A stretch of DNA of 64,000 bases, from NCBI RefSeq assembly GCF_015751905.1, contig NZ_JADOUF010000001.1:2666001-2730000 (forward strand), in the 5' to 3' direction. Positions 1 through 64,000 of this stretch are shown in pieces. The DNA comes from Longispora fulva (GTDB lineage Bacteria; Actinomycetota; Actinomycetes; Mycobacteriales; Micromonosporaceae). The notes under the pieces are model-generated. The model did no database searches. It was not told the origin of the DNA and was given only the letters and a program-made list of their open reading frames with translations. The position numbers were made by a program, and so were the translations under genes. Each line of letters opens with the position of its first letter. Position 1 is the stretch's first letter.

Positions 1-110
1 GGAACGGCAGCAACCAGCGGTCGTCGTGCTCGACGAGGGCGGTCGGTTCGATCATCGGGATAGCCTGACACGTAGGGCTGGGTAAGTTGCGACGGCTGCG
101 GAATCCGAGC

Positions 111-1515
111 TCACTCGAAGTGTCGTTCTGCGGCGGTTTCGAGGTGTTGTCGGGCGGCGTGGGCGTAGCGGATCGCGGTCTTGGGGTCCAGGCCGAACAC
201 GGCGGGCCAGGTGCAGCGGGTCGGCGCCGACGGTGAGGGCTTCGTCGAGTTGCCGGTCGACGCGGAGTTGTTCGAGGGTCGCGGTCTGGCCGCGGAGGGA
301 CTTCTTGGCCCAGAAGGTGCTGACCGGGCCGATCTCCACGGCGGTGTGCTGGTTGATGAGTAGGTGAGGGTTGGCGGTGTTCGGCCAGCGGGCGCGGCGA
401 TGATCCAGCCAGTCGAGGAGGGCCTGGGGGTGAACTCGTCAATCGGGCGGAGGCGTCCGGCGATGATCAGCCTCCGGTTGCCGAGGTCGACGTCGTCGAG
501 GAGCAGTTGGGCAACCTGCTTGTTGCGACCGGCATGGACGCGGCCAGGACGAGGATCAGCCGGGCGGCCGGGGTGGTTGCCGATGCGACGGCGCGTTCGA
601 TGTCGGCGGTCCGGAGTTGCTGGATGACGCCGTAGGCGTGTTCGCCGACCTTGATGCCCCGGGTCGTGTTACGGAAGATCAGGTTGTTCTTCCTGCAGAA
701 GGAGAACAGTGACTGCAGGGACACCAGCACGTTTCTCCTGGTGGAGCCGTTCCTGTCCTCGATCGCGGCGAGGATGTCGTCACGGGTCACCTCGCGTAGG
801 TGCCCATAGCGGATCGACCAGTCCAGCAGGATTGGCCTGATGTTGTTCATGTGGTTGTAGGTGGTGAACGGAGCCCGGGGCTTGGCGCGCGGTCCGCCGT
901 CGTGCAGCGTCCGCAGCCAGGTCCCGGTGTCGCCGGCGACGCCGGATGCCAGACCGGTGAGTTTGCGCTCCAGCCAACCGTCGAACGCCCGTGGCCGGTC
1001 GTCGACCAGGACGCCCATTTCGGCGAGAACCTCGGCGACCCGTTGGATCGGAACGGTCGCCCGGTTCAGGCCGGCCAGGAGGTCGGAGTAGAAGACCTGG
1101 TCGCCGTCGACGTGTCCGGACAGCACGATGACGAGGCCGCGGCGGGCTGTGTCGTGAACGATTCGTGGCCATCCCCGCCCCTCGCCGAATCGGTGGGCAA
1201 CATGGGTGGCCCAGGCCAGCCACGGATTGGCCGGATCAGCGGGGCCCTTTCGTCGAACCGGGAGAAGTCGCGGCGGATCCCATCGACGAGCAACGGCTGG
1301 ACCCAGCGGGACGCCGGCCGCGAGACGACCGGAGGGGGCTGCTTGCGGGGCCTTCCTCGACGGCCGTATCCCTTGCCTGGCCCGATCGTCGCAGCACCAC
1401 GCTGGGAGTGCAGGTTCGCCAGGAACAACTGATGATGGGCGCCGACGCCCTCGAGGAAGTGGACTGCGGTGGCCCTTCCACCGGTCTTGCCGCTGGTGCG
1501 AGCGGCACCATGCGC
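111..1515 (-). pseudogene. Broken tyrosine recombinase/integrase
   Basis: Several reading frames together spell one actinobacterial site-specific integrase. The N-terminal part (SQRGAATIGPGKGY) lies in one frame. The core-binding part (HMNNIRPILLDWSIRYGHLR, then SLQSLFSFCRKNNLIFRN) lies in a second. The C-terminal part (FWAKKSLRGQTATLEQLRVD) lies in a third, and the true tail ETAAERHFE ends at a TGA in yet another frame. At least three frameshifts are therefore needed, so the gene is dead as read. The family would cut and rejoin DNA in an integrative element. It lies directly behind a second broken recombinase, which suggests a decayed recombinase array or the edge of an old element. Exact breakpoints are approximate. 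Confidence 0.75.
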
Positions 1516-1830
1516 TCGCGCGCCCCAGAGCCCCGGGCGCCCTTGCCGGCTCGGACGTGCAGTTTCCCGAACCGGCCGAGGTCCCACTTGATGTCGGCGA
1601 GGTCGGGGCGAACTTGCGGCAGGTCACCAGGTCACCCCGCCAGCCGGCGAACAGCACCTCGACCTGCGGCGCTGACGGCGGGATTCGCAGCGCGGCGTCG
1701 CGCTGGCCCCAGGGCCGGTTGAGCTCGTCGATCGGGCACTCGACGATCCGTCCGGTCAGCTGGTGAATCTCGACCTTGTGCCGCAACTCCAGGAACAGGA
1801 AGTACGTCTTCAGCGCCTGCGCCCGGGCCA
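1495..1830 (-). pseudogene. N-terminal fragment of a second tyrosine recombinase
   Basis: The stretch beginning ALKTYFLFLELRHKVEIHQL and continuing through LRIPPSAPQVEVLFAGWRG matches the N-terminal SAM-like domain and start of the catalytic region of a common actinobacterial integrase. After CRKFAP the frame shifts, and a short piece (GARERMVPL) is visible in the next frame before similarity ends. The catalytic Arg-His-Arg-Tyr set is missing. Its position upstream of the other broken integrase, on the same strand, recalls the tandem recombinase pairs of some actinobacterial mobile elements. That comparison is inference. Confidence 0.65.
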
Positions 1831-1934
1831 GCCGGGTGCCCTTCGCCGCTGTGCGCGCGCCCCGCCAAGGGCAGGGCGCCGGCGGGCGCCGCTCGCTGGC
1901 CTGCAACAAACAGCGGCGCTCGCACACCAACGCC

Positions 1935-2282
1935 ACGCCTGCCTATCGCCGGGAAACCCACATCAGCGGTAATGCGGAGGCCAAGCGCCCCCGCCCCGAT
2001 CAATACGGCCAGCAGTCCATGTTCCGTGATTCCGGAAATCAGCGCCGCGCCTTCCGCCACGACAATGATCTGCCGCGCGACATTTTTCCAAATGCATTGC
2101 GTGGACGTAACGTCGGCCCTGAGAGCGAATACTGCAAGGCCGTCGGAGACGAGCCGAATAGCAACCGCCAGCCCGGACGCGGCGACCAAGACCCAGCCTC
2201 CGACCTCCAGTGCGTGACCTGCGAGGACTCCCCCGTCCACGAGCAAGCCGATACTGCGCAATACGGACAGAGCGATCGGCAA
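1935..2282 (-). CDS. Putative small membrane protein, C-terminus lost
   Basis: About 116 residues look like a natural membrane protein: several hydrophobic segments (for example VGGWVLVAASGLAVAIRLV and LISGITEHGLLAVLIGAGAL) separated by short polar loops. The reading frame then runs on into low-complexity Arg/Ala/Gly sequence that overlaps the recombinase remnant. The original C-terminus has probably been replaced by the junction with that remnant. Family not recognised. It is divergent from the DUF3800 fragment, with only 35 bases between the two starts, so one or both starts may be wrong. I cannot say whether it is expressed. Confidence 0.35.
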
Positions 2283-2317
2283 ACCCGGTCTAGCCTCAGA
2301 AGGTATGAGGCGGAGAG

Positions 2318-3043
2318 ATGAAGTGGAAGCCGCCGAAGAACACCACCCAAGCCGCCGCCAGCGGTGACACGATCACCCGGCTGCGCGTCGGGATGCTCGA
2401 CGCGGCCCACCAACTCGGTGTCAAAAGCACCGTTGTGGTCTGGAGCCGGGGCCTGCTCGACTGGTCCGAGGAGCGCATCCAGCCAGAGATCCTCAGGTGG
2501 CTCTACGAGCGGATCGAGATGCTCCTGGAGGAACAGCGGGAGAACGGGATCGCCATGGCCGACCGACCCGGCGGCGGCAACGCCGCACACGGGGCGTGGA
2601 TGGCCAGAGCCCTGACCCTGACCCAATCCGGCACCCAGTACGTCCAGGCCAACCGGGTGCTCACGCCCATCGTGACCGCCCCGTCGAACCTGCTCGCGGA
2701 ATTCCAGCTCGCCGACTTGGTCACCGCAGCCACCACCCAGGCCATCGCAGGCCGCGACAACGGCCTGAAGCTCGTGCCGCACCTGAAGAACCTGGCCCGC
2801 ACCAGCTACTACGGCACCATCGGCGGGGCCGGGCTGGTGCTGTGGCCCAGGCCCGCGATGCTCGACCTGCACTACTGGGTGTTCGGCGAGCGCGTCTACG
2901 TCCAGGGCGGAGCCCAGACCACCCTCGGCCCGACGGGCGACCCGTTCTCGCCCCCGGGGCGCCCGTTTCAGAACGACGACGGGATCCCGCCGTCTCCCCC
3001 GGCCCTCGACACAGCCACAGCCACAGCCATGATCACGTCATGA
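2318..3043 (+). CDS. DUF3800-like protein, N-terminally truncated
   Basis: The 241-residue product matches the middle and C-terminal half of DUF3800 proteins. It has a region like STVVVWSRGLLDWSEERIQP, then the typical segment LAEFQLADLVTAATTQAIAG followed by LARTSYYGTIGGAGLVLWP. The Tyr-x-Asp-Glu-Ser motif that normally opens these proteins is missing, so the gene probably lost its first third or was re-started. DUF3800 proteins are RNase H-fold candidates often found near mobile and defence genes; their biochemical role is unsettled. It sits between integrase remnants and a toxin-antitoxin operon, which fits an accessory origin. The last 30 residues are Pro/Thr/Ala-rich tail. Confidence 0.55.
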   Translation: MKWKPPKNTTQAAASGDTITRLRVGMLDAAHQLGVKSTVVVWSRGLLDWSEERIQPEILRWLYERIEMLLEEQRENGIAMADRPGGGNAAHGAWMARALTLTQSGTQYVQANRVLTPIVTAPSNLLAEFQLADLVTAATTQAIAGRDNGLKLVPHLKNLARTSYYGTIGGAGLVLWPRPAMLDLHYWVFGERVYVQGGAQTTLGPTGDPFSPPGRPFQNDDGIPPSPPALDTATATAMITS

Positions 3044-3148
3044 GCTCTCGTGGAGTGCCGGCGCTGATTGGTCAGTCCGATGCTGCGTCAGGCCCGTTCC
3101 GTTCGCGGCGGTCGGCCGCGCCGAGCTCGTCGCCCACGTCCCCGCGAG

Positions 3149-3505
3149 TCAGGCAGGCCGGGTGACCAGCACGCCGGCGGTCACGGTCGAGGTCAGAAAC
3201 CCAAGACGGTCGGCGAGATCCTGCACCTTCGGCGCGGCGCACCGCAGGTGCTCCTCCAGTGAGATCGCTACGCGCACCCACCGCCCCAGCAGGTCGATCT
3301 GGTCCGGCTCGATCTCCAGGGCCCCGCCCAACTTGACGGCCGTGCCGAGTGCGCCGGCCATGCGCTCCAACACCCGCACGACTCCGGCGAGCCAGTCCAC
3401 GAAGCCCGCCTCTGTCAGCTCACCAGCGGGCACCGGCACACCAGCGGCACGCAGCACCCGGCCGAACTCAGGCCAGTCCAGATCGTGACCATGTTCGGAT
3501 GACAT
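3149..3505 (-). CDS. Hypothetical protein
   Basis: A 118-residue protein that begins MSSEHGHDLDWPEFGRVLRA when the internal ATG is taken. An earlier in-frame ATG would add 32 residues of Arg/Pro-rich sequence that looks unnatural. The product is mostly helical in character (GFVDWLAGVVRVLERMAGAL; WVRVAISLEEHLRC) with no signal peptide or membrane segment. I recognise no family. It stands alone on the minus strand, divergent from the toxin-antitoxin operon, and no clear ribosome binding site precedes the chosen start. Confidence 0.45.
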   Translation of the reverse strand: MSSEHGHDLDWPEFGRVLRAAGVPVPAGELTEAGFVDWLAGVVRVLERMAGALGTAVKLGGALEIEPDQIDLLGRWVRVAISLEEHLRCAAPKVQDLADRLGFLTSTVTAGVLVTRPA

Positions 3506-3714
3506 GGGCACTAGTGTCTCAATTAGGTCGATACGCGGGCGTCGCGGGCCCTGATCCACGTGTGCAGCACAGCTCGAACGACCTCCTGGGCCAGTAGTCA
3601 TGAAGACCCGTTATGGCTACGTCGAGCCCGAAGTCCGAAACGGTGGCCCAGGCGGCGTTTCAGACGGTGAACCAGACGGCGTCACGGACGGCGCAGCGGA
3701 GTAGGATCTGGGCC

Positions 3715-3987
3715 ATGACAATGACGACTTCGGTGACGGTGAAACTGCCGAGCCAGATGGTCGCGGCGGCCCGACGTTGGGCCGAGCGCGACGGGACCAA
3801 CGTGTCCGCGATGACCGGCCACGCCCTGGAGGAACTGATCACCCGGCTTGAATTCGCCGAGCACGCCGAGATGCTGCGCGCGGCCGACGCCGCCGACCCC
3901 GACCGGCTCCGCCGGCGTGCCGCCGCCATGGGCCGGGGCCTGGCGGCATGGAAGGCCGACCGCGAGCTGGGAACCGACGCGGAGTGA
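3715..3987 (+). CDS. Ribbon-helix-helix antitoxin
   Basis: A 90-residue protein starting MTMTTSVTVKLPSQMVAAAR. Its first 45 residues fit a ribbon-helix-helix DNA-binding unit: a beta strand TSVTVKLP, then two helices including NVSAMTGHALEELI. The rest is an acidic/Arg-rich helical tail, as in antitoxins that wrap their toxin. An upstream in-frame ATG exists, but the AGGA eight bases before this start supports the shorter form. The stop overlaps the next gene's GTG in GTGA, so the pair is translationally coupled. Antitoxins of this kind usually bind their own promoter together with the toxin; no operator was identified. Confidence 0.7.
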   Translation: MTMTTSVTVKLPSQMVAAARRWAERDGTNVSAMTGHALEELITRLEFAEHAEMLRAADAADPDRLRRRAAAMGRGLAAWKADRELGTDAE

Positions 3988-4343
3988 ACCAGCCTGCCAT
4001 CCCCCCGCAGTCCAGCCGGCCCTACCAGGGTGAGGTCCGCGTGTCCGACCCGTCGCCGCTGACCGGTGAGCGCGAGCTCTACGTCGTGGCGTCGTCGGAC
4101 CTGTACAACGAGGCCGGCGGCCCGACCGTGCTCGTCGCCGAGATCGAGGTCGGCACCCGGCTCCGGGCCACCCCGCTGAAGACCGCGATCGAGACCCCGT
4201 GGGGCGTCGTGCTCTGCGACCGGCTCACCTGGCTGCCGGTCGAGTACGCGGGCGAGCACTTCGGCCAGCTCGCCCCCGATGAAATCACCGACCTGATCGA
4301 AGGATCCTGCCGGGTCATCCGCGGGGCCCGGCCGGTCGGCTAA
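3984..4343 (+). CDS. MazF/PemK-like toxin
   Basis: A 119-residue protein starting at a GTG that overlaps the antitoxin stop. It has the strand pattern of MazF-type endoribonucleases: GEVRVSDP near residue 15, then ELYVVASSDLYN, then PTVLVAEIEV and PWGVVLCDRLTWLPVEY, and a final helix APDEITDLIEGSCRVI. MazF proteins cut mRNA and are neutralised by the upstream partner. Similarity is clear in pattern but weak in detail, so a related CcdB/MazF-fold toxin is the fair alternative. The following TIGR02391 gene begins two bases after its stop, so all three genes share a transcript. Confidence 0.6.
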   Translation: MNQPAIPPQSSRPYQGEVRVSDPSPLTGERELYVVASSDLYNEAGGPTVLVAEIEVGTRLRATPLKTAIETPWGVVLCDRLTWLPVEYAGEHFGQLAPDEITDLIEGSCRVIRGARPVG

Positions 4344-4345
4344 AC

Positions 4346-5077
4346 ATGGACACCGACTGGGCACTGACGGAGCTGAACAACTTCCTGCGCCTGACCGAGT
4401 TGTACTACCCGCCCGATCCACCCGGGATGATCATCATGACTTCCCATCTCAGCAACCGCGGCGAGGACGCCGACATCCTGGCTTCGGCACAGGTCGTGGA
4501 GCAACTTTTTGACCGCGTGATCAAAGACTGGCGGCACGTCGTGCCCAGCGAAGACAACACCCAGGTCAACCGGTGGTGCCAGCACCGGGAGACAGCCGAG
4601 CGGGTAAAGGCCGTCCTGCTCCGCCAGGACGAGGTGCGCGAAAAGCTCGGAGACAACGCGCCCGAGCTCAACGCCGCGCATCTTCACCCGTGGATCTGGG
4701 ACGGCGCCCGGTCGCTGTGGCAGAGCGGCCACTATCGCGAAGCGGTCCGCGCCGCTGCGGTGATGCTCAACGCCGAGACCCAGAACAAGGCCGGCCGCCG
4801 GGACGTCTCGGAGACGGACCTGTTCAAACAGATCTTCACCACCGACGACCCACAACCCGGAAAGCCCCGGTTGCGCTTGATGGTCAACGACGGCTCCAGG
4901 ACGTTCACCAGCCTGCACCGAGGCATCATGGCCTACGCGGAAGGCTGCTTCGCCGCGATCCGCAACCCGTCGAGCCACACCGTCCAGGACGAACTCCCAG
5001 AAGACCACGGTCTGGAACAACTCGCGGCTTTCAGCGTCCTGGCTCGATGGGTCGACACCGCCACTGTGCTGCGCTAA
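4346..5077 (+). CDS. TIGR02391 (Ymh-like) family protein
   Basis: A 243-residue soluble protein. The C-terminal half matches the TIGR02391/Hypoth_Ymh domain: HLHPWIWDGARSLWQSGHYR, then VRAAAVMLN, then FTSLHRGIMAYAEGCFAAIR ending in RNPSSH. The Arg-Asn-x4-His spacing resembles the HEPN-type RNase motif found in abortive-infection proteins. The N-terminal half is family-specific helical sequence. It follows the toxin by two bases and ends just before a strong hairpin, so it is the last gene of the toxin-antitoxin operon. A role as a third defence component is inference; the family's activity is not well established. Confidence 0.75.
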   Translation: MDTDWALTELNNFLRLTELYYPPDPPGMIIMTSHLSNRGEDADILASAQVVEQLFDRVIKDWRHVVPSEDNTQVNRWCQHRETAERVKAVLLRQDEVREKLGDNAPELNAAHLHPWIWDGARSLWQSGHYREAVRAAAVMLNAETQNKAGRRDVSETDLFKQIFTTDDPQPGKPRLRLMVNDGSRTFTSLHRGIMAYAEGCFAAIRNPSSHTVQDELPEDHGLEQLAAFSVLARWVDTATVLR

Positions 5078-5085
5078 TCGGGGCA

Positions 5086-5122
5086 GAGGAAGGGCCGCAT
5101 GCACTGGGTGCGGCCCTTCCTC
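5086..5122. terminator. Bidirectional hairpin terminator
   Basis: A perfect 14-bp stem (GAGGAAGGGCCGCA and its complement) closes a 9-base loop. It lies 8 bases after the TIGR02391 stop and immediately beyond the stop of the convergent HEPN-like gene. It carries no T-run, as is common in high-GC actinomycetes, and could serve both strands. Confidence 0.8.
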
Positions 5123-5123
5123 G

Positions 5124-5327
5124 TCAATGCAGCCGCAGCACCGCCGTGACCACTCGCGCCACGCACTCCACCGCCGCCTTCGCCTCCGCCTCCACAGGAG
5201 TGGGAGCGTGGCCCTTGTGGATCGCGCGGTTTCTCACCTGCACCACATCGTCGTCGATCTCCTTCCTGGTGAGGCCGGCAGGAATTCCGTTCGCTGTGTG
5301 CAGGAACATCAGGATCCCGCCGAGCAT
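5124..5327 (-). CDS. HEPN-domain fragment
   Basis: A 67-residue product whose centre reads VRNRAIHKGHAPTPVEAEAK. RNRAIH is the Arg-x4-His motif of HEPN ribonucleases, and the following His-Lys-Gly and Pro-Thr positions are typical of the same domain. Full HEPN domains are about 110-130 residues, so this looks like a C-terminal half. It lies 27 bases after the regulator-like gene on the same strand and stops at the shared terminator. It may be a remnant, or the tail of a protein whose start was lost. Confidence 0.5.
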   Translation of the reverse strand: MLGGILMFLHTANGIPAGLTRKEIDDDVVQVRNRAIHKGHAPTPVEAEAKAAVECVARVVTAVLRLH

Positions 5328-5354
5328 GCGAACCTGGGTGCCGACGTAGGCCGG

Positions 5355-6266
5355 CTACCAGTCCAGTCGGATGCCGTAGACCCCTGGGCGGGCGTCAGTG
5401 ACCGCGATGCACACGCTGGGGATGTCGTCGGGCAGCAGTTCGCGGAGTTCCTCCTCGGGGGCGGACGCCGTGGCCTGGTGGAACGCCACGCACCGGGCCG
5501 GCACCGCTCCCGGGGCGAAGCTGATGTGCAGGGTGTACAAGGGTAGGAGTTCGAGCACGACCTGCCCCAACCGCGTCTCAGGCCCCATGTCCGTCGGCGG
5601 CACGACGGTGTATTCGATCATCGTCGTCTCCCCCTCGGCCAACGGCCGGCCGAACAGCAGCTCCGCGCTGAACTGGCCCGTTGCCGGGTCCCACCGCACC
5701 CCGCCGCGTCGGCAGCCCGCCAGGTCCACCAGCCGGGGCGGCCCGGAAACCGGCTTCTCGGGGCACCACGCCATGACCTTCCGGGTCACCCCGTCGGCCA
5801 GGGACCGCAGAGTCATGCGCACCCGTCCCTGTCGGACGGACCCGTTCGCGCCGATCGTGACGTGGTTGTCGATGCTCAACGGCCGCAGGACCGACCGGAC
5901 CGGCATCTCGAAGTCCTCGACCACATCGACGATGGACGGCCACAGGCCCAGATCCATGTTCCGGCTCCTGGGGCCGCGGCTACGCACCCGGGGAGAGCGG
6001 AGCAGCCCGACCAGGGCCCCGGGCGGCAGCCGCAGCAGCTCCTCCAGGACGGCGACTCCGTGCAGCGACCCCTCCCGCTCGGGTTGGGATCGGCCGGTGC
6101 TCCAGTAGCTCAGCGTGGCCGTGCTGATCTTGATGCCGCGCTCGGCGAGCCGGCACTGCAGCCGGCCCAGGCCCAGGCCCGGGCGCTGGACGGCCAGCGA
6201 CAACGCCAGGTGGAACGGGCCGTCCGACAGCGCCCGGTCAAGTTCGGTCTCGAGATCGGAACCCAC
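5355..6266 (-). CDS. Putative transcriptional regulator with degenerate HTH region
   Basis: A 303-residue protein. I chose the GTG at the high end because an AGGGGGG tract lies six bases upstream; the longer form would add Arg/Pro-rich sequence. Residues about 10-75 (LSLAVQRPGLGLGRLQCRLA through SYWSTGRSQPER) have the spacing of an XRE/Cro helix-turn-helix region, in which ISTATLSYWSTGRSQP would hold the recognition helix. The remaining part is beta-rich (HVTIGANGSVRQGRVRMTLR, TMIEYTVVPP) and may sense a ligand. I know this only as a conserved actinobacterial hypothetical type. The HEPN fragment follows in the same direction. Confidence 0.55.
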   Translation of the reverse strand: MGSDLETELDRALSDGPFHLALSLAVQRPGLGLGRLQCRLAERGIKISTATLSYWSTGRSQPEREGSLHGVAVLEELLRLPPGALVGLLRSPRVRSRGPRSRNMDLGLWPSIVDVVEDFEMPVRSVLRPLSIDNHVTIGANGSVRQGRVRMTLRSLADGVTRKVMAWCPEKPVSGPPRLVDLAGCRRGGVRWDPATGQFSAELLFGRPLAEGETTMIEYTVVPPTDMGPETRLGQVVLELLPLYTLHISFAPGAVPARCVAFHQATASAPEEELRELLPDDIPSVCIAVTDARPGVYGIRLDW

Positions 6267-6664
6267 GTCAACCCCCCTGCGGGCCGTACGACTGGTGCAC
6301 GGAGTGTATGTGCTGGATCCGGCCGGGTAAACGGACAACCCGGTAGGACCGCGAGGAGGAGGTTTCCTGCGAAGGGGCGTCCTTCCACGGCCATCATGTA
6401 CGGGGCTCCGTGGACAACCGCCGGACACGCTTCGCGCCAAGCGAAGGTCCACATCGTCACGTGGCGTCAGCTAACGGGACATGAAGGTTCCCTCAACGCA
6501 GCCTCAAACCGGTTAACAGCTATTAACTGCTAAGCCAGGGTCGGCGCCTCCTCGGCGTGCCGGAAAGGCGAGAACCCACCTCGAAACAGTCCGCCACCAC
6601 CGAACCCCCAACCGGACTCGATAGTCGCGAGCCCATCATCCTGTTCGACACTTAAATAGGAATT
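6267..6664. other. Non-coding stretch upstream of the regulator-like gene
   Basis: It contains the leader of the minus-strand regulator gene. Open frames here are Arg/Pro-rich and carry no recognisable protein features. Base composition drops in the last 150 bases, where AT-rich words such as TTAACAGCTATTAACTG occur. I see no RNA gene or clear repeat. Confidence 0.4.
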
Positions 6665-6910
6665 CGTCAGCTTGGCGGGGTGTCGGTGTCCACCGCGGGC
6701 GGCACCCGGCAGATCAGCAAGGACGGGCACCTGGTGCTCAACGGCGACGCCTACCTGCTGCCGTGGAGCCAGAGCGCGGAAACCAAGCGGTACCGCTGGA
6801 ACGCGGCCTCGGCGAGCACCACTTGGACGCTGCCGACGTCGTGGGGCAGCCGGGCGTCGGTGAAGCCGTACCAGCTGACCGACACCGGCAAGCACACTCA
6901 GGCCGGTCGG
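6665..6910 (+). pseudogene. Fragment of endo-alpha-N-acetylgalactosaminidase (GH101)
   Basis: The open frame contains DGHLVLNGDAYLLPWSQ, then KRYRWNAASASTTWTLPTSW, then VKPYQLTDTGKH. This order of a Leu-Pro-Trp segment, Tyr-x-Trp-Asn and a Tyr-x-Leu-Thr-Asp-x-Gly segment is typical of the non-catalytic C-terminal region of GH101 enzymes, which release O-linked glycans from mucin-type proteins. Real members exceed 1000 residues; here only about 75 remain, with no start and no downstream continuation. It is a relic, and nothing nearby belongs to the same pathway apart from the unrelated alpha-galactosidase 4 kb away. Confidence 0.55.
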
Positions 6911-7427
6911 TGGCGGGCGGCGCTGCGGGCGTTCGGCCGACGCCACCAGGCGGCCGCTGACACCCGACCGGTAGCCGCGCGCGCAGCCCCGACTCGTCGC
7001 CAGGCTCGCTACGATGCCGTTTGGCCTATGGACAGCCCGAGGCCCCTGGTCGCGGGCGATGCCGGCTATCTCCGGTGTTGCACCTGACGTCCCGGACGGC
7101 AGGTCTGCGACAGTGGGCGCGGATCCCTTTGAAGGTAACCATCCACGCCGCCAGCACCAGGATGACCGGGCGAGCGAGGTCGATTTAGCTTAACCGGGCG
7201 CGTGCCCGACACCTTTCCCGGAACAGCCCGACACCTTTCCCGGAACAGTTAGTCACCAGGTGAATCAATGTTTGGAGCAGCGCCTTCAAGTTCTGGCCTT
7301 ACAATTGCCTGAGCAGCTATTTCTGCCACGCTGAACTATCTCCTCACTGGCGCATATACCCCCGGCGAGCCGGATTCGACTTCAGACGGTGTCGGACGGC
7401 TTCTGGAAACCAGGAAGGAAGAAGACG
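6911..7427. other. Non-coding stretch with a tandem repeat
   Basis: No convincing gene. It carries the 44-bp tandem direct repeat listed separately, and it leads into the ribosome binding site of the DUF1059-like gene. The Arg/Ala-rich reading frame over its first 170 bases is a continuation of the GH101 relic frame and looks non-coding. Confidence 0.4.
7204..7247. repeat. Two perfect tandem copies of a 22-bp unit
   Basis: The unit GCCCGACACCTTTCCCGGAA plus CA occurs twice with no gap. Its reverse complement begins TGTTCCGGGAAAGGTGTCGG, and TGT/ACA ends are common at transposon termini. It may be the leftover of two abutting element ends. No transposase lies beside it. Confidence 0.8.
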
Positions 7428-7607
7428 ATGAAAGAGTACAAGTACGTCTGTGAAGATGATGACAGTCTCATCGCGTCTGACAATGAAGAGGAGTTCCGGA
7501 AGATCCTGGAGGACCACCTCCGTAAGCATGATATGACCGGGGTGACGCTGAACGAAGCAGCTGAGAAGGTTCTGGCCAAGGTCAGGGAAGGCATGAAGAT
7601 GGCATGA
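7428..7607 (+). CDS. DUF1059-like small protein
   Basis: A 59-residue acidic protein, MKEYKYVCEDDDSLIASDNE onward, ending VLAKVREGMKMA. The layout matches small DUF1059 proteins: a short strand with one Cys near the start, an acidic helix EEEFRKILEDHLRKH, and a basic end. The usual Cys-x2-Cys is reduced to a single Cys here. The ATG at this position follows an AGGAAGGAAG ribosome binding site. No function is known for the family. It stands alone, and the proposed minus-strand gene beyond it overlaps its last 26 bases. Confidence 0.6.
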   Translation: MKEYKYVCEDDDSLIASDNEEEFRKILEDHLRKHDMTGVTLNEAAEKVLAKVREGMKMA

Positions 7608-7821
7608 CCCGCATGGCACGACGTTCTGCGGGACGGGTTGCATCGAGCAGGTCGTTCCCGCGGAACATGGCCTCGTCCGAGGCGCAAGCGGAGAGAGCCA
7701 TCAGCATCGTGGCCGCGCCGACATGGAGGCCTTCGGGCTCCGACAACGCCGCGTGGAGCACTTCTGACACCGCTTCGGTCCCCTGTGCGTTCAGCTGATG
7801 CTCTGCGGCGTATTCAAGCAT
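7582..7821 (-). CDS. Possible small hypothetical protein
   Basis: The 79-residue product reads like a natural soluble protein for its first 65 residues (MLEYAAEHQLNAQGTEAVSE, then HVGAATMLMALSACASDEAM). It overlaps the tail of the DUF1059-like gene on the opposite strand, and its start lies only 11 bases from the proposed start of the divergent membrane protein. No family recognised. One of the three calls in this crowded area is probably wrong. Confidence 0.3.
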   Translation of the reverse strand: MLEYAAEHQLNAQGTEAVSEVLHAALSEPEGLHVGAATMLMALSACASDEAMFRGNDLLDATRPAERRAMRVMPSSCLP

Positions 7822-7832
7822 GGGCAGACGCG

Positions 7833-8264
7833 GTGACCGACGTCAGCGCGTTGCTCGCTTCCTTGCTTGCCCGCCCGATCGGGGCGGTCACCCATGACGA
7901 CCCGAAGACGGTCCGAGGCTGGGTCGCGAACAAGCAGGACAACAACACAGCAATGTCCCTGGGCAACCTCGCCCGCGGCATCGCCTGGGCAATACTGCTC
8001 CCAGCTCCTCTGGCTGTGGACTCCATCCTGATGTTGTTCTACAAGCTTGAAGTCACCGGGCCGTTCGACGGGCTGATACTCGGCCTCATCATCCTCATGA
8101 TGATGCTGTACCTGATCAGAGCCTCGTTTGCGCACTACATGACGGACGAACAGATGGACAACGCTGGCCCGATCCGGCGCCTCCTGATGCGGCCCGGTCA
8201 TGTGGATCTGCCGTTCGGCGTGACGGTGATCGGCGGACTCTGGATACTTGCCATCTGGAGTTGA
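7833..8264 (+). CDS. Hypothetical membrane protein
   Basis: About 143 residues from a GTG (VTDVSALLASLLARPIGAV). Two hydrophobic stretches are visible: a weak one near residue 60 (AWAILLPAPLAVDSILMLF) and a strong one near residue 85 (DGLILGLIILMMMLYLIRAS). A third segment, VTVIGGLWILAIWS, closes the protein. Family not recognised. No ribosome binding site is evident before the GTG, and in-frame sequence continues upstream without similarity to anything, so the true start is uncertain. Confidence 0.45.
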   Translation: MTDVSALLASLLARPIGAVTHDDPKTVRGWVANKQDNNTAMSLGNLARGIAWAILLPAPLAVDSILMLFYKLEVTGPFDGLILGLIILMMMLYLIRASFAHYMTDEQMDNAGPIRRLLMRPGHVDLPFGVTVIGGLWILAIWS

Positions 8265-8346
8265 GGCGGCGACATCATGTGGTGCGGCGCCGGCTTGGTC
8301 ATCAGCGGCCTGTTCACCGATCAGTGATCATGGAAGGATCAGGAAA

Positions 8347-8997
8347 GTGAAGAAGTACGTCCTCTTCGACCACGACGGTGTGCTGGTGGATACCGAGTTC
8401 TGGTATTACAAGGCCGGGGAGCGCGCCCTGGCCGACATCGGCGTGGCCCTCGACAAGGATCAATACCTTCGGGACATGAACCAGGGGCTGGGCACGTGGA
8501 TCCGGGCCAGGGAGGCTGGCGTTGACGAGCAGACCATCGACAGGCTGCGGGTGGTGCGAAACGATCTCTATCAGGAGTACCTGAAGACGGAGGATATCGA
8601 GGTCGAAGGCGTCGTCGACGCCCTCGCCGAGCTGTCCAGACACGTCCGCATGGCCATCGTGACGACGGCGAAACGTGTGGACTTCGACCTCATCCACGAG
8701 AAGCGCCACATTCGGCAATTCATGGATTTCATTCTTCTCCGTGAGGACTACGCGCTCGCCAAGCCGCACCCGGAACCGTACCTGACCGGTCTCCGGCGCT
8801 TCGGGGCCACCAAGGAGGAGACGCTGGTCGTGGAGGACTCGTCCCGAGGGCTGACTTCGGCCGTGGCTGCCGGTATCGACTGCGCCATCGTCTACAACGA
8901 CTTCGCCAAGGCGAACGACTTCTCGCAGGCCACCTATCGCATCAAGACCCTGATGGAGTTGAAGGACATCGTCCTTGACGTGCCCTCACCATCCTGA
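8347..8997 (+). CDS. HAD-superfamily phosphatase, beta-phosphoglucomutase-like
   Basis: A 216-residue protein starting VKKYVLFDHDGVLVDTEFWY at a GTG, with a GGAAGGA tract about ten bases upstream. HAD motif I is DHDGVLVDT, with the nucleophile Asp first and the acid/base Asp two residues later. Motif II is the Thr in AIVTTAKR, motif III the Lys in LAKPHPEPY, and motif IV VVEDSSRG. A helical cap of about 65 residues between motifs I and II puts it in the subclass that acts on small phosphorylated molecules such as sugar phosphates. The substrate cannot be read from sequence. It stands alone upstream of the LacI/alpha-galactosidase genes, and a link to sugar use is only positional. Confidence 0.8.
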   Translation: MKKYVLFDHDGVLVDTEFWYYKAGERALADIGVALDKDQYLRDMNQGLGTWIRAREAGVDEQTIDRLRVVRNDLYQEYLKTEDIEVEGVVDALAELSRHVRMAIVTTAKRVDFDLIHEKRHIRQFMDFILLREDYALAKPHPEPYLTGLRRFGATKEETLVVEDSSRGLTSAVAAGIDCAIVYNDFAKANDFSQATYRIKTLMELKDIVLDVPSPS

Positions 8998-9491
8998 GTA
9001 TGCCGCGCGAGGGGCAGGCCCGAGCCGTCCGGCGACGTGTAGTCCCAAGCCGCTCCGTGCCACCGCAGCACAGCCGCCGACGGGCCTGACACCGGAGCAC
9101 CCGCTGTAACGGACCGCACCGACTACGCCGGCATCGACGTCATCAACATCGCCGGTATGTACACGATCCACGAGATCGAACGCCATTTCATCCGCGAGCA
9201 CGGACCCCAAGCGTTCTGGGAAATCGATGAGGACCCTACGACGTCATCCCGACCCCCAACAGCCTGACCGCCCGTCACGCTTCCTGGGTGACCCGGCAGT
9301 CGGATCCCCTTCAGTTGCCAAACTCGCTTCCTCGAGTGCCACACTCGAGCATTCCGTCGCGCGACCGAGGCACGGTGGATGGTGCGTGGCATACCCCGTC
9401 AGGTCTGGGTCAGCGTGCCAGCCGTGTCATCTGTTCGGGCACTCACCGCCGCGTCCTTCCGGTAGGCCCGGCACGCGGGAATGATCAGGGC
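8998..9491. other. Region with a possible gene remnant upstream of the LacI gene
   Basis: A plus-strand open frame between about 9113 and 9268 reads AGIDVINIAGMYTIHEIERH and then FWEIDED. A neighbouring frame continues with DVIPTPNSLTARHASWVTRQ, which suggests one frameshift in a short protein. I do not recognise it. The rest, up to the LacI start, looks non-coding and should hold that gene's promoter. Confidence 0.3.
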
Positions 9492-10445
9492 GTGGCTACC
9501 ATCTCCGATGTCGCGCGCGCCGCCGGCGTCTCCCGTCAGACCGTGTCCAACGCGCTCAACGCCGCGCACCGGCTCGCCCCCGACACTCTGGCCCGGGTCA
9601 CGGCCGCGATCGAGGCGCTCGGCTACCGGCCGGACCCCACGGCCCGCAGTCTGCGGACCGGCAGCCGGCACGCCGTCGCGTATCCGGTGCCCCCGGACAA
9701 CCCCGACCGGCCCAATGCGCTGATGGGCGGCTTCCTGCACTGTCTGGTCGACGAGGCGGGCACCCGGGGGTTTCGGATCCTGCTGACCCGGACCGACCGG
9801 GCGTCAATCGCCGAGGTGATCGCCGCCCGGCAGGTGGACGGGTTCGTGCTCTCCGATGTGCTGAGCGCCGATCCACGACTCGCCGAGTTGGACGCCGCGG
9901 GCGTGCCCTATGTGGCCTTCGGTCGCCTCGGCGGGTCCGGCGGCTGGGTCGATGTGGACAGCGCTGCGGCGATGGCCGAGGTCGTCGAGCTGCTGGTCGC
10001 GCAGGGGCACCGGCGGGTCGGGTACCTGGGCGCAGCGGAGGACCTGCCGTGGATGCGGGACCGGCGGGCTGGGTTCCTCGCCGCCGCCGATCGTCTCGGG
10101 CTGACTGTCGAGTCGCGGCCGCTGCCGGACGCGCTGCGCGCCGCCGACCGGCCCACCGCGATCGTGGCCGGCGATGACTGGCTCGGGCTGGCCGGGTACC
10201 GGATGATCGGCGAGGCCGGACTGGTGCCGGGCCGGGATGTCGCCGTCACCGGCTTCAATGACCTGCCGCTGTGCGATCTGGTCAGCCCGGCGTTGACCTC
10301 GGTGCGGATCCCGGTCCGACTGATCGCCCGGGTCCTGGTGGGGCGGCTGCTGGACCGGCTGGCCGGCGGCCCGACGCCGGAGCACGGTGCCCTGGTGGCC
10401 GGCGAGCTGTTGGTCCGGGCGAGCACGCCGGTGCGCCAAGGATGA
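9492..10445 (+). CDS. LacI-family transcriptional repressor
   Basis: A 317-residue protein starting at a GTG. Residues 1-50 form the LacI DNA-binding unit: ISDVARAAGVSRQTVSNALN is the helix-turn-helix, followed by the hinge region IEALGYRPDPTARSLRTG. The rest is the periplasmic-binding-protein-like sugar-sensing domain (QVDGFVLSDVL; HRRVGYLGAAEDLPWMRDRR; VAVTGFNDLPLCDLVSPALT). Such proteins block transcription until they bind a sugar or its breakdown product. The alpha-galactosidase gene follows 79 bases after its stop, with a 14-bp palindrome between them, so the regulator probably controls that gene and is induced by galactosides. The inducer is inferred from the neighbour. Confidence 0.9.
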   Translation: MATISDVARAAGVSRQTVSNALNAAHRLAPDTLARVTAAIEALGYRPDPTARSLRTGSRHAVAYPVPPDNPDRPNALMGGFLHCLVDEAGTRGFRILLTRTDRASIAEVIAARQVDGFVLSDVLSADPRLAELDAAGVPYVAFGRLGGSGGWVDVDSAAAMAEVVELLVAQGHRRVGYLGAAEDLPWMRDRRAGFLAAADRLGLTVESRPLPDALRAADRPTAIVAGDDWLGLAGYRMIGEAGLVPGRDVAVTGFNDLPLCDLVSPALTSVRIPVRLIARVLVGRLLDRLAGGPTPEHGALVAGELLVRASTPVRQG

Positions 10446-10459
10446 CGTAAAACGTTGAC

Positions 10460-10473
10460 TTTGATCGATCAAA
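10460..10473. promoter_or_regulatory. Probable LacI-type operator
   Basis: TTTGATCGATCAAA is a perfect 14-bp palindrome with the central CG typical of LacI-family operators. It lies 52 bases before the alpha-galactosidase start and 14 bases after the stop of the LacI-family gene. It overlaps or borders a possible -35 element TTGACT. Confidence 0.75.
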
Positions 10474-10524
10474 CGAGTTCTCTTGTGATGGATTTCGTTG
10501 ACTCATGTCTGAAGGAGTCGCTCC

Positions 10525-12603
10525 ATGCGCAAGAAACTCATCCTGGCCGCCGGCGTGCTGGCGGCCGCCTTCCTGGTGGTGCCGGCCACGCCGGCCGCCG
10601 CCCTCGACAACGGCCTGGTCCGCACCCCGCCGATGGGCTTCAACAACTGGAACTCCACCGGCTGCGGTCCGGACTTCAACGCGGCGATGGTCACCGGCAT
10701 CGCCGACACGTACGTCAGCTCCGGACTCAAAGCCGCCGGCTACACCTACGTCAACATCGACGACTGCTGGGCCCTGCCGAACCGTGACACCGCCGGCAAC
10801 CTGGTGCCCGACCCGGTCCGGTTCCCCAACGGCATCAAGGCCGTCGCCGACTACGTGCACGCCAAGGGGCTGAAGTTCGGCATCTACTCCAGCGCCGGCA
10901 CGCACACCTGTGACGTGAAAGGGTTCCCCGGCGCGCTCGGCCACGAGCAGGCCGACGCCAACCTGTGGGCCTCCTGGGGAGTGGACTACCTCAAGTACGA
11001 CAACTGCAACAACCAGGGTGTCGACGCCAAGCAGCGCTACACCGCGATGCGTGACGCGCTGAAGAACACCGGACGACCCATCGTGTACAGCATCTGCGAG
11101 TGGGGTGCCAACGCGCCATGGGAGTGGGCGCAGGGCATCGGCAACTCCTGGCGGACCACCGGCGACATCAGCGACAACTGGCCGACGATGATGACCATCG
11201 CGCACCAGAACGCGTCACTGGCCAGCTACGGCCGACCGGGCGCCTGGAACGACCCCGACATGCTCGAGGTCGGCAACGGCGGCATGACCGACACCGAGTA
11301 CCGCACGCACTTCAGCCTCTGGGCCATGATGAACGCACCGCTGCTGATCGGCAGCGACCTGCGCACCGTGTCAGCGGCAACCCTCAACATCCTGCGCGAC
11401 CGCGACGTGATCGCCCTGGACCAGGACCCGCTGGGCCGCTCGGCAACCGAGGTCACCAACGCCGGCGGCAAGACGGTCATGGTCAAGGTGCTGGCCAACG
11501 GCGACCGCGCTGTCGCCCTGGTCAACGAGAACAACCGGCCGTTGACCATCACCACCACCGCGGCGGAACTCGGCATGGGCGGCTCGTCGGCGTACGCGGT
11601 CAAGGACCTGTGGACGAAGGCGACCAGCACCAGCGCCGGCGTGTTCAGCGCGGTGGTCCCGGGGCACGGCACGATGCTGCTGCGGGTCACCCCGAACGGC
11701 CGGCCCGGCATGCCCACCGGCATCACCCAACTCGCCGACCTACCCTGGCAGAGCGCGACCAGCGGCTGGGGCCCGGTCGAACGCAACCTGAGCAACGGCG
11801 ACCAGGCCGACGGCGACGGCCGCACGATGACGATCGGCGGCACCACCTACCCGCGAGGCCTGGGCGTGCACGCCGGCAGTGAGATCGTCTACCAGCTCGG
11901 CGGCGACTGCACGTCGTTCACCGCCGACGTCGGCGTGGACGACGAGACCGGCCCCAGCGGTTCGGTCGTCTTCCAAGTCCGCAAAGACGGCGCACTGGTC
12001 GCAGACAGCGGCCGCCGCACCGGTGCCGACCCCGCGACCCGGTTGACCGTCGACCTGACCGGCGGCCAGGAACTGCGGCTGGTCGCCACCGACGCCGGCG
12101 ACGGCATGAACTGGGACCACGCCGACTGGGCGAACGCCCAGGTGATCTGCGGCCACGGCCCGGCCGCCGGCACCTGGAGCCTCAGCGCCCTGCCCTGGCA
12201 GAGCGCCGCCGGCGCCTGGGGTCCGGTCGAGCGGGACCGCAGCAACGGCGAGCAAGGCCCCCACGACGGCCACCCGATCTACATCGGCGGCGTGTACTAC
12301 CCGACCGGCCTCGGCACCAACGCCGCCAGCGAGATCGTGTACTTCCTCGGCGGCACCTGCTCGACGCTGGGCACCGACGTCGGCATGGACGCCGAGGCCG
12401 GCACGCGCGGCTCCGTGGTGTTCCAGATCTACGCCGATGGCGTCAAGGTCGCCGACAGCGGCGTGGTCCGAGGCGCAGAGGCGGCCCGCAGCCTCACGGC
12501 GAACCTGACCGGGGCAAAGGAACTGCGACTCGTCGTCACCGACGCCGGCGACGGAGCCAACTCCGACCACGCGGACTGGGCGGGGCCGACGATCACCTGC
12601 TGA
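10525..12603 (+). CDS. Secreted GH27 alpha-galactosidase with two NPCBM-like domains
   Basis: A 692-residue exported enzyme. A signal peptide covers residues 1-28 ([20 protein letters not shown], ending in AAA). The GH27 barrel follows: [11 protein letters not shown] near residue 37, NIDDCWALP near 77, the catalytic nucleophile Asp in YLKYDNCN near residue 157, and the acid/base Asp in [11 protein letters not shown] near 245. A beta-sandwich domain runs to about 395. Two related modules then follow (about 400-548 and 552-692). Each has LPWQSA near its start, GWGPVER or AWGPVER, and DAGDG-x2-x-DHADWA near its end, which fits NPCBM-type carbohydrate-binding domains. The enzyme should release terminal alpha-galactose outside the cell. 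AAGGAG precedes the ATG. Regulation by the adjacent LacI protein is likely. Confidence 0.93.
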
Positions 12604-13197
12604 TCATCCTCGGACAACCCCGGCAACCGACCTGACCGGATGTGCGGGACGCGTGCTCATCTCATGGGCTTCTCCACGGGGTGGGCATGCGTTCAGGTTC
12701 ACTGCGGGCTGTTCGTACAACGGTCACAGCGCGGATGGCGCAAGCAGGAACCCGTGAACGCCGGTCAGGAGGCACTACTTCTCCCGCGGACGCTCCTGAC
12801 CCGCGGAATCGGACCCACGCCGTACCTGCAGGCGGCCGAACCTGCGGCGATCGGACCCACGGTCCTTCGGTCCATCGCGCCGACACCAGATCGGCCAGGC
12901 TCTCAGTCGAAGACGACGCGGCCGTCCTCGACGACCCGGCAGGCGACGGATCGCCCGGTGGCCGCATCAGCGCGACCGCCCGGTCCCCCTCGTGGTCCGG
13001 GCGGACCGTGGTCAGCACCGCGCCGCAGATCTCACCGGCCGTCACCGCACCGGGGCCAGGTAGTCGGCGACTGCGCGCACGTCAATGTCGCGGTCGGCGC
13101 CGATCCTACGAAGGTGCCCGCCCTCGGCGACGATCACGTTTCAAAGTTGATCAAGGGCCGTGTTTCATGAGTGTGCCGGGTGAGGCATCATCGGGCG
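12604..13197. other. Region with decayed coding sequence
   Basis: On the minus strand between about 13140 and 12902, two frames give protein-like text: VIVAEGGHLRRIGADRDIDV, then after a shift AGEICGAVLTTVRPDHEGDR, then CRVVEDGRVVFD. This looks like the C-terminal end of a frameshifted gene I cannot name. The first 300 bases show nothing beyond Arg-rich open frames. Confidence 0.3.
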
Positions 13198-13500
13198 ATG
13201 ATCGGTGATGCGCGAGGCGGCCTGGACGGTGGTGGCTTGGACGGGCGGCGACTGATCGCAAGCCGACCGTTGAGCGGACTCGCGGTCGCCGCGTTGGTGC
13301 TCTCGGCGCTCGGGGTCACCAACGGCCTGACGGGGATGGTCGGCGCGGTCTTGGGCCATGTGGCGTTGTGGCAGATAGGCAAGAGCGGGCAATCTGGGCG
13401 CTGGGCCGCTGTCGCTGCCGTCGTTATCGGCTGGACGTTGACGGTGTTGATGTTCGCGGTCCTCGTGCTGATGTATCAGACGATGAAGGACTTCGATTGA
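13198..13500 (+). CDS. DUF4190-type small membrane protein
   Basis: A 100-residue protein from the ATG that opens MIGDARGGLDGGG. Residues 30-95 show the DUF4190 pattern: PLSGLAVAALVLSALGV as the first membrane helix, a GHVALWQIGKSGQSGRWAAV centre, and VVIGWTLTVLMFAVLVLM as the second helix. These are common in actinomycetes, often with a flexible cytoplasmic N-terminus as here, and have no defined role. The gene stands alone on the plus strand. Confidence 0.75.
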   Translation: MIGDARGGLDGGGLDGRRLIASRPLSGLAVAALVLSALGVTNGLTGMVGAVLGHVALWQIGKSGQSGRWAAVAAVVIGWTLTVLMFAVLVLMYQTMKDFD

Positions 13501-13641
13501 GGGTGTAGCCGCTCGCCGATCACGGCGATGAGAACTGTGGCCACGTAGCGGACGGCGAGCTTGATGCCCCTATGGATGTCAAGCTCGCCGCCCACTACGA
13601 AGCCACGGTCCTGATCGCGGTGATCAACGAATGGTCATGAA

Positions 13642-14142
13642 CTACCGAAGGCGCGCAAGGATCTGCCCCGGTTCGATCTGAGACCGGACATGGATGAAGG
13701 TCCTGTCCTGCCCGTATTCGGCCCTACCCGCCAGGATCCGGGGTCGCACATGGCGAGGAAACCGCCAGATGATCTTCACGAGCCGGGGAATGATCAAGAT
13801 CTCAGGACAGTGATCGGGCAGCTCCGGGCGCGATGAGAACAAGTATCGGACGTTCCTTCTGGCCGCGCGCCCGTAGCAGCGATACCGGGGAACGTCCAGA
13901 AAGACAACCGCATCGGCGGCACGGAGCACTTGATCCGAGACGCCGTCAACGACCCACGACTCCTGGGCGATGAGGTCCGCGATCCTACTGTCCCGCTCCA
14001 CCTCGGGCGTCTTACGCCACCTCTCCTGCCACACGATCTGATCGAGGCCGAACCACGGAAGGTCCAAACCCGCCGCCAACTGCCGGCTGAGGGTGGACTT
14101 CCCCGAACCGGCATTGCCTGTCACCAAACCCGCCTCACACAC
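13642..14142 (-). CDS. P-loop kinase of the adenylate-kinase/topology-modulation type
   Basis: A 166-residue soluble protein. Walker A is VTGNAGSGKSTLSRQLA near residue 7, followed by DQIVWQERWRKTPEVERD, VDGVSDQVLRAADAVVFLDV and an Arg-rich lid (YRCYGRAARRNVRYLF). This is the layout of small AAA/adenylate-kinase-like proteins annotated as FlaR or DNA topology modulation proteins. The substrate is unknown. I chose the GTG two residues before the first hydrophobic run; a second GTG closer to the P-loop is possible. It is monocistronic and divergent from the helical-repeat membrane protein. Confidence 0.7.
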   Translation of the reverse strand: MCEAGLVTGNAGSGKSTLSRQLAAGLDLPWFGLDQIVWQERWRKTPEVERDSRIADLIAQESWVVDGVSDQVLRAADAVVFLDVPRYRCYGRAARRNVRYLFSSRPELPDHCPEILIIPRLVKIIWRFPRHVRPRILAGRAEYGQDRTFIHVRSQIEPGQILARLR

Positions 14143-14309
14143 ACCCCCAGCCAGGCCCGCACATCGCAAAGCTAACCAACCGCATCAAGGCGCAGGATTG
14201 ATCTACCTGCGTCGCTGGGGCTTGTCGTTGCAGCGACCGGACAAGCGTGCCATCGATTTTCGATCACTAGGCCGCCAGGCGCTCGACCACCGCCTGGACG
14301 CCGGCTAAT

Positions 14310-15452
14310 GTGACCACGTTTGACGACAGCACAGTGGATGGAGCGGGCGTGGTGGATCAGGAGACGGCACAGGGCATCCCGGTACAGCCGGATCGCATCG
14401 ACGAGGATCTAGCATCGCTGACCGGGGCCGAACGTAGCGCCCGTCTCGTCCAGCACCTCGCCACCGGGACGCGGGGCGATCGCCTGTCATGGATCAGCGA
14501 GCTCGCCACCCGCTCTGAACGCCACGGGCTGTCGCTGCCTGAGATCCGATCGATCGCGGCCGACCTCGCCTGGCTCGCCCGGGACGCCGGGCAGCGCTAC
14601 CCGGGCTCCGCCGACTGGGACGCGGCGGCCACGGCCAGCCGCCGGCACCGGCTGATCCTGGCCTATGTGCACGGCCAACGGCTGCGGTACGACTTCAAGT
14701 TCGAGGCGCTGCAGGCGCAGACGTACACCTGGCTGACCGAATTCGGCGATGACGCCCTCATTCTGGCGCTGGCCGCGTTCGCGGCGCTGGGCATGCGTAC
14801 CGCACGGGGGCTTGAGCTCTACCGGCAGGCGATCGCCGCACCCGACGCCGACGGGAGGACCCGGCACGTGTGCCTGCACGCGATCTGGTTCGCCGACCAT
14901 GTCCCGGACCAGCCGCAACTGGTGCTGGACCTGTCCAACTCGATGATGACCACCGGCACCGGCGACGCGAACCTCTTCTACCGGCGCGCCTACGCGCTGC
15001 GCAAACTCGGCCGCTACGACCAGGCGCTCGAGGAGATCGACCGGGCCATCGGCATGCTCGCCCCCGGCAACAACGCCGTCCACCAGGACTACGTACGCGA
15101 ACGCGAACTGATCACCGCCACCAGGCAGATGCGCCAGTACGCCGACACCCTCACCCGCGACCTCGCCGACCAGGTCACCGCCCAAGCCGACCGCCGGATC
15201 ACCGAAGCCTCCACCAAGCTCGCCGAGAAGGTCGAATCCGCCCAGCGTGTGGTGTCGGAGAGCACCCTCAAGGTCGTGGAGATCCTCGGCCTGTTCGTCA
15301 CCCTCGCAGGCTTCCTCATCGGCTCAGGAACAGTCGCCTTCACGGCATCGACATTCGGCCAGCGAATCACATCCATGCTCATCATCCTCAGCGGATCGCT
15401 GATCTTCTTCCTCCTGCTACGGATGGTGACCGGGTACCGGCGACGTGGGTAG
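14310..15452 (+). CDS. Helical-repeat protein with coiled coil and C-terminal membrane anchor
   Basis: A 380-residue protein from a GTG; a second GTG 14 codons in is an alternative start. Residues about 100-265 look like tetratricopeptide-type helical pairs (LFYRRAYALRKLGRYDQALE is the clearest repeat). Residues 275-325 are a long polar helix likely to form a coiled coil (ITEASTKLAEKVESAQRVV). Two membrane helices end the protein (EILGLFVTLAGFLIGSGTVA and MLIILSGSLIFFLLLRMV). No enzyme motif is visible. I do not recognise the family. The build suggests a membrane-tethered sensor or scaffold; a defence role is only speculation. Confidence 0.65.
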   Translation: MTTFDDSTVDGAGVVDQETAQGIPVQPDRIDEDLASLTGAERSARLVQHLATGTRGDRLSWISELATRSERHGLSLPEIRSIAADLAWLARDAGQRYPGSADWDAAATASRRHRLILAYVHGQRLRYDFKFEALQAQTYTWLTEFGDDALILALAAFAALGMRTARGLELYRQAIAAPDADGRTRHVCLHAIWFADHVPDQPQLVLDLSNSMMTTGTGDANLFYRRAYALRKLGRYDQALEEIDRAIGMLAPGNNAVHQDYVRERELITATRQMRQYADTLTRDLADQVTAQADRRITEASTKLAEKVESAQRVVSESTLKVVEILGLFVTLAGFLIGSGTVAFTASTFGQRITSMLIILSGSLIFFLLLRMVTGYRRRG

Positions 15453-15668
15453 GCAGTGTATGAAAGTTGATCATTTAGGCCTGTCGCGGAATTGCCAGGT
15501 CTGGCCCCGATACTCGATCAGGAACAGCGTTCAGCAGATCACCGACCAGATCCATCATGATCCATACAGCAAACACCGATCTTTAGCGTTGCTGATCACC
15601 ATGATCCCGAGGTCCGCACGTCCGCGGACATCGTCACCACCATCTCCGCGATGGTCATCACGGGTGAC

Positions 15669-18290
15669 TCAGTCGGTGTGCCGGATCAAGGTGAGGTCCA
15701 CACGCCGGGTCGCGGCGGTCAGCCCGACCACAGTGGCCGTGATCGCCAGAAGTGTGGCCGCCGCCAGCGCCGCCAGGTACGGCCACGGGACGCTGAGCTG
15801 GTCCGGCGGCGGGTCGAACACCCCGGCGAGGACCGTGACGAGGGTCTGGGACACGCCCCACCCCAGTAGGGCGCCCAGGACCAGGGCCGGAAGTGTGATC
15901 ACCACCGCCTCGCCGGCGATGAAGCCGATCAGGTGCGCCCTCGTCGCACCCAGCGCGGTGGCGATGGTGAAGGACCGGCGGCGTTCTGCCAGCCCGAGAG
16001 CGAGGACGAGGCCGCCGGCCGCCGCGGCCAGCACCAGGGCGAAGGCGAGTTCTATCCGGGTGAGCCCTGTGAGGTTGACACTGGTGAGGCTCGATCCGAC
16101 TGTGCCCCGCGCCGCGGTGATGTCGCTGACCTTCCCGTCACCGCCCAGCACGGCGCGGACGGCCCCCGCGACGGCTGCCGGATCGGAGCCGGTGGTGTCC
16201 AGGAGATACGCGCCGGGGGTGCCGCCTCCGGTGACCTGGTCGAGGTAGGCGGAGTTGGCGACGAGGAAGCTGTCAGTGGGCGCGGTCGGGAACTCCCTGA
16301 CCACGCCGACATAGTGGAACGGCACGGTGACCTGCTGCCCGGTGCGGGTGTCGGTGAGGCGGAGCTGGATCAGGTCGCCGACGGTGAGCTGGAAGTCGGC
16401 GACCGTCTCGGCGGACACCAGGATGCTGTCGGGGCGGGCCGCGAGGGTGGCCATGAGCTGCGCGGCGGTGCCGCCGGTGACGTAGCTGTCGGACAGGTGC
16501 GTGACGGTCGTCGGTTGCACGCCGTAGAGGTCCTGCAGGTCCGCGCCGACGTAGGCGAAGCGATGTTCGAGGGTCTCCATGTGTCGGACGCCCGGGACTC
16601 CGGACAGTGTCGCGGTCAGATCGACGTTCTTCCCGGGTACGGGCGTCACGGTCACATCCGCGCCGTTCGTGAGCCGCGCGTCGACCTCCGCCTGGTGGGC
16701 GTAGGTTGCGTTGAATGTGGCCGTCGACGCCGCGAACGCGACCGCGACGGTCAGCAGCGCGATGGCGGTCGCGATCGGGCGGCGCTGCCGCGACAGGCTC
16801 GCCGCGACCGTGCCCGACAGGGGGCCGGCGAGCGGGCGCAACAGCCGACCGAGCGCGCCGCGTCCGTACCGCAGGGCGAGTTCGGCCAGCCGCCAGGTGG
16901 CCAGGCCCGCGCCGGTCCACAGCAGCGCCGGCACGGCGAACGCCCAGTAGTCCACCGAGACCCGCGGCACGCCCTCCGGGGCCAGCACCAGGTGGTACCC
17001 GGTGGTGCTCGTCGCCCACAGCAGCAGCGCCGCGCCGGCCAGGGCGGCGACGTCCAGTCCCAGCCGGGCCCACAGTGGCCGGCGGGTACGGCCGAGGGCG
17101 GCCCGGGCGGCGGTGACCGTGCCGGTGCGCAGGTCCCGCCAGGCGGGGATCAGCACCGCCCCGGCGGCGATCACGAGTCCGGTGAGCGCGGCGGCGGCCA
17201 GCCATCCGGCGAGCCCCGGTCCCGGGGGACCGAAGGCCAGACGGCCCACGACGACGGCCGCGCCGAGGCCGACGAGCGCGCCGCCGGTCCCGACGAGCGC
17301 GGCCTCGACGGCGGTGACCGCCAGGATCCGGCGGGCCGTGGCGCCCCGGGTGCGCAGGAGCGCCTGTTCGCGTCGGCGACGGGTCGCGCCGGCCGCGACG
17401 ACGACCGTGGTCAACAGCCCGGCGAGCACGGCGCCGGGTACGGCCAGGAACAGGAACAGGAGGGTGGCGTACGCGGCGTCGGTGCGGGCCGCGTCGAGGG
17501 CGGCCGCGAGGTTGTCGCGGACCATCCCGGTGCCGGCGAGGCTGATCTCGGCGTGCCGCGACGCGGAGGCCGCCGTGACGAACGCCGACGCCGGATCGGC
17601 CGGCAGCGCGTGCGAACGCCGGGCGTGCAGCTGGGTGCCGACCAGGTCGGGCCTGGCCTGGGCGAGCGGGTCCAGCAGGCTGTGGAACACGTCGGCGGGC
17701 AGGAGCAAGACGTTGTCCGGCGGTGCCGAGGGAGCTGCCGCAGACGTCGGCACGGGTGCGAAGAGGGTGTCGGCGTGCGGCAGGTCGACGATCCCTGCGA
17801 CGGTCACCTGGACCGGGGCCAGGCCGGGTCGCCCCACGGTGACGACGGACCCGGGGGCGGCGTGCAGGTTCGCGGCGGTCTGCTGGGCCAGCACGACCCC
17901 GGCCCCGTCGCCGGTGAGCGGCCGGACCATGGTCGGGAACGCGGCCTGGTAGCCGGCGGGCACGCCGACGACGACCGCCGCGCCGGTGGTGTGGGTGGCC
18001 CCACCGGCCTCGGTCGACAGCCCCGGCACGCGCGCGAATCCGACCGCCAGCACCGGGCCCACCGCCGGTTCGGCGGCCACGGTCGCGGCGGCCGTCGCCG
18101 GGTCGCCGGTCACCTGGACCTGCCAGTCCACGGGCACCCGGCCGCTGGCCCGGGCGGTCATGGTGCCGGCGGCGGTGGTCAAGAACCCGCCCAGGCAGGC
18201 CAGCAGCCCCACGGCGATGGCGATCCCGGCGGCCTGACCGGCGAGGCGCCCGGCCCGGCGGCGCAGCGTCGCGAACAGCCAGATCAGCAC
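15669..18290 (-). CDS. FtsX/MacB-like ABC transporter permease
   Basis: An 873-residue membrane protein starting at a GTG (VLIWLFATLRRRAGRLAGQA) that overlaps the upstream ATPase stop by seven bases. It has the duplicated build of large FtsX-family permeases: an N-terminal membrane helix and extracellular domain, three helices around residues 275-400, a middle helix pair, a second extracellular domain (about 520-730) and three final helices including LAFALVLAAAAGGLVLALGL. Such permeases use ATP hydrolysis in the cytoplasm to move the outer domains, for lipoprotein or peptide export or cell-wall remodelling. It is the last gene of a four-gene operon with two ATPases and a lipoprotein. Confidence 0.88.
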   Translation of the reverse strand: MLIWLFATLRRRAGRLAGQAAGIAIAVGLLACLGGFLTTAAGTMTARASGRVPVDWQVQVTGDPATAAATVAAEPAVGPVLAVGFARVPGLSTEAGGATHTTGAAVVVGVPAGYQAAFPTMVRPLTGDGAGVVLAQQTAANLHAAPGSVVTVGRPGLAPVQVTVAGIVDLPHADTLFAPVPTSAAAPSAPPDNVLLLPADVFHSLLDPLAQARPDLVGTQLHARRSHALPADPASAFVTAASASRHAEISLAGTGMVRDNLAAALDAARTDAAYATLLFLFLAVPGAVLAGLLTTVVVAAGATRRRREQALLRTRGATARRILAVTAVEAALVGTGGALVGLGAAVVVGRLAFGPPGPGLAGWLAAAALTGLVIAAGAVLIPAWRDLRTGTVTAARAALGRTRRPLWARLGLDVAALAGAALLLWATSTTGYHLVLAPEGVPRVSVDYWAFAVPALLWTGAGLATWRLAELALRYGRGALGRLLRPLAGPLSGTVAASLSRQRRPIATAIALLTVAVAFAASTATFNATYAHQAEVDARLTNGADVTVTPVPGKNVDLTATLSGVPGVRHMETLEHRFAYVGADLQDLYGVQPTTVTHLSDSYVTGGTAAQLMATLAARPDSILVSAETVADFQLTVGDLIQLRLTDTRTGQQVTVPFHYVGVVREFPTAPTDSFLVANSAYLDQVTGGGTPGAYLLDTTGSDPAAVAGAVRAVLGGDGKVSDITAARGTVGSSLTSVNLTGLTRIELAFALVLAAAAGGLVLALGLAERRRSFTIATALGATRAHLIGFIAGEAVVITLPALVLGALLGWGVSQTLVTVLAGVFDPPPDQLSVPWPYLAALAAATLLAITATVVGLTAATRRVDLTLIRHTD

Positions 18291-18955
18291 GGTGCCGCCC
18301 AACCGGTGCGCAGGTGACCGTCGCGCATGTGCCACCGCGTGCCCAGCCGGGCGGCGACGTCCTCGTCGTGGGTGGCGACGACCAGCGCCGCGTCGAGGTG
18401 CGCGGCTGCGGCCAGGAGCACGTCGAGGACGGCGGCGGCGGTGCCGGTGTCCAGTTGCCCGGTGGGTTCGTCGGCGAGGAGGAGAACGGGGCGGGTCGCG
18501 ATCGCGCGGGCGATGACGACACGTTGGGCCTGCCCGCCGGAGATCTCCTCCGGGAGCCGTCCGGCCAACTCGTCGAGGCCGAGGAGTTCCAGGGCGGCGA
18601 TGGCGCGCTTGCGGGCCTCGGCGGGTTCGTGGCCGCAGAGCAGCAGCGGCAGGGACACGTTCTCGGTGACGTCCAGCGCCGGCAGGAGGCTGGGGGCCTG
18701 GAACACCATCGCCACCGCGCCCGGCGGTCGTCGCGGGTCACCGCCCAGCCCGGGCCACTCGGCCTCCCCGGACGTGGGTGTCTCAAGGCCCGCGATCAGG
18801 TGCAGGAGTGTGGACTTCCCGGACCCAGACGCCCCGGACACGGCGATCCGGTCGCCCGGCTCGATCCGGCAGGTCGCCTCGGCCACCGCCGTGACGGCAG
18901 CGGCCCCCGCGCCGAAAGTCCGGCCCAGTGCCCGGCAGCGAAACAGCGCGCTCAT
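18284..18955 (-). CDS. ABC transporter ATP-binding protein (MacB/LolD type)
   Basis: A 223-residue ATPase. Walker A is SGASGSGKSTLLHLIAGLE near residue 40, the signature ISGGQAQRV near 140, Walker B VLLLADEPTGQLD near 160, and the switch His lies in VVATHDEDV. The start codon overlaps the stop of the preceding ATPase gene in ATGA, and its own stop overlaps the permease start. It is the second ATPase of the operon. It probably pairs with the other ATPase to drive the single large permease, or the two may serve alternately. Confidence 0.92.
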   Translation of the reverse strand: MSALFRCRALGRTFGAGAAAVTAVAEATCRIEPGDRIAVSGASGSGKSTLLHLIAGLETPTSGEAEWPGLGGDPRRPPGAVAMVFQAPSLLPALDVTENVSLPLLLCGHEPAEARKRAIAALELLGLDELAGRLPEEISGGQAQRVVIARAIATRPVLLLADEPTGQLDTGTAAAVLDVLLAAAAHLDAALVVATHDEDVAARLGTRWHMRDGHLRTGWAAPC

Positions 18956-19644
18956 CGGACCTCCTGCCCGTCGCGCAGGGTCAGCACCCGATCGGCGGTG
19001 CGGGCGATGACCGGACTGTGCGAGGCGACCAGGACCGCGATGCCCCGGGCGGCCCGCGCCGTCAACAGCCCGAGGACACGTTCCTCGGTATCGGCGTCGA
19101 GTTCCCCGGTTGGCTCGTCGGCGATCAGGACCTCAGGGTCGTTCGCCAGGGCGACGGCCAGGCCGGCGCGGGCCGCCTGCCCGCCGGACAGCTCCGCCGG
19201 GTACGCGCCACCGCGCCCGGCCAGCCCCACGGATTCGAGGAGGTCGGACACGTCCACCGGCCGGCGACCGGCGAGGGTGCGCACGAAGGCGATATTGCGC
19301 GCCACGGTGAGGTGCTCGAGCAGGTTGCCGTACTGGTACACCATCCCCAGGTGCGCCGCCCGCAACCGGGCCCGCTCGGCCTCGGTGCGGCCGGTGAGCC
19401 GGTGGCCGGCGACGTGCACCACCCCGCCGTCGGGCTCGTCGAGGCCCGCGAGGCAAGCCAGGAGGGTCGACTTGCCCGACCCGGACTCCCCCGCCACCAC
19501 GACCCGTTCCCCCGCGGCCAGGCGCAGCGACACCCCGGACAAGGCGAGCACCTCCTCGCCGCCGGTGTGGAAGAACCGGTACAACCGGTCGGCCTGCAGG
19601 ACCACCCCGGGCTCCGGCGCGGGCCGGTACCGCGACCCGGCCAT
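18952..19644 (-). CDS. ABC transporter ATP-binding protein (MacB/LolD type)
   Basis: A 230-residue ATPase. Walker A is AGESGSGKSTLLACLAGLD near residue 45, the signature LSGGQAARAGLA near 145, Walker B VLIADEPTGELD near 165, and the switch His lies in VLVASHSPVI. I chose MAGSRYRP as the start because its ATG shares one base with the lipoprotein stop (TGATG), which implies coupling. A longer form would overlap that gene by 37 bases. Both ATPases of this operon belong to the same subfamily but are well diverged from each other. Confidence 0.92.
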   Translation of the reverse strand: MAGSRYRPAPEPGVVLQADRLYRFFHTGGEEVLALSGVSLRLAAGERVVVAGESGSGKSTLLACLAGLDEPDGGVVHVAGHRLTGRTEAERARLRAAHLGMVYQYGNLLEHLTVARNIAFVRTLAGRRPVDVSDLLESVGLAGRGGAYPAELSGGQAARAGLAVALANDPEVLIADEPTGELDADTEERVLGLLTARAARGIAVLVASHSPVIARTADRVLTLRDGQEVR

Positions 19645-20201
19645 CACAGCCACCGCAGGGAGTCGGTGACCGTGCGCCACGGGTCGACGTTGTCCGCGCC
19701 GTGCGGGCCGGCCAAAGTCACGGTGACCAAGTGTCCGGCGTGGAAGAACTGGTAGCGCGAGACGTCGTCGTTGACGACCTTCCCTGTCACCGGGTCCGCG
19801 GACGCGTCGGCCCGGTAGGTGACCAGCAGGGCCTCGCCGGCGTTGCCGGTCACCATCGACACGTCCCCGGGCGTGAAACCCCGCGACCCGGCCAGGGCCT
19901 GAAGGTCCGCGCGCCCCGAGGCGAGGTCCGGCGCGGCGGCCCGGGTGGACTCCTCGATCCGGATGGAGTTGAGCTTGTCGGCGAACAGCACCTCCGTGGC
20001 GGTGTCGGTCCGCGCCCAGCCCTCCGGGACCCGCACCACGAACACCCCCGACGCAGGCCTGTAGTCCACGAACGCCTGGTTGTCGGGGATGTCACCGGCC
20101 CCGCCGGCGTCACCGGACCGCGTCGAGCAGCCCGCCACCGCCACGAGCACCCCTAAGGCCACCAGCCCGAGCACGCTGCGCCTTGTCACGGACACGGTCA
20201 T
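19644..20201 (-). CDS. Lipoprotein linked to the ABC exporter
   Basis: A 185-residue lipoprotein. After MTVSVTRRSVLGLVALGVLV the lipobox VAGC marks the lipidated Cys. The mature part (residues 40-185) is a single compact domain: FVVRVPEGWARTDTATEVLF and VTGNAGEALLVTYRADA, ending DPWRTVTDSLRWL. This resembles secreted proteins of the PsbP/LpqN-like fold, though I would not insist. It is the first gene of the operon and is coupled to the ATPase by a one-base overlap, so it is probably an accessory or substrate of the exporter. An alternative upstream GTG would add ten residues. Confidence 0.75.
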   Translation of the reverse strand: MTVSVTRRSVLGLVALGVLVAVAGCSTRSGDAGGAGDIPDNQAFVDYRPASGVFVVRVPEGWARTDTATEVLFADKLNSIRIEESTRAAAPDLASGRADLQALAGSRGFTPGDVSMVTGNAGEALLVTYRADASADPVTGKVVNDDVSRYQFFHAGHLVTVTLAGPHGADNVDPWRTVTDSLRWL

Positions 20202-20779
20202 CCCCTTCGCCCAGCCCCGCCGTCCTGTCACCTGACGCTAGAAGTCTCAACCTGAGAAGACCCTGAACCACCCAAAATACGCACATCATCTGGCACCAAA
20301 TGATGGGTCCAGGTTGAGTTCAGGCTTTCTCAGGCGCCCCGCAGGAGCATTGGACGCGCCGAAACGCGGGCTGATCGTCAGGACGAGGGCGGACCGCGCC
20401 GCACCCATGGACCCCACCGCCTGCCGCCGGGAGGAGAAGGTCTCCGCCGTGGCCACCGGCGACGCTGCGCCACAGCCCCGGCAGACCCAGCGCGCCGGCG
20501 AAACAACCCCTGTCGTCCCTGCGCCCAGCGCCGGGGATCGCAGGGCTCGATGGTGTGGCCGAGGAGGATGTCGTCCTCGATGTCGATGAGCCGGGACGGG
20601 TGACCCGACCGCCGCGGCCGCCCGCCGGAGACAGGCAGCCGCAGGTGATCACACGCCGGCGGCGGTGACGATGAAGTCGGTGGCGATCAATCACCGGCCA
20701 GCAAGTCCACACCCACCCAAGATCACGAACGATCGAGGTTAGTCCTAACTTTGGACTGGTCATTTATGATCGCGACGGC
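20202..20779. other. Leader of the ABC operon and decayed sequence
   Basis: It holds the promoter region of the minus-strand lipoprotein operon. On the plus strand, weak traces of a response-regulator receiver domain appear (RGLIVRTRADRA, then ACRREEKVSAVATGDAAP), out of repair and without a start. The last 40 bases read in frame into the orphan toxin tip. No intact gene is visible. Confidence 0.35.
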
Positions 20780-20977
20780 ATGGGGAATCGTTGTCGGCGT
20801 GTGAAGGCCACCAACATGCCGAGCTGGGCCAAAGGCGAGAGAATGAGGCCCGATGAGACCCCGGGCGACGCTACGAAACGTATTTTCAAAGAGCATGGCA
20901 TGGAGATTCCGCCGAAGAATCTCCGTGGTCCCGGGAGTGAGTGGAGCCAGACTCGCAAGGGCATCACCCGGGCTTAA
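20780..20977 (+). CDS. Orphan C-terminal tip of a polymorphic toxin
   Basis: A 65-residue product. Its core, PSWAKGERMRPDETPGDATK, then FKEHGMEIPP and GPGSEWSQTRKGITRA, has the order of Trp-Ala-x-Gly-Glu, a Gly-Asp helix and Gly-Pro-x-Ser-Glu found at the extreme C-termini of RHS/CdiA-type toxins. No secretion or repeat region is attached. The frame stays open for about 40 bases upstream, so the annotated start is arbitrary. Such displaced tips usually keep their immunity gene, and one follows 24 bases after the stop. The activity of the tip is probably nuclease, by analogy. Confidence 0.5.
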   Translation: MGNRCRRVKATNMPSWAKGERMRPDETPGDATKRIFKEHGMEIPPKNLRGPGSEWSQTRKGITRA

Positions 20978-21001
20978 TATGCCTGAGTGAAGGAGGGATT
21001 G

Positions 21002-21571
21002 ATGACCAAGCTCGATGATCTGAGCGGTGAGACAACCATCTGGATCGTGAGGCTCACGCTTCGTGATACATTCGGCTACTCGCTGTATGGTGGCGCCACT
21101 GATGAACATGAGGATCGTTTCTTGATGGTTGAGGGGCGGCTGGTCCTAGCTGCAAGCCCGAGTGATCTATGGGCGAAGTTGCCTTCGATTTCTCAGAGTT
21201 CTTTCGGGCGCGACAGCGATGAAGCGTTCGCGACGTTCCGAGCAGGGAGTCAAAAGGTCAACCCTCCTGACATTCTCGATGACTCAATCGCGCATTTCAA
21301 CTTCAACGATGCGCTTTCCGCGCTCTCGAAGAACCTTGTATTCGAGGAGTCTGGTTCGTCTCGGATATTCCAGTGCCTCAATGCCGCGATCGACCTTGGT
21401 GAGCAGTTGGGGACTGAATCTCTAATATTTCAAACCGCGCGGGGTCCCGCTCTGTCGACACTGTACAAAGCCCTTTGGGGGACTGTAGATCAAGGTGATG
21501 TCGAACCGGATATGTGCCTCCGTGACATGCATCGGCTGATCGAACTGATCGAGGGTCTGATTGACCGCTAG
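21002..21571 (+). CDS. Probable immunity protein
   Basis: A 189-residue acidic soluble protein starting MTKLDDLSGETTIWIVRLTL, preceded by AAGGAGGG five bases upstream. Mixed strand/helix character, no membrane segment, no enzyme motif. Codon use and GC are visibly lower than in neighbouring genes, which fits horizontal arrival. Its place directly after an orphan toxin tip, on the same strand and with a strong ribosome binding site, is the standard arrangement of a toxin/immunity pair, so it should bind and block that toxin. The specific family is not recognised. Confidence 0.6.
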   Translation: MTKLDDLSGETTIWIVRLTLRDTFGYSLYGGATDEHEDRFLMVEGRLVLAASPSDLWAKLPSISQSSFGRDSDEAFATFRAGSQKVNPPDILDDSIAHFNFNDALSALSKNLVFEESGSSRIFQCLNAAIDLGEQLGTESLIFQTARGPALSTLYKALWGTVDQGDVEPDMCLRDMHRLIELIEGLIDR

Positions 21572-21609
21572 CTTGGTGTTGGGCCTCGATGCCCTCTGTT
21601 GGCAAGTAC

Positions 21610-21712
21610 CCCAGAGGAGGCCAATGCGCGCTTCTAGCGGCGCCCAGTCGACTACATGGGCGCGCCCCTGCCATCCCACGAGCTGTCGCGGGTCGTTGAG
21701 GTCATTACCCAT
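21610..21712 (-). pseudogene. N-terminal fragment of a SMI1/KNR4 (SUKH) protein
   Basis: About 35 residues, DPRQLVGWQGRAHVVDWAPL then EARIG, match the start of SUKH immunity proteins (Val-Asp-Trp, then Glu-x-Arg-Ile-Gly). Similarity stops at LLWGT, and the frame then runs antisense through the other immunity gene. It lies downstream of an intact SUKH gene on the same strand. Confidence 0.5.
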
Positions 21713-21751
21713 ACCGCTTTCACTCCCGCTGGTTTGCGTCTTGACCCTCAG

Positions 21752-21804
21752 ATCACAAATGGTGCTCTCCTCCAGAGCGCACTAGAGAAGGCACCATTTG
21801 TGAT
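21752..21804. terminator. Perfect 14-bp inverted repeat, probable terminator
   Basis: ATCACAAATGGTGC pairs exactly with GCACCATTTGTGAT across a 25-base loop. It begins one base beyond the stop of the SUKH gene, which is where a terminator belongs. The long loop and AT-rich stem are unlike the local GC-rich terminator at 5086, so a recombination site is an alternative. Confidence 0.6.
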
Positions 21805-21805
21805 T

Positions 21806-22327
21806 CTAGCCTGCGAAACGAGGCGATCCTCCAAGGTGCTCAGTGATGGCCAATCGTTGCGACCCTTGAAGCAATTCGAGAAGGCAGTCCGTCATAGTGC
21901 CCGGAAAGGCTTCCCATTGGCTCCCCGTGCCGTCAGTGACTACGACACTCCAGTCATCGGGCTCACCCTCAGCTAGCCACCAGAAGTAAATTTGCTCTTC
22001 ATAGTTACCCCAAGGGATGAGTGTACGACCGGGCTCCGGATAGATGGAGAACGGAAAGTCCGGTGTCAATTCAAGGAAACTCGCCACAGAACGGCTAACA
22101 TTCTCCCATTCATCCTCAACACCAAAATCGGATTCCGGATGTCGAATGAAAAGGGCGTCCTGGAACGCCACAGGCGGGAACTCCATGCAGAATCTCTTGA
22201 AGTCGAGCGGAAAGGGATGCCCCGCCGCCTCCTCGATCTCTCCCCAATCGATGCTGTCGAGGTCAAGGTAAGTGCCCCACCAAGAAACCAGCTCACGCAG
22301 CTCGGCAATGTTAGCGTCCATATTCAA
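21806..22327 (-). CDS. SMI1/KNR4 (SUKH) family immunity protein
   Basis: A 173-residue acidic protein. It shows the SUKH order: IDWGEIEEAAGHPFPLDFKR near residue 25, then FCMEFPPVAFQDALFI, then a block ending RTLIPWGNYEEQIYFWW and the WSVVVTDGTGSQWEAFPG strand pair. SUKH proteins neutralise contact-delivered toxins of many kinds and often sit in arrays. Here it is part of a small immunity group with a SUKH fragment downstream and an orphan toxin/immunity pair beyond. GC is lower than in surrounding genes. It is monocistronic and followed by a perfect inverted repeat. Confidence 0.8.
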   Translation of the reverse strand: MNMDANIAELRELVSWWGTYLDLDSIDWGEIEEAAGHPFPLDFKRFCMEFPPVAFQDALFIRHPESDFGVEDEWENVSRSVASFLELTPDFPFSIYPEPGRTLIPWGNYEEQIYFWWLAEGEPDDWSVVVTDGTGSQWEAFPGTMTDCLLELLQGSQRLAITEHLGGSPRFAG

Positions 22328-22428
22328 TCACTCGCCCATCCTTCAAGCGACTCACATTGTCCACCGGCGTGGTCCGGCATCCCGGCTCTTCGAAGTTAGT
22401 GGGGGTCGAGGTGTCCGCCGCGTGCGGG

Positions 22429-22860
22429 TTACTCTGTGATGGCCTGGATGAGTTGCTCGGTGGTACCTCGTGACTGCGCGCTTCGGACGTGGTCCATATA
22501 GTCCCGGGATTCCACGATCTTCCCGTCTCGGATTCGCATCACGAACACACATGGGATGGCGAACGGTTCCCCGCTGGCGATCACTGTGCCCTGGTACTCG
22601 AACTCGGCCACGATCACCTCAGGGTCTGTGGTCTCGTGCACGGCGGTGACTACCGGCCTGCGCTTGATCGGTGACGTGCTGCCCGCTGGTGGCGTGAAGT
22701 GTTGTTGGATGGCCGCCCGGCTCAATAGTGGACCGGACCGGTACGGATCGAATGGGTGCGAGATGTGGGTGTCCTCGGCGTACAACTCGGGGAGGTCCGT
22801 CCAGCGCTCCTCGCACACTCCGTTAACCAGGTTCAGGAAGACTTCTCGTGGGCTCAGCAT
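22429..22860 (-). CDS. SnoaL-like (NTF2-fold) protein
   Basis: A 143-residue soluble protein starting MLSPREVFLNLVNGVCEERW. It has the NTF2/SnoaL pattern: an N-terminal helix, WTDLPELYAEDTHISHPFDP, a helix before FTPPAG, then strands VIVAEFEYQGTVIASGEPFA and IPCVFVMRIRDGKIVESRDY followed by MDHV. That final Arg-Asp-Gly-Lys-Ile-x-Glu-Ser-Arg-Asp-Tyr segment is a family hallmark. Members are small enzymes or binding proteins; the ligand is not predictable. The upstream in-frame extension is unlike protein and was not used. It is a single gene. Confidence 0.75.
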   Translation of the reverse strand: MLSPREVFLNLVNGVCEERWTDLPELYAEDTHISHPFDPYRSGPLLSRAAIQQHFTPPAGSTSPIKRRPVVTAVHETTDPEVIVAEFEYQGTVIASGEPFAIPCVFVMRIRDGKIVESRDYMDHVRSAQSRGTTEQLIQAITE

Positions 22861-22989
22861 CGGACAACCGTAACGATCGGCCTCCGGGCGGGCAACGAAG
22901 AAGGTGGGGTCGGCCCGGTCTGCGGCGGCCTCGGGCGCACAGGGCCCGTGACCGTCCGTGATCATTGCGGTGTTGAGACTGAATGATCA

Positions 22990-23535
22990 CTATGGACAGT
23001 CACGGGCTCGTCCGACGATACGACACGACTGCTGGGCCTTGCTGGCCTGGCCGTCGTTGGGGTCGAAGATGGAACAGATGGTAGGCCGGTGGTGCACCTG
23101 GTCCTCGATGACCTCACCGCCCTGCCCACGGCGATCAGCGCACCGATCCTGGCCACCTGGAATGCCAAGGAAGACCTCCTGGACCTCCTCGCCCTAGCCC
23201 GCAGCCAGCCTGATCGGGAACACATCGCCGACCGGCTCTACCGGTTCTACTACCACTGCGCCCACTCCGGCCTTCCCGAACTCAAACGCCTCGCCATCAC
23301 CGTCCAGACATGGTGGCCACAGATCCTCGCGTTCATCGCGACAGGCATCACCAACGCCGGTTCTGAGGGCACGAACCGGGTGATCAAGACCATCGCACGA
23401 GACGCCTACGGAATCAGGAACCCCGTCAATCAGCGACTACCAACCCGCTGCGCCACCACCCGACGAGGACGCGGACACCTCGACCCCCACCAACTTCGAA
23501 GAGCCGGCATCCCTGGCTACTGGAACAGACCGTGA
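22990..23535 (+). mobile_element. Remnant of an ISL3-family transposase gene
   Basis: The frame from about 23089 reads VHLVLDDLTALPTAISAPIL, then LLDLLALARSQPD, then VQTWWPQILAFIATGITNAG, SEGTNRVIKTIARDAYG and NQRLPTRCATTRRGRG. This is the C-terminal half of an ISL3-type DDE transposase, with the conserved Asn-Ala-x-Ser-Glu-Gly-x-Asn-Arg stretch carrying the last acidic residue. The N-terminal zinc-binding and HTH parts are missing, and no terminal repeats were found, so the element is dead. GC-rich neighbours lie on both sides. Confidence 0.75.
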
Positions 23536-23579
23536 CACTCAAGTAATCCGGCACCACGTTGCTGCCATACATTTTCAGG

Positions 23580-23690
23580 CGCGCCCGACGAGCATCGGGC
23601 GCGCCGGGGTGCAGTGCTGATCGTCGAGGACGAGGTCCGTCTCGCGGAGAGCGGGGTGCAATGCGCCCGGGCGGGCGACGACGCCAGGTC
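23580..23690 (+). pseudogene. N-terminal fragment of a response regulator
   Basis: VLIVEDEVRLAESG is the unmistakable opening of an OmpR-type receiver domain, with the paired acidic residues of the phosphorylation site. Only about 25 residues remain before it meets the convergent rhomboid-like gene. No partner kinase is present. Confidence 0.55.
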
Positions 23691-24411
23691 AGGGCAGCGT
23701 GCCGGGATCGGCAAGCGGGTCGGCGCGGGCCGGTGTGCCGGACTGCTGACGCAGCCAGCCCTGCGCGGCACACAACGCGAAGCCCGCTGCCAGTCCCACG
23801 AGATGTTCGCGTTGGGACAGGCCGTTGAAGACCGCGATCTCCACGGCGTCATAGACCACGAGGGTCACGGCCAGCCACGTCATGCCCCGCGACCAGGCGA
23901 CGTAGCCGATCAGGCAGATCACGGCCGCCGAGGGCCCGGCGTCGGGGAAGTGCCGGAAGTGCCCGTCGAGGCCGATCGGGTCCTCCATGGCGATCCACGC
24001 CCGCGCCGACACCGTGGCCAAGACGTGCCCGGCGAAGGCGACGGCGACGGTGGCACGCCACCCGAGGAGCACCTGCGCGGCCCCGAAGACGACCGCCACC
24101 TGCACGACCGCGAACGCGAACGGCAGCATCTGCGCGGGGGCGAACATCGACAGCGGCAGCTTCATCGCGAGCACAGCCCACGGGTCGCTGGCGCGGGGAA
24201 CCGCCGCGGCGAACACCCAGCCCCGCAACCCGTGCGTCCGGAAGGCGAGCGCCAGCACCACGACCGCCAGGCCGCCGGCCGGGCCGAGCCACCACGACCG
24301 CCACTGTCCGCGCCGCACCGCCCGCGCCGGTGGCCCGATGAGCGGCCCCAGCTGGCGCTTGCCCCATCGCCGCGCCATGCGGATCGCACGCACCTTGCCG
24401 AATTGCCCCAT
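23689..24411 (-). CDS. Rhomboid-like membrane protein
   Basis: A 240-residue protein from MGQFGKVRAIRMARRWGKRQ. It has about six membrane helices. Key stretches are AVAFAGHVLATVSARAWI in the middle, then FPDAGPSAAVICLIGYVAWS carrying a Ser, and REHLVGLAAGFALCA carrying a His near the end. The order Gly-His-x2-Ala-Thr, Asp-x-Gly-Pro-Ser and His-Leu is that of the rhomboid-like family common in actinomycetes, and the Ser and His could form the catalytic pair of an intramembrane protease. Activity is uncertain because the usual Gly-x-Ser-Gly is Gly-Pro-Ser-Ala here. An earlier ATG adds unlikely Arg/Gly-rich sequence. Monocistronic. Confidence 0.7.
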   Translation of the reverse strand: MGQFGKVRAIRMARRWGKRQLGPLIGPPARAVRRGQWRSWWLGPAGGLAVVVLALAFRTHGLRGWVFAAAVPRASDPWAVLAMKLPLSMFAPAQMLPFAFAVVQVAVVFGAAQVLLGWRATVAVAFAGHVLATVSARAWIAMEDPIGLDGHFRHFPDAGPSAAVICLIGYVAWSRGMTWLAVTLVVYDAVEIAVFNGLSQREHLVGLAAGFALCAAQGWLRQQSGTPARADPLADPGTLP

Positions 24412-24684
24412 CCGGCCTCCCACCCGCCACGCTCGGATACCGCGCCGCCAGGCCCTACTGCCGCCCATGTCCATCGTCGCCCCGGAGCGCCCGGCACCGC
24501 TACCCGCCGCGCCCAACTAGGGACGAACGGGTACATCTCACCTCCTCCTCGCGGCGCCGGTCTCCTCCGTATGGCGGCCGAGTCCGTCGAGGTGCGGGTG
24601 CGGGTCACAGCGCCGGGGAGGAGTTCTGCGATGGGCTGACCGGCGGCGTCGTAGCTGGTGATCCACGTGCGGTCGGCGGGACGG

Positions 24685-25281
24685 TCAGTCCCCGGAGAAC
24701 CCCCAGAACGCGACCTCGACGGGCTCGCCGTCCTGGAACAGCACGACGCACCGCCCGGTCCAGCGGTCGCCGAGTAGACCTTGGACACCCCTGGCATGTT
24801 CGCCAGCAACTCGATCCCAGTCCGCTCTGGTCGGCTGGTCGGCGCCAAAGACTCGCATGACGGTCTCAGCGTCGACGGGGCTGATCCCATCCTGGCCGAT
24901 GCTCGGGACATCCAAGATCGAATGAGTCCCGTTGGTGCCCAAGAACTCGTGATAGACCTCGCTACCCCACAGTTCTGCGAGCGTGGCCGGCTGGGGTAGC
25001 TTCCAGCGGTCGAGCTCGGTGCGGAACCACGGCTCGCCACCATCGAACATCTTCTGGTGAAGTGCGGCCAGACTCGATCCGATGTCGCCCCGGTATGCCG
25101 TCACGTAGTCCCATCCCGAAGGTCCCACTGCCAACGCCCTTCGTCGGATCCGCCACCTCGCTTGATCGGATGGTTCGGCGAACGTAGCACCCGGCTCTGA
25201 CAGGAATCTCTGCAAACGGGTCGGGGTCAACGGCCTCGACGCCGAGTAGACGAGGCGCAGCGTCGAGTCCGGTGTGGCCAC
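24685..25281 (-). CDS. Hypothetical protein with a nearby relic paralogue
   Basis: A 198-residue soluble protein from the GTG that opens VATPDSTLRLVYSASRPLTP. It has no membrane segment and no motif I recognise; the C-terminal part (GRCVVLFQDGEPVEVAFWGF) is a likely beta hairpin. The first 30 codons recur in degenerate form at 26713-26622, and there an insertion sequence sits just upstream of the start. The 5' end abuts an IS630 remnant, so its promoter region may be borrowed from or damaged by that element. Upstream in-frame extension exists but overlaps the IS. Confidence 0.5.
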   Translation of the reverse strand: MATPDSTLRLVYSASRPLTPTRLQRFLSEPGATFAEPSDQARWRIRRRALAVGPSGWDYVTAYRGDIGSSLAALHQKMFDGGEPWFRTELDRWKLPQPATLAELWGSEVYHEFLGTNGTHSILDVPSIGQDGISPVDAETVMRVFGADQPTRADWDRVAGEHARGVQGLLGDRWTGRCVVLFQDGEPVEVAFWGFSGD

Positions 25282-25284
25282 CTG

Positions 25285-25761
25285 CCCAGATCGCTCACGG
25301 AATGTGCGCGATGGTCGGGCTCGGCGGGAGCGGGTGCGTCTGCGGGCGGCGGGCATGTTCGCCTCTGGGATGTCTGCGGTCGAGGTGGCCTGCGTGTTCG
25401 AAGTGTCGGTCGACCTACCAGTGGCGGCGTGCCTTCGCCCGGTTCCTCGACGGCGTCCACCAGCACCTGCGCGGCCCGATCGTGCAGGTGCTGGGACGGA
25501 CTACCGGCCCACCGGTCGGCCGCGATGCGCAAGTACATCGCGGCCCGACCCTGGCTGCGCGTGTTCTACCTACCCGCCTACGCACCTGAGCTGAACCCGA
25601 CCGAGAACGTCTGGTCAAACATGAAACGCTCCATGGCCAACCTCGCCTCAGGCACCGTGACCAACCTCGCCCGGATCGCGAAGAACCGACTCAAGGCCAT
25701 GCAATACCGGCCCGACCTCATCAACGGCTTCCTCGCCGCCACCGGCCTGGCCCCACCCTGA
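25285..25761 (+). mobile_element. Remnant of an IS630-family transposase gene
   Basis: Three frames hold the parts in the right order: an N-terminal helix-turn-helix (RERVRLRAAGMFASGMSAVE), a linker (STYQWRRAFARFLDGVHQHL), and the C-terminal DDE part (VFYLPAYAPELNPTENVWSN, with the last acidic residue in the Pro-x-Glu block) up to the stop. Most of the catalytic middle, including the first two Asp residues, is deleted. A 29-bp motif directly after the stop recurs 0.8 kb away and may be the element's right end. Confidence 0.75.
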
Positions 25762-25789
25762 CCAGGCCCTGACCCACAAAGCTCAGTAG
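25761..25789. repeat. 29-bp direct repeat, copy 1
   Basis: Begins ACCAGGCCCTGACCCACAAA and ends in GCTCAGTAG; it matches 26590-26618 at 26 of 29 positions in the same orientation. It starts within the stop codon of the IS630 remnant, so it may be that element's right end. Together the copies flank the P-loop kinase gene. Confidence 0.75.
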
Positions 25790-25797
25790 GGTGGGGT

Positions 25798-26490
25798 ATG
25801 CGATCGGTGGTGTTCAACGGGGACCTGGGCAGTGGGAAGAGCACCGTGTCGGTGCTGCTGGCCGAGCGGCTGGGGCTGCGTCGGGTGAGTGTCGGCGATC
25901 TGTACCGGGAGCTGGCAGCTCAGCGCGGCATGACGGCATTGCAGCTCAACTTGCACGCCGAGCTCGACGACAAGATCGACCACTACGTGGACCAGTTGCA
26001 GGCCGACATCGCCGCGTCCGGGGAGCGCTTGGTGGTGGACAGCCGGCTCGCCTGGCACTTCTTCACCGATGCGGTCAAGGTGCACCTGGTCACCGACCCA
26101 GCGGTGGCCGCGCACCGAGTGCTCGGCCGGCCGGCGTCCACGGTTGAGAGCTACCGCTCGGTCGCCGATGCCCGGGAGCGGTTGGCCAGCCGGAGCGACA
26201 GCGAACGGGCCAGGTTTCTGGCCCGGTACAACGTGGACAAAGCCGACTGGGCTAACTACGACCTGATCTGTGACAGCACCCGCGCCGCGCCGACCGAGAT
26301 CGTGGACCGCATCATCGACTCTCTGGACCGCGACGCCCCCGGTCCCGTCTGCTTCCTGGACCCACACCGACTGCACTGCGGCCCCCCAGACGGCGATCTC
26401 GTGGTATCCCAGGACCTCCAGGTCCGATCCGGTCAACACTTGGTCGACGCAGCCGCCGACCACTCTCTGATCCGCGCGTACCTGGCCTAG
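25798..26490 (+). CDS. Cytidylate-kinase-like P-loop protein
   Basis: A 230-residue protein starting MRSVVFNGDLGSGKSTVSVL. Walker A (GDLGSGKST) is at residues 8-16. The next helix and strand, ERLGLRRVSVGDLYRELA, give the nucleotide-monophosphate-binding pattern of CMP-kinase-like proteins. RLVVDSRLAWHFF and KVHLVTDPAVAAHRV continue the core, and RASTVESYRSVADARERLAS-type helices form the lid. The last 50 residues are an extra tail. The substrate is unknown; a nucleotide or small-molecule kinase is the fair call. It stands alone between two copies of a 29-bp repeat next to IS debris, which suggests carriage or duplication by a mobile element. Confidence 0.75.
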   Translation: MRSVVFNGDLGSGKSTVSVLLAERLGLRRVSVGDLYRELAAQRGMTALQLNLHAELDDKIDHYVDQLQADIAASGERLVVDSRLAWHFFTDAVKVHLVTDPAVAAHRVLGRPASTVESYRSVADARERLASRSDSERARFLARYNVDKADWANYDLICDSTRAAPTEIVDRIIDSLDRDAPGPVCFLDPHRLHCGPPDGDLVVSQDLQVRSGQHLVDAAADHSLIRAYLA

Positions 26491-26589
26491 TACTGCAACC
26501 CGAATCGCGCCGTTTGCGCCGTTTTACCAGCGTGAGGACGGTGGAACCAAGCGCCCCCCAACATCACCCAAAAGTCACATTGGATCCGA

Positions 26590-26618
26590 ACCAGACCCCG
26601 ACCCACGAAGCTCAGTAG
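26590..26618. repeat. 29-bp direct repeat, copy 2
   Basis: Begins ACCAGACCCCGACCCACGAA and ends in GCTCAGTAG; it differs from 25761-25789 at three positions. It directly borders the 3' break of the relic paralogue, as if an IS630-type element end had cut that gene. Confidence 0.75.
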
Positions 26619-26621
26619 CAC

Positions 26622-26713
26622 GCGGCACTGACAGGCATTTCTGCAATTGGGTCGACTGCCAGCGGCCTTGACCCCGAGGTGATGACGCTCAGCGTCGAGT
26701 CCAGAGCCGCCAC
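26622..26713 (-). pseudogene. 5' relic of a paralogue of the 24685-25281 gene
   Basis: From a GTG the relic encodes VAALDSTLSVITSGSRPLAV and then about ten further residues. It aligns codon by codon with the start of the hypothetical gene at 25281 (VATPDSTLRLVYSASRPLTP). It ends at the 29-bp repeat. An IS1182-like element is inserted about five bases upstream of the GTG. Confidence 0.65.
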
Positions 26714-26717
26714 CTAT

Positions 26718-28218
26718 CTACTTGCCCCTGAAAAACTCGTGGGCTGGGCGGTCGTTGTTCTGGGCATGTTGAGGTCAACGACCGCCTGGTCAGCATCGTG
26801 GGATGGGTTGCCGCAGGAGCTGCTGCGGTTGCCAGTGGAGTTAGCGCAGGTCGACGGTCTGCTGGATGATGCGCGGTTCGTCGAGCCGTTCCGGCCGTAC
26901 TTCGATTCCTCACGCGGCCGGCCGTCGACCCCGATCGACACGTACTTGCGGTTGATGTTCTTGAAGTTCCGCTTCCGGCTGGGCTATGAGTCGCTGTGCC
27001 GGGAGGTCGGTGACTCGATCTCCTGGCGCAGGTTCTGCCACCTCGGGTTGGGCGAGCGGGTGCCGCATCCCACAACGCTCATGAAGATCACCACCCGGTG
27101 CGGGGCGGCGGCGGTGGCCCGGTTGAACGAGGCCCTGCTGGACAAGGCGGTGGAAGGCAAGGTGCTGCGGGTGGGAAAAGTGCGGGCCGACACCACCGTG
27201 GTGTCGGCCAACGTTGAGCACCCCACCGATTCCGGCCTGTTGGCCAAGGCGGTCACCAAGACCAGCCGGCTGGTCCGGCGGATCAAGGCGGCTGGTGGCG
27301 CACCTCGGACCCGCTGTCCTGACCGCTCCAGGGCGGCTGGGCGCCGAGCCCGCCAGATCGCCTCTCGGCTGCGATTACGGGTCGGCAAGGACGAGGCCCA
27401 ACAGATCGTGCGGCGCATCACCGGAGAACTGGCCGACCTCGCCGAGCACGTCAGCGCAGACGCCGATGCAGTGCTACGCAACGCTTTCCGGGCCCTCAGC
27501 AAGGCCCGTGGGCCGGTGGCAGGCAGACTTCGCCGGGCAGCCGACGAACTCGCGTCCCTCCTGGCCCGCACTGGCCAGATCATCACCCAGACCCGCTCCA
27601 GGCTGGCCGGCGTCATGCCCGACTCGGCTACCCGCGTCATCAGCCTGCACGACGTCGACGCCCGCCCGATCGTCCGAGGGCGTCTGGGAAAACCCGTGGA
27701 GTTCGGCTTCAAAGCCCAGGTCGTCGACAACGAAGACGGCATCATCCTCGACCACACCATCGAGCTCGGCAACCCTGCCGACGCCCCGCAACTGGCACCC
27801 GCCATCGCCCGCATCGCGGCCAGAGCCGGGCGGGTGCCTCGCGCGGTCGCCGCTGACCGCGGCTACGGAGAAGCCCGCGTCGAGGCCGCGCTGCACGACC
27901 TCGGAGTCCGCATCGTCGCGATTCCCCGCAAGGGCCAGCCCGGCCCTGCCCGCCAAGCCGTCGGAGAAACGACGCGGTTTCCGCGACCTCATCAAGTGGC
28001 GCACCGGCTGCGAAGGACGCATCAGCCACCTCAAACGCCGATCCGGATGGGACCGCGCCCTCCACGACGGCCTCGCAGGCGCCCGCACCTGGTGCGGACA
28101 CGGCGTCTTCACCCACAACCTCATCAAAATCAGCGCCCTGACAGCCTGAACAACCCAAAAGGCCCAGACAACACCCGAAGGCACCACCCGAACTCATGAG
28201 TTTTTCAGGGGCAAGTAT
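26718..28218 (+). mobile_element. IS1182-family insertion sequence
   Basis: A 1.5-kb element bounded by 23-bp inverted repeats with one mismatch (left TACTTGCCCCTGAAAAACTC, right the complement of GAGTTTTTCAGGGGCAAGTA). The four bases outside are CTAT on the left and CTAG on the right, which fits a duplicated 4-bp palindromic target with one later change. One transposase gene fills it. Ends are placed to within a base or two. Confidence 0.85.
26766..28149 (+). pseudogene. IS1182-type transposase, frameshifted
   Basis: The frame from MLRSTTAWSASWDGLPQELL runs through the N-terminal domain (STPIDTYLRLMFLKFRFRLG), the first catalytic segment (VRADTTVVSANVEHPTDSGL), a helical insertion, and GRLGKPVEFGFKAQVVDNED, then VAADRGYGEARVEAALHDLG. 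Near 27945 the correct reading moves by one base: KPSEKRRGFRDLIKWRTGCE, GRISHLKRRSGWDRAL and NLIKISALTA follow in the other frame to a stop at 28149. The Glu in the Gly-x-Glu-Gly-like C-terminal segment is thus out of frame, so the element cannot move on its own unless frameshifting occurs. Confidence 0.85.
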
Positions 28219-28275
28219 CTAGTGCAGCGTCAGGGAATCGTCGCCCTGTCTGTGGCTCGCGGGTAGCGTTGGCGG

Positions 28276-29007
28276 GTGCCTGATGCGATCTTCTCTCACT
28301 CTCGTCTTGCGGCTATCTATGACGCTTTCGACGGGAACCGCGTCGATCTGGACGCCTACGTCGCGATCGCTGACGAGTTGGCTGCGAGGCTTGTCCTTGA
28401 TGTTGGTTGCGGGACTGGGAACCTGGCGATTCGGCTGGCCGAAGGCGGGCGCGGTGTCGTGGGTGTGGACCCGGCCGAGGCGTCACTGGCGGTCGCGAGG
28501 TCAAAGGACGGGGCCGCGGCGGTCACCTGGATCTGCGGCGACGCGACGGCGCTGCCGGCTCTGGGCGCCAATCTCGCGCTGATGACCGGGAACGTGGCGC
28601 AGGTGTTCCTCACCGACGACGAGTGGGCAGGCACGCTCCGCGCTGTCGGTTCCGCGGTGCGGCCGGGCGGCCACTTGGTGTTCGAGACCAGGCGGCCCGA
28701 GCATCAGGCCTGGCGGGAGTGGGCTGCCGACACCGATCCGGTGGTCTTGGACGTCCCGGGAGTCGGGATGGTGGAGCAGCGCCGGGAGGTCACCGCGGTT
28801 GATCTGCCGTTCGTCTCCTTCCGCTTCACCTACCGGTTCGCCTCTGACGGCGCGGTCGTGACCTCGGATTCGACGCTGCGGTTTTGGGGCCGCGACGAGG
28901 CGGAGTCGAGTCTTGTCGCCCACGGCTATCGCGTGGTGGATGTGCGCGACGCCCCCGATCGCCCGGGACGGGAGTTCGTGTTCATCGCCGAGCGTGCCGC
29001 CGCCTGA
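28276..29007 (+). CDS. Class I SAM-dependent methyltransferase
   Basis: A 243-residue protein from a GTG (MPDAIFSHSRLAAIYDAFDG). Motif I for SAM binding is VLDVGCGTGNLAIRLAEGGR near residue 40; motif II is the Asp of GVVGVDPAEASLAVA; WICGDATALP is the adenine-contacting region. Then comes LRAVGSAVRPGGHLVFETRR, the usual post-motif strand. The acceptor is not predictable; similar proteins act on small molecules. The Nudix gene follows 42 bases downstream on the same strand, so the two may be co-transcribed. The start lies 58 bases after the IS1182 element, which may have replaced its promoter. Confidence 0.85.
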   Translation: MPDAIFSHSRLAAIYDAFDGNRVDLDAYVAIADELAARLVLDVGCGTGNLAIRLAEGGRGVVGVDPAEASLAVARSKDGAAAVTWICGDATALPALGANLALMTGNVAQVFLTDDEWAGTLRAVGSAVRPGGHLVFETRRPEHQAWREWAADTDPVVLDVPGVGMVEQRREVTAVDLPFVSFRFTYRFASDGAVVTSDSTLRFWGRDEAESSLVAHGYRVVDVRDAPDRPGREFVFIAERAAA

Positions 29008-29049
29008 CGCTGGGTGTCTGTCAGGCGACCTTCACCCTGGCCACCACCG

Positions 29050-29517
29050 ATGGAGTTCACCGCACCGCGCATTCGCGTCGCCGCCTATGTCATCCGCCAC
29101 CGCCACTGCCAGCCCGAGCTTTTGATCTTCGACCACGTCGACATGCCCGAAGCCGGAACCCAGGTTCCCGCCGGCGGCGTCTCGCACGGAGAAACCCTGC
29201 AAGACGCGGTACTCAGGAAAATCCTGGAGGAGACCGGAATAGCCGACGTCAGGATCGTCACCGCGGTAGGTGTCGAGGACAAACCCCACCCCCGGACCGG
29301 GGCACCCCGCCGCACCACCTTCATTCACGCCGAAGCCGGCCCTGACAGCGCCGACGGCTGGCGGCACCATGTCCACGGCGACGGCGAGGACACGGGGATG
29401 GAGTTCGACTGCTGGTTTCAGCCCCTTCCCCTACCGGCACGACTCGCCGACCACCAGGACGTCTTCCTCAACCGCATCGAACCTAACTGGGCAGCACCGC
29501 AAGACCGCGCTCAGTAA
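29050..29517 (+). CDS. Nudix hydrolase with an altered Nudix box
   Basis: A 155-residue protein, start MEFTAPRIRVAAYVIRHRHC. The Nudix box is GGVSHGETLQDAVLRKILEE then TGI. It matches the consensus G-x5-E-x7-R-E-U-x-E-E-x-G-U except that the Glu after Arg is Lys. The later Glu pair, which binds the metal, is kept, so hydrolysis of a nucleoside diphosphate derivative is still possible. After the box, RTTFIHAEAGPDSADGWRHH and MEFDCWFQPLP complete the fold. The substrate is unknown. It probably shares a transcript with the methyltransferase upstream. Confidence 0.8.
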   Translation: MEFTAPRIRVAAYVIRHRHCQPELLIFDHVDMPEAGTQVPAGGVSHGETLQDAVLRKILEETGIADVRIVTAVGVEDKPHPRTGAPRRTTFIHAEAGPDSADGWRHHVHGDGEDTGMEFDCWFQPLPLPARLADHQDVFLNRIEPNWAAPQDRAQ

Positions 29518-29564
29518 AGGTCAAGGAGTAAACCGCAGCAACGCGCGGAGCTGGACTGCCGCGG

Positions 29565-30131
29565 TCAGCCTGGCGGGGCGAAGCCGTGCGGGAAGACCAG
29601 GTCGGGGTGCACGCTCGAGCGCCATTCGACGATCGGCGCCCCGGTGAGTCGTTCCCACTCCTTGAGCGCTGTCTCGAGGCGCTCCCGCGAATGGCCGGTG
29701 GTCCACTCTCCCGAAGTGAGCGTGACCATCGCCTGTGCCTCGGCGAGTCGGGCCCGGTCCTGTTCGTCGAACTCCACCACCGACCCGTAGTAGAAGGTGA
29801 TCGCGGTCCCGGGTGACGTGTCGTCGACAGCGCAGTCGAGGTACACGCCCGTCACGACCGCGTCGCCCGCGACGTCGAGGCGCAGGTCCGCCGTGAGGAT
29901 CGCGGGCTGGGCTTCGACGGTCCGGACAACCTCACGGGAAGGGCCGAGCCACATCAGATCGACGACGACGTGGGTCGCGGTCACCAGGTCGGCGAACCCG
30001 GTGAGGAAGGCGCTCACCGCGGCGTCCGGGTGCGTGCCTCCCCCGGCGTCCTGGCTGATCGTCCAACTCCCGACCCGGCGAGGGCCCGAGGAGACGCTGG
30101 CCTGTGCGCGGTCACTACGTCGCGGGTTCAT
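29565..30131 (-). CDS. Probable immunity protein for the adjacent large toxin
   Basis: A 188-residue soluble acidic protein. Strands VVTATHVVVDLMWLG-like, QPAILTADLRLDVAGDAVVT and AITFYYGSVVEFDEQDRARL alternate with helices, and the end WRSSVHPDLVFPHGF is Pro-rich. No family recognised. The ATG overlaps the toxin stop by four bases (ATGA), so translation is coupled and the proteins should be made in step. That arrangement, small size and lack of enzyme motifs make it the natural immunity partner of the nuclease domain. The first 20 residues are Arg/Ser-rich, so a start a little further in is possible. Confidence 0.65.
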   Translation of the reverse strand: MNPRRSDRAQASVSSGPRRVGSWTISQDAGGGTHPDAAVSAFLTGFADLVTATHVVVDLMWLGPSREVVRTVEAQPAILTADLRLDVAGDAVVTGVYLDCAVDDTSPGTAITFYYGSVVEFDEQDRARLAEAQAMVTLTSGEWTTGHSRERLETALKEWERLTGAPIVEWRSSVHPDLVFPHGFAPPG

Positions 30132-33100
30132 TCCTGACGCTCATTCGTTCTGCCGGGCACCACCGCAGGTGGCAACCCGGGACTGGGCGCCGGCGCGGCC
30201 CTGGGCCGCAGCACCTCGGTGAAGGGGCCGTTCACCTGGCCGTCGGCGGTGCGGACCATGAACGACCTCTTGATCTGCCCGTCAGCCAGGTCCTTGTACA
30301 TCACCTCAAGGTAGTCGATCTGACTGAGGCGAGCGTTCGGATCGGAAGGAGCACCGCGCATCTTGCCGCGCAGGAAACTCTCGACCTGGGCCCGGTCCAT
30401 GCCGGCCGGGGACTGGGAGGCGTCGACGATGATGTCACCGCGTTGGGCCCCGGTGGGGTCGGCGGCCTTGATCTGTTTGTTCGCGGTGCTCACATCGGTG
30501 TTCAGGCTGTTGCGGGTAATCGGCTCCGTCGCGCGGTTTTTCACCTCGACCTTGACCGGATCATTGGCGGGCGGTCGGGCACCAGGGTGCTGCGCGTCGA
30601 TGTCGGGGTTCCTGACCCCCGCGTTCTCCTTCGGGGTGGCAAGGCCGGTGTCGTATCCGGCGTCCGCGTACCGCTCCGCCGTCCTGAGCTCGGCGATCGC
30701 GTCGGCGTCGCCGGCCCGGGCCCGGGCCAGCCTGGCGTCGAGGTCCCCGCCCACCCCTTTCGCCCGCAGCCGCGTCTCCCACGCCGCGAAGTCGACATCG
30801 CCGGTCGGCGTCCGTGGAACGTCCTGGGGGACCTCCGGCCGCGGCCGCCCGGGACCCGGCTCCACCTCCTTCGCACCGCCGGCCACCCGCTCCCAGGCTC
30901 CTTTGAGGCCACCCTTCAACCCGGTCCACATCTCCACCGCGACGCCGCCGACACCCTCGCCCATCCTGGGGAACAGGCCCCGCCATCCGCCCGGCACCTC
31001 CACAGGGCGGGTGAAGGCGCCGCCGGGCGGGCCCTTGATCGCCGACCGCACACCCAGGACGATCGACACCAAGGTGACCGCGCCGAGCACGCCGCGTTCG
31101 GTGCGGTCGGCGGCGCTGAGCTGGCGGTCAGTGAACAGCTCCTTGCCTCTGATCCCCTCGATGATGCCCGTGATGCCCACCGTGTCCGACAACGCCATCA
31201 AAATGATCATTCCGGGGCGGCCCTGGAGTTCCCGTTGCCGGGAGCGTTGAATCAGCGAATAGATCAGACCGGCGGCCAGCAAGATGGCACCGGCGATCAT
31301 CACGGCGGTCCAGGCGGTGAGAAACACTCCGAACATCGCCGCGATCGCGGCCACCACCAGCGCGACCACCACCATGACCACCAGGCCGATGGCGATCTGG
31401 ACCAGCGCCCGGCCCAGACCGGCAAGCCAGCCCTGGTCGACCTGTTCGCCGGCCTCACGGGCCCGGGTATTCACATCGTCGGTACGCGGCCGACTGGCCT
31501 CCTCGATCCCCCGGTCGGCGGCCTGCCGCACCCCCCGCCGGTGTTGGCCGCTCATATCAGCTAGCTGCGCGCGCGCCTCAGACACCGCCCGGTCGACCTC
31601 CCCGAGCACGCCGTCACAGGTCTCCGAGTGCCGCGCGCGCAACCCGGCCGTAATTTCAGCGGCCTGCGCGGCGCGGCTCGACGTGACCTGCCCGACCATC
31701 GCGGTGAAACCGGCGACGACCTGATCGTGCTGGCCACCGACCCGCTCCAGCAGCGTGCCAGCGGAAGTGTCGAAGCTGGTGGTGACGGCGGTGAACTGCT
31801 CGCCGGCGCCCTGGGCAGCGACCGACAGCTGGGCACCGGCCCCGATAGCCAAGGCGGACATGCCCGCCCGGGCGGCCTGAGCCTGCTCAGCCACGCCGGG
31901 AAGGAAAGGCCGCTGCACTGGCGACAGGACAGCCGTAGTCTCCTCCGTCGTGTTGTCGAGCTCCCGGTGCACACTCTCGACACCGGCACCGAGCTCACGC
32001 TCAGCGCCGGCGATCCCGGTATCCAGCTCAGCGAGCGATTGGCGGGCGGCGGTCTCCAGCTGTTGCCCGGCGACCGTGGCCGCCGCCTCGACCCCGGCGA
32101 GGTCCTGGCGTAGCCGGCCGTCGACGGCGGCCGTCACACCCGCCAGGCCGGTGCGCACCGTGCCCTGGGCCTGGGCGCCGGCGTCGCGGAGTTCAGCGAT
32201 CAGAGCCTGCTCCGCCTCGGCGAGTTTGCCGAGGACGCCACGGACGTACTCGGCACAGCGCCGCGTGTGCTCGGCCGTGTTGCCCCGCAGCTCCGCACCG
32301 ATGCTTGTCTTCTTGGCCCGGATATCGGCCGCGCTGTCCCGACCCACCTTGCGGGCCGCGTCGCGCTGTTTGGGTTTCGGGTCCTCCGAGCCGGGGAACC
32401 GGTCCGCCTCGGCTTCCCCGCCCCGCTCACAGGCCACAGCCTGAGCTTCAAGCTCCGCCACCGCCCGGGCCGACTCCGCCTCCGCCGCCGCCTGCGCGCC
32501 CGTCCCCTCGGCGCCGGACGCGTCAGTGAGGGTCCGGCGACGCTCCGCCAGCGCCGCCCGCGCCTCGGCGATCCGGGACTGGGTAAGCTGCCCGAGCGCT
32601 GCGACGTCCTGCTCGACATCGCCAGCGAGAGCGGCCTTCGCCCGCTCCGCGCCCGACTGCAACATGGCCTTCTTGCCCTGCGACCGTTGGGTCAACTCGG
32701 CACGGCGGGCGGCGAGCCTCGCCTGCACTGTCGCCTTCTGCTCCTGCCCATGCCGGCGCACCGCGGCCCGATGCGTCTCGGCATCGGCGGTGACCGCCAT
32801 CTTGTGCCGCTCACCCTCACTCGACAGCCCAGCGACCTCCGCGTCGGCCTGCGCCTTGCGCTCCGCCGCAGATCGGGTGTCAGCAAGATCAGCCAGCAGG
32901 TCCTCTTCCGGAGGGGCACTGGTCGGCAGTTGAGCACGCAACGCGTCCGGCGCGCTCGGAGCCACCAGAACCGCCGCGGTCTGCTGAGCGGGCGCGGGCG
33001 GCGTGACCGCCGGCTCTCCGCCCGCCACCACGGGTGATCCGGCGCGGGCGGTGGACAGAGCAGCCGAGATCTCCTGCTTGCCGCGCACCCGGTGTTCTGC

Positions 33101-33490
33101 CAGTCGGCTGGGGGCTGGACGAGTAGGCCCGGCCCGTGGCTCCGGCTTCGGCACGGGCGGCGGGGCCACAGCCGGGTTTTGCGGGACGAGCAGGTGCGCG
33201 CCGCTGGCGGTCGGGCGCGCTTGCACATTCTCGAACCCGGTTACCTCGCTGATCTCCGCCCGAATCACCGACTGGTCCAAAACGTCGCGTGGGTTCGTCC
33301 CGGGCGGCGCAGGGGGGTTCCGCTGCGCGAGGGCCCCTGCCACGGCCCGATTTCCAGCTAGGCGTTGCAGCCGGGTCACGCTGGCCGAACCCACCTCAGC
33401 CTCCCGTGACGGCCGGCGGACCGCAGTGGCCTCGTGCTCAGGTGCATCGTCGCCCCGCCGACCACGCTCCAATGCGCACCCCCACAACAT
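30128..33490 (-). CDS. Large coiled-coil toxin with C-terminal nuclease domain, injection-system effector-like
   Basis: A 1120-residue protein. Residues about 38-56 hold VTRLQRLAGNRAVAGALAQR, the Leu-Gln-Arg-x-Ala-Gly-Asn-x-Ala-Val signature that recurs in effectors of extracellular contractile injection systems. A Pro-rich region follows, then about 450 residues of Ala/Glu/Arg-rich helix (residues 200-680) that should form long coiled coils. Membrane helices lie at about 690-745 (LVQIAIGLVVMVVVALVVAA). The C-terminal domain (about 900-1080) has GVRNPDIDAQ and PVKVEVKNR, giving the Asp ... Glu-x-Lys set of a PD-(D/E)xK nuclease like the CdiA tRNase domain. No DUF4157 peptidase motif is seen. 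The coupled small gene downstream is probably immunity. No injection-system structural genes lie in this window. Confidence 0.75.
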   Translation of the reverse strand: MLWGCALERGRRGDDAPEHEATAVRRPSREAEVGSASVTRLQRLAGNRAVAGALAQRNPPAPPGTNPRDVLDQSVIRAEISEVTGFENVQARPTASGAHLLVPQNPAVAPPPVPKPEPRAGPTRPAPSRLAEHRVRGKQEISAALSTARAGSPVVAGGEPAVTPPAPAQQTAAVLVAPSAPDALRAQLPTSAPPEEDLLADLADTRSAAERKAQADAEVAGLSSEGERHKMAVTADAETHRAAVRRHGQEQKATVQARLAARRAELTQRSQGKKAMLQSGAERAKAALAGDVEQDVAALGQLTQSRIAEARAALAERRRTLTDASGAEGTGAQAAAEAESARAVAELEAQAVACERGGEAEADRFPGSEDPKPKQRDAARKVGRDSAADIRAKKTSIGAELRGNTAEHTRRCAEYVRGVLGKLAEAEQALIAELRDAGAQAQGTVRTGLAGVTAAVDGRLRQDLAGVEAAATVAGQQLETAARQSLAELDTGIAGAERELGAGVESVHRELDNTTEETTAVLSPVQRPFLPGVAEQAQAARAGMSALAIGAGAQLSVAAQGAGEQFTAVTTSFDTSAGTLLERVGGQHDQVVAGFTAMVGQVTSSRAAQAAEITAGLRARHSETCDGVLGEVDRAVSEARAQLADMSGQHRRGVRQAADRGIEEASRPRTDDVNTRAREAGEQVDQGWLAGLGRALVQIAIGLVVMVVVALVVAAIAAMFGVFLTAWTAVMIAGAILLAAGLIYSLIQRSRQRELQGRPGMIILMALSDTVGITGIIEGIRGKELFTDRQLSAADRTERGVLGAVTLVSIVLGVRSAIKGPPGGAFTRPVEVPGGWRGLFPRMGEGVGGVAVEMWTGLKGGLKGAWERVAGGAKEVEPGPGRPRPEVPQDVPRTPTGDVDFAAWETRLRAKGVGGDLDARLARARAGDADAIAELRTAERYADAGYDTGLATPKENAGVRNPDIDAQHPGARPPANDPVKVEVKNRATEPITRNSLNTDVSTANKQIKAADPTGAQRGDIIVDASQSPAGMDRAQVESFLRGKMRGAPSDPNARLSQIDYLEVMYKDLADGQIKRSFMVRTADGQVNGPFTEVLRPRAAPAPSPGLPPAVVPGRTNERQE

Positions 33491-34346
33491 GACAGACAGT
33501 CACATTCTCTGACAAGGCATCCGGGTGGGACCGAAGCCACGGGGCAGACTTTCGGGCAACGGACCAGACCGATTGGTCCGGTGCTCGGCCTGCCACCACC
33601 GCGTTGTCCAGTGGGGCACATCGGAGTCCTCCTGCGATCCTCAAGACTCGATTCTTATTCGGAAAGCCCGAAGCCGCATCCGTTGCGGTGGGATACTTTG
33701 CGGGCAGTTCTCGGTACAGCCCAACTGCCCATTCATCGATTAGCCCGCACGTCCACATGCGACTGGAGGCGGCAGTGGCAGACCAGACTGGGCTCTTCGG
33801 TGGCCTGTTGAATCAGATTTGCCCGGGCGTAATCTGCTGTGCGAGTTCGCGGGCGGTCGCCTGTGCGGGCAGTAGGCGGCTCAATGGCAGCCGCATGTCG
33901 GGACCCCGCTGGTCGTGTTTCCAGCCTTGCCACACTGCCTGCTGGACGCAGCGCGCGACCCACTCCTGCACAAGACGCCGGGGAACCCGTGAGTTAGCCA
34001 GAAACACGGCCATGGGCAGCAGGACTATCAGCTTGGCTCCGTCAGCTTTCGCCGTTTGAACCACCACAGCGGGCTGCCGACGACGCTCGTGCTCGACCCA
34101 GGCACTGGTCCACCGCAGCCGACCGCGGCCACTCCAGGCGGACAGCGGACGGGCCTTGCGAGTCGGCAATGCCACGCGACGATGGTACGTCCGCATGTCC
34201 AGACCAGCCCAACGGCTTCATGCACCCGTGTGCAACAAGCCAAATCGTTGAGGGTCCGCGTCGGCCGCCGCCGCCACGCAGCCACCGCCGACCACCCAGC
34301 GCGTGAGCCAGTGAACCAGGAAAATGGCTGAAGTGACGTTGGAGTA
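33491..34346. other. Long stretch without a confident gene
   Basis: The best candidate is a minus-strand frame at 33813-34196 whose middle looks natural (KLIVLLPMAVFLANSRVPRR, then LVQEWVARCVQQAVWQGWKH) but whose first 45 residues are Arg-rich and unlike protein. I could not name it. The remaining frames on both strands are low-complexity. The promoter of the large toxin gene should lie in the first 150 bases. Confidence 0.35.
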
Positions 34347-34832
34347 CTAGAGCGGCTCGATGATCTCCTCGCCCTCACCGTCCGGCGGGTCGAACCGCGC
34401 GAAGAAGTCACCGAGCGCATCCTCGGTGACCGCGAGCGCGTTGGCGTCGGCCCGCCGGTTGCGCTCCTGCAACCGGCGGAGTAGTTCAGCCCGCTCAACC
34501 CGAAAATACAGCAGACGCCAGGTCCCACCGTGGGCCTCGACAAGCTGCTTGTAATTATCACGGTCCGCGCGGCGCCACAGGCCCTGATCCAACACCACTG
34601 ACCGTCCGGCCTCCACGAGTTCGACCAGCCGCCTGCGGACCTCTTCTACGACAGGGCGTTCCCGCGCGAAGTACTCGTCCTCCGGATAGTCGATGCCGTA
34701 CCTGCCGTGCCGGGCGAAGACCTCCTCGTCCACCGACAGACGCACAAGGCCTTCGGCCTCCAGCTTCTGCGCGTAGGTGGTCTTCCCGGAACCCGTCAGA
34801 CCAGCCAGCAGCACGACCACGGGCTTGTCCAC
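34347..34832 (-). CDS. Zeta-toxin-like P-loop kinase
   Basis: A 161-residue protein. I start it at the GTG giving VDKPVVVLLAGLTGSGKTTY because GGCGGAGG lies five bases upstream; an earlier GTG adds five residues. Walker A is GLTGSGKTT near residue 10. VRLSVDEEVFARHGRYGIDY gives the acidic residue typical of zeta/chloramphenicol-phosphotransferase-like kinases, and AGRSVVLDQGLWRRADRDNY the Walker B-like strand. An Arg-rich lid (LLRRLQERNRRAD) follows. Small free-standing proteins of this type are common in actinomycetes and phosphorylate unknown small molecules. No antitoxin lies beside it, so a toxin role is doubtful. Confidence 0.75.
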   Translation of the reverse strand: MDKPVVVLLAGLTGSGKTTYAQKLEAEGLVRLSVDEEVFARHGRYGIDYPEDEYFARERPVVEEVRRRLVELVEAGRSVVLDQGLWRRADRDNYKQLVEAHGGTWRLLYFRVERAELLRRLQERNRRADANALAVTEDALGDFFARFDPPDGEGEEIIEPL

Positions 34833-35164
34833 GCAGACCTCCGCCACTAAATAGTGATGCCAAATGCTATCGGCATCGGTGTGTTATGGCCGGTCACGGC
34901 GTCGGAGAACCTCGGCGTGTTCGGGAGTTCTTGGCGGCGCGCCGACGGCCATCGAGCGATTGTCGACTCGTCAGTGGTACCACCTTGATCTCCACGTCCC
35001 CACTGAGGACGCGATGATCACCATGACTTCAGCGTCCCGGAGCCAGCGCGCGCGACATAGATCGTCTTACCTGCAACTCAACCTCCCCTGGTTCTATGGA
35101 CTGGAGTCCACAGTGAACTTCCGGGGTGTGGTGGGCTTTCAACTACGGCTAATAGATCGGGTGG
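34833..35164. other. Non-coding stretch
   Basis: Only weak open frames rich in Arg and Ser. It separates the kinase gene from the terminator of the sigma-factor operon, both on the minus strand, so it should contain the kinase promoter. I see no repeat or RNA gene. Confidence 0.4.
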
Positions 35165-35198
35165 GGGGCTGTGCTGACCAGGTCGCCGGCACAGCCCC
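35165..35198 (-). terminator. Hairpin terminator of the sigma-factor operon
   Basis: A perfect 10-bp stem, GGGGCTGTGC paired with GCACAGCCCC, closes a 14-base loop. It lies eight bases beyond the stop of the membrane partner gene and has no T-run. Confidence 0.7.
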
Positions 35199-35205
35199 GC
35201 ACAAC

Positions 35206-36048
35206 TCAGCAGTACTCGCTGGCCACGCAGACCCGGCTGGCCGCCTTGCCCGCGAGCGCAGCGATCTGTTCCTGGTTGCCGATGAGTTCCACGGTGTAGT
35301 CATAGACCTGGAAGATCAGGTGGTAGGTCACGCCCTCCGGCCGGGTGATCTTCCACGTGACCGACCGGTCGCCGACCGTGTCCACGCTGATCCGCTCGAA
35401 CTTGTGCCCGGCGGGCGGGCTGCAGGCGGTCCCGAACGCCTCCCAATGGTCCATCAACCGGTTCGCGGAAGTCTGACCTATCGCCTGGGTCACCGACTCA
35501 CGGAGCTCGACCTTGCCATCCCGGAGGTAGTCCTGGAACCGGCCGAGGAGCCGGCCCAGGGGAACCTCGTAGCCAGGGCCGCAGTTCGACCCGTACGAGG
35601 TGATGGAGTTGCCGGTCTTCGTGTGCTCGATCTCGACCCCCTGCCCCACGTCCTCGGGCTGGAGCATGGCAGCTTCCGGCAGGTTGCCCGGGTAGCCGCT
35701 GCCCGCAGGGATCGTCGGGTCGGGCAGCGGCGTCCTGCGGTTCGGCGCGCTGCTGGCCACGGGGACCGGGCTCGTCTGCGTGGGGCTGGTCGAGGCCGCG
35801 AAGGTTCCCGGCGGTGTCTGGCCGCCGGCGCGCTGACCGGCGACGGCCACCCCGACGCCGCCGACGACCAACATCGCCGCCACCCCGGCGGCCACGGCCA
35901 CCCGGTTGCGGACCTTGCGGCGCCTGCCGGCCGCCTCAACGCTGGCCACCGTCGGCGCGACGAACCGTCCCGGGGCGGTGTCCCGGTAGACCAGCAGGGC
36001 AGGCAGGACCACCATCTCCTGGTCGGCGTCGTACTGCGGGTCGGTCAT
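35206..36048 (-). CDS. Membrane protein partnered with an ECF sigma factor
   Basis: A 280-residue protein. Residues 1-45 are cytoplasmic, a membrane helix lies near residues 48-70 (VRNRVAVAAGVAAMLVVGGV), then a Pro/Ser/Thr linker, then an extracellular domain of about 180 residues with three Cys (SNCGPGYEVP, FGTACSPPAG, VCVASEYC). The gene overlaps the sigma-factor stop by four bases and its orientation matches, which is the arrangement of membrane anti-sigma factors. However, the N-terminal part lacks a recognisable zinc-binding anti-sigma motif, so it may be an anti-sigma factor of another type or an effector of the regulon. Confidence 0.7.
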   Translation of the reverse strand: MTDPQYDADQEMVVLPALLVYRDTAPGRFVAPTVASVEAAGRRRKVRNRVAVAAGVAAMLVVGGVGVAVAGQRAGGQTPPGTFAASTSPTQTSPVPVASSAPNRRTPLPDPTIPAGSGYPGNLPEAAMLQPEDVGQGVEIEHTKTGNSITSYGSNCGPGYEVPLGRLLGRFQDYLRDGKVELRESVTQAIGQTSANRLMDHWEAFGTACSPPAGHKFERISVDTVGDRSVTWKITRPEGVTYHLIFQVYDYTVELIGNQEQIAALAGKAASRVCVASEYC

Positions 36049-36572
36049 GACAGGCCCCCTTCGGTCGGAGCGTCGGCGAGCAGAGTCGCGAGCCTGGCCC
36101 GGCCGCGGTGCAGCCAGGACAGCACCGTGCCGCGCGCGACGCCCAGCTCGGTGGCGATGGTGGCGACCGTCAGATCGCCGAAATAATGCAGGACGATCGC
36201 CCGGCGCTGCTGGGCCGGGATCTGCCGGAGCGCGGCGACGAGGGCCACATTGTCCGGGCCGAGCGCCTCGACCGTCTCGGCACGAATACCGCGACGGAGC
36301 ACCCTGTTGTGCAGCACGATCCGCCGCCAGCGGCTGGTGGCCATGTTCCAGGCGACCCGGCGCACCCAGGCGACGGGCTCCTCGTACCGGCTAACCTGGC
36401 CCCAGCGGCTCCACGCCCGCAGCAGCGCCTCCTGTACGACATCCTCGGCCTCCGCGGCGTCGCCCAGATAGGCGCTGAGCTGGGCGGCGAGCCGGCCGTA
36501 GCAGGCGTGGTAGAACTCGTTGAAATCAGGCGGTTTGGTGCGGGCCGCGACGGGTGACTCTACTTCCAGCAC
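36045..36572 (-). CDS. ECF RNA polymerase sigma factor (SigE-like actinobacterial type)
   Basis: A 175-residue sigma factor. Region 2 is FNEFYHACYGRLAAQLSAYL, then GDAAEAEDVVQEALLRAWSR (contacts core polymerase and the -10 element). Region 4 is IPAQQRRAIVLHYFGDLTVA, then IATELGVARGTVLSWLHRGR, whose helix-turn-helix reads the -35 element. The linker contains VAWVRRVAWNMATSRWRR. The membrane partner follows with a four-base overlap. This pairing points to a signal sensed at or outside the membrane. The target promoters are not evident in the window. Confidence 0.9.
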   Translation of the reverse strand: MLEVESPVAARTKPPDFNEFYHACYGRLAAQLSAYLGDAAEAEDVVQEALLRAWSRWGQVSRYEEPVAWVRRVAWNMATSRWRRIVLHNRVLRRGIRAETVEALGPDNVALVAALRQIPAQQRRAIVLHYFGDLTVATIATELGVARGTVLSWLHRGRARLATLLADAPTEGGLS

Positions 36573-36639
36573 CGCTACTCCCCTCAGTCAGCTGCGGCCC
36601 GCCAGCTACCCCGGCGCGCTCAACACCCTAGACACGAGG

Positions 36640-36965
36640 AGCTGACCCGCGTGATTGCGCGGCACACCCGCCACCTGGCGCCAGCCGGCCACACGTGGCG
36701 GGCCGGGCCTGCCGGAACTGGGACCAGCCATCCGCCGTCGGTGCCGGTAGTGGGCCTGGGTGATCTCGTGGTGGCTGCCCATTTCGACGCCCTGATCCCA
36801 GGTCAGCGACCGCGCCATGTGGGCCGGCAGTCCGGTCACCGCCTGGGCGAAGACGTCGCGGAGGTGCTCGGCGGCCTTTCCATGGGATACGTGCAGCAGC
36901 TTCAGGAACCGGGTCGAGCGTTCGACCAGTGTTCCGATGGCCGACCGTCGGTGTCGACGACCTAG
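36640..36965 (-). mobile_element. Internal fragment of an IS30-family transposase
   Basis: One minus-strand frame reads AIGTLVERSTRFLKLLHVSH, then GKAAEHLRDVFAQAV, then LPAHMARSLTWDQGVEMGSH. This is the catalytic middle of an IS30 transposase, with the second Asp in TWDQG. After GSHHEIT the similarity ends, so the C-terminal Glu is lost. Both flanks are missing and no terminal repeats were found. The rest of the gap between the sigma gene and the next gene is featureless. Confidence 0.75.
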
Positions 36966-37072
36966 ACGGCAAGGATCTCGCTGGATCCGTCTTCTGTGGT
37001 GAACATGTCAGCAGAGACGATGAGGTAGGTGGCGCAGATGCCTGCGGTTGCAACGGGCGGGACAATCAGCAC

Positions 37073-37423
37073 ATGACCGATCGAGAAGTGCACGGTGACA
37101 GGCCCGCGGGGACCGGGGATCGTGAGCCGTCGCGGGAGGAGATGTGGCGAGCCGCCGTCGCGCTGGGGGTGTTCGTTCGCCGATGGAACCTTCCGCTCAG
37201 TCCCGAAGACGCCGACGAGATCGCCTACGCGGTCCTGCGACAAGCGCGGTCGGCTCACACCGATGACGAGATCCTTGCTGCGGTACAGACACAGATCGAT
37301 CAGCACGAAGAGTGCGCGCGGCGCCTGTACGAGGCGATGCGTTCCGCCGGCGATCCGCACGAAGTGCCGTCCCCACATGACCGACCACCCGGCACGTCGC
37401 TCCCGGAGCCCAAACGTGCCTGA
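37073..37423 (+). CDS. Hypothetical protein
   Basis: A 116-residue soluble protein. The middle is helical and natural-looking (EEMWRAAVALGVFVRRWNLP, SPEDADEIAYAVLRQARSAH, DEILAAVQTQIDQHEECARR), with polar, probably flexible ends. No family recognised, no membrane segment, no ribosome binding site of note. It converges with the next minus-strand gene, leaving nine bases between stops. Confidence 0.5.
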   Translation: MTDREVHGDRPAGTGDREPSREEMWRAAVALGVFVRRWNLPLSPEDADEIAYAVLRQARSAHTDDEILAAVQTQIDQHEECARRLYEAMRSAGDPHEVPSPHDRPPGTSLPEPKRA

Positions 37424-37432
37424 CCTGGTTGT

Positions 37433-37876
37433 TTACGCTCTCGGGCCGGGTGTGGGTTCGGTCCGCTGACCGAGGGCACTGTGCTGGAGGACGCTACCGG
37501 GAATGTCGGCGCGCCCGGAGGATCGTCGTGTCAGCTCGACGAATTCGGCGCGCAGCTCCGTGGCCGGTTCGCCCAGGACGATCGAGCTGAGCACCACCTC
37601 GAGCATCACACGGTCGAATTCGTCGGAGGTGCGCTTGTAGTGGTCGGGGTCAGATTCCACCAGTGCGCTGCTGATCCGCCATCCGCCTTCAACGGCGGCG
37701 AAAGTGGCCTGGTAGATGCGATTGCCGGTCCAGCTGCGGTGCATGAAGGCGGTGACGCCGCTGGTGTGGACGTTCCATTTCTCGTCCATGTCCTGCGCCC
37801 GGTAGCCGGCGCGGATGCGGGTCCAGTCCCGCTCCGACCAGACACGGGCCGGGAGGAGCGGCATGGTTTGAGGCAT
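37433..37876 (-). CDS. Hypothetical protein
   Basis: A 147-residue soluble protein starting MPQTMPLLPARVWSERDWTR. MDEKWNVHTSGVTAFMHRSW and YQATFAAVEGGWRISSALVE look like a compact alpha/beta domain that binds or processes a small ligand; VMLEVVLSSIVLGEPATEL is a final helix. A longer start would add 30 Asp/Ser-rich residues. The family is not recognised. It is a single gene next to the Tad locus, and nothing ties it to pilus assembly. Confidence 0.55.
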   Translation of the reverse strand: MPQTMPLLPARVWSERDWTRIRAGYRAQDMDEKWNVHTSGVTAFMHRSWTGNRIYQATFAAVEGGWRISSALVESDPDHYKRTSDEFDRVMLEVVLSSIVLGEPATELRAEFVELTRRSSGRADIPGSVLQHSALGQRTEPTPGPRA

Positions 37877-38005
37877 ATGGATCTGCTGATCGCACGCGTC
37901 TGGATCGCTGTCGGCTCGCACAACCGGAATGGTAGGAGACGATGAGGCGGTCTCACCGCCGGGCACCCTCGCCTTCTGCGTGAACTTGGGTTGTCACGGT
38001 AGTGG

Positions 38006-40987
38006 TCATTCGAGGTCTTGTGCGGGGTTGTGCGAACTGATGGAACCGTGCTCTATCTGGGTGATGAGTTCCTCGGCGAGGTGGAGTGTGGCGTCGGTGG
38101 GGTCGGTGTCGACGTCGGCGAGACGGTTGGTGACCTCACGTCGGGTCGCTCTGATCGCGGGGATGTCCCCGGCGAGGGCGTGGATGCGCATCGCCTGGCA
38201 GTAGATGTCTTCGGCGTAGGGGTCAAGGCGCAGTGCGGCGGTGATGACCTTTTGGGCTTCAGCGGTGTCGGTGCGGGCGATCAGGTCGGCCAGCGCCAGG
38301 TGGGCGTCGAGGGCGAGGCGGCGGGCATGCTCGCGGTAGGCGTCGACCCAATCGAATCGGCAGCCTTCGGCCAGTGCTCCCCCGAATGCGGTTGTGGCGA
38401 TGCGCAGCGCCGCGATCTTCTCCGCCGTCTGATGCGGGGCGCACGCCTGGTAGTGGGCGAACGCGTCCTGCAGCCGCCACAGGTCCACGTCGACGGCTTC
38501 ACGCGCGAGGATGAACACGTGCTGTTCGCGCAGAAGGTACGCTCCTGGGCCGGCGAATCTCGTGAGAACTTTACGAATGTTGGTCGCGAACGTGTTGACG
38601 CGGTGGTGGGCCCTGGACATGGGCGCGTCGGGCAGCAGGTTCTCATAGATCGCGTCGGTGGTCGCACGACCCCCGTTGGCGGCGAGGAACACGAGGAGTT
38701 CCAGAGCCTGGGTCCGAAATCCCGGCCCGTCCTCGACCGGGTCGACCGTGGGCTGCACCCCCGGCGGTCCGAGAACGCGCACGCGGGCGCGCACCCGGAC
38801 AGGCCCCGCGCCTGCGGTGACAAAGTCAGCCGGCGCGTGCCCGCTCATGGCCGTGGTGACGGATCCATCGACTGTACTGGGCGTCCCCGTCAGATCATGG
38901 CGATGTGAAGCGTGGGGTTCACCGTCCCCCGCATGAACGGCGGCCTCCTTCTCGTTGGGGACCCCTTCGACGGGCGGGCTCGTCGCCGTGACCGCGTCTT
39001 CGGTCGGCGCGGGAGTGGGTAGCTGGCCAGTGTGGGCTTCGGCGAGAACGCGCAGCAGGTCGGCGGTGTCGGCGGGGCTGATCACCGCGACGCGCCCGAC
39101 GTCGGCCGCGTGGGCGCCGGGCCGGTCGACGTCCCCGCCAGCCCGGCGGGTGGTGCCGTCGTCGGCGACAGCGACGGTGTCTCCCGGCTGCCACGGGCCG
39201 AGCAGGATTCCGTGAATGTCCAGGCGCCTGCCCTGAACAAGAAGCGCCGCGATGCGGGCCTTCGCGTGTGGTTCGGCCGCGTCGGCGATGAGGACCACGG
39301 GAGGCATGTACTCCTCGAGCGGGTCACTGTGGCGTACAGCGGCGACGTCGTCGACCTCGTGCTCGTAGACGAGGCGGCTACGGTGCAGGGCGGTGTCCTC
39401 CAGCAGGTTCAGCGCCTCGGGCAGCCCCGCGGTGACCGTCAAGCGAGGGGTGTCGGCGATGTCGACGGCGGACGTTCCCAGCAGGGTCGCCAGCGTCGTC
39501 GCCGGAATGATCACCTCACTGTCGTGGGAAGGGTCATCAGGTGCCCCGGCGGCCAGTGTGGCCGCGAGCATTCCTCTCCCGGCCGCTTCGGCGCCCGGCC
39601 CGGTCAGTCCGAGGCCCGCAGGAGGCCAGATCGTCCGCGTGCCCGCGTGCAGGGACGGCGTGAACGGGCTCGCCGGTTCGATCTTCGTAGTCGGCTCGAC
39701 CTCGGCCGCCTCCGTGGAGGCGTCGTCTGCCTTGAGCCGCGAATCCGCGTCGAGGTCGCTGGCCCGTGCCGGGTCAGCGAACAGCGTCGGGCCTGTGCGC
39801 AGTCGGCGGCCGATCGTCGCGACGACCTTGGGTAGTGGCTGCAGGTCCGGGTCGCGGTCGCGCGCGCCGGGCACCGGGGGCATGGGCTTGTAGCGGCGGC
39901 GTCGGTGTATCCACACCGTCGCGGCGGCCGCGACGATCGCCGTGGCCAGGCCGACGTCTATCCAGCCGTTGCCCGGCAACGACACCCCCGACTTGGCGTC
40001 CCGGGACGCTGAGGCCGTCGGAGGGGTCGATGCGGTCGCGGGGACGGTGACGTTCGTGGCCGGCGCGGAGGGCTGGGCGGCGACGCCGTCATCTGGCTGG
40101 GGCATCGTCGCCTGCGGCGTCGGCGCCGTTGCGGGGCCGGGAGTGTCGTGGGGTGCCGGACTGTGTGTCGACGGGCTTGGGGCAGGCGGGGCCGGTGTGG
40201 CGTCGGGGGGTGCCGTGGCGTCATCTGGCAGGGTGAGGGTCCAGCCGGCCTCAATATGGTCGCCTCCGCGCATGCGGCCGGCGTCGTCGTAGCGGTCGGC
40301 GTTGAGCTGGTAGATCTCCGCGTAGCGGGCTCCGTCGCCCAGCCACGTCTCGGCGATGTCCCACAACGTGTCGCCGTGGCGGACGTCGACGGTATGGCGG
40401 CCGCTGCTCGTGACGACGGTGAGCCGACCGTCGCCCGTTGCGGCGGCGAAACGCGGCAGCCCCTCAACCGCCGATTCGTGAACGGCCGACTCTGGTGCCG
40501 CAGACGGCACATGTGACGCGGACACCCCGACGGAGTCCACGGTGCGGACCTCTTGGACGGCGACCGCCGCGGTGGCCGCGGGCGCGGGTCCCGCCGCGAG
40601 GGTGATGGTGGGGGCCGCCATGAGCCCGGCGATCAGAACCGATGCCAGGGCGTGCAACGGGGAACGTGAACGCCGGGCCCGCCTCCCCCTTCCTTGGAGC
40701 GCGGCGATGGATTCGGCCACGAGGCTGTAGCAGACGGCGGCCCACAAGAACCACAAGGCGATGACGAGCAGGCGCACGACAACGGCGTCATCGAACCCGG
40801 ACGTCAAAATCCGCCCCCACCCTTGCGGGGTGCTCGGCAGGCTGCGCGGCAGCGGGTCGCCGAAGAAATGCCACAGTGCCATGGGGAGTCCCGCGACCAC
40901 GGCCGCGATCGCGATCAGCGAGGCGACCGCGCGGAACACCCGCCCCACAGCGCGCAGCGGCCGGCGGCGGAACGGATCTCTCGTCAC
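38006..40987 (-). CDS. Membrane protein joining LysM and BTAD (SARP-type) domains
   Basis: A 993-residue protein with an unusual order of parts. Three hydrophobic segments fall within the first 135 residues (for example VVVRLLVIALWFLWAAVCYS). A LysM domain covers about 198-255 (HTVDVRHGDTLWDIAETWLG, YAEIYQLNADRYDD, HIEAGWTLTLP) and should bind peptidoglycan outside the membrane. A Pro/Thr linker and another membrane helix near 345 return the chain to the cytoplasm. The C-terminal part (about 760-990) has a winged-helix unit (ALELLVFLAANGGRATTDAI) and the helical BTAD repeat (WVDAYREHARRLALDAHLAL). It is the last gene of the Tad operon, starting in a four-base overlap. A wall-sensing regulator is the plausible role. 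Confidence 0.8.
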   Translation of the reverse strand: MTRDPFRRRPLRAVGRVFRAVASLIAIAAVVAGLPMALWHFFGDPLPRSLPSTPQGWGRILTSGFDDAVVVRLLVIALWFLWAAVCYSLVAESIAALQGRGRRARRSRSPLHALASVLIAGLMAAPTITLAAGPAPAATAAVAVQEVRTVDSVGVSASHVPSAAPESAVHESAVEGLPRFAAATGDGRLTVVTSSGRHTVDVRHGDTLWDIAETWLGDGARYAEIYQLNADRYDDAGRMRGGDHIEAGWTLTLPDDATAPPDATPAPPAPSPSTHSPAPHDTPGPATAPTPQATMPQPDDGVAAQPSAPATNVTVPATASTPPTASASRDAKSGVSLPGNGWIDVGLATAIVAAAATVWIHRRRRYKPMPPVPGARDRDPDLQPLPKVVATIGRRLRTGPTLFADPARASDLDADSRLKADDASTEAAEVEPTTKIEPASPFTPSLHAGTRTIWPPAGLGLTGPGAEAAGRGMLAATLAAGAPDDPSHDSEVIIPATTLATLLGTSAVDIADTPRLTVTAGLPEALNLLEDTALHRSRLVYEHEVDDVAAVRHSDPLEEYMPPVVLIADAAEPHAKARIAALLVQGRRLDIHGILLGPWQPGDTVAVADDGTTRRAGGDVDRPGAHAADVGRVAVISPADTADLLRVLAEAHTGQLPTPAPTEDAVTATSPPVEGVPNEKEAAVHAGDGEPHASHRHDLTGTPSTVDGSVTTAMSGHAPADFVTAGAGPVRVRARVRVLGPPGVQPTVDPVEDGPGFRTQALELLVFLAANGGRATTDAIYENLLPDAPMSRAHHRVNTFATNIRKVLTRFAGPGAYLLREQHVFILAREAVDVDLWRLQDAFAHYQACAPHQTAEKIAALRIATTAFGGALAEGCRFDWVDAYREHARRLALDAHLALADLIARTDTAEAQKVITAALRLDPYAEDIYCQAMRIHALAGDIPAIRATRREVTNRLADVDTDPTDATLHLAEELITQIEHGSISSHNPAQDLE

Positions 40988-41421
40988 GGGTCACCTCCGG
41001 TGGACGGGGTCGCCGACGCCGTCGCGGTGACCAGCACCGTCGGTCGCCCGAACACCGCGAGCATCGGCGTGCGCTGCACACTGGTGGCCGTCACCGTGAC
41101 CATCAAACCCGCGACCATGACCTGGCCCTGCGCGCCGGCGGCAGCCAGATACCGGCGGGCTGCCGCCACCGCAGGTCCGGGGTCAAGCCGCAGTACCCCG
41201 CCGGCCCGGTAGGCGGCCAGATCGATGTGCTGGGCTCCGGCCCGTGCGGCCTCGGCGGCCAGATCGTAGGCGCGGGTCCGGGCGGCGAACACCGAACCGC
41301 CCCCGAGGAGGATCGCGGCCATCAAGACGACGATCATGCCGACGCACGCCATCGTCACGCTCACGACCCCGGCATCACCGGCCGGCTGCGCTTTGACGCG
41401 AGAACGCATGGTGGCGGTCAT
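40984..41421 (-). CDS. TadG-like pilus locus protein
   Basis: A 145-residue protein starting MTATMRSRVKAQPAGDAGVV at an ATG that overlaps the TadE stop by four bases. The N-terminus has the pseudopilin-like pattern GDAG followed by VVSVTMACVGMIVVLMAAIL, then a helix ending ARTRAYDLAAEAARAGAQHI, seen in TadG-type proteins with helicase-secretion annotations in actinomycetes. The residue five after the Gly is Thr, not Glu. The rest is a small extracytoplasmic domain. It should sit in the membrane and help anchor or assemble the pilus. Confidence 0.75.
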   Translation of the reverse strand: MTATMRSRVKAQPAGDAGVVSVTMACVGMIVVLMAAILLGGGSVFAARTRAYDLAAEAARAGAQHIDLAAYRAGGVLRLDPGPAVAAARRYLAAAGAQGQVMVAGLMVTVTATSVQRTPMLAVFGRPTVLVTATASATPSTGGDP

Positions 41422-41840
41422 GTCGCCTCCCGGTACACGTCGACGGGGCTGGTCGCCGTGGCCTTGAGGTCCAGTTCCGCCGGGACGGCGACACCGGTGA
41501 GTCCTCGGACGTTGACGGTGCACGTCACCGAGACGGTCACCGCCCCGCCTCGGGCGAAGCCCTCGGTGGCGACGGTGACGGCCAGGGCCGCGCACCTGCC
41601 GTGAAGGTTCGTTTCCACAGACGCCCGGGCGGCTGCGGTCGCGGCAACAGCTGACCGTGCCATGGAAGCGGCCCGCGCGCCAGCACCGGCCGCCGATGCG
41701 ACGGAGATCTGGGCGCGGGCGATCTGGAACGCGCCGATGATCAGGAAGAACATGAGGACGACCATCGGCACGGACAGCGCCATCTCCACGGCCACGGCTC
41801 CCCGATCCGCCGCACGCCGTTCGCGTCCGGGTGGCGTCAT
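41418..41840 (-). CDS. tadE: TadE-like minor pilin
   Basis: A 140-residue protein. The class III-like leader ends DRG before AVAVEMALSVPMVVLMFFLI, with Glu at position five after the Gly, as a prepilin peptidase would need. A single membrane helix follows, then a Cys-containing extracytoplasmic domain (LHGRCAALAVTV, VTVSVTCTVNVRGL). TadE proteins are minor pilins or assembly factors of Flp pili. Both ends overlap neighbours by four bases, so it is coupled to the other TadE-type gene upstream and the TadG-like gene downstream. Confidence 0.85.
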   Translation of the reverse strand: MTPPGRERRAADRGAVAVEMALSVPMVVLMFFLIIGAFQIARAQISVASAAGAGARAASMARSAVAATAAARASVETNLHGRCAALAVTVATEGFARGGAVTVSVTCTVNVRGLTGVAVPAELDLKATATSPVDVYREAT

Positions 41841-42226
41841 GGCATGTACCGCTCGGTGGGCGCGGTCATCGTGATCTCGATGGGCAGAGACAGGCCGGTC
41901 GATGTGGCGCGGATGGTGACGGTCGTGGTCGCAGGTGACCGGCGCACCGTGACCCGCGCGTCGCGGACGAGGGGCCCGGCGAGCTGGGCCAGGAGTTCAC
42001 GCGCCTGGGCCTCGCCGGTGGCGGGGTTGCCGCCGAAGGCGCGGGTGCCACGCAGGGCGTGCGCGGCGGCGGATTCGGCCGCCAGGTAGCCGATGCCCCA
42101 CAGGACCCCCTGGGTGAGGGCGGAGATGATCAGCATGATCAGGGGCGCGGCGATGGCGAATTCGACGCTGGCCGCACCACGATCCGTACCGCGAGGTGGA
42201 CGGGTGCGCCGATGGGTGGCTGCCAT
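41837..42226 (-). CDS. tadE: TadE-family minor pilin
   Basis: A 129-residue protein. The leader ends GTDRG before AASVEFAIAAPLIMLIISAL, again with Glu at position five. It has one membrane helix, then a 90-residue outer domain (AAHALRGTRAFGGNPATGEA, VTVRRSPATTTVTIRATSTG). It lacks the Cys pair of its neighbour. Two TadE-type genes in tandem are normal in Tad loci. It starts two bases after the pilin-like gene. Confidence 0.85.
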   Translation of the reverse strand: MAATHRRTRPPRGTDRGAASVEFAIAAPLIMLIISALTQGVLWGIGYLAAESAAAHALRGTRAFGGNPATGEAQARELLAQLAGPLVRDARVTVRRSPATTTVTIRATSTGLSLPIEITMTAPTERYMP

Positions 42227-42228
42227 GG

Positions 42229-42432
42229 CTACGGGGTGGTGCCGAAAAACCAGGAATGGGTCAGGTCGGTGATCCCGGCCTTGTACGCGCCGTACAGGCC
42301 CAGCGCGATCGCGGCGGCGGCGCCGATGCCGATGGCGATCTGGATCGCCTCGGCGCCCTGGTCGTCACTGGCGCGGACGGCTCTGCACCTGTCGGCGGCG
42401 GCCGCGATCAGGCGTGCGGTGAGTGGTCTCAT
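42229..42432 (-). CDS. Flp-pilin-like small membrane protein
   Basis: A 67-residue protein. The leader MRPLTARLIAAAADRCRAVR is long and basic, then ASDDQG before AEAIQIAIGIGAAAAIALGL, one membrane helix, and a short tail ending SWFFGTTP. Length, charge pattern and position between TadC and the TadE genes make it the best pilin candidate in the locus. The residue five after the Gly is Gln rather than Glu, which is unusual for a prepilin. No other Flp pilin is present in this window. Confidence 0.65.
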   Translation of the reverse strand: MRPLTARLIAAAADRCRAVRASDDQGAEAIQIAIGIGAAAAIALGLYGAYKAGITDLTHSWFFGTTP

Positions 42433-42466
42433 GGCGTTACTCCTCGCGGGATTCGGTGTCGATGCT

Positions 42467-42646
42467 CTAGGTCAGGCGCAGATAGGCGCATCCGGCGGCG
42501 ATGATCAGGCTGACGATCGTGATCACCGCCGCGACGGGCTGGTCGACGAACACGGCGTACAGCCACGTCGTGGGCGTGAACGCGGGTCCCGCGGCGGCGG
42601 GGCTGGTGTTGGTCGCGGACGTGGACGGGGTGGCCTTCTCATGCAT
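42467..42646 (-). CDS. 59-residue single-helix membrane peptide in the Tad locus
   Basis: A short gene starting MHEKATPSTSATNTSPAAAG, with a Thr/Ser/Ala-rich N-terminus of about 27 residues, then TTWLYAVFVDQPVAAVITIV and SLIIAAGCAYLRLT, which form one membrane helix to the C-terminus. It lies 25 bases downstream of TadC and 34 bases upstream of the pilin-like gene, all on the same strand, with GGAG-like sequence before the ATG. The function is not known. It may be a structural subunit or an assembly peptide. The reading was made by hand, so an end could be off by a base. Confidence 0.6.
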   Translation of the reverse strand: MHEKATPSTSATNTSPAAAGPAFTPTTWLYAVFVDQPVAAVITIVSLIIAAGCAYLRLT

Positions 42647-42671
42647 GTGGGTTCTCCCTTTCGATGGCGTG

Positions 42672-43544
42672 TCATGGGCGCAGTCCTGCGATGCCGGGAT
42701 AAACCAGGAACAGCAGGAACACGCTGGTCAGGAGCATCAGCGGGATGCTCATGTGCTCGGAGGCGGATTCCGCGCGGGCTTCCAGGTCCGCAGCGAGGCG
42801 CTCGGAGAGGGCCTTTCCGCGTTGGGTGAGCGCGGCGCGGATGCGCGTGCCCTCCCCGGAGGCCAGCTGCAGGGTGGTGGCGAGCTGTTCGAGGTGCACG
42901 ACCCCGGTGTCTCGGCCGAGCTGTGCGAGGGGTTCCCACAGGGGCACCCGGGTGGTGCCGGCGGTGTCGAGAGCCTGGCGGATGCGGTCGGCCGCCCAGC
43001 CCGAGGCGATGGTGGCCGAGTCGCGCAGCGCCTGCTCCACCCCGGCGCCGGCCGCCAAGGCCGGGGGGACGATGTCGAGGAGCGCGGCGAGGGTGTGGCG
43101 CATCAGGAGCCTGCGCTCCTGCGCCCTTTCGTGAAGGGACGACTCGGCGATCCACACGCCGGCCGCGCCCAGCAGCATCCCGACCCAGACCGGCGTGGAC
43201 ACCGAAAGGCCGGCGCCCATCGCGTCCAGGAGCACGACCGTCGCAGGCGGCGCGAACAGCCCCACGAGAGCCACGGCGACCAGTCCCGCCAGATAGGCGG
43301 CCGGATCCCGATCGCAGACGGCCAGGTCAGCCAGCGTTCTCCTTCGTGGCAGACCCAGACGCATCAGCGGACCGGCGACGCCCACCTCGACCCGCCGGCG
43401 ACGGCCCACCGCCACCACCTCTGGCGGGGGACGGCGCACGGCCGCGACAGCGATGGCCAGGGGCTGGGTGGCCGGCCACAGCGCGAAGCACACCACCGCG
43501 CAGCCGAGGCCGAAACCCGCACCGATCAGCACCGTGGCGATCAT
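42672..43544 (-). CDS. tadC: TadC-type membrane assembly protein
   Basis: A 290-residue GspF-family protein starting MIATVLIGAGFGLGCAVVCF at an ATG that overlaps the TadB stop by four bases. N-terminal helices, a cytoplasmic middle (LHERAQERRLLMRHTLAALL, DIVPPALAAGAGVEQALRDS, RVPLWEPLAQLGRDTGVVHL) with the GspF-type helical bundle, then a final helix IPLMLLTSVFLLFLVYPGIA. With TadB it forms the inner-membrane platform on which the CpaF ATPase pushes pilin into the fibre. Confidence 0.85.
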   Translation of the reverse strand: MIATVLIGAGFGLGCAVVCFALWPATQPLAIAVAAVRRPPPEVVAVGRRRRVEVGVAGPLMRLGLPRRRTLADLAVCDRDPAAYLAGLVAVALVGLFAPPATVVLLDAMGAGLSVSTPVWVGMLLGAAGVWIAESSLHERAQERRLLMRHTLAALLDIVPPALAAGAGVEQALRDSATIASGWAADRIRQALDTAGTTRVPLWEPLAQLGRDTGVVHLEQLATTLQLASGEGTRIRAALTQRGKALSERLAADLEARAESASEHMSIPLMLLTSVFLLFLVYPGIAGLRP

Positions 43545-44401
43545 CGCGTCCCCGCCTCGACGCCGGGCGCTGCGGTGAGGATGCGAGGCAGGTCCTTGAC
43601 CCGCCCGACGCGCACCATCCACACCAGGCACCCTGAGAACGCGGCCCCGAGCACCGCGAGGACGAGTTGTCCGACGAAGGTGCCGTACGGCCGGAGGAAA
43701 TCGGCCGTCGCCACGCTCAGCAGCACGGTCGTGGCCAGAACCACCGTGATGACGATGCGCGTCGACGTGTGCGTCGCGGCGCGTTTCGTGGCGATCCGCA
43801 GCCGCGCGGACACCTGATCGCGGGCGATCTGCCCCACCGCCGTCAGCCCCGCGGCGATGTCACGGGCCTGATGCTCGGCGGCCTGCAGCAGCACGTTCAC
43901 GACCAGGTCCGCCGTCGGGTCGGCCACCTCGTCGGCGAAGGAACGCAAAGCCTGCGGCAACCGGACCCCCGAGCGCAGGCTGTGCGCGAGCTGGTCGAGT
44001 TCGGCGCGCAGTTGCGGCGGCCCGATCACCGCCGTGGTGATGACCGCCTGCTCGATGCCGGCCCCGGCGCGCAGCGTGCCCGTGAGATCCTCCGCCCACG
44101 AGGCGACCGCCTCCATCCGGCCCACCTGCCGGCGACCGGCACGGTCCGGCCCGAGCACGGCCGGCAACGTCCACGCCGCAACACCCGCCAGAACAGCGGC
44201 GACAGGCCACCCCGTCGCCACCCCGACCACGAGCCCAACAACACCCACAACCCCCAGCCGCGCGATCGGTATCGCGCGCGGCGGGCAGCCCCGCTCGGCC
44301 CGCGTCAGCCGCGGTCGGCGCGCCCCGGGCCGCAACCCGGTCCCGATCAGCAGCAGGCCGCCACCGACCCCCGCTCCGAGAATCGCCAGGAGGAACGTCA
44401 T
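43541..44401 (-). CDS. tadB: TadB-type membrane assembly protein
   Basis: A 286-residue GspF-family protein starting MTFLLAILGAGVGGGLLLIG. Two N-terminal helices, then the cytoplasmic bundle (VASWAEDLTGTLRAGAGIEQ, then AVITTAVIGPPQLRAELDQL, then VVNVLLQAAEHQARDIAAGL) and two C-terminal helices (STRIVITVVLATTVLLSVAT). It is the partner of TadC in the pilus platform. The gene begins six bases after the CpaF gene ends and its stop overlaps tadC. Confidence 0.88.
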   Translation of the reverse strand: MTFLLAILGAGVGGGLLLIGTGLRPGARRPRLTRAERGCPPRAIPIARLGVVGVVGLVVGVATGWPVAAVLAGVAAWTLPAVLGPDRAGRRQVGRMEAVASWAEDLTGTLRAGAGIEQAVITTAVIGPPQLRAELDQLAHSLRSGVRLPQALRSFADEVADPTADLVVNVLLQAAEHQARDIAAGLTAVGQIARDQVSARLRIATKRAATHTSTRIVITVVLATTVLLSVATADFLRPYGTFVGQLVLAVLGAAFSGCLVWMVRVGRVKDLPRILTAAPGVEAGTR

Positions 44402-44407
44402 CGCCGT

Positions 44408-45721
44408 TCACCAGCCTTCGATCAGGTGCGGCGTGAAACCATGCGCGACAAGCTCGTCAAGGGTGTCGGCGCGCAGCGGAGCGGCGGGCCGGGCGCGCCT
44501 GTCGGGGCCGGGACGCAGAACTTCGTTGCTGATCACGTCGGTCCCCTCGTGGTGCAAGACCTCCCGGACGCTCGACAGCACCCGGGTGCGGTCGGTGGCC
44601 CAGTCCAGGTGGATGACGAAATGGATCGCGCCGGCGATCAACGGGGCCGTGGCTTCGAAAGGGAGCCGTTCGGCCGCCTGGGCGGCGTACGTCTGCAGGC
44701 GGGTGAACGCCTGCCGCGACGAGGAGCTGTGCACAGTACCCATCGAGCCGTCATTGCCCATGGACATGGCGTTGAGCAGCGGAATCACCTCACCGCCGCG
44801 CACCTCGCCGAGGATCACCCGGTCAGGGGACATGCGCAGCGCCCACCGCACCAGCTCCCCCTGATCAATACCGCCCTCACCTTCGATGTTGGGTTCACGC
44901 GCCTGCAGCGCGACACAGTCGGGATGATCAGGGTCGATGTCGAGGCCCAACTCGTCGGTGTCCTCGATCGTGATCAGCCGCTCCCGCGGGTCGATCAACT
45001 TCGCCAACGCCCGTAGCACGGTCGTCTTCCCCGAATTGGTGCCACCACAGATCATGATGTTGCGCCGGGCCGACACCATCGCCGAGAACAGGCTCACCAT
45101 CGACGGCGGAAACAGTCCATGCTCACGGGCCAAGGCCGCCAGGCTGGTCTGCAGCAGCGGGTGCTTGCGGATCGACACCGACGGCTCCCGCGACAACATC
45201 GTCGCGAACAACCGGCTGCCATCAGGGAGCCTGACATTGACCCTCGGCACCCCGCGGTCAAAGCGGCGCTCGTCGGTACCGGCACGGGCGGCGATGTCGC
45301 GGACAAGATCGATCAGCTCAGCCGCCGACCCGGCGATCGTGGGCACCCGCTCCTTGCGGCCGTCCGTGCGCATGGCCCACACAACCTGGCCGTTGACGAA
45401 AATGTTGCTCACCGACGGGTCATCCAGCAAAGGCTGCAGACCTCCCATGCCCGTCAACGCGTCCGCGATGGCCCTTGCCACCTGCCGCTCGACCGGCGGA
45501 TCCAGCGCAGGACGGCCCGCCGCGAGCTGCCGGGTCGCGTACTCGTCAAGAACCTCGGCGACCAGCGCCGTCACCCGCTCCACCCTCGCCGCACCGGACG
45601 AAACACCCGGCGTGTCAGCGAGGCGCTGGGCGACCTCACGACGCAGGACCGCCGTCAGCGCGTGATCACCCGTCGACTGCCACAACCCGGCGGCCGGGCC
45701 CGGGTGCGAAGGCGCGCTCAT
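44408..45721 (-). CDS. cpaF: CpaF/TadA-type secretion ATPase
   Basis: A 437-residue hexameric ATPase of the VirB11/GspE superfamily that powers Flp pilus assembly. N-terminal helical domain to about residue 130, then VSNIFVNGQVVWAMRTDGRK. Walker A is MICGGTNSGKTTVLRALAKL near residue 225, the Asp box ITIEDTDELGL near 250, Walker B RVILGEVRGGEVIPLLNAMS near 300, and the His box near 320 (MGTVHSSSSR). All catalytic residues are present. It starts in a four-base overlap with the CpaE-like gene. Confidence 0.93.
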   Translation of the reverse strand: MSAPSHPGPAAGLWQSTGDHALTAVLRREVAQRLADTPGVSSGAARVERVTALVAEVLDEYATRQLAAGRPALDPPVERQVARAIADALTGMGGLQPLLDDPSVSNIFVNGQVVWAMRTDGRKERVPTIAGSAAELIDLVRDIAARAGTDERRFDRGVPRVNVRLPDGSRLFATMLSREPSVSIRKHPLLQTSLAALAREHGLFPPSMVSLFSAMVSARRNIMICGGTNSGKTTVLRALAKLIDPRERLITIEDTDELGLDIDPDHPDCVALQAREPNIEGEGGIDQGELVRWALRMSPDRVILGEVRGGEVIPLLNAMSMGNDGSMGTVHSSSSRQAFTRLQTYAAQAAERLPFEATAPLIAGAIHFVIHLDWATDRTRVLSSVREVLHHEGTDVISNEVLRPGPDRRARPAAPLRADTLDELVAHGFTPHLIEGW

Positions 45722-46461
45722 GCGGCACGCTCCCGGGTGGGCACCGGGGTGGTGCGGACGACAACGTCGGCGAGATCCCCGAGCGCGCGGGCCACAGGCC
45801 GCAGATGCCAGCGCCGAGTGGCGAGCCTTCCGGCGAGAACCCCGGCACCGCCGTCATCGAACGGCACCTGCCCCAACACCGTGACCCCCCAGGCCCGGGA
45901 AATGTCAGCCGCCGAGTACGGACCCGTCCCGGCGAGAACCAGGCCCAACCGATCACCGGCGGCCTGCCGCAGCCACCACAACCGCGCCTGCAGATGCGCC
46001 TGGTCCTCCACCCACGGGCGCACCACGACCAGGACCCGGTCCGCGTGACGCACCAGCGGCATCGCCGCCGACGTCTCTGCCAGCCGCCCGACATCACAAA
46101 CCACCGCCCGCGCCGCACCGCCGACCACGAGCTCTCCCCCACTCGTGCTGACCAGAGCCCGCACCCCGGCCTCAGCGCTGGGGTCAGGAGGCGCGAGGAC
46201 GACATCCACGCCCAGGTCCGCCAGCCGCTGGGCGTGCTCACCCACGTCCGCGCCCGCGGCACCGGAACGGTTCGCCGCAGCCAGCGTCACCAGCCCCGGG
46301 GTCATGCTGTGCCCGAAGCGGGCCGCTAGGTCCCCACCGGCCGGATCGGCCTCCACCACAACAGCACCCCCGGCCGGCCAGACGCAGGCCAACCCCAAAG
46401 CCACGGTGGTCGCCCCCGGAGAACCCTTCACAGACGCGACAGCGATCAGCATCGGGGTCAC
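45718..46461 (-). CDS. CpaE/TadZ-like MinD-type protein with altered P-loop
   Basis: A 247-residue ParA/MinD-fold protein. The deviant Walker A would read Lys-Gly-Gly-x-Gly-Lys-Thr-Thr; here it is VKGSPGATTVALGLACVWPA, which keeps the first Lys but has Ala for the P-loop Lys. VVVEADPAGGDLAARFG, AVVCDVGRLAETSAAMPLVR and RVLVVVRPWVEDQAHLQARL are the other core strands. TadZ/CpaE proteins position the pilus machine at the cell pole or membrane, and some bind but do not hydrolyse ATP. Loss of the Lys suggests a structural role. It overlaps both neighbours by four bases. Confidence 0.8.
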   Translation of the reverse strand: MTPMLIAVASVKGSPGATTVALGLACVWPAGGAVVVEADPAGGDLAARFGHSMTPGLVTLAAANRSGAAGADVGEHAQRLADLGVDVVLAPPDPSAEAGVRALVSTSGGELVVGGAARAVVCDVGRLAETSAAMPLVRHADRVLVVVRPWVEDQAHLQARLWWLRQAAGDRLGLVLAGTGPYSAADISRAWGVTVLGQVPFDDGGAGVLAGRLATRRWHLRPVARALGDLADVVVRTTPVPTRERAA

Positions 46462-47144
46462 CGCCCCATGCCGAGAAGCACGACCGACGGATCACCAACG
46501 GCGCCAGCCAGGCGCGGGGCGTCCGCGGCGGCGACCAGCAGCGTCACGATAGTGACCCCGGACGGGTCCCCGCGCACCTCCGTGATCGTCGCGTCCACCG
46601 ACACCACTGAGGAAAGGCCCGGCCCGCCACCGCCTGAGCCGGGCACCGCGGCCGGGGGTACGAACACCATCACCCGGGACCCCGACGCGGCCCCGGCCGG
46701 CAGACGGCCCGTCTTGACCGCCACCGCGACGAGCGACTGACCTGAAGGGGGCCACGCCGGCTCCCCGAACAGGCCGGGCGTGAGCAGCGTGCCGGCAGCC
46801 ACCGGCACAGCGACCCGACGCCCCACCACATCGGCCCGCCCGGCAGACGGCACCACCTCCAGGCCCGACGACGACACCCGCACCACCCGCAGATCAACGT
46901 CTGCCACCGTGTGCCCCACCGCGAGAGGCTGCGACGCGGCGAGCACCGACTCGCGGGCGTCCAAGCCGTTGAACACCACCACGGCGGCGAGCGCGCACAC
47001 CACGACCAACCCGACACCGACCAGGGCCCGCGAATACGAGACCCTTCGACCCGGCGCACGTTGCCTTTGCGAAGGCACTACGGCATCCGAAAAGCGCATA
47101 TTGCTTACTCGCTCAGCCTGTTTTTGGGTAGACGAAACCACCAT
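46458..47144 (-). CDS. SAF-domain protein (CpaB/RcpC-like)
   Basis: A 228-residue protein. Short cytoplasmic N-terminus, membrane helix near 40-60 (ALVGVGLVVVCALAAVVVFN), then an extracytoplasmic SAF domain from about 65 (SQPLAVGHTVADVDLRVVRV, VGRRVAVPVAAGTLLTPGLF). The end (LVAAADAPRLAGAVGDPSVV) is typical of CpaB-like proteins of Tad loci. In diderms CpaB works with the secretin; here, in an actinomycete, it may organise passage through the wall. I kept the first ATG because GGGAG lies six bases upstream; a second ATG 15 codons in is possible. Confidence 0.8.
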   Translation of the reverse strand: MVVSSTQKQAERVSNMRFSDAVVPSQRQRAPGRRVSYSRALVGVGLVVVCALAAVVVFNGLDARESVLAASQPLAVGHTVADVDLRVVRVSSSGLEVVPSAGRADVVGRRVAVPVAAGTLLTPGLFGEPAWPPSGQSLVAVAVKTGRLPAGAASGSRVMVFVPPAAVPGSGGGGPGLSSVVSVDATITEVRGDPSGVTIVTLLVAAADAPRLAGAVGDPSVVLLGMGR

Positions 47145-47186
47145 CGGGTACTCCCGGATCTGTCGCGAAAGGAAAGGCGAGAACTG

Positions 47187-48059
47187 CTAGTTGATGAGGG
47201 CCTGAGCCTCGACGACCACGACGGTCACCGACGTGCTCGTCGTCAGCGCGGGAACCGTCCCACTCGCACCCGCCCCAACCCAGGACACGTCCCAGGTCAC
47301 CGTGGCAGTCAGTGTGTAGGAGCCGGCCCGGGTGAAGGTGTGCCCGCACGACGGCGAAGCGGCCGTCGGCGCGAGACTGGGGGTCCAGGGTGTGCCCGCC
47401 CCCTGGCAGACGACCGCAGCGCCGTCACCGGTGGACACTCGCAGGTCGCGGGGGCGGGCCGTGGCGGTAACGGACACGCCCGCCACGGTGGCCGTGGCAG
47501 ACTTCGCGTCCCAGGAAGATGACTGCGCCCACAACCACGTCGGCACGAACGCAATCTGGCGCGCGGTCAACGGTGGATTCGTCTCAACCCTCAACGCCGG
47601 CAACACCAGCTTCGCAACCGCCTGCCGAGCAACCTGCTCGGGGCTGACACGCTGCGCATCCGGGATCCACTGCCAAAACGCGCCCGTTGCCCCCCACGGA
47701 GCCGTACACGAACGGAAATACCAAGCTCCGGGTCCAGGCTGCGGAGGCAGTCCAACAGGAGCCTGCGCCGACGGCCCATCGTAATAGCACCCATCACTTC
47801 CCAGCCAACCACGACCAGGAATCGAGCAAGGGACCGTAGCACCGGCCGGATCACGGCAATCGACAGGTCCACTGTCCGACGCGCCTGCGCCAGCATGTCC
47901 CGGCAGCGAAACCACAACTGTGCAGGCCGGCTTGGAGGGATTCTCGGCGCAGTCAACTTCTCCTCCACCGTCTGCCGAAGCAGGCCGGCTTGCCAATAAT
48001 GCGAGGCCGGATGCCATTACCGCGGCGGCTACGGACCAGCGGACACCATTCAAGCGCAT
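47187..48059 (-). CDS. Secreted protein of the Tad locus
   Basis: A 290-residue exported protein. The signal peptide is MRLNGVRWSVAAAVMASGLA through ASADGGG. The mature part has at least six Cys (GEVDCAENPSKPACTVVV, GPVDCRDPAGATVPCSIPGR, FRSCTAPWG), a Trp/Tyr-rich middle (WLGSDGCYYDGPSAQAPVGL), and a C-terminal beta domain (AGSYTLTATVTWDVSWVGAG) that resembles PKD-like folds. I know it only as a recurrent companion of actinobacterial Tad loci. The chosen ATG overlaps the lipoprotein gene's end by ten bases; a start 13 codons earlier is possible but overlaps more. Confidence 0.7.
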   Translation of the reverse strand: MRLNGVRWSVAAAVMASGLALLASRPASADGGGEVDCAENPSKPACTVVVSLPGHAGAGASDSGPVDCRDPAGATVPCSIPGRGWLGSDGCYYDGPSAQAPVGLPPQPGPGAWYFRSCTAPWGATGAFWQWIPDAQRVSPEQVARQAVAKLVLPALRVETNPPLTARQIAFVPTWLWAQSSSWDAKSATATVAGVSVTATARPRDLRVSTGDGAAVVCQGAGTPWTPSLAPTAASPSCGHTFTRAGSYTLTATVTWDVSWVGAGASGTVPALTTSTSVTVVVVEAQALIN

Positions 48060-48616
48060 GTTCCCACCGCCCTGAGTCCGAAGTCGACGACTTTCCAAGT
48101 GCCGTCCACGATCTCCAAGGTCGCGATCAAGAGCCGCTTGCCCCCGGGAGTATCCTGGTAAGGCGAACCATCCGCCTTATACATGGATGTTGCGGATGTA
48201 TCGACGCAGTCGTTGACCGTTGCCTTGGTCGGAGCGGAGGGTGGCTGCAGCGCTGCCACGCTTGGTTGGAGTACGAAATCCCCACGTTCGAGCAAGCCCT
48301 TTTCCTTGGTTTGCTGAACGCCCTTTACCAGGATGGTCAGCGCCGCTCCCGAAGCATGGCGGCGTAGGTCCGGAAAATTTGGGTCGGGTATGCGTGAGGC
48401 GGCCAAGTAGCTCGTCCACATCCCCCGATAGGCATCTTCAGCCTGCCTGCCGGCCATGGTGAGTGGATCTGCCGACGGCGAGGAAGCTGCCGGCGTGGAG
48501 ACGGGCGGCCGGGTCACTGTGGGCTTCTTGGCCTCGGTGTGCTCTTGGCAGGCCGTGACCGCCGGTAGGAGGGTGAGCGCGACGAGCACCAGTCCGCGTT
48601 CCACCAGGTTCGACAT
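48050..48616 (-). CDS. Lipoprotein, first gene of the Tad operon
   Basis: A 188-residue lipoprotein. The signal segment ERGLVLVALTLLPAVTAC ends in the lipobox (Val-Thr-Ala-Cys). A Pro/Ser/Thr linker covers residues 25-50, then a globular domain (EDAYRGMWTSYLAASRIPDP, VNDCVDTSATSMYKADGSPY, LLIATLEIVDGTWKVVDFGL) with the alpha+beta pattern of small NTF2-like outer domains. It is first in the operon and overlaps the secreted-protein gene, so it is likely a surface accessory of the pilus. Function not established. Confidence 0.7.
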   Translation of the reverse strand: MSNLVERGLVLVALTLLPAVTACQEHTEAKKPTVTRPPVSTPAASSPSADPLTMAGRQAEDAYRGMWTSYLAASRIPDPNFPDLRRHASGAALTILVKGVQQTKEKGLLERGDFVLQPSVAALQPPSAPTKATVNDCVDTSATSMYKADGSPYQDTPGGKRLLIATLEIVDGTWKVVDFGLRAVGTCA

Positions 48617-49027
48617 GGGTTACCACCTCTGCTTGGAGGGTTTCAGGGGTACCGCATGGACCCCCGGGTACCGCAACCTCACCACCTGGGCGTGCCCGCC
48701 TCGTCGTGGCCACGTCCAGGTAACCAAGATCCGGGGCAAAAGGCCAGAAAGGTCGGATCGTGCCACGTTGAGACGGCGTTTCAGCCTGCCCTGGCGGAGG
48801 TGCGGGTTATCGAACCGGAACCGTCGACATGCGTCGGCAGTCTTCCGGCGGCGCACCCTCGTTATGCCCGCCTCGCGAATCAGGTGCCCACGTGGAGACC
48901 CATAGGGCCGGGGAGATTTAGGCGGCAATGTCTGATATGGGCGCGGCAGATCGCCCATTCGCCAGCGAAATACAAAGTCCAGGTTTATAAAAAGAAGCTA
49001 GTGATCCATTCAGGAAGGGGCGTATCG
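48617..49027. other. Divergent promoter region between the Tad operon and its neighbour regulator
   Basis: No convincing gene; frames here are Arg/Pro-rich. It must hold promoters for the leftward Tad operon and the rightward XRE gene. The last 70 bases are relatively AT-rich (AATACAAAGTCCAGGTTTAT), which suits a promoter. I found no clear operator. Confidence 0.4.
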
Positions 49028-49840
49028 ATGGCCACGAAGGGCGCGCCGCTGGGCCCCTTGGGCAATCCCGCCGTGGAAATCGCCCGCCTCGTTCGTCACT
49101 GCCGCGCCCGAATGACCTCGGCTGACATTCCCGACTGGGTCGGGCCGCCCAGGACCAAGTTGACGCAGGAGGTCATCGCCCACCGCATCGGCTGCAGCCT
49201 GGTCACCTACGGGCATCTGGAGAACGGCCAACTGCGTCGCATGTCGACGCAGTTGGCCGAGGCGGTGGCTTCGGCGTTGTGCATGACCGACTCGGAGCGC
49301 TACCTGCTGCACTGGCTGGGCACCGGAATGTCGGCGCCGGGCGTCCATCCCACCACCGAGAAACTGGTCGCGAGCCTGCGCCTGATGATGCACGCCGTGC
49401 CGTGGCCTGCGTGGATGAGCGACCCGGCGGGCAACATCTTCGACCGCAACCCCCGCATGACCGAGTGGATGCCCGACACCGCGGGCAGCGCCAGCTTCAT
49501 CGCCTGGGTCCTGACCGCCGCCCCGGCGCGCGAGCAGCTCGTGGACTGGGAGACGACGTGGATGCCAGCTGCGGTTGCCTACGTGCGCATGATCTCGGCC
49601 ATGGCTCCCACCGATCCGCGCATCGTCGCCCTGATCCGGGGCGTGGTCGAGCCGTGCGCCCTTGCCCGAAGCCTCTGGGAGAACTCGGCGGTGCAACGCA
49701 TCCAGCCAGGTGCTGACATCGCCTCGCAGCCCTTGTGGCTTCGCGTACGCGGTAAGCCGGTCGAAGTATCGCTGACCGTCCTCACACCACCGGGCGCATC
49801 GGAGGGACGATTCGTGGAACTCATCCCACTCGGCACCTAG
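49028..49840 (+). CDS. XRE-family regulator, MmyB-like
   Basis: A 270-residue protein from MATKGAPLGPLGNPAVEIAR, with AAGGGG nine bases upstream of the ATG. Residues about 15-75 form the helix-turn-helix (RTKLTQEVIAHRIGCSLVTY, HLENGQLRRMSTQLAEAVAS). The C-terminal 180 residues match the MmyB ligand-binding PAS-like domain of actinobacterial XRE proteins (MMHAVPWPAWMSDPAGNIFD, WMPDTAGSASFIAWVLTAAP, PLWLRVRGKPVEVSLTVLTP). MmyB-type domains may bind fatty acids. Lying divergent from the Tad operon, it is the natural candidate to control it. That link is inferred. Confidence 0.85.
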   Translation: MATKGAPLGPLGNPAVEIARLVRHCRARMTSADIPDWVGPPRTKLTQEVIAHRIGCSLVTYGHLENGQLRRMSTQLAEAVASALCMTDSERYLLHWLGTGMSAPGVHPTTEKLVASLRLMMHAVPWPAWMSDPAGNIFDRNPRMTEWMPDTAGSASFIAWVLTAAPAREQLVDWETTWMPAAVAYVRMISAMAPTDPRIVALIRGVVEPCALARSLWENSAVQRIQPGADIASQPLWLRVRGKPVEVSLTVLTPPGASEGRFVELIPLGT

Positions 49841-49858
49841 GGACGGAGCGTGATTGCA

Positions 49859-49884
49859 AACCGGCACTTTACCAACCGGCACTT
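49859..49884. repeat. Direct repeat before the KdgT-like gene
   Basis: AACCGGCACTT occurs twice, with starts 15 bases apart, in the gap between the XRE gene and the permease. The second copy runs into TTGACC, a possible -35 element. Two half-sites on one face of the helix, one and a half turns apart, could bind a regulator. Confidence 0.55.
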
Positions 49885-49936
49885 GACCAGGTAATAGTTT
49901 CTGGTTTCGTCCGTCGGTGCGGCGCACGCTGGGTCG

Positions 49937-50950
49937 ATGATCGTCGCTCCCGCCCCTCAGAAACCCTCCCGCGAGAGGGCCCCGGCGGCCAGGTTCACCC
50001 GCTGGATCCTGGCCCTGCCCGGGCTGTCCGTGCTCCTGCCCATGGTGCTCGGCGCGGACATGGGCTCGGCGATCGGTGGCCGCCAGGAGGTCGCCCTCCT
50101 CTCCGACCTCCTGGCGCACACACCACTTCCCGCGATCGGTGCGCTCCTGTTCGTCATCGGCGCCCAAGTCCCGGTCCGCGACCTGGGGGCGCTGGCAGCC
50201 CGCACCGGCACCATCCTCGCCGCCGCCACGGCACTTCCGGCACTGCTGGTGCTGGGCTACGGCTGGGCCTGGGGTCCGCGCGGGCTACTCGGCGTCCCCC
50301 TGTTGACCGTGGCCAGCAGCGGCATGTCGATCTCCAACAATGTGTGGGTCGGGATCGTGCGCAAGATCGGCGCCCCTGCCGATGTGGCTGCCGGATGTGT
50401 CGCGGCCGTGGCGTCCAGCGGCCCCCTGGTCCCGCTGCTCGTCCTCGCGGTGTGGCGGCGTCACGCCACGTCGGCGCCGTGGACCCTCGCACTCGGCGCG
50501 GTACTACTGCTCGGCGGCGGTGTCCTGACAGGCGTGATCCTTCCGGCCTGCAAGGCGCCGCTGGCCCGCTTGACCACCCCGCTGCTGGTCGCGATGAGCG
50601 TAGCGATGGGGTGGGCAATCCCCCTACAAGCCCTTGCCCGAGCGGCTCCCCGGGGGATCGTGGTGGCCGTGACCTCCGGTTTGGTCACCGGGGGCACGGC
50701 CGCCCTGCTCTGGACACGCCTCGGCCACGGGCCCGCCGCGATCGGTTGGGCCGCAGCCGCGCCCGCCGGAGTGTCGGTCACCGTTCCCACGATGATCGCC
50801 ATCGCCGACCCGTACTGGTCGCAGTGGGCCCCGACCGCGACCGCGCAGACCGCCGCCGCCGTGCTCGCGGGCATCATCCTCACGACCTTCCTCGGGACCG
50901 TCGCCAGGCCCCGCCCACACGACGGGAGCCGCACATGGACACCCTCATGA
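49937..50950 (+). CDS. KdgT-like 2-keto-3-deoxygluconate permease
   Basis: A 337-residue membrane protein with about ten helices. LPGLSVLLPMVLGADMGSAI opens the first; LLGVPLLTVASSGMSISNNV, AAGCVAAVASSGPLVPLLVL and AAPAGVSVTVPTMIAIADPY mark the repeats of the KdgT family, which imports 2-keto-3-deoxygluconate with protons. The order of Gly/Ser-rich turns fits, but no catabolic enzymes for that sugar acid lie nearby, so the substrate is open. The GGDEF gene starts within its last 16 bases. Confidence 0.75.
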   Translation: MIVAPAPQKPSRERAPAARFTRWILALPGLSVLLPMVLGADMGSAIGGRQEVALLSDLLAHTPLPAIGALLFVIGAQVPVRDLGALAARTGTILAAATALPALLVLGYGWAWGPRGLLGVPLLTVASSGMSISNNVWVGIVRKIGAPADVAAGCVAAVASSGPLVPLLVLAVWRRHATSAPWTLALGAVLLLGGGVLTGVILPACKAPLARLTTPLLVAMSVAMGWAIPLQALARAAPRGIVVAVTSGLVTGGTAALLWTRLGHGPAAIGWAAAAPAGVSVTVPTMIAIADPYWSQWAPTATAQTAAAVLAGIILTTFLGTVARPRPHDGSRTWTPS

Positions 50951-51672
50951 TCGCCACCATGGCGGGTGCCACCCCCACCGCCGTGGTGGCCGGCATCGGC
51001 TGGGTCAGGACCCGCCTACGCCTGCGCCACGCACACGAGACCGTGCGACAGCTACGGACCCACATCGGCGAGGCCGAGTACGCCGCCACCCACGATCCGC
51101 TCACCGGGCTTCTCAACCGGCGGGGCCTCACCACCGCCCTCACCACTCACCTGGGCTCAGCACCCGGTCCCACGGCGCTGCTCCTGCTCGACCTCGACGG
51201 GTTCAAACAGGTCAACGACACCCTGGGCCACACGGCCGGCGACCAGGTCCTGGCCATACTCGCCCGGCGCCTGCTCACCTTCGCCGCAGGAGCCATCACC
51301 GCCCGACTCGGAGGAGACGAGTTCTTCGTCTACCTGACCAGCCCGTACCCGACACCCGTCGACCCCCGAACCTGGCCACAACCACTCGCCGAACGCCTTC
51401 GACAGGTCCTCTCCCGTCCGATGCGCATCAGCGGCCGCGCCCTGCGGGTCACCGCCGCGATCGGCATCGCTCCGGCTACCCGCAACGCCCCACTCGGCGA
51501 CCTGCTCACCCGTGCCGACCGCGCCCTCTACCGGGCCAAGGCAGCCCGCGACGGCGTCGCGATCTACGGGTCATACCTCGACAAGGCGCCTCCCAGCCAC
51601 CACATCAAGCACGACATTCTCACCGCCGACACACCACCCGCCTCCAAGATCATAGAAGGAACACGGGAATGA
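50935..51672 (+). CDS. GGDEF-domain diguanylate cyclase
   Basis: A 245-residue protein starting MDTLMIATMAGATPTAVVAG. A short hydrophobic N-terminus and a helix (RHAHETVRQLRTHIGEAEYA) lead to the cyclase domain: DPLTGLLNRRGLTTAL, LLLLDLDGFKQVNDTLGHTA, and the active-site loop RLGGDEFFVYL near residue 125. The GGDEF loop is intact, so c-di-GMP synthesis is possible. An inhibitory RxxD site is not obvious just before it. No sensory domain is attached. It overlaps the permease gene by 16 bases, so they share a transcript. c-di-GMP could affect the nearby pilus, but that is inference. Confidence 0.85.
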   Translation: MDTLMIATMAGATPTAVVAGIGWVRTRLRLRHAHETVRQLRTHIGEAEYAATHDPLTGLLNRRGLTTALTTHLGSAPGPTALLLLDLDGFKQVNDTLGHTAGDQVLAILARRLLTFAAGAITARLGGDEFFVYLTSPYPTPVDPRTWPQPLAERLRQVLSRPMRISGRALRVTAAIGIAPATRNAPLGDLLTRADRALYRAKAARDGVAIYGSYLDKAPPSHHIKHDILTADTPPASKIIEGTRE

Positions 51673-51895
51673 CCGACCCTTTGCGGTGCCGAGCACCGAG
51701 CGAAGAGCACCAGTCCGGCGATGTTGGGCAGCGATCGCGGACCGGGGCGATCGCGGTGTCAACAGCCTCTGTCGCTCTCCGCCGACGCCCGGGTGCCCGG
51801 TCCCGAGTGCTCCTGGGTGTCGCCCGGTGGTGCCCTGCCTTTTGATGAACGTGCCAGCATGCACAGGACGGACGCCGGAACCATAGAATCCGACT

Positions 51896-52753
51896 GTGGA
51901 CATCCCGTCGTTGTGGCAAGAGTTGGAGAACATCCTAACGCCGATGCTCGCCGGCTTCCGTTCCAAACGGTCCCTCCGCGTCGAGCAGAAGTCTGATAGG
52001 ACCCTGCTGTCGGAGGCAGACGAGGCGGTGCAGGACCAGATCATCAAATGTGTGCGAGCTGCCGACCCGAATGGATTGATTCTCGGCGAGGAAGGCGTCC
52101 ATGGCCCGGATCTCCTTCGTGGGAGTGACCCGAGCAATCGGCTTTGGATCATCGATCCCATCGACGGAACGGCCCAGTTCGTTGATGGCGCGGGTCGAGA
52201 GTTTTGCAGTGTCGTTTGTCTCGTTGAGGACAGGACACCGGTAGCCGCTTTTGTTTTGGCGCCTGAGATCGGACCCAGTCGTAGTTCCGTCTGCATTAGC
52301 TTGAGCGGCCGAAACGAGCCGATACTGATCAACGGTATACGGGTCGCTGGTAGGTCGATGTCCAGTCCGTCGCGCTTGGTTTCGGTAACCCGGAGTTCCG
52401 GTACGGACGCGCGGGTCTATGAACCCGAGCTGATGGAGCGGGGTTACCAGCTCAAGGTTCGTACGACATCGCAGACGCTGGACATGGTGAGGACGTGCGT
52501 CGACCTTGCCCCGTTTACCGATCCTACTCTCGAATCGTTCGGCCTTTTCTATCGTGAGCGCCAGAAGGTCTGGGATGGTGCCGCGGGCATGTGCCTGGCT
52601 GCGGCTGCCGGACTGTTTGTGGGCGACGGCACCGGCCGAGGGCGCGCCGCGATCGATATCCCACTGGACGCCGCCGATCCTGTCTTCGGCAGCACGCTTG
52701 TGGCTTCGGATTCGGTTGCCGCTCAGATCGTCGTGGAGGCGTCCAACCGCTAG
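51896..52753 (+). CDS. Inositol monophosphatase-family enzyme
   Basis: A 285-residue protein from a GTG. Metal-binding motif I is ILGEEGVHG near residue 62; motif II WIIDPIDGTAQFVDGAGREF near 83; motif III VWDGAAGMCLAAAAG near 226, where the usual Trp-Asp-x-Ala-Ala is kept. Members remove phosphate from inositol phosphate, 3'-phosphoadenosine phosphates or sugar phosphates. Motif II is complete, so activity is likely. The substrate is unknown. It converges with the 617-residue helical protein, 19 bases between stops. Confidence 0.85.
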   Translation: MDIPSLWQELENILTPMLAGFRSKRSLRVEQKSDRTLLSEADEAVQDQIIKCVRAADPNGLILGEEGVHGPDLLRGSDPSNRLWIIDPIDGTAQFVDGAGREFCSVVCLVEDRTPVAAFVLAPEIGPSRSSVCISLSGRNEPILINGIRVAGRSMSSPSRLVSVTRSSGTDARVYEPELMERGYQLKVRTTSQTLDMVRTCVDLAPFTDPTLESFGLFYRERQKVWDGAAGMCLAAAAGLFVGDGTGRGRAAIDIPLDAADPVFGSTLVASDSVAAQIVVEASNR

Positions 52754-52772
52754 TTCGGCCTATGGAATTTCG

Positions 52773-54626
52773 CTAGCGTTCGAGTGCTCCAAGCCGCTCA
52801 ACTAAATGCTTCAGATAGGAAGGCCAAGCATGAGAAGTTGGTACGCGTTCGGCTAGCCGCTTCGCCAGTTCGATATCTCCGATGCTGGCGGCGACGCTGG
52901 CGGATCGGATTGCTAGATGGGGTATGCCTGCGGGGAGTTCTGTCGCGGCAGTAGTGAGGTAGTGCCTGGCCTGCGCGATCTCGTTGTGGCGCACCGCCTG
53001 GTCGGCCATCGCAAGCAGCCACAGGGCAGTGACGTCGGTGCGAAGATCGGTTAGCTGGTCGGCGTACACCTCATCGAGGCGGTTCAAGTCGCGTCGAAGC
53101 CGCCGGGCGCATGCAAGGGCTTCAGGATGCGGTATACGGCTCAGTAGGTGAATCACGCCGTCTGCCTCGGTTTTGCGGCGGTGAGCATTCACTGCGGAGA
53201 CTTCATCGGCATCCTCGTCGGCGATACGGAAACTGTGCTTCATTGACTCGATCATGTCGTCAACGGCGTGCACCGCCTGGCGGATTTGGTCGCCGGTCAG
53301 AGTTACCGGAGCACTGTCCATCGGCCGCCCAGCTGCGGTGAGTTCTCGGGCCTGGCGGAGGAGGATTGCCTGCTGCATATGAAGTTGGACCTTCTCCATA
53401 TGGCGCACCTCAGCGACAGGAAGGAGTTTTCTCCTGACGACCAGGAGATCGTTGATTCTGGTCACTTCGGGTCGCCAGTCCAGCCCGGGGCGGTGGTGGC
53501 TTGCCAGCATGAGCCGTTCCCGGCGAAAGCGCAGTTGAAACAGGATCGAATCCGCAGAGTCGTTACGAAATGAAGGATGGTGGAGCTCGATGTCGAGTGC
53601 GCGGCGATCGGAGTGCCTGCGAGCGACTGCGATACTGAGCAAGGCGAGGTCTTGGCGCTCTCGGTCGGTCAACATGCCCGAGGCGAGGGCGGCGTATCGA
53701 GCGAGACTAGCGAGAAGTGGTTTGGCGTCACCGGTCGAGATCAACTGCCAGGCGTAGTCGATCCCGTCAGAAAGTTGTTCGTGATCGAACGTGTTCTCAG
53801 CATCCAAGGTAGAAAGTGGCCCAGGGCGTGCCAGTGGCCCATCCGCGGCGTCCGCGAGACGTTGACCTGCAATGAGTACGATCCGTTGATCGACTGGATG
53901 CGCTGGATGTCGGGCAGTCAAGGCGGCACGATGCAGACAGAACAGGACCAACGGCACCGCCAGCCGAGACCGAGTGAACTTGCGACCGTCCATGCCGGCC
54001 AAGGCTGTTCCGTCGTAGTCGCTCATGGGCTCAGGGTTCGCCCCCGGCGCGAGGCGTGAGGCAATCAGAGCGACCCCGATCAGGATCCGCGCATCCGCTT
54101 TGGACCTTGCTTCGGCCGCTGCGTCTGCCAAGCCTCGATAGATGGCGACGTCCCGTTCCTGTGGCGGTAGTCGCTGAATCCACCTCACAGCGGGATCACG
54201 GGCGAGCACTTCCAGGCTCAGGCGCTCACCTTTCTGCGGCATCCCCAACAAGCGGACAGGGTGCTCAGCGGCACGGCGTGCGATGAACTCGTCGGCGAGG
54301 CTCTCGGCCGCATCGTGTCGCCAGTTGCTCAAGGATGCCCTGCTCGCAGACCGATCCTTTGAACCGATGGGACGCAGGTAGTAGCGGGCCAGCTCCGCCA
54401 ACCGAGCCCGTTGCTTGGCCGTCGCGCTCCTGTGGATGATTTCCGCGAGGCGGTCGCTGAGGTCATCGCGCACCCAACCGGCCAGCCGCACACGCTCCGC
54501 CCCGGCGGAGTCAAGGATGGCCAACTCGCGGTGGTCACGCGGCACCAGCCAGCCAGCGTAGTCAGCATCGACCAATCCTGAGCCACGACGGATGGCTTCC
54601 AGAAACGACAGGAAAGCCCCTCGCAT
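52773..54626 (-). CDS. Large helical hypothetical protein
   Basis: A 617-residue soluble protein, almost all helix, with repeated helical pairs through its length (LADEFIARRAAEHPVRLLGM, ALLASLARYAALASGML-like, AEVRHMEKVQLHMQQAILLR, ALWLLAMADQAVRHNEIAQA). No membrane segment and no enzyme motif. The C-terminal part resembles tetratricopeptide-type scaffolds. Family not recognised. It is alone on the minus strand, and the convergent phosphatase gene may or may not be related. GC is somewhat lower than in the Tad genes. Confidence 0.6.
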   Translation of the reverse strand: MRGAFLSFLEAIRRGSGLVDADYAGWLVPRDHRELAILDSAGAERVRLAGWVRDDLSDRLAEIIHRSATAKQRARLAELARYYLRPIGSKDRSASRASLSNWRHDAAESLADEFIARRAAEHPVRLLGMPQKGERLSLEVLARDPAVRWIQRLPPQERDVAIYRGLADAAAEARSKADARILIGVALIASRLAPGANPEPMSDYDGTALAGMDGRKFTRSRLAVPLVLFCLHRAALTARHPAHPVDQRIVLIAGQRLADAADGPLARPGPLSTLDAENTFDHEQLSDGIDYAWQLISTGDAKPLLASLARYAALASGMLTDRERQDLALLSIAVARRHSDRRALDIELHHPSFRNDSADSILFQLRFRRERLMLASHHRPGLDWRPEVTRINDLLVVRRKLLPVAEVRHMEKVQLHMQQAILLRQARELTAAGRPMDSAPVTLTGDQIRQAVHAVDDMIESMKHSFRIADEDADEVSAVNAHRRKTEADGVIHLLSRIPHPEALACARRLRRDLNRLDEVYADQLTDLRTDVTALWLLAMADQAVRHNEIAQARHYLTTAATELPAGIPHLAIRSASVAASIGDIELAKRLAERVPTSHAWPSYLKHLVERLGALER

Positions 54627-54901
54627 AGCTAGGAATTTAACAGAACTGAAAGTTCGACGGCGTCACACTTCGCTGTCCACCCATCGCAGCCGCACGATGT
54701 CAACGTGACGTCGATGGATGCGAGCGCCCTGCTCGCCTCGCCCGCAGCGCGACCGGGATTACTAAGGCCGAGGCCCGCCAGAAGACCAGACCGCCTCGTT
54801 CGTCGGAGCAGAGCCTGGCTACGGCGGCAATCCACCGACCCCCAGCGGTGTGCTATGGACTCGCGCTGCGCGGCAAAAGGAGGAACTGTGGAACCCACGT
54901 C

Positions 54902-55399
54902 TCAGGCCGACGGATTGAGGTCTGTGCTCCGTAGCGCAATGTCTACGACTTCCTCGGCTGTCTGCCTGACCTCGATGCCGTCGACCGGTTCGCCGTTGAC
55001 GTCGTTGACGCTCCAACCGCCGATGCTGATGACCGGTACGCCTCCTCGCCGCTTGGCGAGTGCCAGTTCCGAAAGTGTTCCCCAAGAGCCGCCGACGATG
55101 ATCACGACGTCGGCGCTCCAAATAATGATCGCGTTTCGGGCCTCGCCCATGCCGGTGACGATGACGGCTGACAGGTGCTCATTGGCACCGTCGCGGGTGT
55201 CGTTCGGGCGGATTCCGATGACGAGGCCGTTGTGTTCATGGGCCCCGGCGGCGACTGCGTCCATGACACCGGTGCCTCCGCCGCAGATGACGGTGGCACC
55301 GGCCTGGGCGAGGAGCTGGCCGATCCGGCGTGCGTGGGCAAGGTCGGCGTCGGTGGCGTGGCGTGGTCCGCAGACGGCGACTTGCAAGGGCATAGGCAT
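54902..55399 (-). CDS. LOG/SLOG-type protein (TIGR00725 family)
   Basis: A 165-residue Rossmann-like protein. QVAVCGPRHATDADLAHARR is the first strand and turn; GATVICGGGTGVMDAVAAGA is the Gly-rich nucleotide-binding loop; DVVIIVGGSWGTLSELALAK is the Pro/Gly-x-Gly-Thr-x-x-Glu-like motif of the lysine-decarboxylase-like (LOG) superfamily. This version belongs to the small TIGR00725 group and lacks the full phosphoribohydrolase signature, so it more likely binds a nucleotide than makes cytokinin. The XRE regulator gene ends 40 bases upstream on the same strand, so they are co-transcribed and may sense a nucleotide signal for the lanthipeptide cluster. That last step is inference. Confidence 0.8.
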   Translation of the reverse strand: MPMPLQVAVCGPRHATDADLAHARRIGQLLAQAGATVICGGGTGVMDAVAAGAHEHNGLVIGIRPNDTRDGANEHLSAVIVTGMGEARNAIIIWSADVVIIVGGSWGTLSELALAKRRGGVPVISIGGWSVNDVNGEPVDGIEVRQTAEEVVDIALRSTDLNPSA

Positions 55400-55439
55400 G
55401 GCGTGCTCCCGGGTACTGGTGGGCTCCCGGCCAATGGTG

Positions 55440-56735
55440 TCAGGCGGGCAGGCTGCGGACGGCGGGGTAGGCCAGGAACAGGGCGACCTGTTCGGTCAGG
55501 TCCGCGACCGCCGAGCCGGCTGCGGGACGGGCCAGGTGCTGGCCGAGCGCCCGCATCCTGCCTGTGATCGGCGTGGTCCGCATCTCGGTGGGAAGATCCA
55601 GGACGGGGCGCACTGCTTGTCCTGCGGCTTCTACGTCGCCGAGTGCCAGGTGTGCGGCGGCCAGGTCCTGACGGCCGGCGGCCACGAGTTCGGCGCTGTG
55701 CTGTGCCACTGGGCCGGCGGTGAGCAGCTCTACCGCGCGGGTGGCGTCGGCGACGGCGCGGCGCAGGTTGGCGGGTCCACCGAGGGAGAGACGGACTTCG
55801 GAGCTGTAATAGGCGGCCTTGCCGGGGGCGAAGTGAAAGACCCCGGGCTCGCTCGTGGTGGCGTCGGCCGCGGAGTCCTGAGCGTCGAGGCCGGTGCCCA
55901 GAGCCCGTTCAACTGCCTGGGCGTCTCCTCGGGCGGCGTGGGCGCGTGCTTCCTGGCTGGCCAGCCGCAGCAGCGTACTGCCGGCGGTGGCATAGGGGCG
56001 GGCGCTGGCTGCCAGCTCGGCGGCCTTCGCGTAGTCCCCGGACCAGTAGGCGACGTTGGCCTGGACCCACCGGACGTAGACGCGCAGTTCGCCGTGTCCG
56101 GCGTGATCGGCGCACAGCCATGCCGCGCGGGCGTGCGCGTCGGCGGCGACGGGCTGGCCGAGGTCGGCGGAAGCGTGAGCAAGCAGGGCGGTGACGCGCC
56201 CGGCGGCCAGGTACAGGTCACCGAGATGGGCCGGGTTGGGGTAGGAGTCGATCGCGGCGAAGATCTGCTCGCGCAGGGCGGCCAGCGGCCGGAACATGGC
56301 GAACGGCGGAAGACTCAGGTAAGCCACGGCGAGCCGCTGGACGTCGGTGTTGAACTGCTCGACCAGCTCACCTCCGACAGGGCGGGCGGCGGCGCGGGCG
56401 ACCCGAGCGGAGTCCTCAGCAGCCATCATGACCTCCTCGATCGTCGGCCCCGTGAGGGCGGGACCGTATGCCAGCGAAACGTCGCTGACTCTGGGCGCGG
56501 CGAGCGTCCAGCTTCGAGGATGACGCATCCGATCGGCCAAGAGAACCAGGTCCCCGTTGGCGCCGAGTTCGTCGTCAAGGAGCTGAGCGAGCGATGCGTC
56601 CGGGGTCGTCAACTCGCGTTCCAAGTTCGATATGTGGGTCTTGCCGCAGTGCACGGCGGCGGCCAACGAGCGCACCGTGTGGTCGCTGCCTTCGCGACGC
56701 CGCCGGAGTTCTGCTCCGAACGTATATCCGCCCAC
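55440..56735 (-). CDS. XRE-family regulator with helical-repeat domain
   Basis: A 431-residue protein. Residues 1-65 hold a helix-turn-helix of XRE type (FGAELRRRREGSDHTVRSLA, AAVHCGKTHISNLERELTTP). The remaining 360 residues are tetratricopeptide-like pairs (NPAHLGDLYLAAGRVTALLA, YVRWVQANVAYWSGDYAKAA, AELVAAGRQDLAAAHLALGD). Regulators with this build are common beside actinobacterial peptide clusters and can be gated by peptides or partner proteins. A 14-bp palindrome 20 bases before its start suggests self-regulation, and the divergent small gene at 56890 starts 154 bases away, so one site could serve both. Confidence 0.88.
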   Translation of the reverse strand: MGGYTFGAELRRRREGSDHTVRSLAAAVHCGKTHISNLERELTTPDASLAQLLDDELGANGDLVLLADRMRHPRSWTLAAPRVSDVSLAYGPALTGPTIEEVMMAAEDSARVARAAARPVGGELVEQFNTDVQRLAVAYLSLPPFAMFRPLAALREQIFAAIDSYPNPAHLGDLYLAAGRVTALLAHASADLGQPVAADAHARAAWLCADHAGHGELRVYVRWVQANVAYWSGDYAKAAELAASARPYATAGSTLLRLASQEARAHAARGDAQAVERALGTGLDAQDSAADATTSEPGVFHFAPGKAAYYSSEVRLSLGGPANLRRAVADATRAVELLTAGPVAQHSAELVAAGRQDLAAAHLALGDVEAAGQAVRPVLDLPTEMRTTPITGRMRALGQHLARPAAGSAVADLTEQVALFLAYPAVRSLPA

Positions 56736-56755
56736 CGGGTGCCTCCCCGTGTCCG

Positions 56756-56769
56756 TTGTCCGCGGACAA
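56756..56769. promoter_or_regulatory. Palindromic operator before the XRE gene
   Basis: TTGTCCGCGGACAA is a perfect 14-bp palindrome, 20 bases from the XRE start codon in the divergent region before the lanthipeptide genes. GTCCG on the left and CGGAC on the right recur as outer half-sites. It is the best candidate binding site for the XRE regulator. Confidence 0.7.
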
Positions 56770-56889
56770 GACGCGGACGCTCAGCGCTTTCCCCTGCACT
56801 CACCGTACAGGCAGTGTGATTCACAGCGACAGTGTCCCTTGTCGATCGAAAAGTCAATCCAAAGCCTCAGCCAGGGAGGACGTCGCTCC

Positions 56890-57246
56890 ATGTACACCAT
56901 CACGATCTTGCCGACCGGCTCCAGCTCTCACGGCCAGGTGACGCAGAGCAACGCCCAGCGGGAGTGGGAGAGCGACGATGCCCCGTCTTCCGGCGCTCCG
57001 GCTCCGCTGGCTGGCGTTGGCACGGGTAGTCAGTGGCTGCCACAGGATCGTGGCTTCGGCCGGCCCGGGGCGAGCCATGTCCGGCACGTCCGCCGTGAGC
57101 CGGCGGCGGTGCCCCGGTCCGAGTGGCCGTTCGTGTTGAGGGCGGCCACCCGGGCCTCGGTCTCCGGCTGGTCGAGCTCAACTCCTCCCCAAGGGTTCAA
57201 CTTGCTCGACCAGCCGGTCTCCCCCGTGGTTGGGAGTCTTCTATGA
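56890..57246 (+). CDS. Small hypothetical protein leading the lanthipeptide operon
   Basis: A 118-residue protein starting MYTITILPTGSSSHGQVTQS, with AGGGAGGA nine bases upstream. It is polar, rich in Ser, Gly and Pro, with no membrane helix, and it has no Cys. The C-terminal segment STPPQGFNLLDQPVSPVVGS is the least polar part. Family not recognised. The stop overlaps the next start in ATGA, so the two are coupled. A role in regulation or as a second precursor is possible, but the lack of Cys speaks against a lanthipeptide. Confidence 0.55.
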   Translation: MYTITILPTGSSSHGQVTQSNAQREWESDDAPSSGAPAPLAGVGTGSQWLPQDRGFGRPGASHVRHVRREPAAVPRSEWPFVLRAATRASVSGWSSSTPPQGFNLLDQPVSPVVGSLL

Positions 57247-57956
57247 CGACGCTGATGGGGATCGACCCTGGCGGGGTTGGCTCTGCCGATCATGCTCTGG
57301 CGGAGCTCGATCAGATGCGGTGTGTTCTCGTCTGGGGATACCGGCAGGTGCGGCGCGAAGGCGTCGGCATGGAGCAGCTGAAGCAGGCGTTGGACGACTT
57401 GGACGCCGCCGTGCGGATCGTCGCCGATGTGACGCGAGAGGTGTCCCAGGCGAGCCGCGCGGAGAGGCGTCGTCCCGCCGTAGTCAGCGCGGTACTGGCC
57501 ACCGCGGCGTTCGGCCTGCTCGCTGCGGAACCCGCTGGAGTCCTCCCCTCCGGGCTGGCCCTGGTGCTCACGGCTGTGGCGGCACTCGGCGCGCTGGTCC
57601 ACCCCGCGCGGAGGACTTTGAATTGGTGGAGGGCGAACACCGACCGGGTCCTGACAGAGAACCGGTGGAATGACCGCGCGAAGGCGATGCTGGCCGACGC
57701 TCAGGGGCAGCCGGCTGAGGTCCGCCACGCGCAGGCCGTCGCTTTGGCCTACCGGGCGGTTCGGGAGGCCGAGCGTCGGCGCGAGGTGCTGGCCAGGCAG
57801 GTCACCGTCGCGTTGGGCGTCGAGTGGGGCCCGGACTGGCTTTCCATCCTGTACAGCGGCCTGTTGCGTCTGTCAAAGCCGCTGGGCGACCTGAGCGCCG
57901 CGCTGCCGGCGCTGGACCTGGGCTCCTACGGCGCCAGTCCCGAGGCGCGGTCGTGA
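57243..57956 (+). CDS. Hypothetical membrane protein of the lanthipeptide operon
   Basis: A 237-residue protein starting MTTLMGIDPGGVGSADHALA. A helical N-terminal part (MEQLKQALDDLDAAVRIVAD) precedes two membrane helices near 80-120 (AVVSAVLATAAFGLLAAEPA; GLALVLTAVAALGALVH). The C-terminal 110 residues are a polar helix region (AQAVALAYRAVREAERRREV) and a hydrophobic end (WLSILYSGLLRLSKPLGDLS). Not recognised. Its position and membrane build make it a possible self-protection or signalling partner for the peptide product. Confidence 0.6.
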   Translation: MTTLMGIDPGGVGSADHALAELDQMRCVLVWGYRQVRREGVGMEQLKQALDDLDAAVRIVADVTREVSQASRAERRRPAVVSAVLATAAFGLLAAEPAGVLPSGLALVLTAVAALGALVHPARRTLNWWRANTDRVLTENRWNDRAKAMLADAQGQPAEVRHAQAVALAYRAVREAERRREVLARQVTVALGVEWGPDWLSILYSGLLRLSKPLGDLSAALPALDLGSYGASPEARS

Positions 57957-58051
57957 CCGCCGTCGGCAGGCCGTGCGCTGGCAGCGGCGTGCCGGTTCAG
58001 CGACCTCTGGAGCTTGATCCACGTGATCGAGAAGTAGATGGGAGACGCGAG

Positions 58052-58195
58052 ATGTCGAGAAGTATCACCACCGATTCCCAGCGGCGCTGGCGGGTGTTGT
58101 TCGTGGCGCTGTTCCTCGCCGCGCTGGCCGCTGGCTGTGTCGGCGCGGTGTACTGGGCGGTCACGAGCAGAGCCCATACCGAGGCTCCCCGATGA
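58052..58195 (+). CDS. 47-residue single-helix membrane protein
   Basis: MSRSITTDSQRRWRVLFVAL opens the product; FLAALAAGCVGAVYWAVTSR is the membrane helix; the tail is HTEAPR. A Cys sits within the helix. It is the last small gene before the precursor, in the same direction, but 330 bases separate them. No known family; accessory or immunity function is possible. Confidence 0.5.
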   Translation: MSRSITTDSQRRWRVLFVALFLAALAAGCVGAVYWAVTSRAHTEAPR

Positions 58196-58525
58196 ACGGG
58201 GCACGCGGCGAGGATCGCGGCGACCGTCGCCGTACTGACCAGCCCAGTGGATCTAGCGCGGCAGGCCGCCCTGCCCCAACCGCTCGCCGAGGACGACGCA
58301 GTTCCGGAAGGCAGTGCGCCTGGCGGTCAACCTGTGACGCCCCGCACGTCGACTTGAAGCGCCACAAGACGGTGGTGCTCACCGAGGCAGAACGGAAACG
58401 GGGCGCGCAGATCGCGGGCTGCCACATCAACGATCGGACTGCCACTCACGCGGAGCGCCGGTGGACGAGAGTGGCGGGTTGCTGCGGGGGCTACCCGCCC
58501 GCCTCACCGACATAGGAGGAACCCG
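58196..58525. other. Gap before the lanthipeptide precursor gene
   Basis: No confident gene. A frame overlapping the previous stop is Arg/Gly/Thr-rich with scattered Cys and lacks protein character. The stretch should hold the promoter of the precursor gene; its end carries the strong AGGAGGA site. Confidence 0.45.
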
Positions 58526-58660
58526 ATGAACGACCTGTTCGCCGTCGACAGCCAGCCGTTCGAGCTGGATCTGCGGATCGCCACCGAGGGTCCGGTGGTC
58601 GCCGCTCTGCTGTCGTCCACCGATGACGGCTGCGACACCAAGCAAGGCAGCGACTGCTAG
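58526..58660 (+). CDS. FxLD-family lanthipeptide precursor
   Basis: A 44-residue peptide precursor. The leader is MNDLFAVDSQPFELDLRIAT, in which FELD (residues 12-15) is the Phe-x-Leu-Asp motif recognised by the modifying enzymes of this family. The core is probably EGPVVAALLSSTDDGCDTKQ and GSDC, with Ser30, Ser31, Thr32, Thr38 and Ser42 as dehydration sites and Cys36 and Cys44 as ring partners, giving at most two thioether rings. AGGAGGA lies five bases before the ATG. LanB, LanC and an FxLD-type methyltransferase candidate follow. The Asp residues in DDGCD are possible targets of that methyltransferase. Confidence 0.9.
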   Translation: MNDLFAVDSQPFELDLRIATEGPVVAALLSSTDDGCDTKQGSDC

Positions 58661-58674
58661 ACGGAGCCGCAACG

Positions 58675-58701
58675 GCCAGGCCCGGGATTCCCGGGCCTGG
58701 C
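58675..58701 (+). terminator. Attenuator-type hairpin between precursor and lanB
   Basis: GCCAGGCCCGGG pairs perfectly with CCCGGGCCTGGC across a three-base loop, 14 bases after the precursor stop and 28 bases before the lanB start. Without a T-run it should stop most but not all transcripts or protect the upstream end, so that the peptide is made in excess of its enzymes. Confidence 0.85.
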
Positions 58702-58729
58702 ACCGAACCGACCACGAAAGGGGGATGCG

Positions 58730-61700
58730 TTGAGCCGATTTCGGCACCTCGCGACGGCCATGGTGCGCGCGAGCGCCCAGCCCGAGCCCGAACTGGGACC
58801 GTGGCCATCGGCCGACCACCCGGACCGGGTGCACCGTTGGCTGATCGGAGCCTGGTCCTCGGACACGCTGCGGTTCCAGGTCCGGCTGGCCAGTCCCGGA
58901 CTCGCCGACCGCCTGGACGCTCTCTCCGCAGGCACACACCTTGATGGGCGCGATGCCAGGCGGGCGGCGCTGGCACTGGCCCGCTATCTGGTGCGCGGCG
59001 GCCGGCGCGCCACACCGTTCGGGCTTTTCGCCGGGATCGGGCCTGCAGCCTTTGGCCCAGCGGCCTCAGTACACCACTCGGGACCGCCGGAAGTACGCCT
59101 TCGACCTGACGCGGTCTGGCTGGCCGACGTGATCTCCCGGCTGGAGCGTGCCCCGGAGCTTCGCAACCGGCTCAAGGTCGGTTCCAACAACCTGGTGGCG
59201 GCCCGTGGCGACCGGCTTGTGCTGGCGTGGCAGCCGCACGGAACCGTCACCCCAGTTCCATTCAGCGCCGAGCGGTCGGTGGCCCGGACCGCACCTGTCG
59301 AATGGTGTATCCGGCGAGCGCGGACGCCGCTACAGTTCGCGCTTCTGGTTCGGCTGCTGCGCGCGGAATTCCCGACCTGCGGCGAGCAGGCGGCCGTGGA
59401 CCTGGTCGCAGGGTTGATGGGCTGCGGGATGTTGATCTCTCAACTCCGGGTGCCGTCGACAGTCGTGGACCCTCTCGGCTTGCTGCTGGACCAGCTCCAC
59501 TCGGTCTCCGCCGAACACCTCGACGCCGTCGCCGGGCTGGTCGCTGATCTGCAGGCCGTGTGGCTGAAGCTCGGGGGCGTGGGCCTGTCGCCGGCCTTTT
59601 CCGACGCAGGCGACATGGCGGTGGTGAAGCTGATGCGCGAACTCGCGCCCGTCGAGCAGCCGCTGGTCGTTGACCTCCGACTCTCCGAACAGATCACGCT
59701 GCCCTCCGACATCGCCACCGAGGTGGAAGCAGCGGCCGGGGTGCTGGCCAGGCTCGCACCACATCCGGCCGGGCGGCCGGAGTGGCGTGCCTACCACCAG
59801 GCGTTCCTCACCCGGTACGGCACCGGATCACTCGTGCCGGTCACACAGTTGGTGGACCCGGTCTGCGGCCTGGGGTACCCGAAGCACTTCACCGCCCCTC
59901 GCGAACCGGCGTCGTCGGCGCGAGACGGGCGACTGTGCGCGCTGGCGGAGCGGGCGGTGCTCGACGGTGTCCGGGAGATCTGCCTGGATGACGACGCCGT
60001 CACCGCGCTGTCCGAGCCCGTCACACCCTCCGGCTCGCCGATGGCGCACCTGGAGGTGTGCGTGGAGGTGCATGCCGGCACCGTCGCCGACCTCAACACC
60101 GGGCAGTTCACCCTGACGGTGGCCGGCACCAGCAGGTCGGCGGCGGCAACCCGGGGCCGGTTCCTGGACCTGCTGCCCGAGCCGGCCGGCACAGACACCA
60201 CTACCGAACTGGCCGGGCTGGTCACTCTCACCGAGGGAGCGGTGCCGGTGCAGGTGAGTTTTCCGCCCCACGCCACCCGGCCGGACAACGTCCTGCGATC
60301 CCGGCAGGTGCTGCCGGAGATCATCTGCCTGGCCGAGCTCCGCAGCCATGCAGACACGGTGATCGGCCTAGACGACCTGGCCGTCACCGCCACCGGCGAC
60401 CGGCTGGTTCTGGTACAGGTATCGCGACGGCGGGTGCTGGAGCCTATGGTCACCCACGCCGGGGCCTCACACACCATGCCGCCGCTGGGCCGACTGCTGC
60501 TGGAGCTGCCCGCCGCCCTGGCCTGTCCGGTCAAGCCGTTGGACTGGGGCGCCGCATCGGCGATGCCGTTCCGGCCGGCGCTGCGCTACGGCCGAGTCAT
60601 CCTGTCCCCGGCGGCGTGGCACCTCGACCCGACCGAGCTTCCCGGCCCCACCTCCACGGAGTTGGAGTGGACAGCCCGCTGGCGGGTGGTACGGCGACGG
60701 CTCCGGCTACCGGACTGCGTGCGCATTGGGCACGGCGACCAGCAACTCCGGCTGATGCTCGCGAAGGCGATGGACCGGGCCCTGCTGCGCGTCCACCTCG
60801 ACGCGGCCGACGGGCCAGTCACCATCACAGAGGCAGCCGGCCCCAGTAGCTTCGGCTGGCTCGACAGCCGGGCGGCCGAACTCGTCGTCGGGCTCACCAG
60901 CATCCACCCGCCAGCCCCGCCACCGTCGATCCTCACCAGCGGCCCGTGGCCACCGCACGAGCCCACCGCGCCACTGCTACCCGGGAGCCGGATGCTGTCG
61001 GCCCGGTTGCTCACAACACCCGAGCTGATGGACACCATCCTCACCCGGGGCCTGCCGGCCCTGCTCGCCCAGTGGGAGACACCGCCGGAGGTGTGGTTCC
61101 TTCGGATGCGCCACCCGGAGCCACACCTACGCCTTCGGGTGCACACCGCCGACTACGGTACCGCCGCCATGCGGGTCGGCCGCTGGGCCGAGCAGCTCCG
61201 CCAGCACGGCTGGATCGGCGACCTTGTCCTGGACACCTACCGGCCGGAGACCCACCGCTACGGCCCGCATGCGTGCATGGACACCGCCGAACTGCTGTTC
61301 ACCGCCGACTCCGCCGCCGCACAGGCCCAGCTTGACGTCGCCCGGCAGCGGTGCGTGGACCTGCGGGCTCTGACCGCCGTGAGCATGGTCGACCTCGCCG
61401 GGGCAATGCTCGGCGGCCCGGCCGCGGGCCGAGAGTGGCTGATCGCCCACCCCGAGCTTGCCGCCGACACCCCGACCGACCGGACCGTACTCCGCCAGTC
61501 CCTCGCCGTCGCCAGCAATCCCGACGATGACCTGCTCGCCGAGGCGTGGACACGCCGCCGCCGGGCCGCCCAGCACTACGCGGACACGCTGGCCGCCGAC
61601 GGGGGCCGTCTGGCGGCGGATTCGGTGCTGCCAAGCCTGCTGCACCTGCACTTCGTCCGCTCCCACCTCCCCGACCCCCACGGTGAGGCCGCCGTGATGC

Positions 61701-61771
61701 GGCTGGCCCGCGCCGTCGCCCTCGCCACCGCCCGCACCCGCACCCGCACCCGCACCAGGGAGGCGGCGTGA
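58730..61771 (+). CDS. lanB: LanB: full-length lanthipeptide dehydratase
   Basis: A 1013-residue class I dehydratase, start TTG with AAAGGGGG five bases upstream. The N-terminal glutamylation part (to about residue 700) contains the conserved RRATPFGLFAGIG near residue 92; it would activate Ser/Thr using glutamyl-tRNA. The C-terminal elimination domain (about 753-1000, SpaB_C type) opens MLSARLLTTPELMDTILTRG and includes VWFLRMRHPEPHLRLRVHTA, then GDLVLDTYRPETHRYGPHAC. Both halves are on one chain, unlike split versions. The tail is an Arg-Thr repeat from a 6-bp microsatellite. The stop is overlapped by lanC. Confidence 0.93.
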   Translation: MSRFRHLATAMVRASAQPEPELGPWPSADHPDRVHRWLIGAWSSDTLRFQVRLASPGLADRLDALSAGTHLDGRDARRAALALARYLVRGGRRATPFGLFAGIGPAAFGPAASVHHSGPPEVRLRPDAVWLADVISRLERAPELRNRLKVGSNNLVAARGDRLVLAWQPHGTVTPVPFSAERSVARTAPVEWCIRRARTPLQFALLVRLLRAEFPTCGEQAAVDLVAGLMGCGMLISQLRVPSTVVDPLGLLLDQLHSVSAEHLDAVAGLVADLQAVWLKLGGVGLSPAFSDAGDMAVVKLMRELAPVEQPLVVDLRLSEQITLPSDIATEVEAAAGVLARLAPHPAGRPEWRAYHQAFLTRYGTGSLVPVTQLVDPVCGLGYPKHFTAPREPASSARDGRLCALAERAVLDGVREICLDDDAVTALSEPVTPSGSPMAHLEVCVEVHAGTVADLNTGQFTLTVAGTSRSAAATRGRFLDLLPEPAGTDTTTELAGLVTLTEGAVPVQVSFPPHATRPDNVLRSRQVLPEIICLAELRSHADTVIGLDDLAVTATGDRLVLVQVSRRRVLEPMVTHAGASHTMPPLGRLLLELPAALACPVKPLDWGAASAMPFRPALRYGRVILSPAAWHLDPTELPGPTSTELEWTARWRVVRRRLRLPDCVRIGHGDQQLRLMLAKAMDRALLRVHLDAADGPVTITEAAGPSSFGWLDSRAAELVVGLTSIHPPAPPPSILTSGPWPPHEPTAPLLPGSRMLSARLLTTPELMDTILTRGLPALLAQWETPPEVWFLRMRHPEPHLRLRVHTADYGTAAMRVGRWAEQLRQHGWIGDLVLDTYRPETHRYGPHACMDTAELLFTADSAAAQAQLDVARQRCVDLRALTAVSMVDLAGAMLGGPAAGREWLIAHPELAADTPTDRTVLRQSLAVASNPDDDLLAEAWTRRRRAAQHYADTLAADGGRLAADSVLPSLLHLHFVRSHLPDPHGEAAVMRLARAVALATARTRTRTRTREAA

Positions 61772-63030
61772 TGAGCCTGTTGGCCGACACCCCGGTCCTC
61801 CACGAAGCCGCCAAGCTGGCCGCCTCGATCAGCCACGGGCTCATCGAGCCGCCGCCCCCGGACTTCACCCCAGACGACCACAGTCCGCGCAGCACACGGT
61901 GGAACGCGCAGTCCATCGCGCGCGGCGCGGCCGGGGTGGTGATCCTGCACGGGGTGCGCGCCCAGACCGGACACGGCGACTGGCTGCCGGTCCGCGCATG
62001 GCTGCGCCGGATGACCGCCGACCCGATCGCCGCCCGAGGCCACGGAGTCGGTCTATGGTTCGGCGCCCCGGCCGTGGCACACACCCTGTCGGTGGCGCTG
62101 CCCGGGATGCTGCCCCACTATCAAGCTGAGCTCGACCGCGCGGTAGCAAGGCTCACGGGGATCAAACTCGACGCCGCCTTCGCCCGGATAGCCGTGCGCT
62201 CCCGGCCCCGGCTGGACGAATTCGACCTGGTCCGCGGCTTATCGGGGATTGGCGCGCATCTGCTGCGCCACCAGCCCGACGGCGATCTACTGGTGCGGGT
62301 GCTGCAGTACCTGGTGCAGTTGACCGCGCCGGTCGACGCCGACGACCCGGCCGGCAGGCTCGCGCCGGGCTGGTGGAGCAACCAAGCCCCAGACGGCGGC
62401 CCGCTTCGGGGCGGGCACGCCAACCTCGGGGCCGCGCACGGCATCGCCGGTCCACTGTCGGTGCTCGCTGCCGCCTACCGGCACGGCGTCACCGTGCCCG
62501 GACACGGCGAGGCGATCGAGCGGATCTGCGCATGGCTGGACCGCTGGCGACAACCGGGAACGGCGGGCCCCTGGTGGCCGCAGAAGATCGCCCTGGCTGA
62601 GCTGCGCGCGGGCGAGCCCATCCCGGGCGGTCCGCTGCGGCCGAGCTGGTGCTACGGCACCCCCGGGCTGGCCCGCGCCCAACAGCTCGCCGGCATCGCC
62701 CTCCAAGATCCCGGCCGTCAGCAGGCCGCCGAAGACGCGCTCACCCGTTGCCTGGCCGATCGCGGGCAGCTGGCCCAAATCGTCGACCCGTCGCTGTGCC
62801 ACGGCTGGGCGGGAGTCGCCGCGACCTTGTGGTACGCGGCCCTCGACGCCCGCTCCACCGCCGTGGCCCGGCACCTGTCCCCAGTGCTCCAGCAGCTCCT
62901 TCACCACGCCGCCGACGCTGCCCCGGAGCGCGCCGGCCTGATCGAGGGGCGGGCCGGGATCGCGCTGACCCTGCACGCGATGGCCACCGGCACAGACATC
63001 CGCTGGGCGACCAGCCTCATGATCGACTGA
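61771..63030 (+). CDS. lanC: LanC: lanthionine cyclase
   Basis: A 419-residue cyclase. I chose the ATG sharing a base with the lanB stop, because GGGAGG lies seven bases before it; a GTG one codon earlier is the alternative. Zinc ligands are visible: Cys in RPSWCYGTPGLARAQ near residue 294, and the Cys-His pair in SLCHGWAGVAATLWY near 343. The Gly-rich motif RGGHANLGAAHGIAGPLSVL near 210-230 is the active-site His region. It adds Cys thiols to dehydrated residues to form the rings. Co-translation with LanB fits an enzyme complex. Confidence 0.93.
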   Translation: MSLLADTPVLHEAAKLAASISHGLIEPPPPDFTPDDHSPRSTRWNAQSIARGAAGVVILHGVRAQTGHGDWLPVRAWLRRMTADPIAARGHGVGLWFGAPAVAHTLSVALPGMLPHYQAELDRAVARLTGIKLDAAFARIAVRSRPRLDEFDLVRGLSGIGAHLLRHQPDGDLLVRVLQYLVQLTAPVDADDPAGRLAPGWWSNQAPDGGPLRGGHANLGAAHGIAGPLSVLAAAYRHGVTVPGHGEAIERICAWLDRWRQPGTAGPWWPQKIALAELRAGEPIPGGPLRPSWCYGTPGLARAQQLAGIALQDPGRQQAAEDALTRCLADRGQLAQIVDPSLCHGWAGVAATLWYAALDARSTAVARHLSPVLQQLLHHAADAAPERAGLIEGRAGIALTLHAMATGTDIRWATSLMID

Positions 63031-63042
63031 ACGGAGAACCCT

Positions 63043-64000
63043 GTGGACATCGACTACAAGCCCGACAAGCCCGCCACCTGGCGACAGGTGTTCGTCACCT
63101 TCACCGACTGGCGCGACCTCGACCAGTACCTCCGCGACCACCTCGCGCCCGTACTTGCGGACGCGGAGGAATCCGGGGCGGTGCTGGCATTCTGGTTCAT
63201 CCGCAAGGACGAGGTGCTGCGGATCCGGCTGCTGCCCAGCCACGACCGAGACCAGACCGAGGCGGTGATCGAACGCCTTGCTGACCATGTGCTGGTCCGC
63301 GAGTACGCACACGTCATCTACGAGCCGGAGACGCCCGCGTTCGGCGGCGCAGAGGGCATGTCGGTGGCACATGGGCTGTTCCACACAGACAGCCGCCACC
63401 TGCTGACCCACCTCACCAACGGCGGCGGACACCAGCGGGAACTGGCGGTGCGACTCGCCGTGAGGTTCATGCGCGCCGCCGGGCTCGACTTCTACGAGAT
63501 GGGCGACGTGTGGCAGACCCTCGCCGCACACCGCGCCGTCCCTGCCGGAGTGGCCCCCGGCCCTGGGCTCGTCGCCGGGGTCCAGCACCTGATCACCGCC
63601 AGCGGCGAGACCTCAGAGAGCGCCCTGCACCGCCTGCCGAACTGGCCGAAGGCGTTCGAGCAGACCGGGCAGATGCTCGCCTACCTCAACAGCGGCGGCC
63701 ACCTCAACACCCGCGGGCTGCGCGCCGTCCTGGCCCACCACCTGCTATTCATGTTCAACCGCCACGGCGTCAGCGGCTGCGACCAGGCGCTACTGGCGTC
63801 AGCGGCCGCCCACTTCTCCTTCTGCCACACCCCCGACACCCGCCCCGGCAGCCGCCCGGATGCGCTCTCCGACACTAGGGTGACCTTGGTGACCAACGAC
63901 AATCCCACCAGCACGAAGGCCTTCCGCGACCAGCTCGTCACGACGCTGACCGGCCGAGGTCACCTGCGCGACGAACGGGTCCGCGCCGCCTTTGCCGCCG
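63043..64000 (+). CDS. SpaB_C-like domain fused to FxLD-system methyltransferase (partial)
   Basis: A GTG start with GGAG six bases upstream, open to the end of the window (319 codons and counting). Residues about 8-265 form a SpaB_C-type thiopeptide-biosynthesis domain: TWRQVFVTFTDWRDLDQYLR, VLAFWFIRKDEVLRIRLLPS, REYAHVIYEPETPAFGGAEG, AVLAHHLLFMFNRHGVSGCD. From about residue 287, AFRDQLVTTLTGRGHLRDER then VRAAFAA matches the first helices of PCMT-like methyltransferases, as in the FxLD system methyltransferase. It should methylate a carboxylate of the precursor, perhaps Asp. The catalytic part lies beyond the window. Confidence 0.8.
   Translation, partial: MDIDYKPDKPATWRQVFVTFTDWRDLDQYLRDHLAPVLADAEESGAVLAFWFIRKDEVLRIRLLPSHDRDQTEAVIERLADHVLVREYAHVIYEPETPAFGGAEGMSVAHGLFHTDSRHLLTHLTNGGGHQRELAVRLAVRFMRAAGLDFYEMGDVWQTLAAHRAVPAGVAPGPGLVAGVQHLITASGETSESALHRLPNWPKAFEQTGQMLAYLNSGGHLNTRGLRAVLAHHLLFMFNRHGVSGCDQALLASAAAHFSFCHTPDTRPGSRPDALSDTRVTLVTNDNPTSTKAFRDQLVTTLTGRGHLRDERVRAAFAA

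Follow-up and report, generated by a model that had tools for sequence, protein, structure and literature searches.

A two-cysteine FxLD lanthipeptide precursor gene and its class I operon in Longispora fulva

The 44-codon open reading frame (ORF) at positions 58526-58660 of a 64,000-nt stretch of the Longispora fulva genome (hereafter, the window) is very probably lanA, the precursor gene in a class I operon for an FxLD lanthipeptide, one that belongs to the coi/olv ("lanthimiditide") type. The exact rings of the product and their stereochemistry are less certain than the identity of the precursor and the type of pathway. With two Cys and two different lyases, the system would be a small test case of a syn-type lyase that is fused to an Asp methyltransferase and shares its substrate with the main dehydratase. 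The peptide would also be a small test case for what such widespread peptides do; according to PMC9486935, the products of such clusters are unreported from native producers.

The precursor gene and its operon

The initial annotation described a 44-residue ORF with a consensus ribosome binding site, an FxLD motif, two Cys, a DDGCDT stretch, and a terminal GSDC, located before lanB, lanC, and a methyltransferase candidate. All of these are present at 58514-58660 and directly downstream, and the methyltransferase makes up the C-terminal half of a fusion protein of 683 aa. The features are listed below in window numbering.

58514..58519, + strand: ribosome binding site AGGAGG, 6 nt 5' of the ATG (read from the sequence)
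58526..58660, + strand: lanA, FxLD precursor peptide, 44 aa plus stop (TIGR04363, 40.8 bits; the 90 loci read include 14 homologous genes for 44-aa peptides with two Cys)
58559..58570, + strand: FELD leader motif, residues 12-15 (F12, L14, and D15 do not vary among 15 aligned two-Cys precursors)
58619..58633, + strand: TDDGC, residues 32-36, predicted ring Thr32-Cys36 enclosing Asp34 (TxDGC motif, PMC10787088)
58637..58657, + strand: Thr38 to Cys44, predicted second ring (conservation in two-Cys sequences)
58675..58701, + strand: T-less 12-bp perfect hairpin, 14 nt 3' of the lanA stop (folding and relatives)
58730..61771, + strand: lanB, full-length class I dehydratase with glutamylation and anti-type glutamyl lyase domains (PF04738, E 1.1e-172; PF14028, E 8.4e-35)
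61768..63030, + strand: lanC, cyclase (PF05147, E 1.5e-34)
63043..64000 and on to 65094, + strand: fused syn-type glutamyl lyase and FxLM/PIMT methyltransferase, 683 aa (PF14028, PF01135, TIGR04364)
65101-66300, directly 3' of the methyltransferase gene: 399-aa protein (weak TPR-like matches)

The ORF at 58526-58660 on the + strand encodes MNDLFAVDSQPFELDLRIATEGPVVAALLSSTDDGCDTKQGSDC. The peptide carries F-x-L-D in the leader and Cys and Ser/Thr in the core, as do FxLD precursors. C36 and C44 are its only Cys, the C-terminus reads GSDC, and the core region contains five Ser/Thr (S30, S31, T32, T38, and S42). The peptide had been annotated as an FxLD lanthipeptide precursor with the proposal to search it against FxLD models, where a leader without a match would speak against the assignment. 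The NCBIfam FxLD precursor model TIGR04363 matched residues 11-44 with 40.8 bits (cut-off, 30), and relatives show synteny, which bears the assignment out. When the model was run against the whole 8.68-Mb genome, lanA scored E 2.5e-9 and was the only one over the cut-off among the nine genome matches listed (next, E 0.149). Matches at E up to 10 were obtained in 8 of 14 control genomes, none of them above the cut-off. In 82 of 90 relatives, a piece of AGGAGG of at least 4 bases precedes the chosen start, which was picked by a script favouring starts with an AGGAGG-like site. The lanA genes of the subgroup described below (the window and 14 homologous 44-aa genes, n = 15) gave uncorrected means of 0.121 for pN and 0.322 for pS. 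The ratio of 0.38 would fit purifying selection. To judge from its sequence, lanA is a real gene, a genuine but ordinary member of the common, already named FxLD family. It had also been remarked that genes this short are easily missed; this holds in principle, but NCBI's model TIGR04363 finds lanA, so that the short precursor is within reach of a curated model.

As in class I clusters, a LanB (PF04738 and PF14028) adjoins a LanC (PF05147). The LanC contains the WCYG and LCHG motifs, which we take to be the carriers of the zinc ligands in LanC enzymes. In the fused protein, the lyase part covers residues 13-257 (PF14028, 79.6 bits) and the FxLM/PIMT part covers residues 293-667 (PF01135, 125.6 bits). 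TIGR04364 ("methyltransferase, FxLD system") matched the fused gene with 428 bits (cut-off, 320); hence, the window passes both curated models, that of the FxLD family and that of FxLM. With its PCMT domain stopping at residue 506, the 683-aa fused protein is a RiPP-type PIMT homologue with a C-terminal extension of more than 100 aa, as in lanthimiditide clusters (PMC10787088). All four genes are open, with full domain matches and the key motifs kept. The same order of lanA, lanB, lanC, and fxlM was seen in a plasmid cluster of Streptomyces sp. NBC_01454, whose genes are annotated as FxLD family lanthipeptide, lantibiotic dehydratase, lanthionine synthetase C family protein, and fxlM.

The two-Cys core and its ring positions

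A survey of the same bacterial family, probably Micromonosporaceae, gave a TIGR04363 match (E up to 0.001) in 125 of 354 genomes, 124 of them over the cut-off, and in 27 of 44 genera; the one other genome of the window's genus that was examined gave no match. The matches listed numbered at least 150 with the window included, and 90 of the other 149 were read. These 90 loci comprised 30 that were returned and 60 that were hand-picked, with the low-scoring end sampled more fully, before the cores were seen. Together with the window, they provided 91 precursors.

TxD[GNS]C occurs in 90 of the 91 precursors and the exact TxDGC in 65. TxDGC is a published core motif of the family (PMC10787088), and the DDGC of the window fits it; DDGC is therefore no new feature. 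Within the last 30 residues, 49 precursors have four Cys, 31 have two, 8 have three, and 3 have five; the window peptide differs from the largest class in having only two. The C-terminal two-Cys core TDD[GN]CDT...DC was found in 19 of the 91 precursors, window included, a share that is not an unbiased frequency because of the hand-picked sampling. The remaining 12 two-Cys precursors have a different core of the GSGNTGS type. A motif scan of named genomes provided 29 loci, including those of Micromonospora, Salinispora, Asanoa, Actinoplanes, Streptomyces, and Frankia, and 28 of them fit the two-Cys motif; the scan used that motif itself and thus shows breadth, not frequency. The exception, from a metagenome bin (L166, 6001-6111), has TDNGC, with Asn replacing the conserved Asp. 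Asn in this position could also give a succinimide through deamidation.

The initial annotation had suggested that the two Cys and the DDGCDT stretch may mark a new product. The comparison of cores argues otherwise: DDGC lies within TxDGC, and DDGCDT...DC lies within a subgroup conserved in several genera. The novelty of DDGCDT was rejected, as the motif recurs both among the 91 precursors and in the named genomes. A literature search for DDGCDT that covered running text gave no match. The core of the window peptide, letter for letter, was absent from every other precursor compared (the 90 family loci and the named loci), a difference that we regard as ordinary variation within the subgroup. 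On these comparisons, the two-Cys core is best taken as a conserved subgroup spanning several genera and not as an oddity or curiosity.

With two Cys and five core Ser/Thr, several ring closures are conceivable. The first predicted ring, Thr32-Cys36, lies in the TDDGC of the peptide, the TxDGC motif with its modifiable Asp; Ser30/31-Cys36 would be an alternative. For the second ring, Thr38-Cys44 is preferred over Ser42-Cys44 because Thr38 is constant, whereas Ser42 is variable. Thr38 is kept in all 19 subgroup members ending in DC, the cores of which were unseen at fetching, and Ser42 is missing in 5 of these 19. No hidden counter-example to Thr38 exists among the 91, since the remaining 12 two-Cys precursors all lack a terminal DC. 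In a set of 30 distinct two-Cys sequences, in which L166 was excluded and duplicates of the same genomes were counted once, Thr38 is present in 30/30, although the selection motif itself contained it.

The alternative that best survives has the same precursor and operon, with Ser42-Cys44 as a small lanthionine in place of the second ring and Thr38 left as dehydrobutyrine or unmodified. Ser42 does occur in 18 of the 30 distinct sequences, the window among them. It is absent from the other 12, in which the last Cys is kept (as the motif demanded), and is thus probably not essential for the second ring. Moreover, a lyase of the type found in this operon poorly converted the T57S variant of CoiA1 (PMC9486935), and that lyase type is kept here. 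We therefore consider a Ser42-Cys44 ring unlikely and retain Thr38-Cys44 as the predicted second ring.

A tentative reading, which we hold to be possible rather than probable, is that the TDDGCDT...DC subgroup represents a minimal, widely shared coi-type product, with an aspartimide- or isoAsp-containing Thr32-Cys36 ring and a D-allo-L Thr38-Cys44 ring closed at the C-terminal residue. Literature searches that covered running text gave no description of a two-ring, two-Cys scaffold.

Two lyases and the proposed pathway

Syn-type lyases are distinguished by a Lys where anti-type lyases have Tyr and by a hydrophobic residue replacing NisB Arg826 (PMC9486935; PMC9011353). The fused lyase of the window has Lys55, Arg60, Arg62, Glu96, and Ala99, of which Lys55 and Ala99 are the syn-type residues. 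In the lyase domain of its LanB, the column of NisB Arg826 holds Arg, and the conserved His columns are kept. Relatives were aligned with pieces of up to 120 aa and loci without a match left out, so that the second lyases came from 20 of 21 two-Cys loci and 14 of 20 others, and the LanB lyases from 19 of 21 and 18 of 20, respectively. Of the 34 second lyases, 33 have the Lys and one has a gap; Ala99 is conserved in 32, with one Val and one Arg, the latter in 1 of the 20 from the two-Cys set. All 37 LanB lyases have Arg at the Arg826 column, and 17 have Tyr at the Tyr position. At that Tyr column, the LanB of the window has Met; of the 19 two-Cys LanBs, window included, 15 have Met, Leu, or Ile there.

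The syn-type residues in the fused lyase place the operon with the coi-type clusters. Like the window, the coi cluster of Streptomyces coelicolor A3(2) (CoiA1/CoiB/CoiC/CoiSA/CoiH) encodes a full-length LanB, a LanC, and a methyltransferase fused to an extra syn-type lyase (PMC9486935), and the window has an extra downstream protein that is possibly the counterpart of CoiH. The precursors differ: CoiA1 forms three MeLan rings (PMC9486935), whereas the window peptide, with two Cys in all, has no such CoiA1-like core and could form at most two thioether rings. The olv cluster of Streptomyces olivaceus (OlvA/OlvSA), which makes a characterised isoAsp lanthipeptide, shares with the window the class I enzymes, the PIMT homologue, and a conserved Asp in a MeLan ring, predicted in the case of the window (PMC13001092; PMC9486935). 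Unlike that of the window, the methyltransferase of the olv cluster is not fused to a lyase, and mOlvA exceeds mCoiA1 by one Lan ring (PMC9486935).

Based on these similarities, the following pathway is proposed. The FELD leader would recruit LanB, which would glutamylate Thr/Ser. Glutamate would then be eliminated by the anti-type lyase of LanB itself and by the second, methyltransferase-fused syn-type lyase. Addition of the two Cys by LanC would close the rings Thr32-Cys36 and Thr38-Cys44. In the first ring, Asp34 would be methylated by the PIMT-like FxLM half, leading to an aspartimide that may be hydrolysed to isoAsp. A TxDGC core with a PIMT is the published setting for the conversion of Asp to aspartimide/isoAsp (PMC13001092; PMC10787088; PMC7268733). 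The syn-lyase residues predict one D-allo-L-methyllanthionine, which has been shown for coi-type clusters (PMC9486935). If this chemistry is carried over to a two-ring core, Thr38-Cys44 would be the likelier D-allo-L-MeLan ring, by analogy with CoiSA; given the three MeLan rings of CoiA1, its stereochemical assignment may not be transferable.

The operon organisation was compared among 20 fetched two-Cys loci. The order of lanB, lanC, lyase, and methyltransferase is present in 18 of them, and the lyase and methyltransferase share one open frame in 18, including L123 and L128, the latter with a short methyltransferase match only. The two domains lie in adjacent frames in L115, and L121 has matches only to a shortened lanB. 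In L113 and L128, the lanB match is not within one ORF as defined. Of 20 loci whose cores are of other types, one (L142) has the lyase-methyltransferase fusion. Clustering of neighbouring ORFs included many opposite-strand shadow ORFs and served as a guide only. A scan of genome contigs with the LanB query found no relatives. In L123 (3204-5564, reverse strand of the fetched stretch), a single 786-aa frame joins the start of lanB to the second lyase and the methyltransferase; lanA is kept and lanC has no match, an apparent product of deletion.

Apparently degraded relatives such as L123 and L121 raise the question of whether the window cluster is itself decaying or silent and its peptide a relic. 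Its four open genes with full domain matches and key motifs, together with the subgroup pN/pS of 0.38, make this very improbable. Short ORFs are abundant (153 of at least 30 aa overlap 50000-64000), but a chance frame with an FxLD-like string was rejected as next to impossible on the genome-wide model E-value, the equivalent position of homologues in syntenic clusters, and the pN/pS.

The hairpin and neighbouring genes

Of 41 loci scanned, 39 have a perfect stem of at least 10 bp (G-U allowed) no more than 75 nt past the lanA stop; dinucleotide shuffles predict 1.9 such loci (75-nt stretches, loops of up to 25 nt). An initial scan with loops of up to 8 nt had found such stems in 17 of 41 loci, and the loop limit was widened afterwards. 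All 21 two-Cys loci, window included, have the hairpin, and the two misses are L132 and L139. The 41 loci are not independent, as close relatives share the hairpin sequence; between distant FxLD loci, the sequences differ although the position is the same. In the window, the 76-nt stretch around the hairpin has a folding z of -2.7, and equally good folds arose in 2 of 200 shuffles. A scan of 58300-58760 found no sigma-70 promoter and no T-tract terminator. Similar hairpin elements occur in other lanthipeptide operons. A role in attenuation between lanA and lanB or in protection of the lanA mRNA is likely; by limiting read-through or protecting this mRNA, the hairpin would probably let the substrate exceed the enzymes.

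The 399-aa downstream protein has relatives (350-400 aa; tblastn) in 22 of 40 related loci, namely 15 of 20 two-Cys loci and 7 of 20 others. Its matches in Pfam were only TPR-like and weak or fell below the cut-off, NCBIfam gave none at E 0.1, and a PDB search yielded nothing useful. Its relatives in 10 plasmid records are annotated as "hypothetical protein" in nine and unannotated in one. Farther downstream is an alpha/beta-hydrolase gene (14665-15318 in L018 numbering, where 11043-13094 is the fused gene at 63043-65094 of the window), for which tblastn gave no match in the 40 related loci. Upstream of lanA, an NsdA-family TPR-like regulator with a helix-turn-helix, over its NCBIfam cut-off, is encoded on the - strand at 55440-56735. 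In one genome (G000), two PIMT-like matches of equal score and equal length lie 466 kb apart on contig 1 (7371798-7372442 and 7838119-7838763) and are perhaps a recent duplication.
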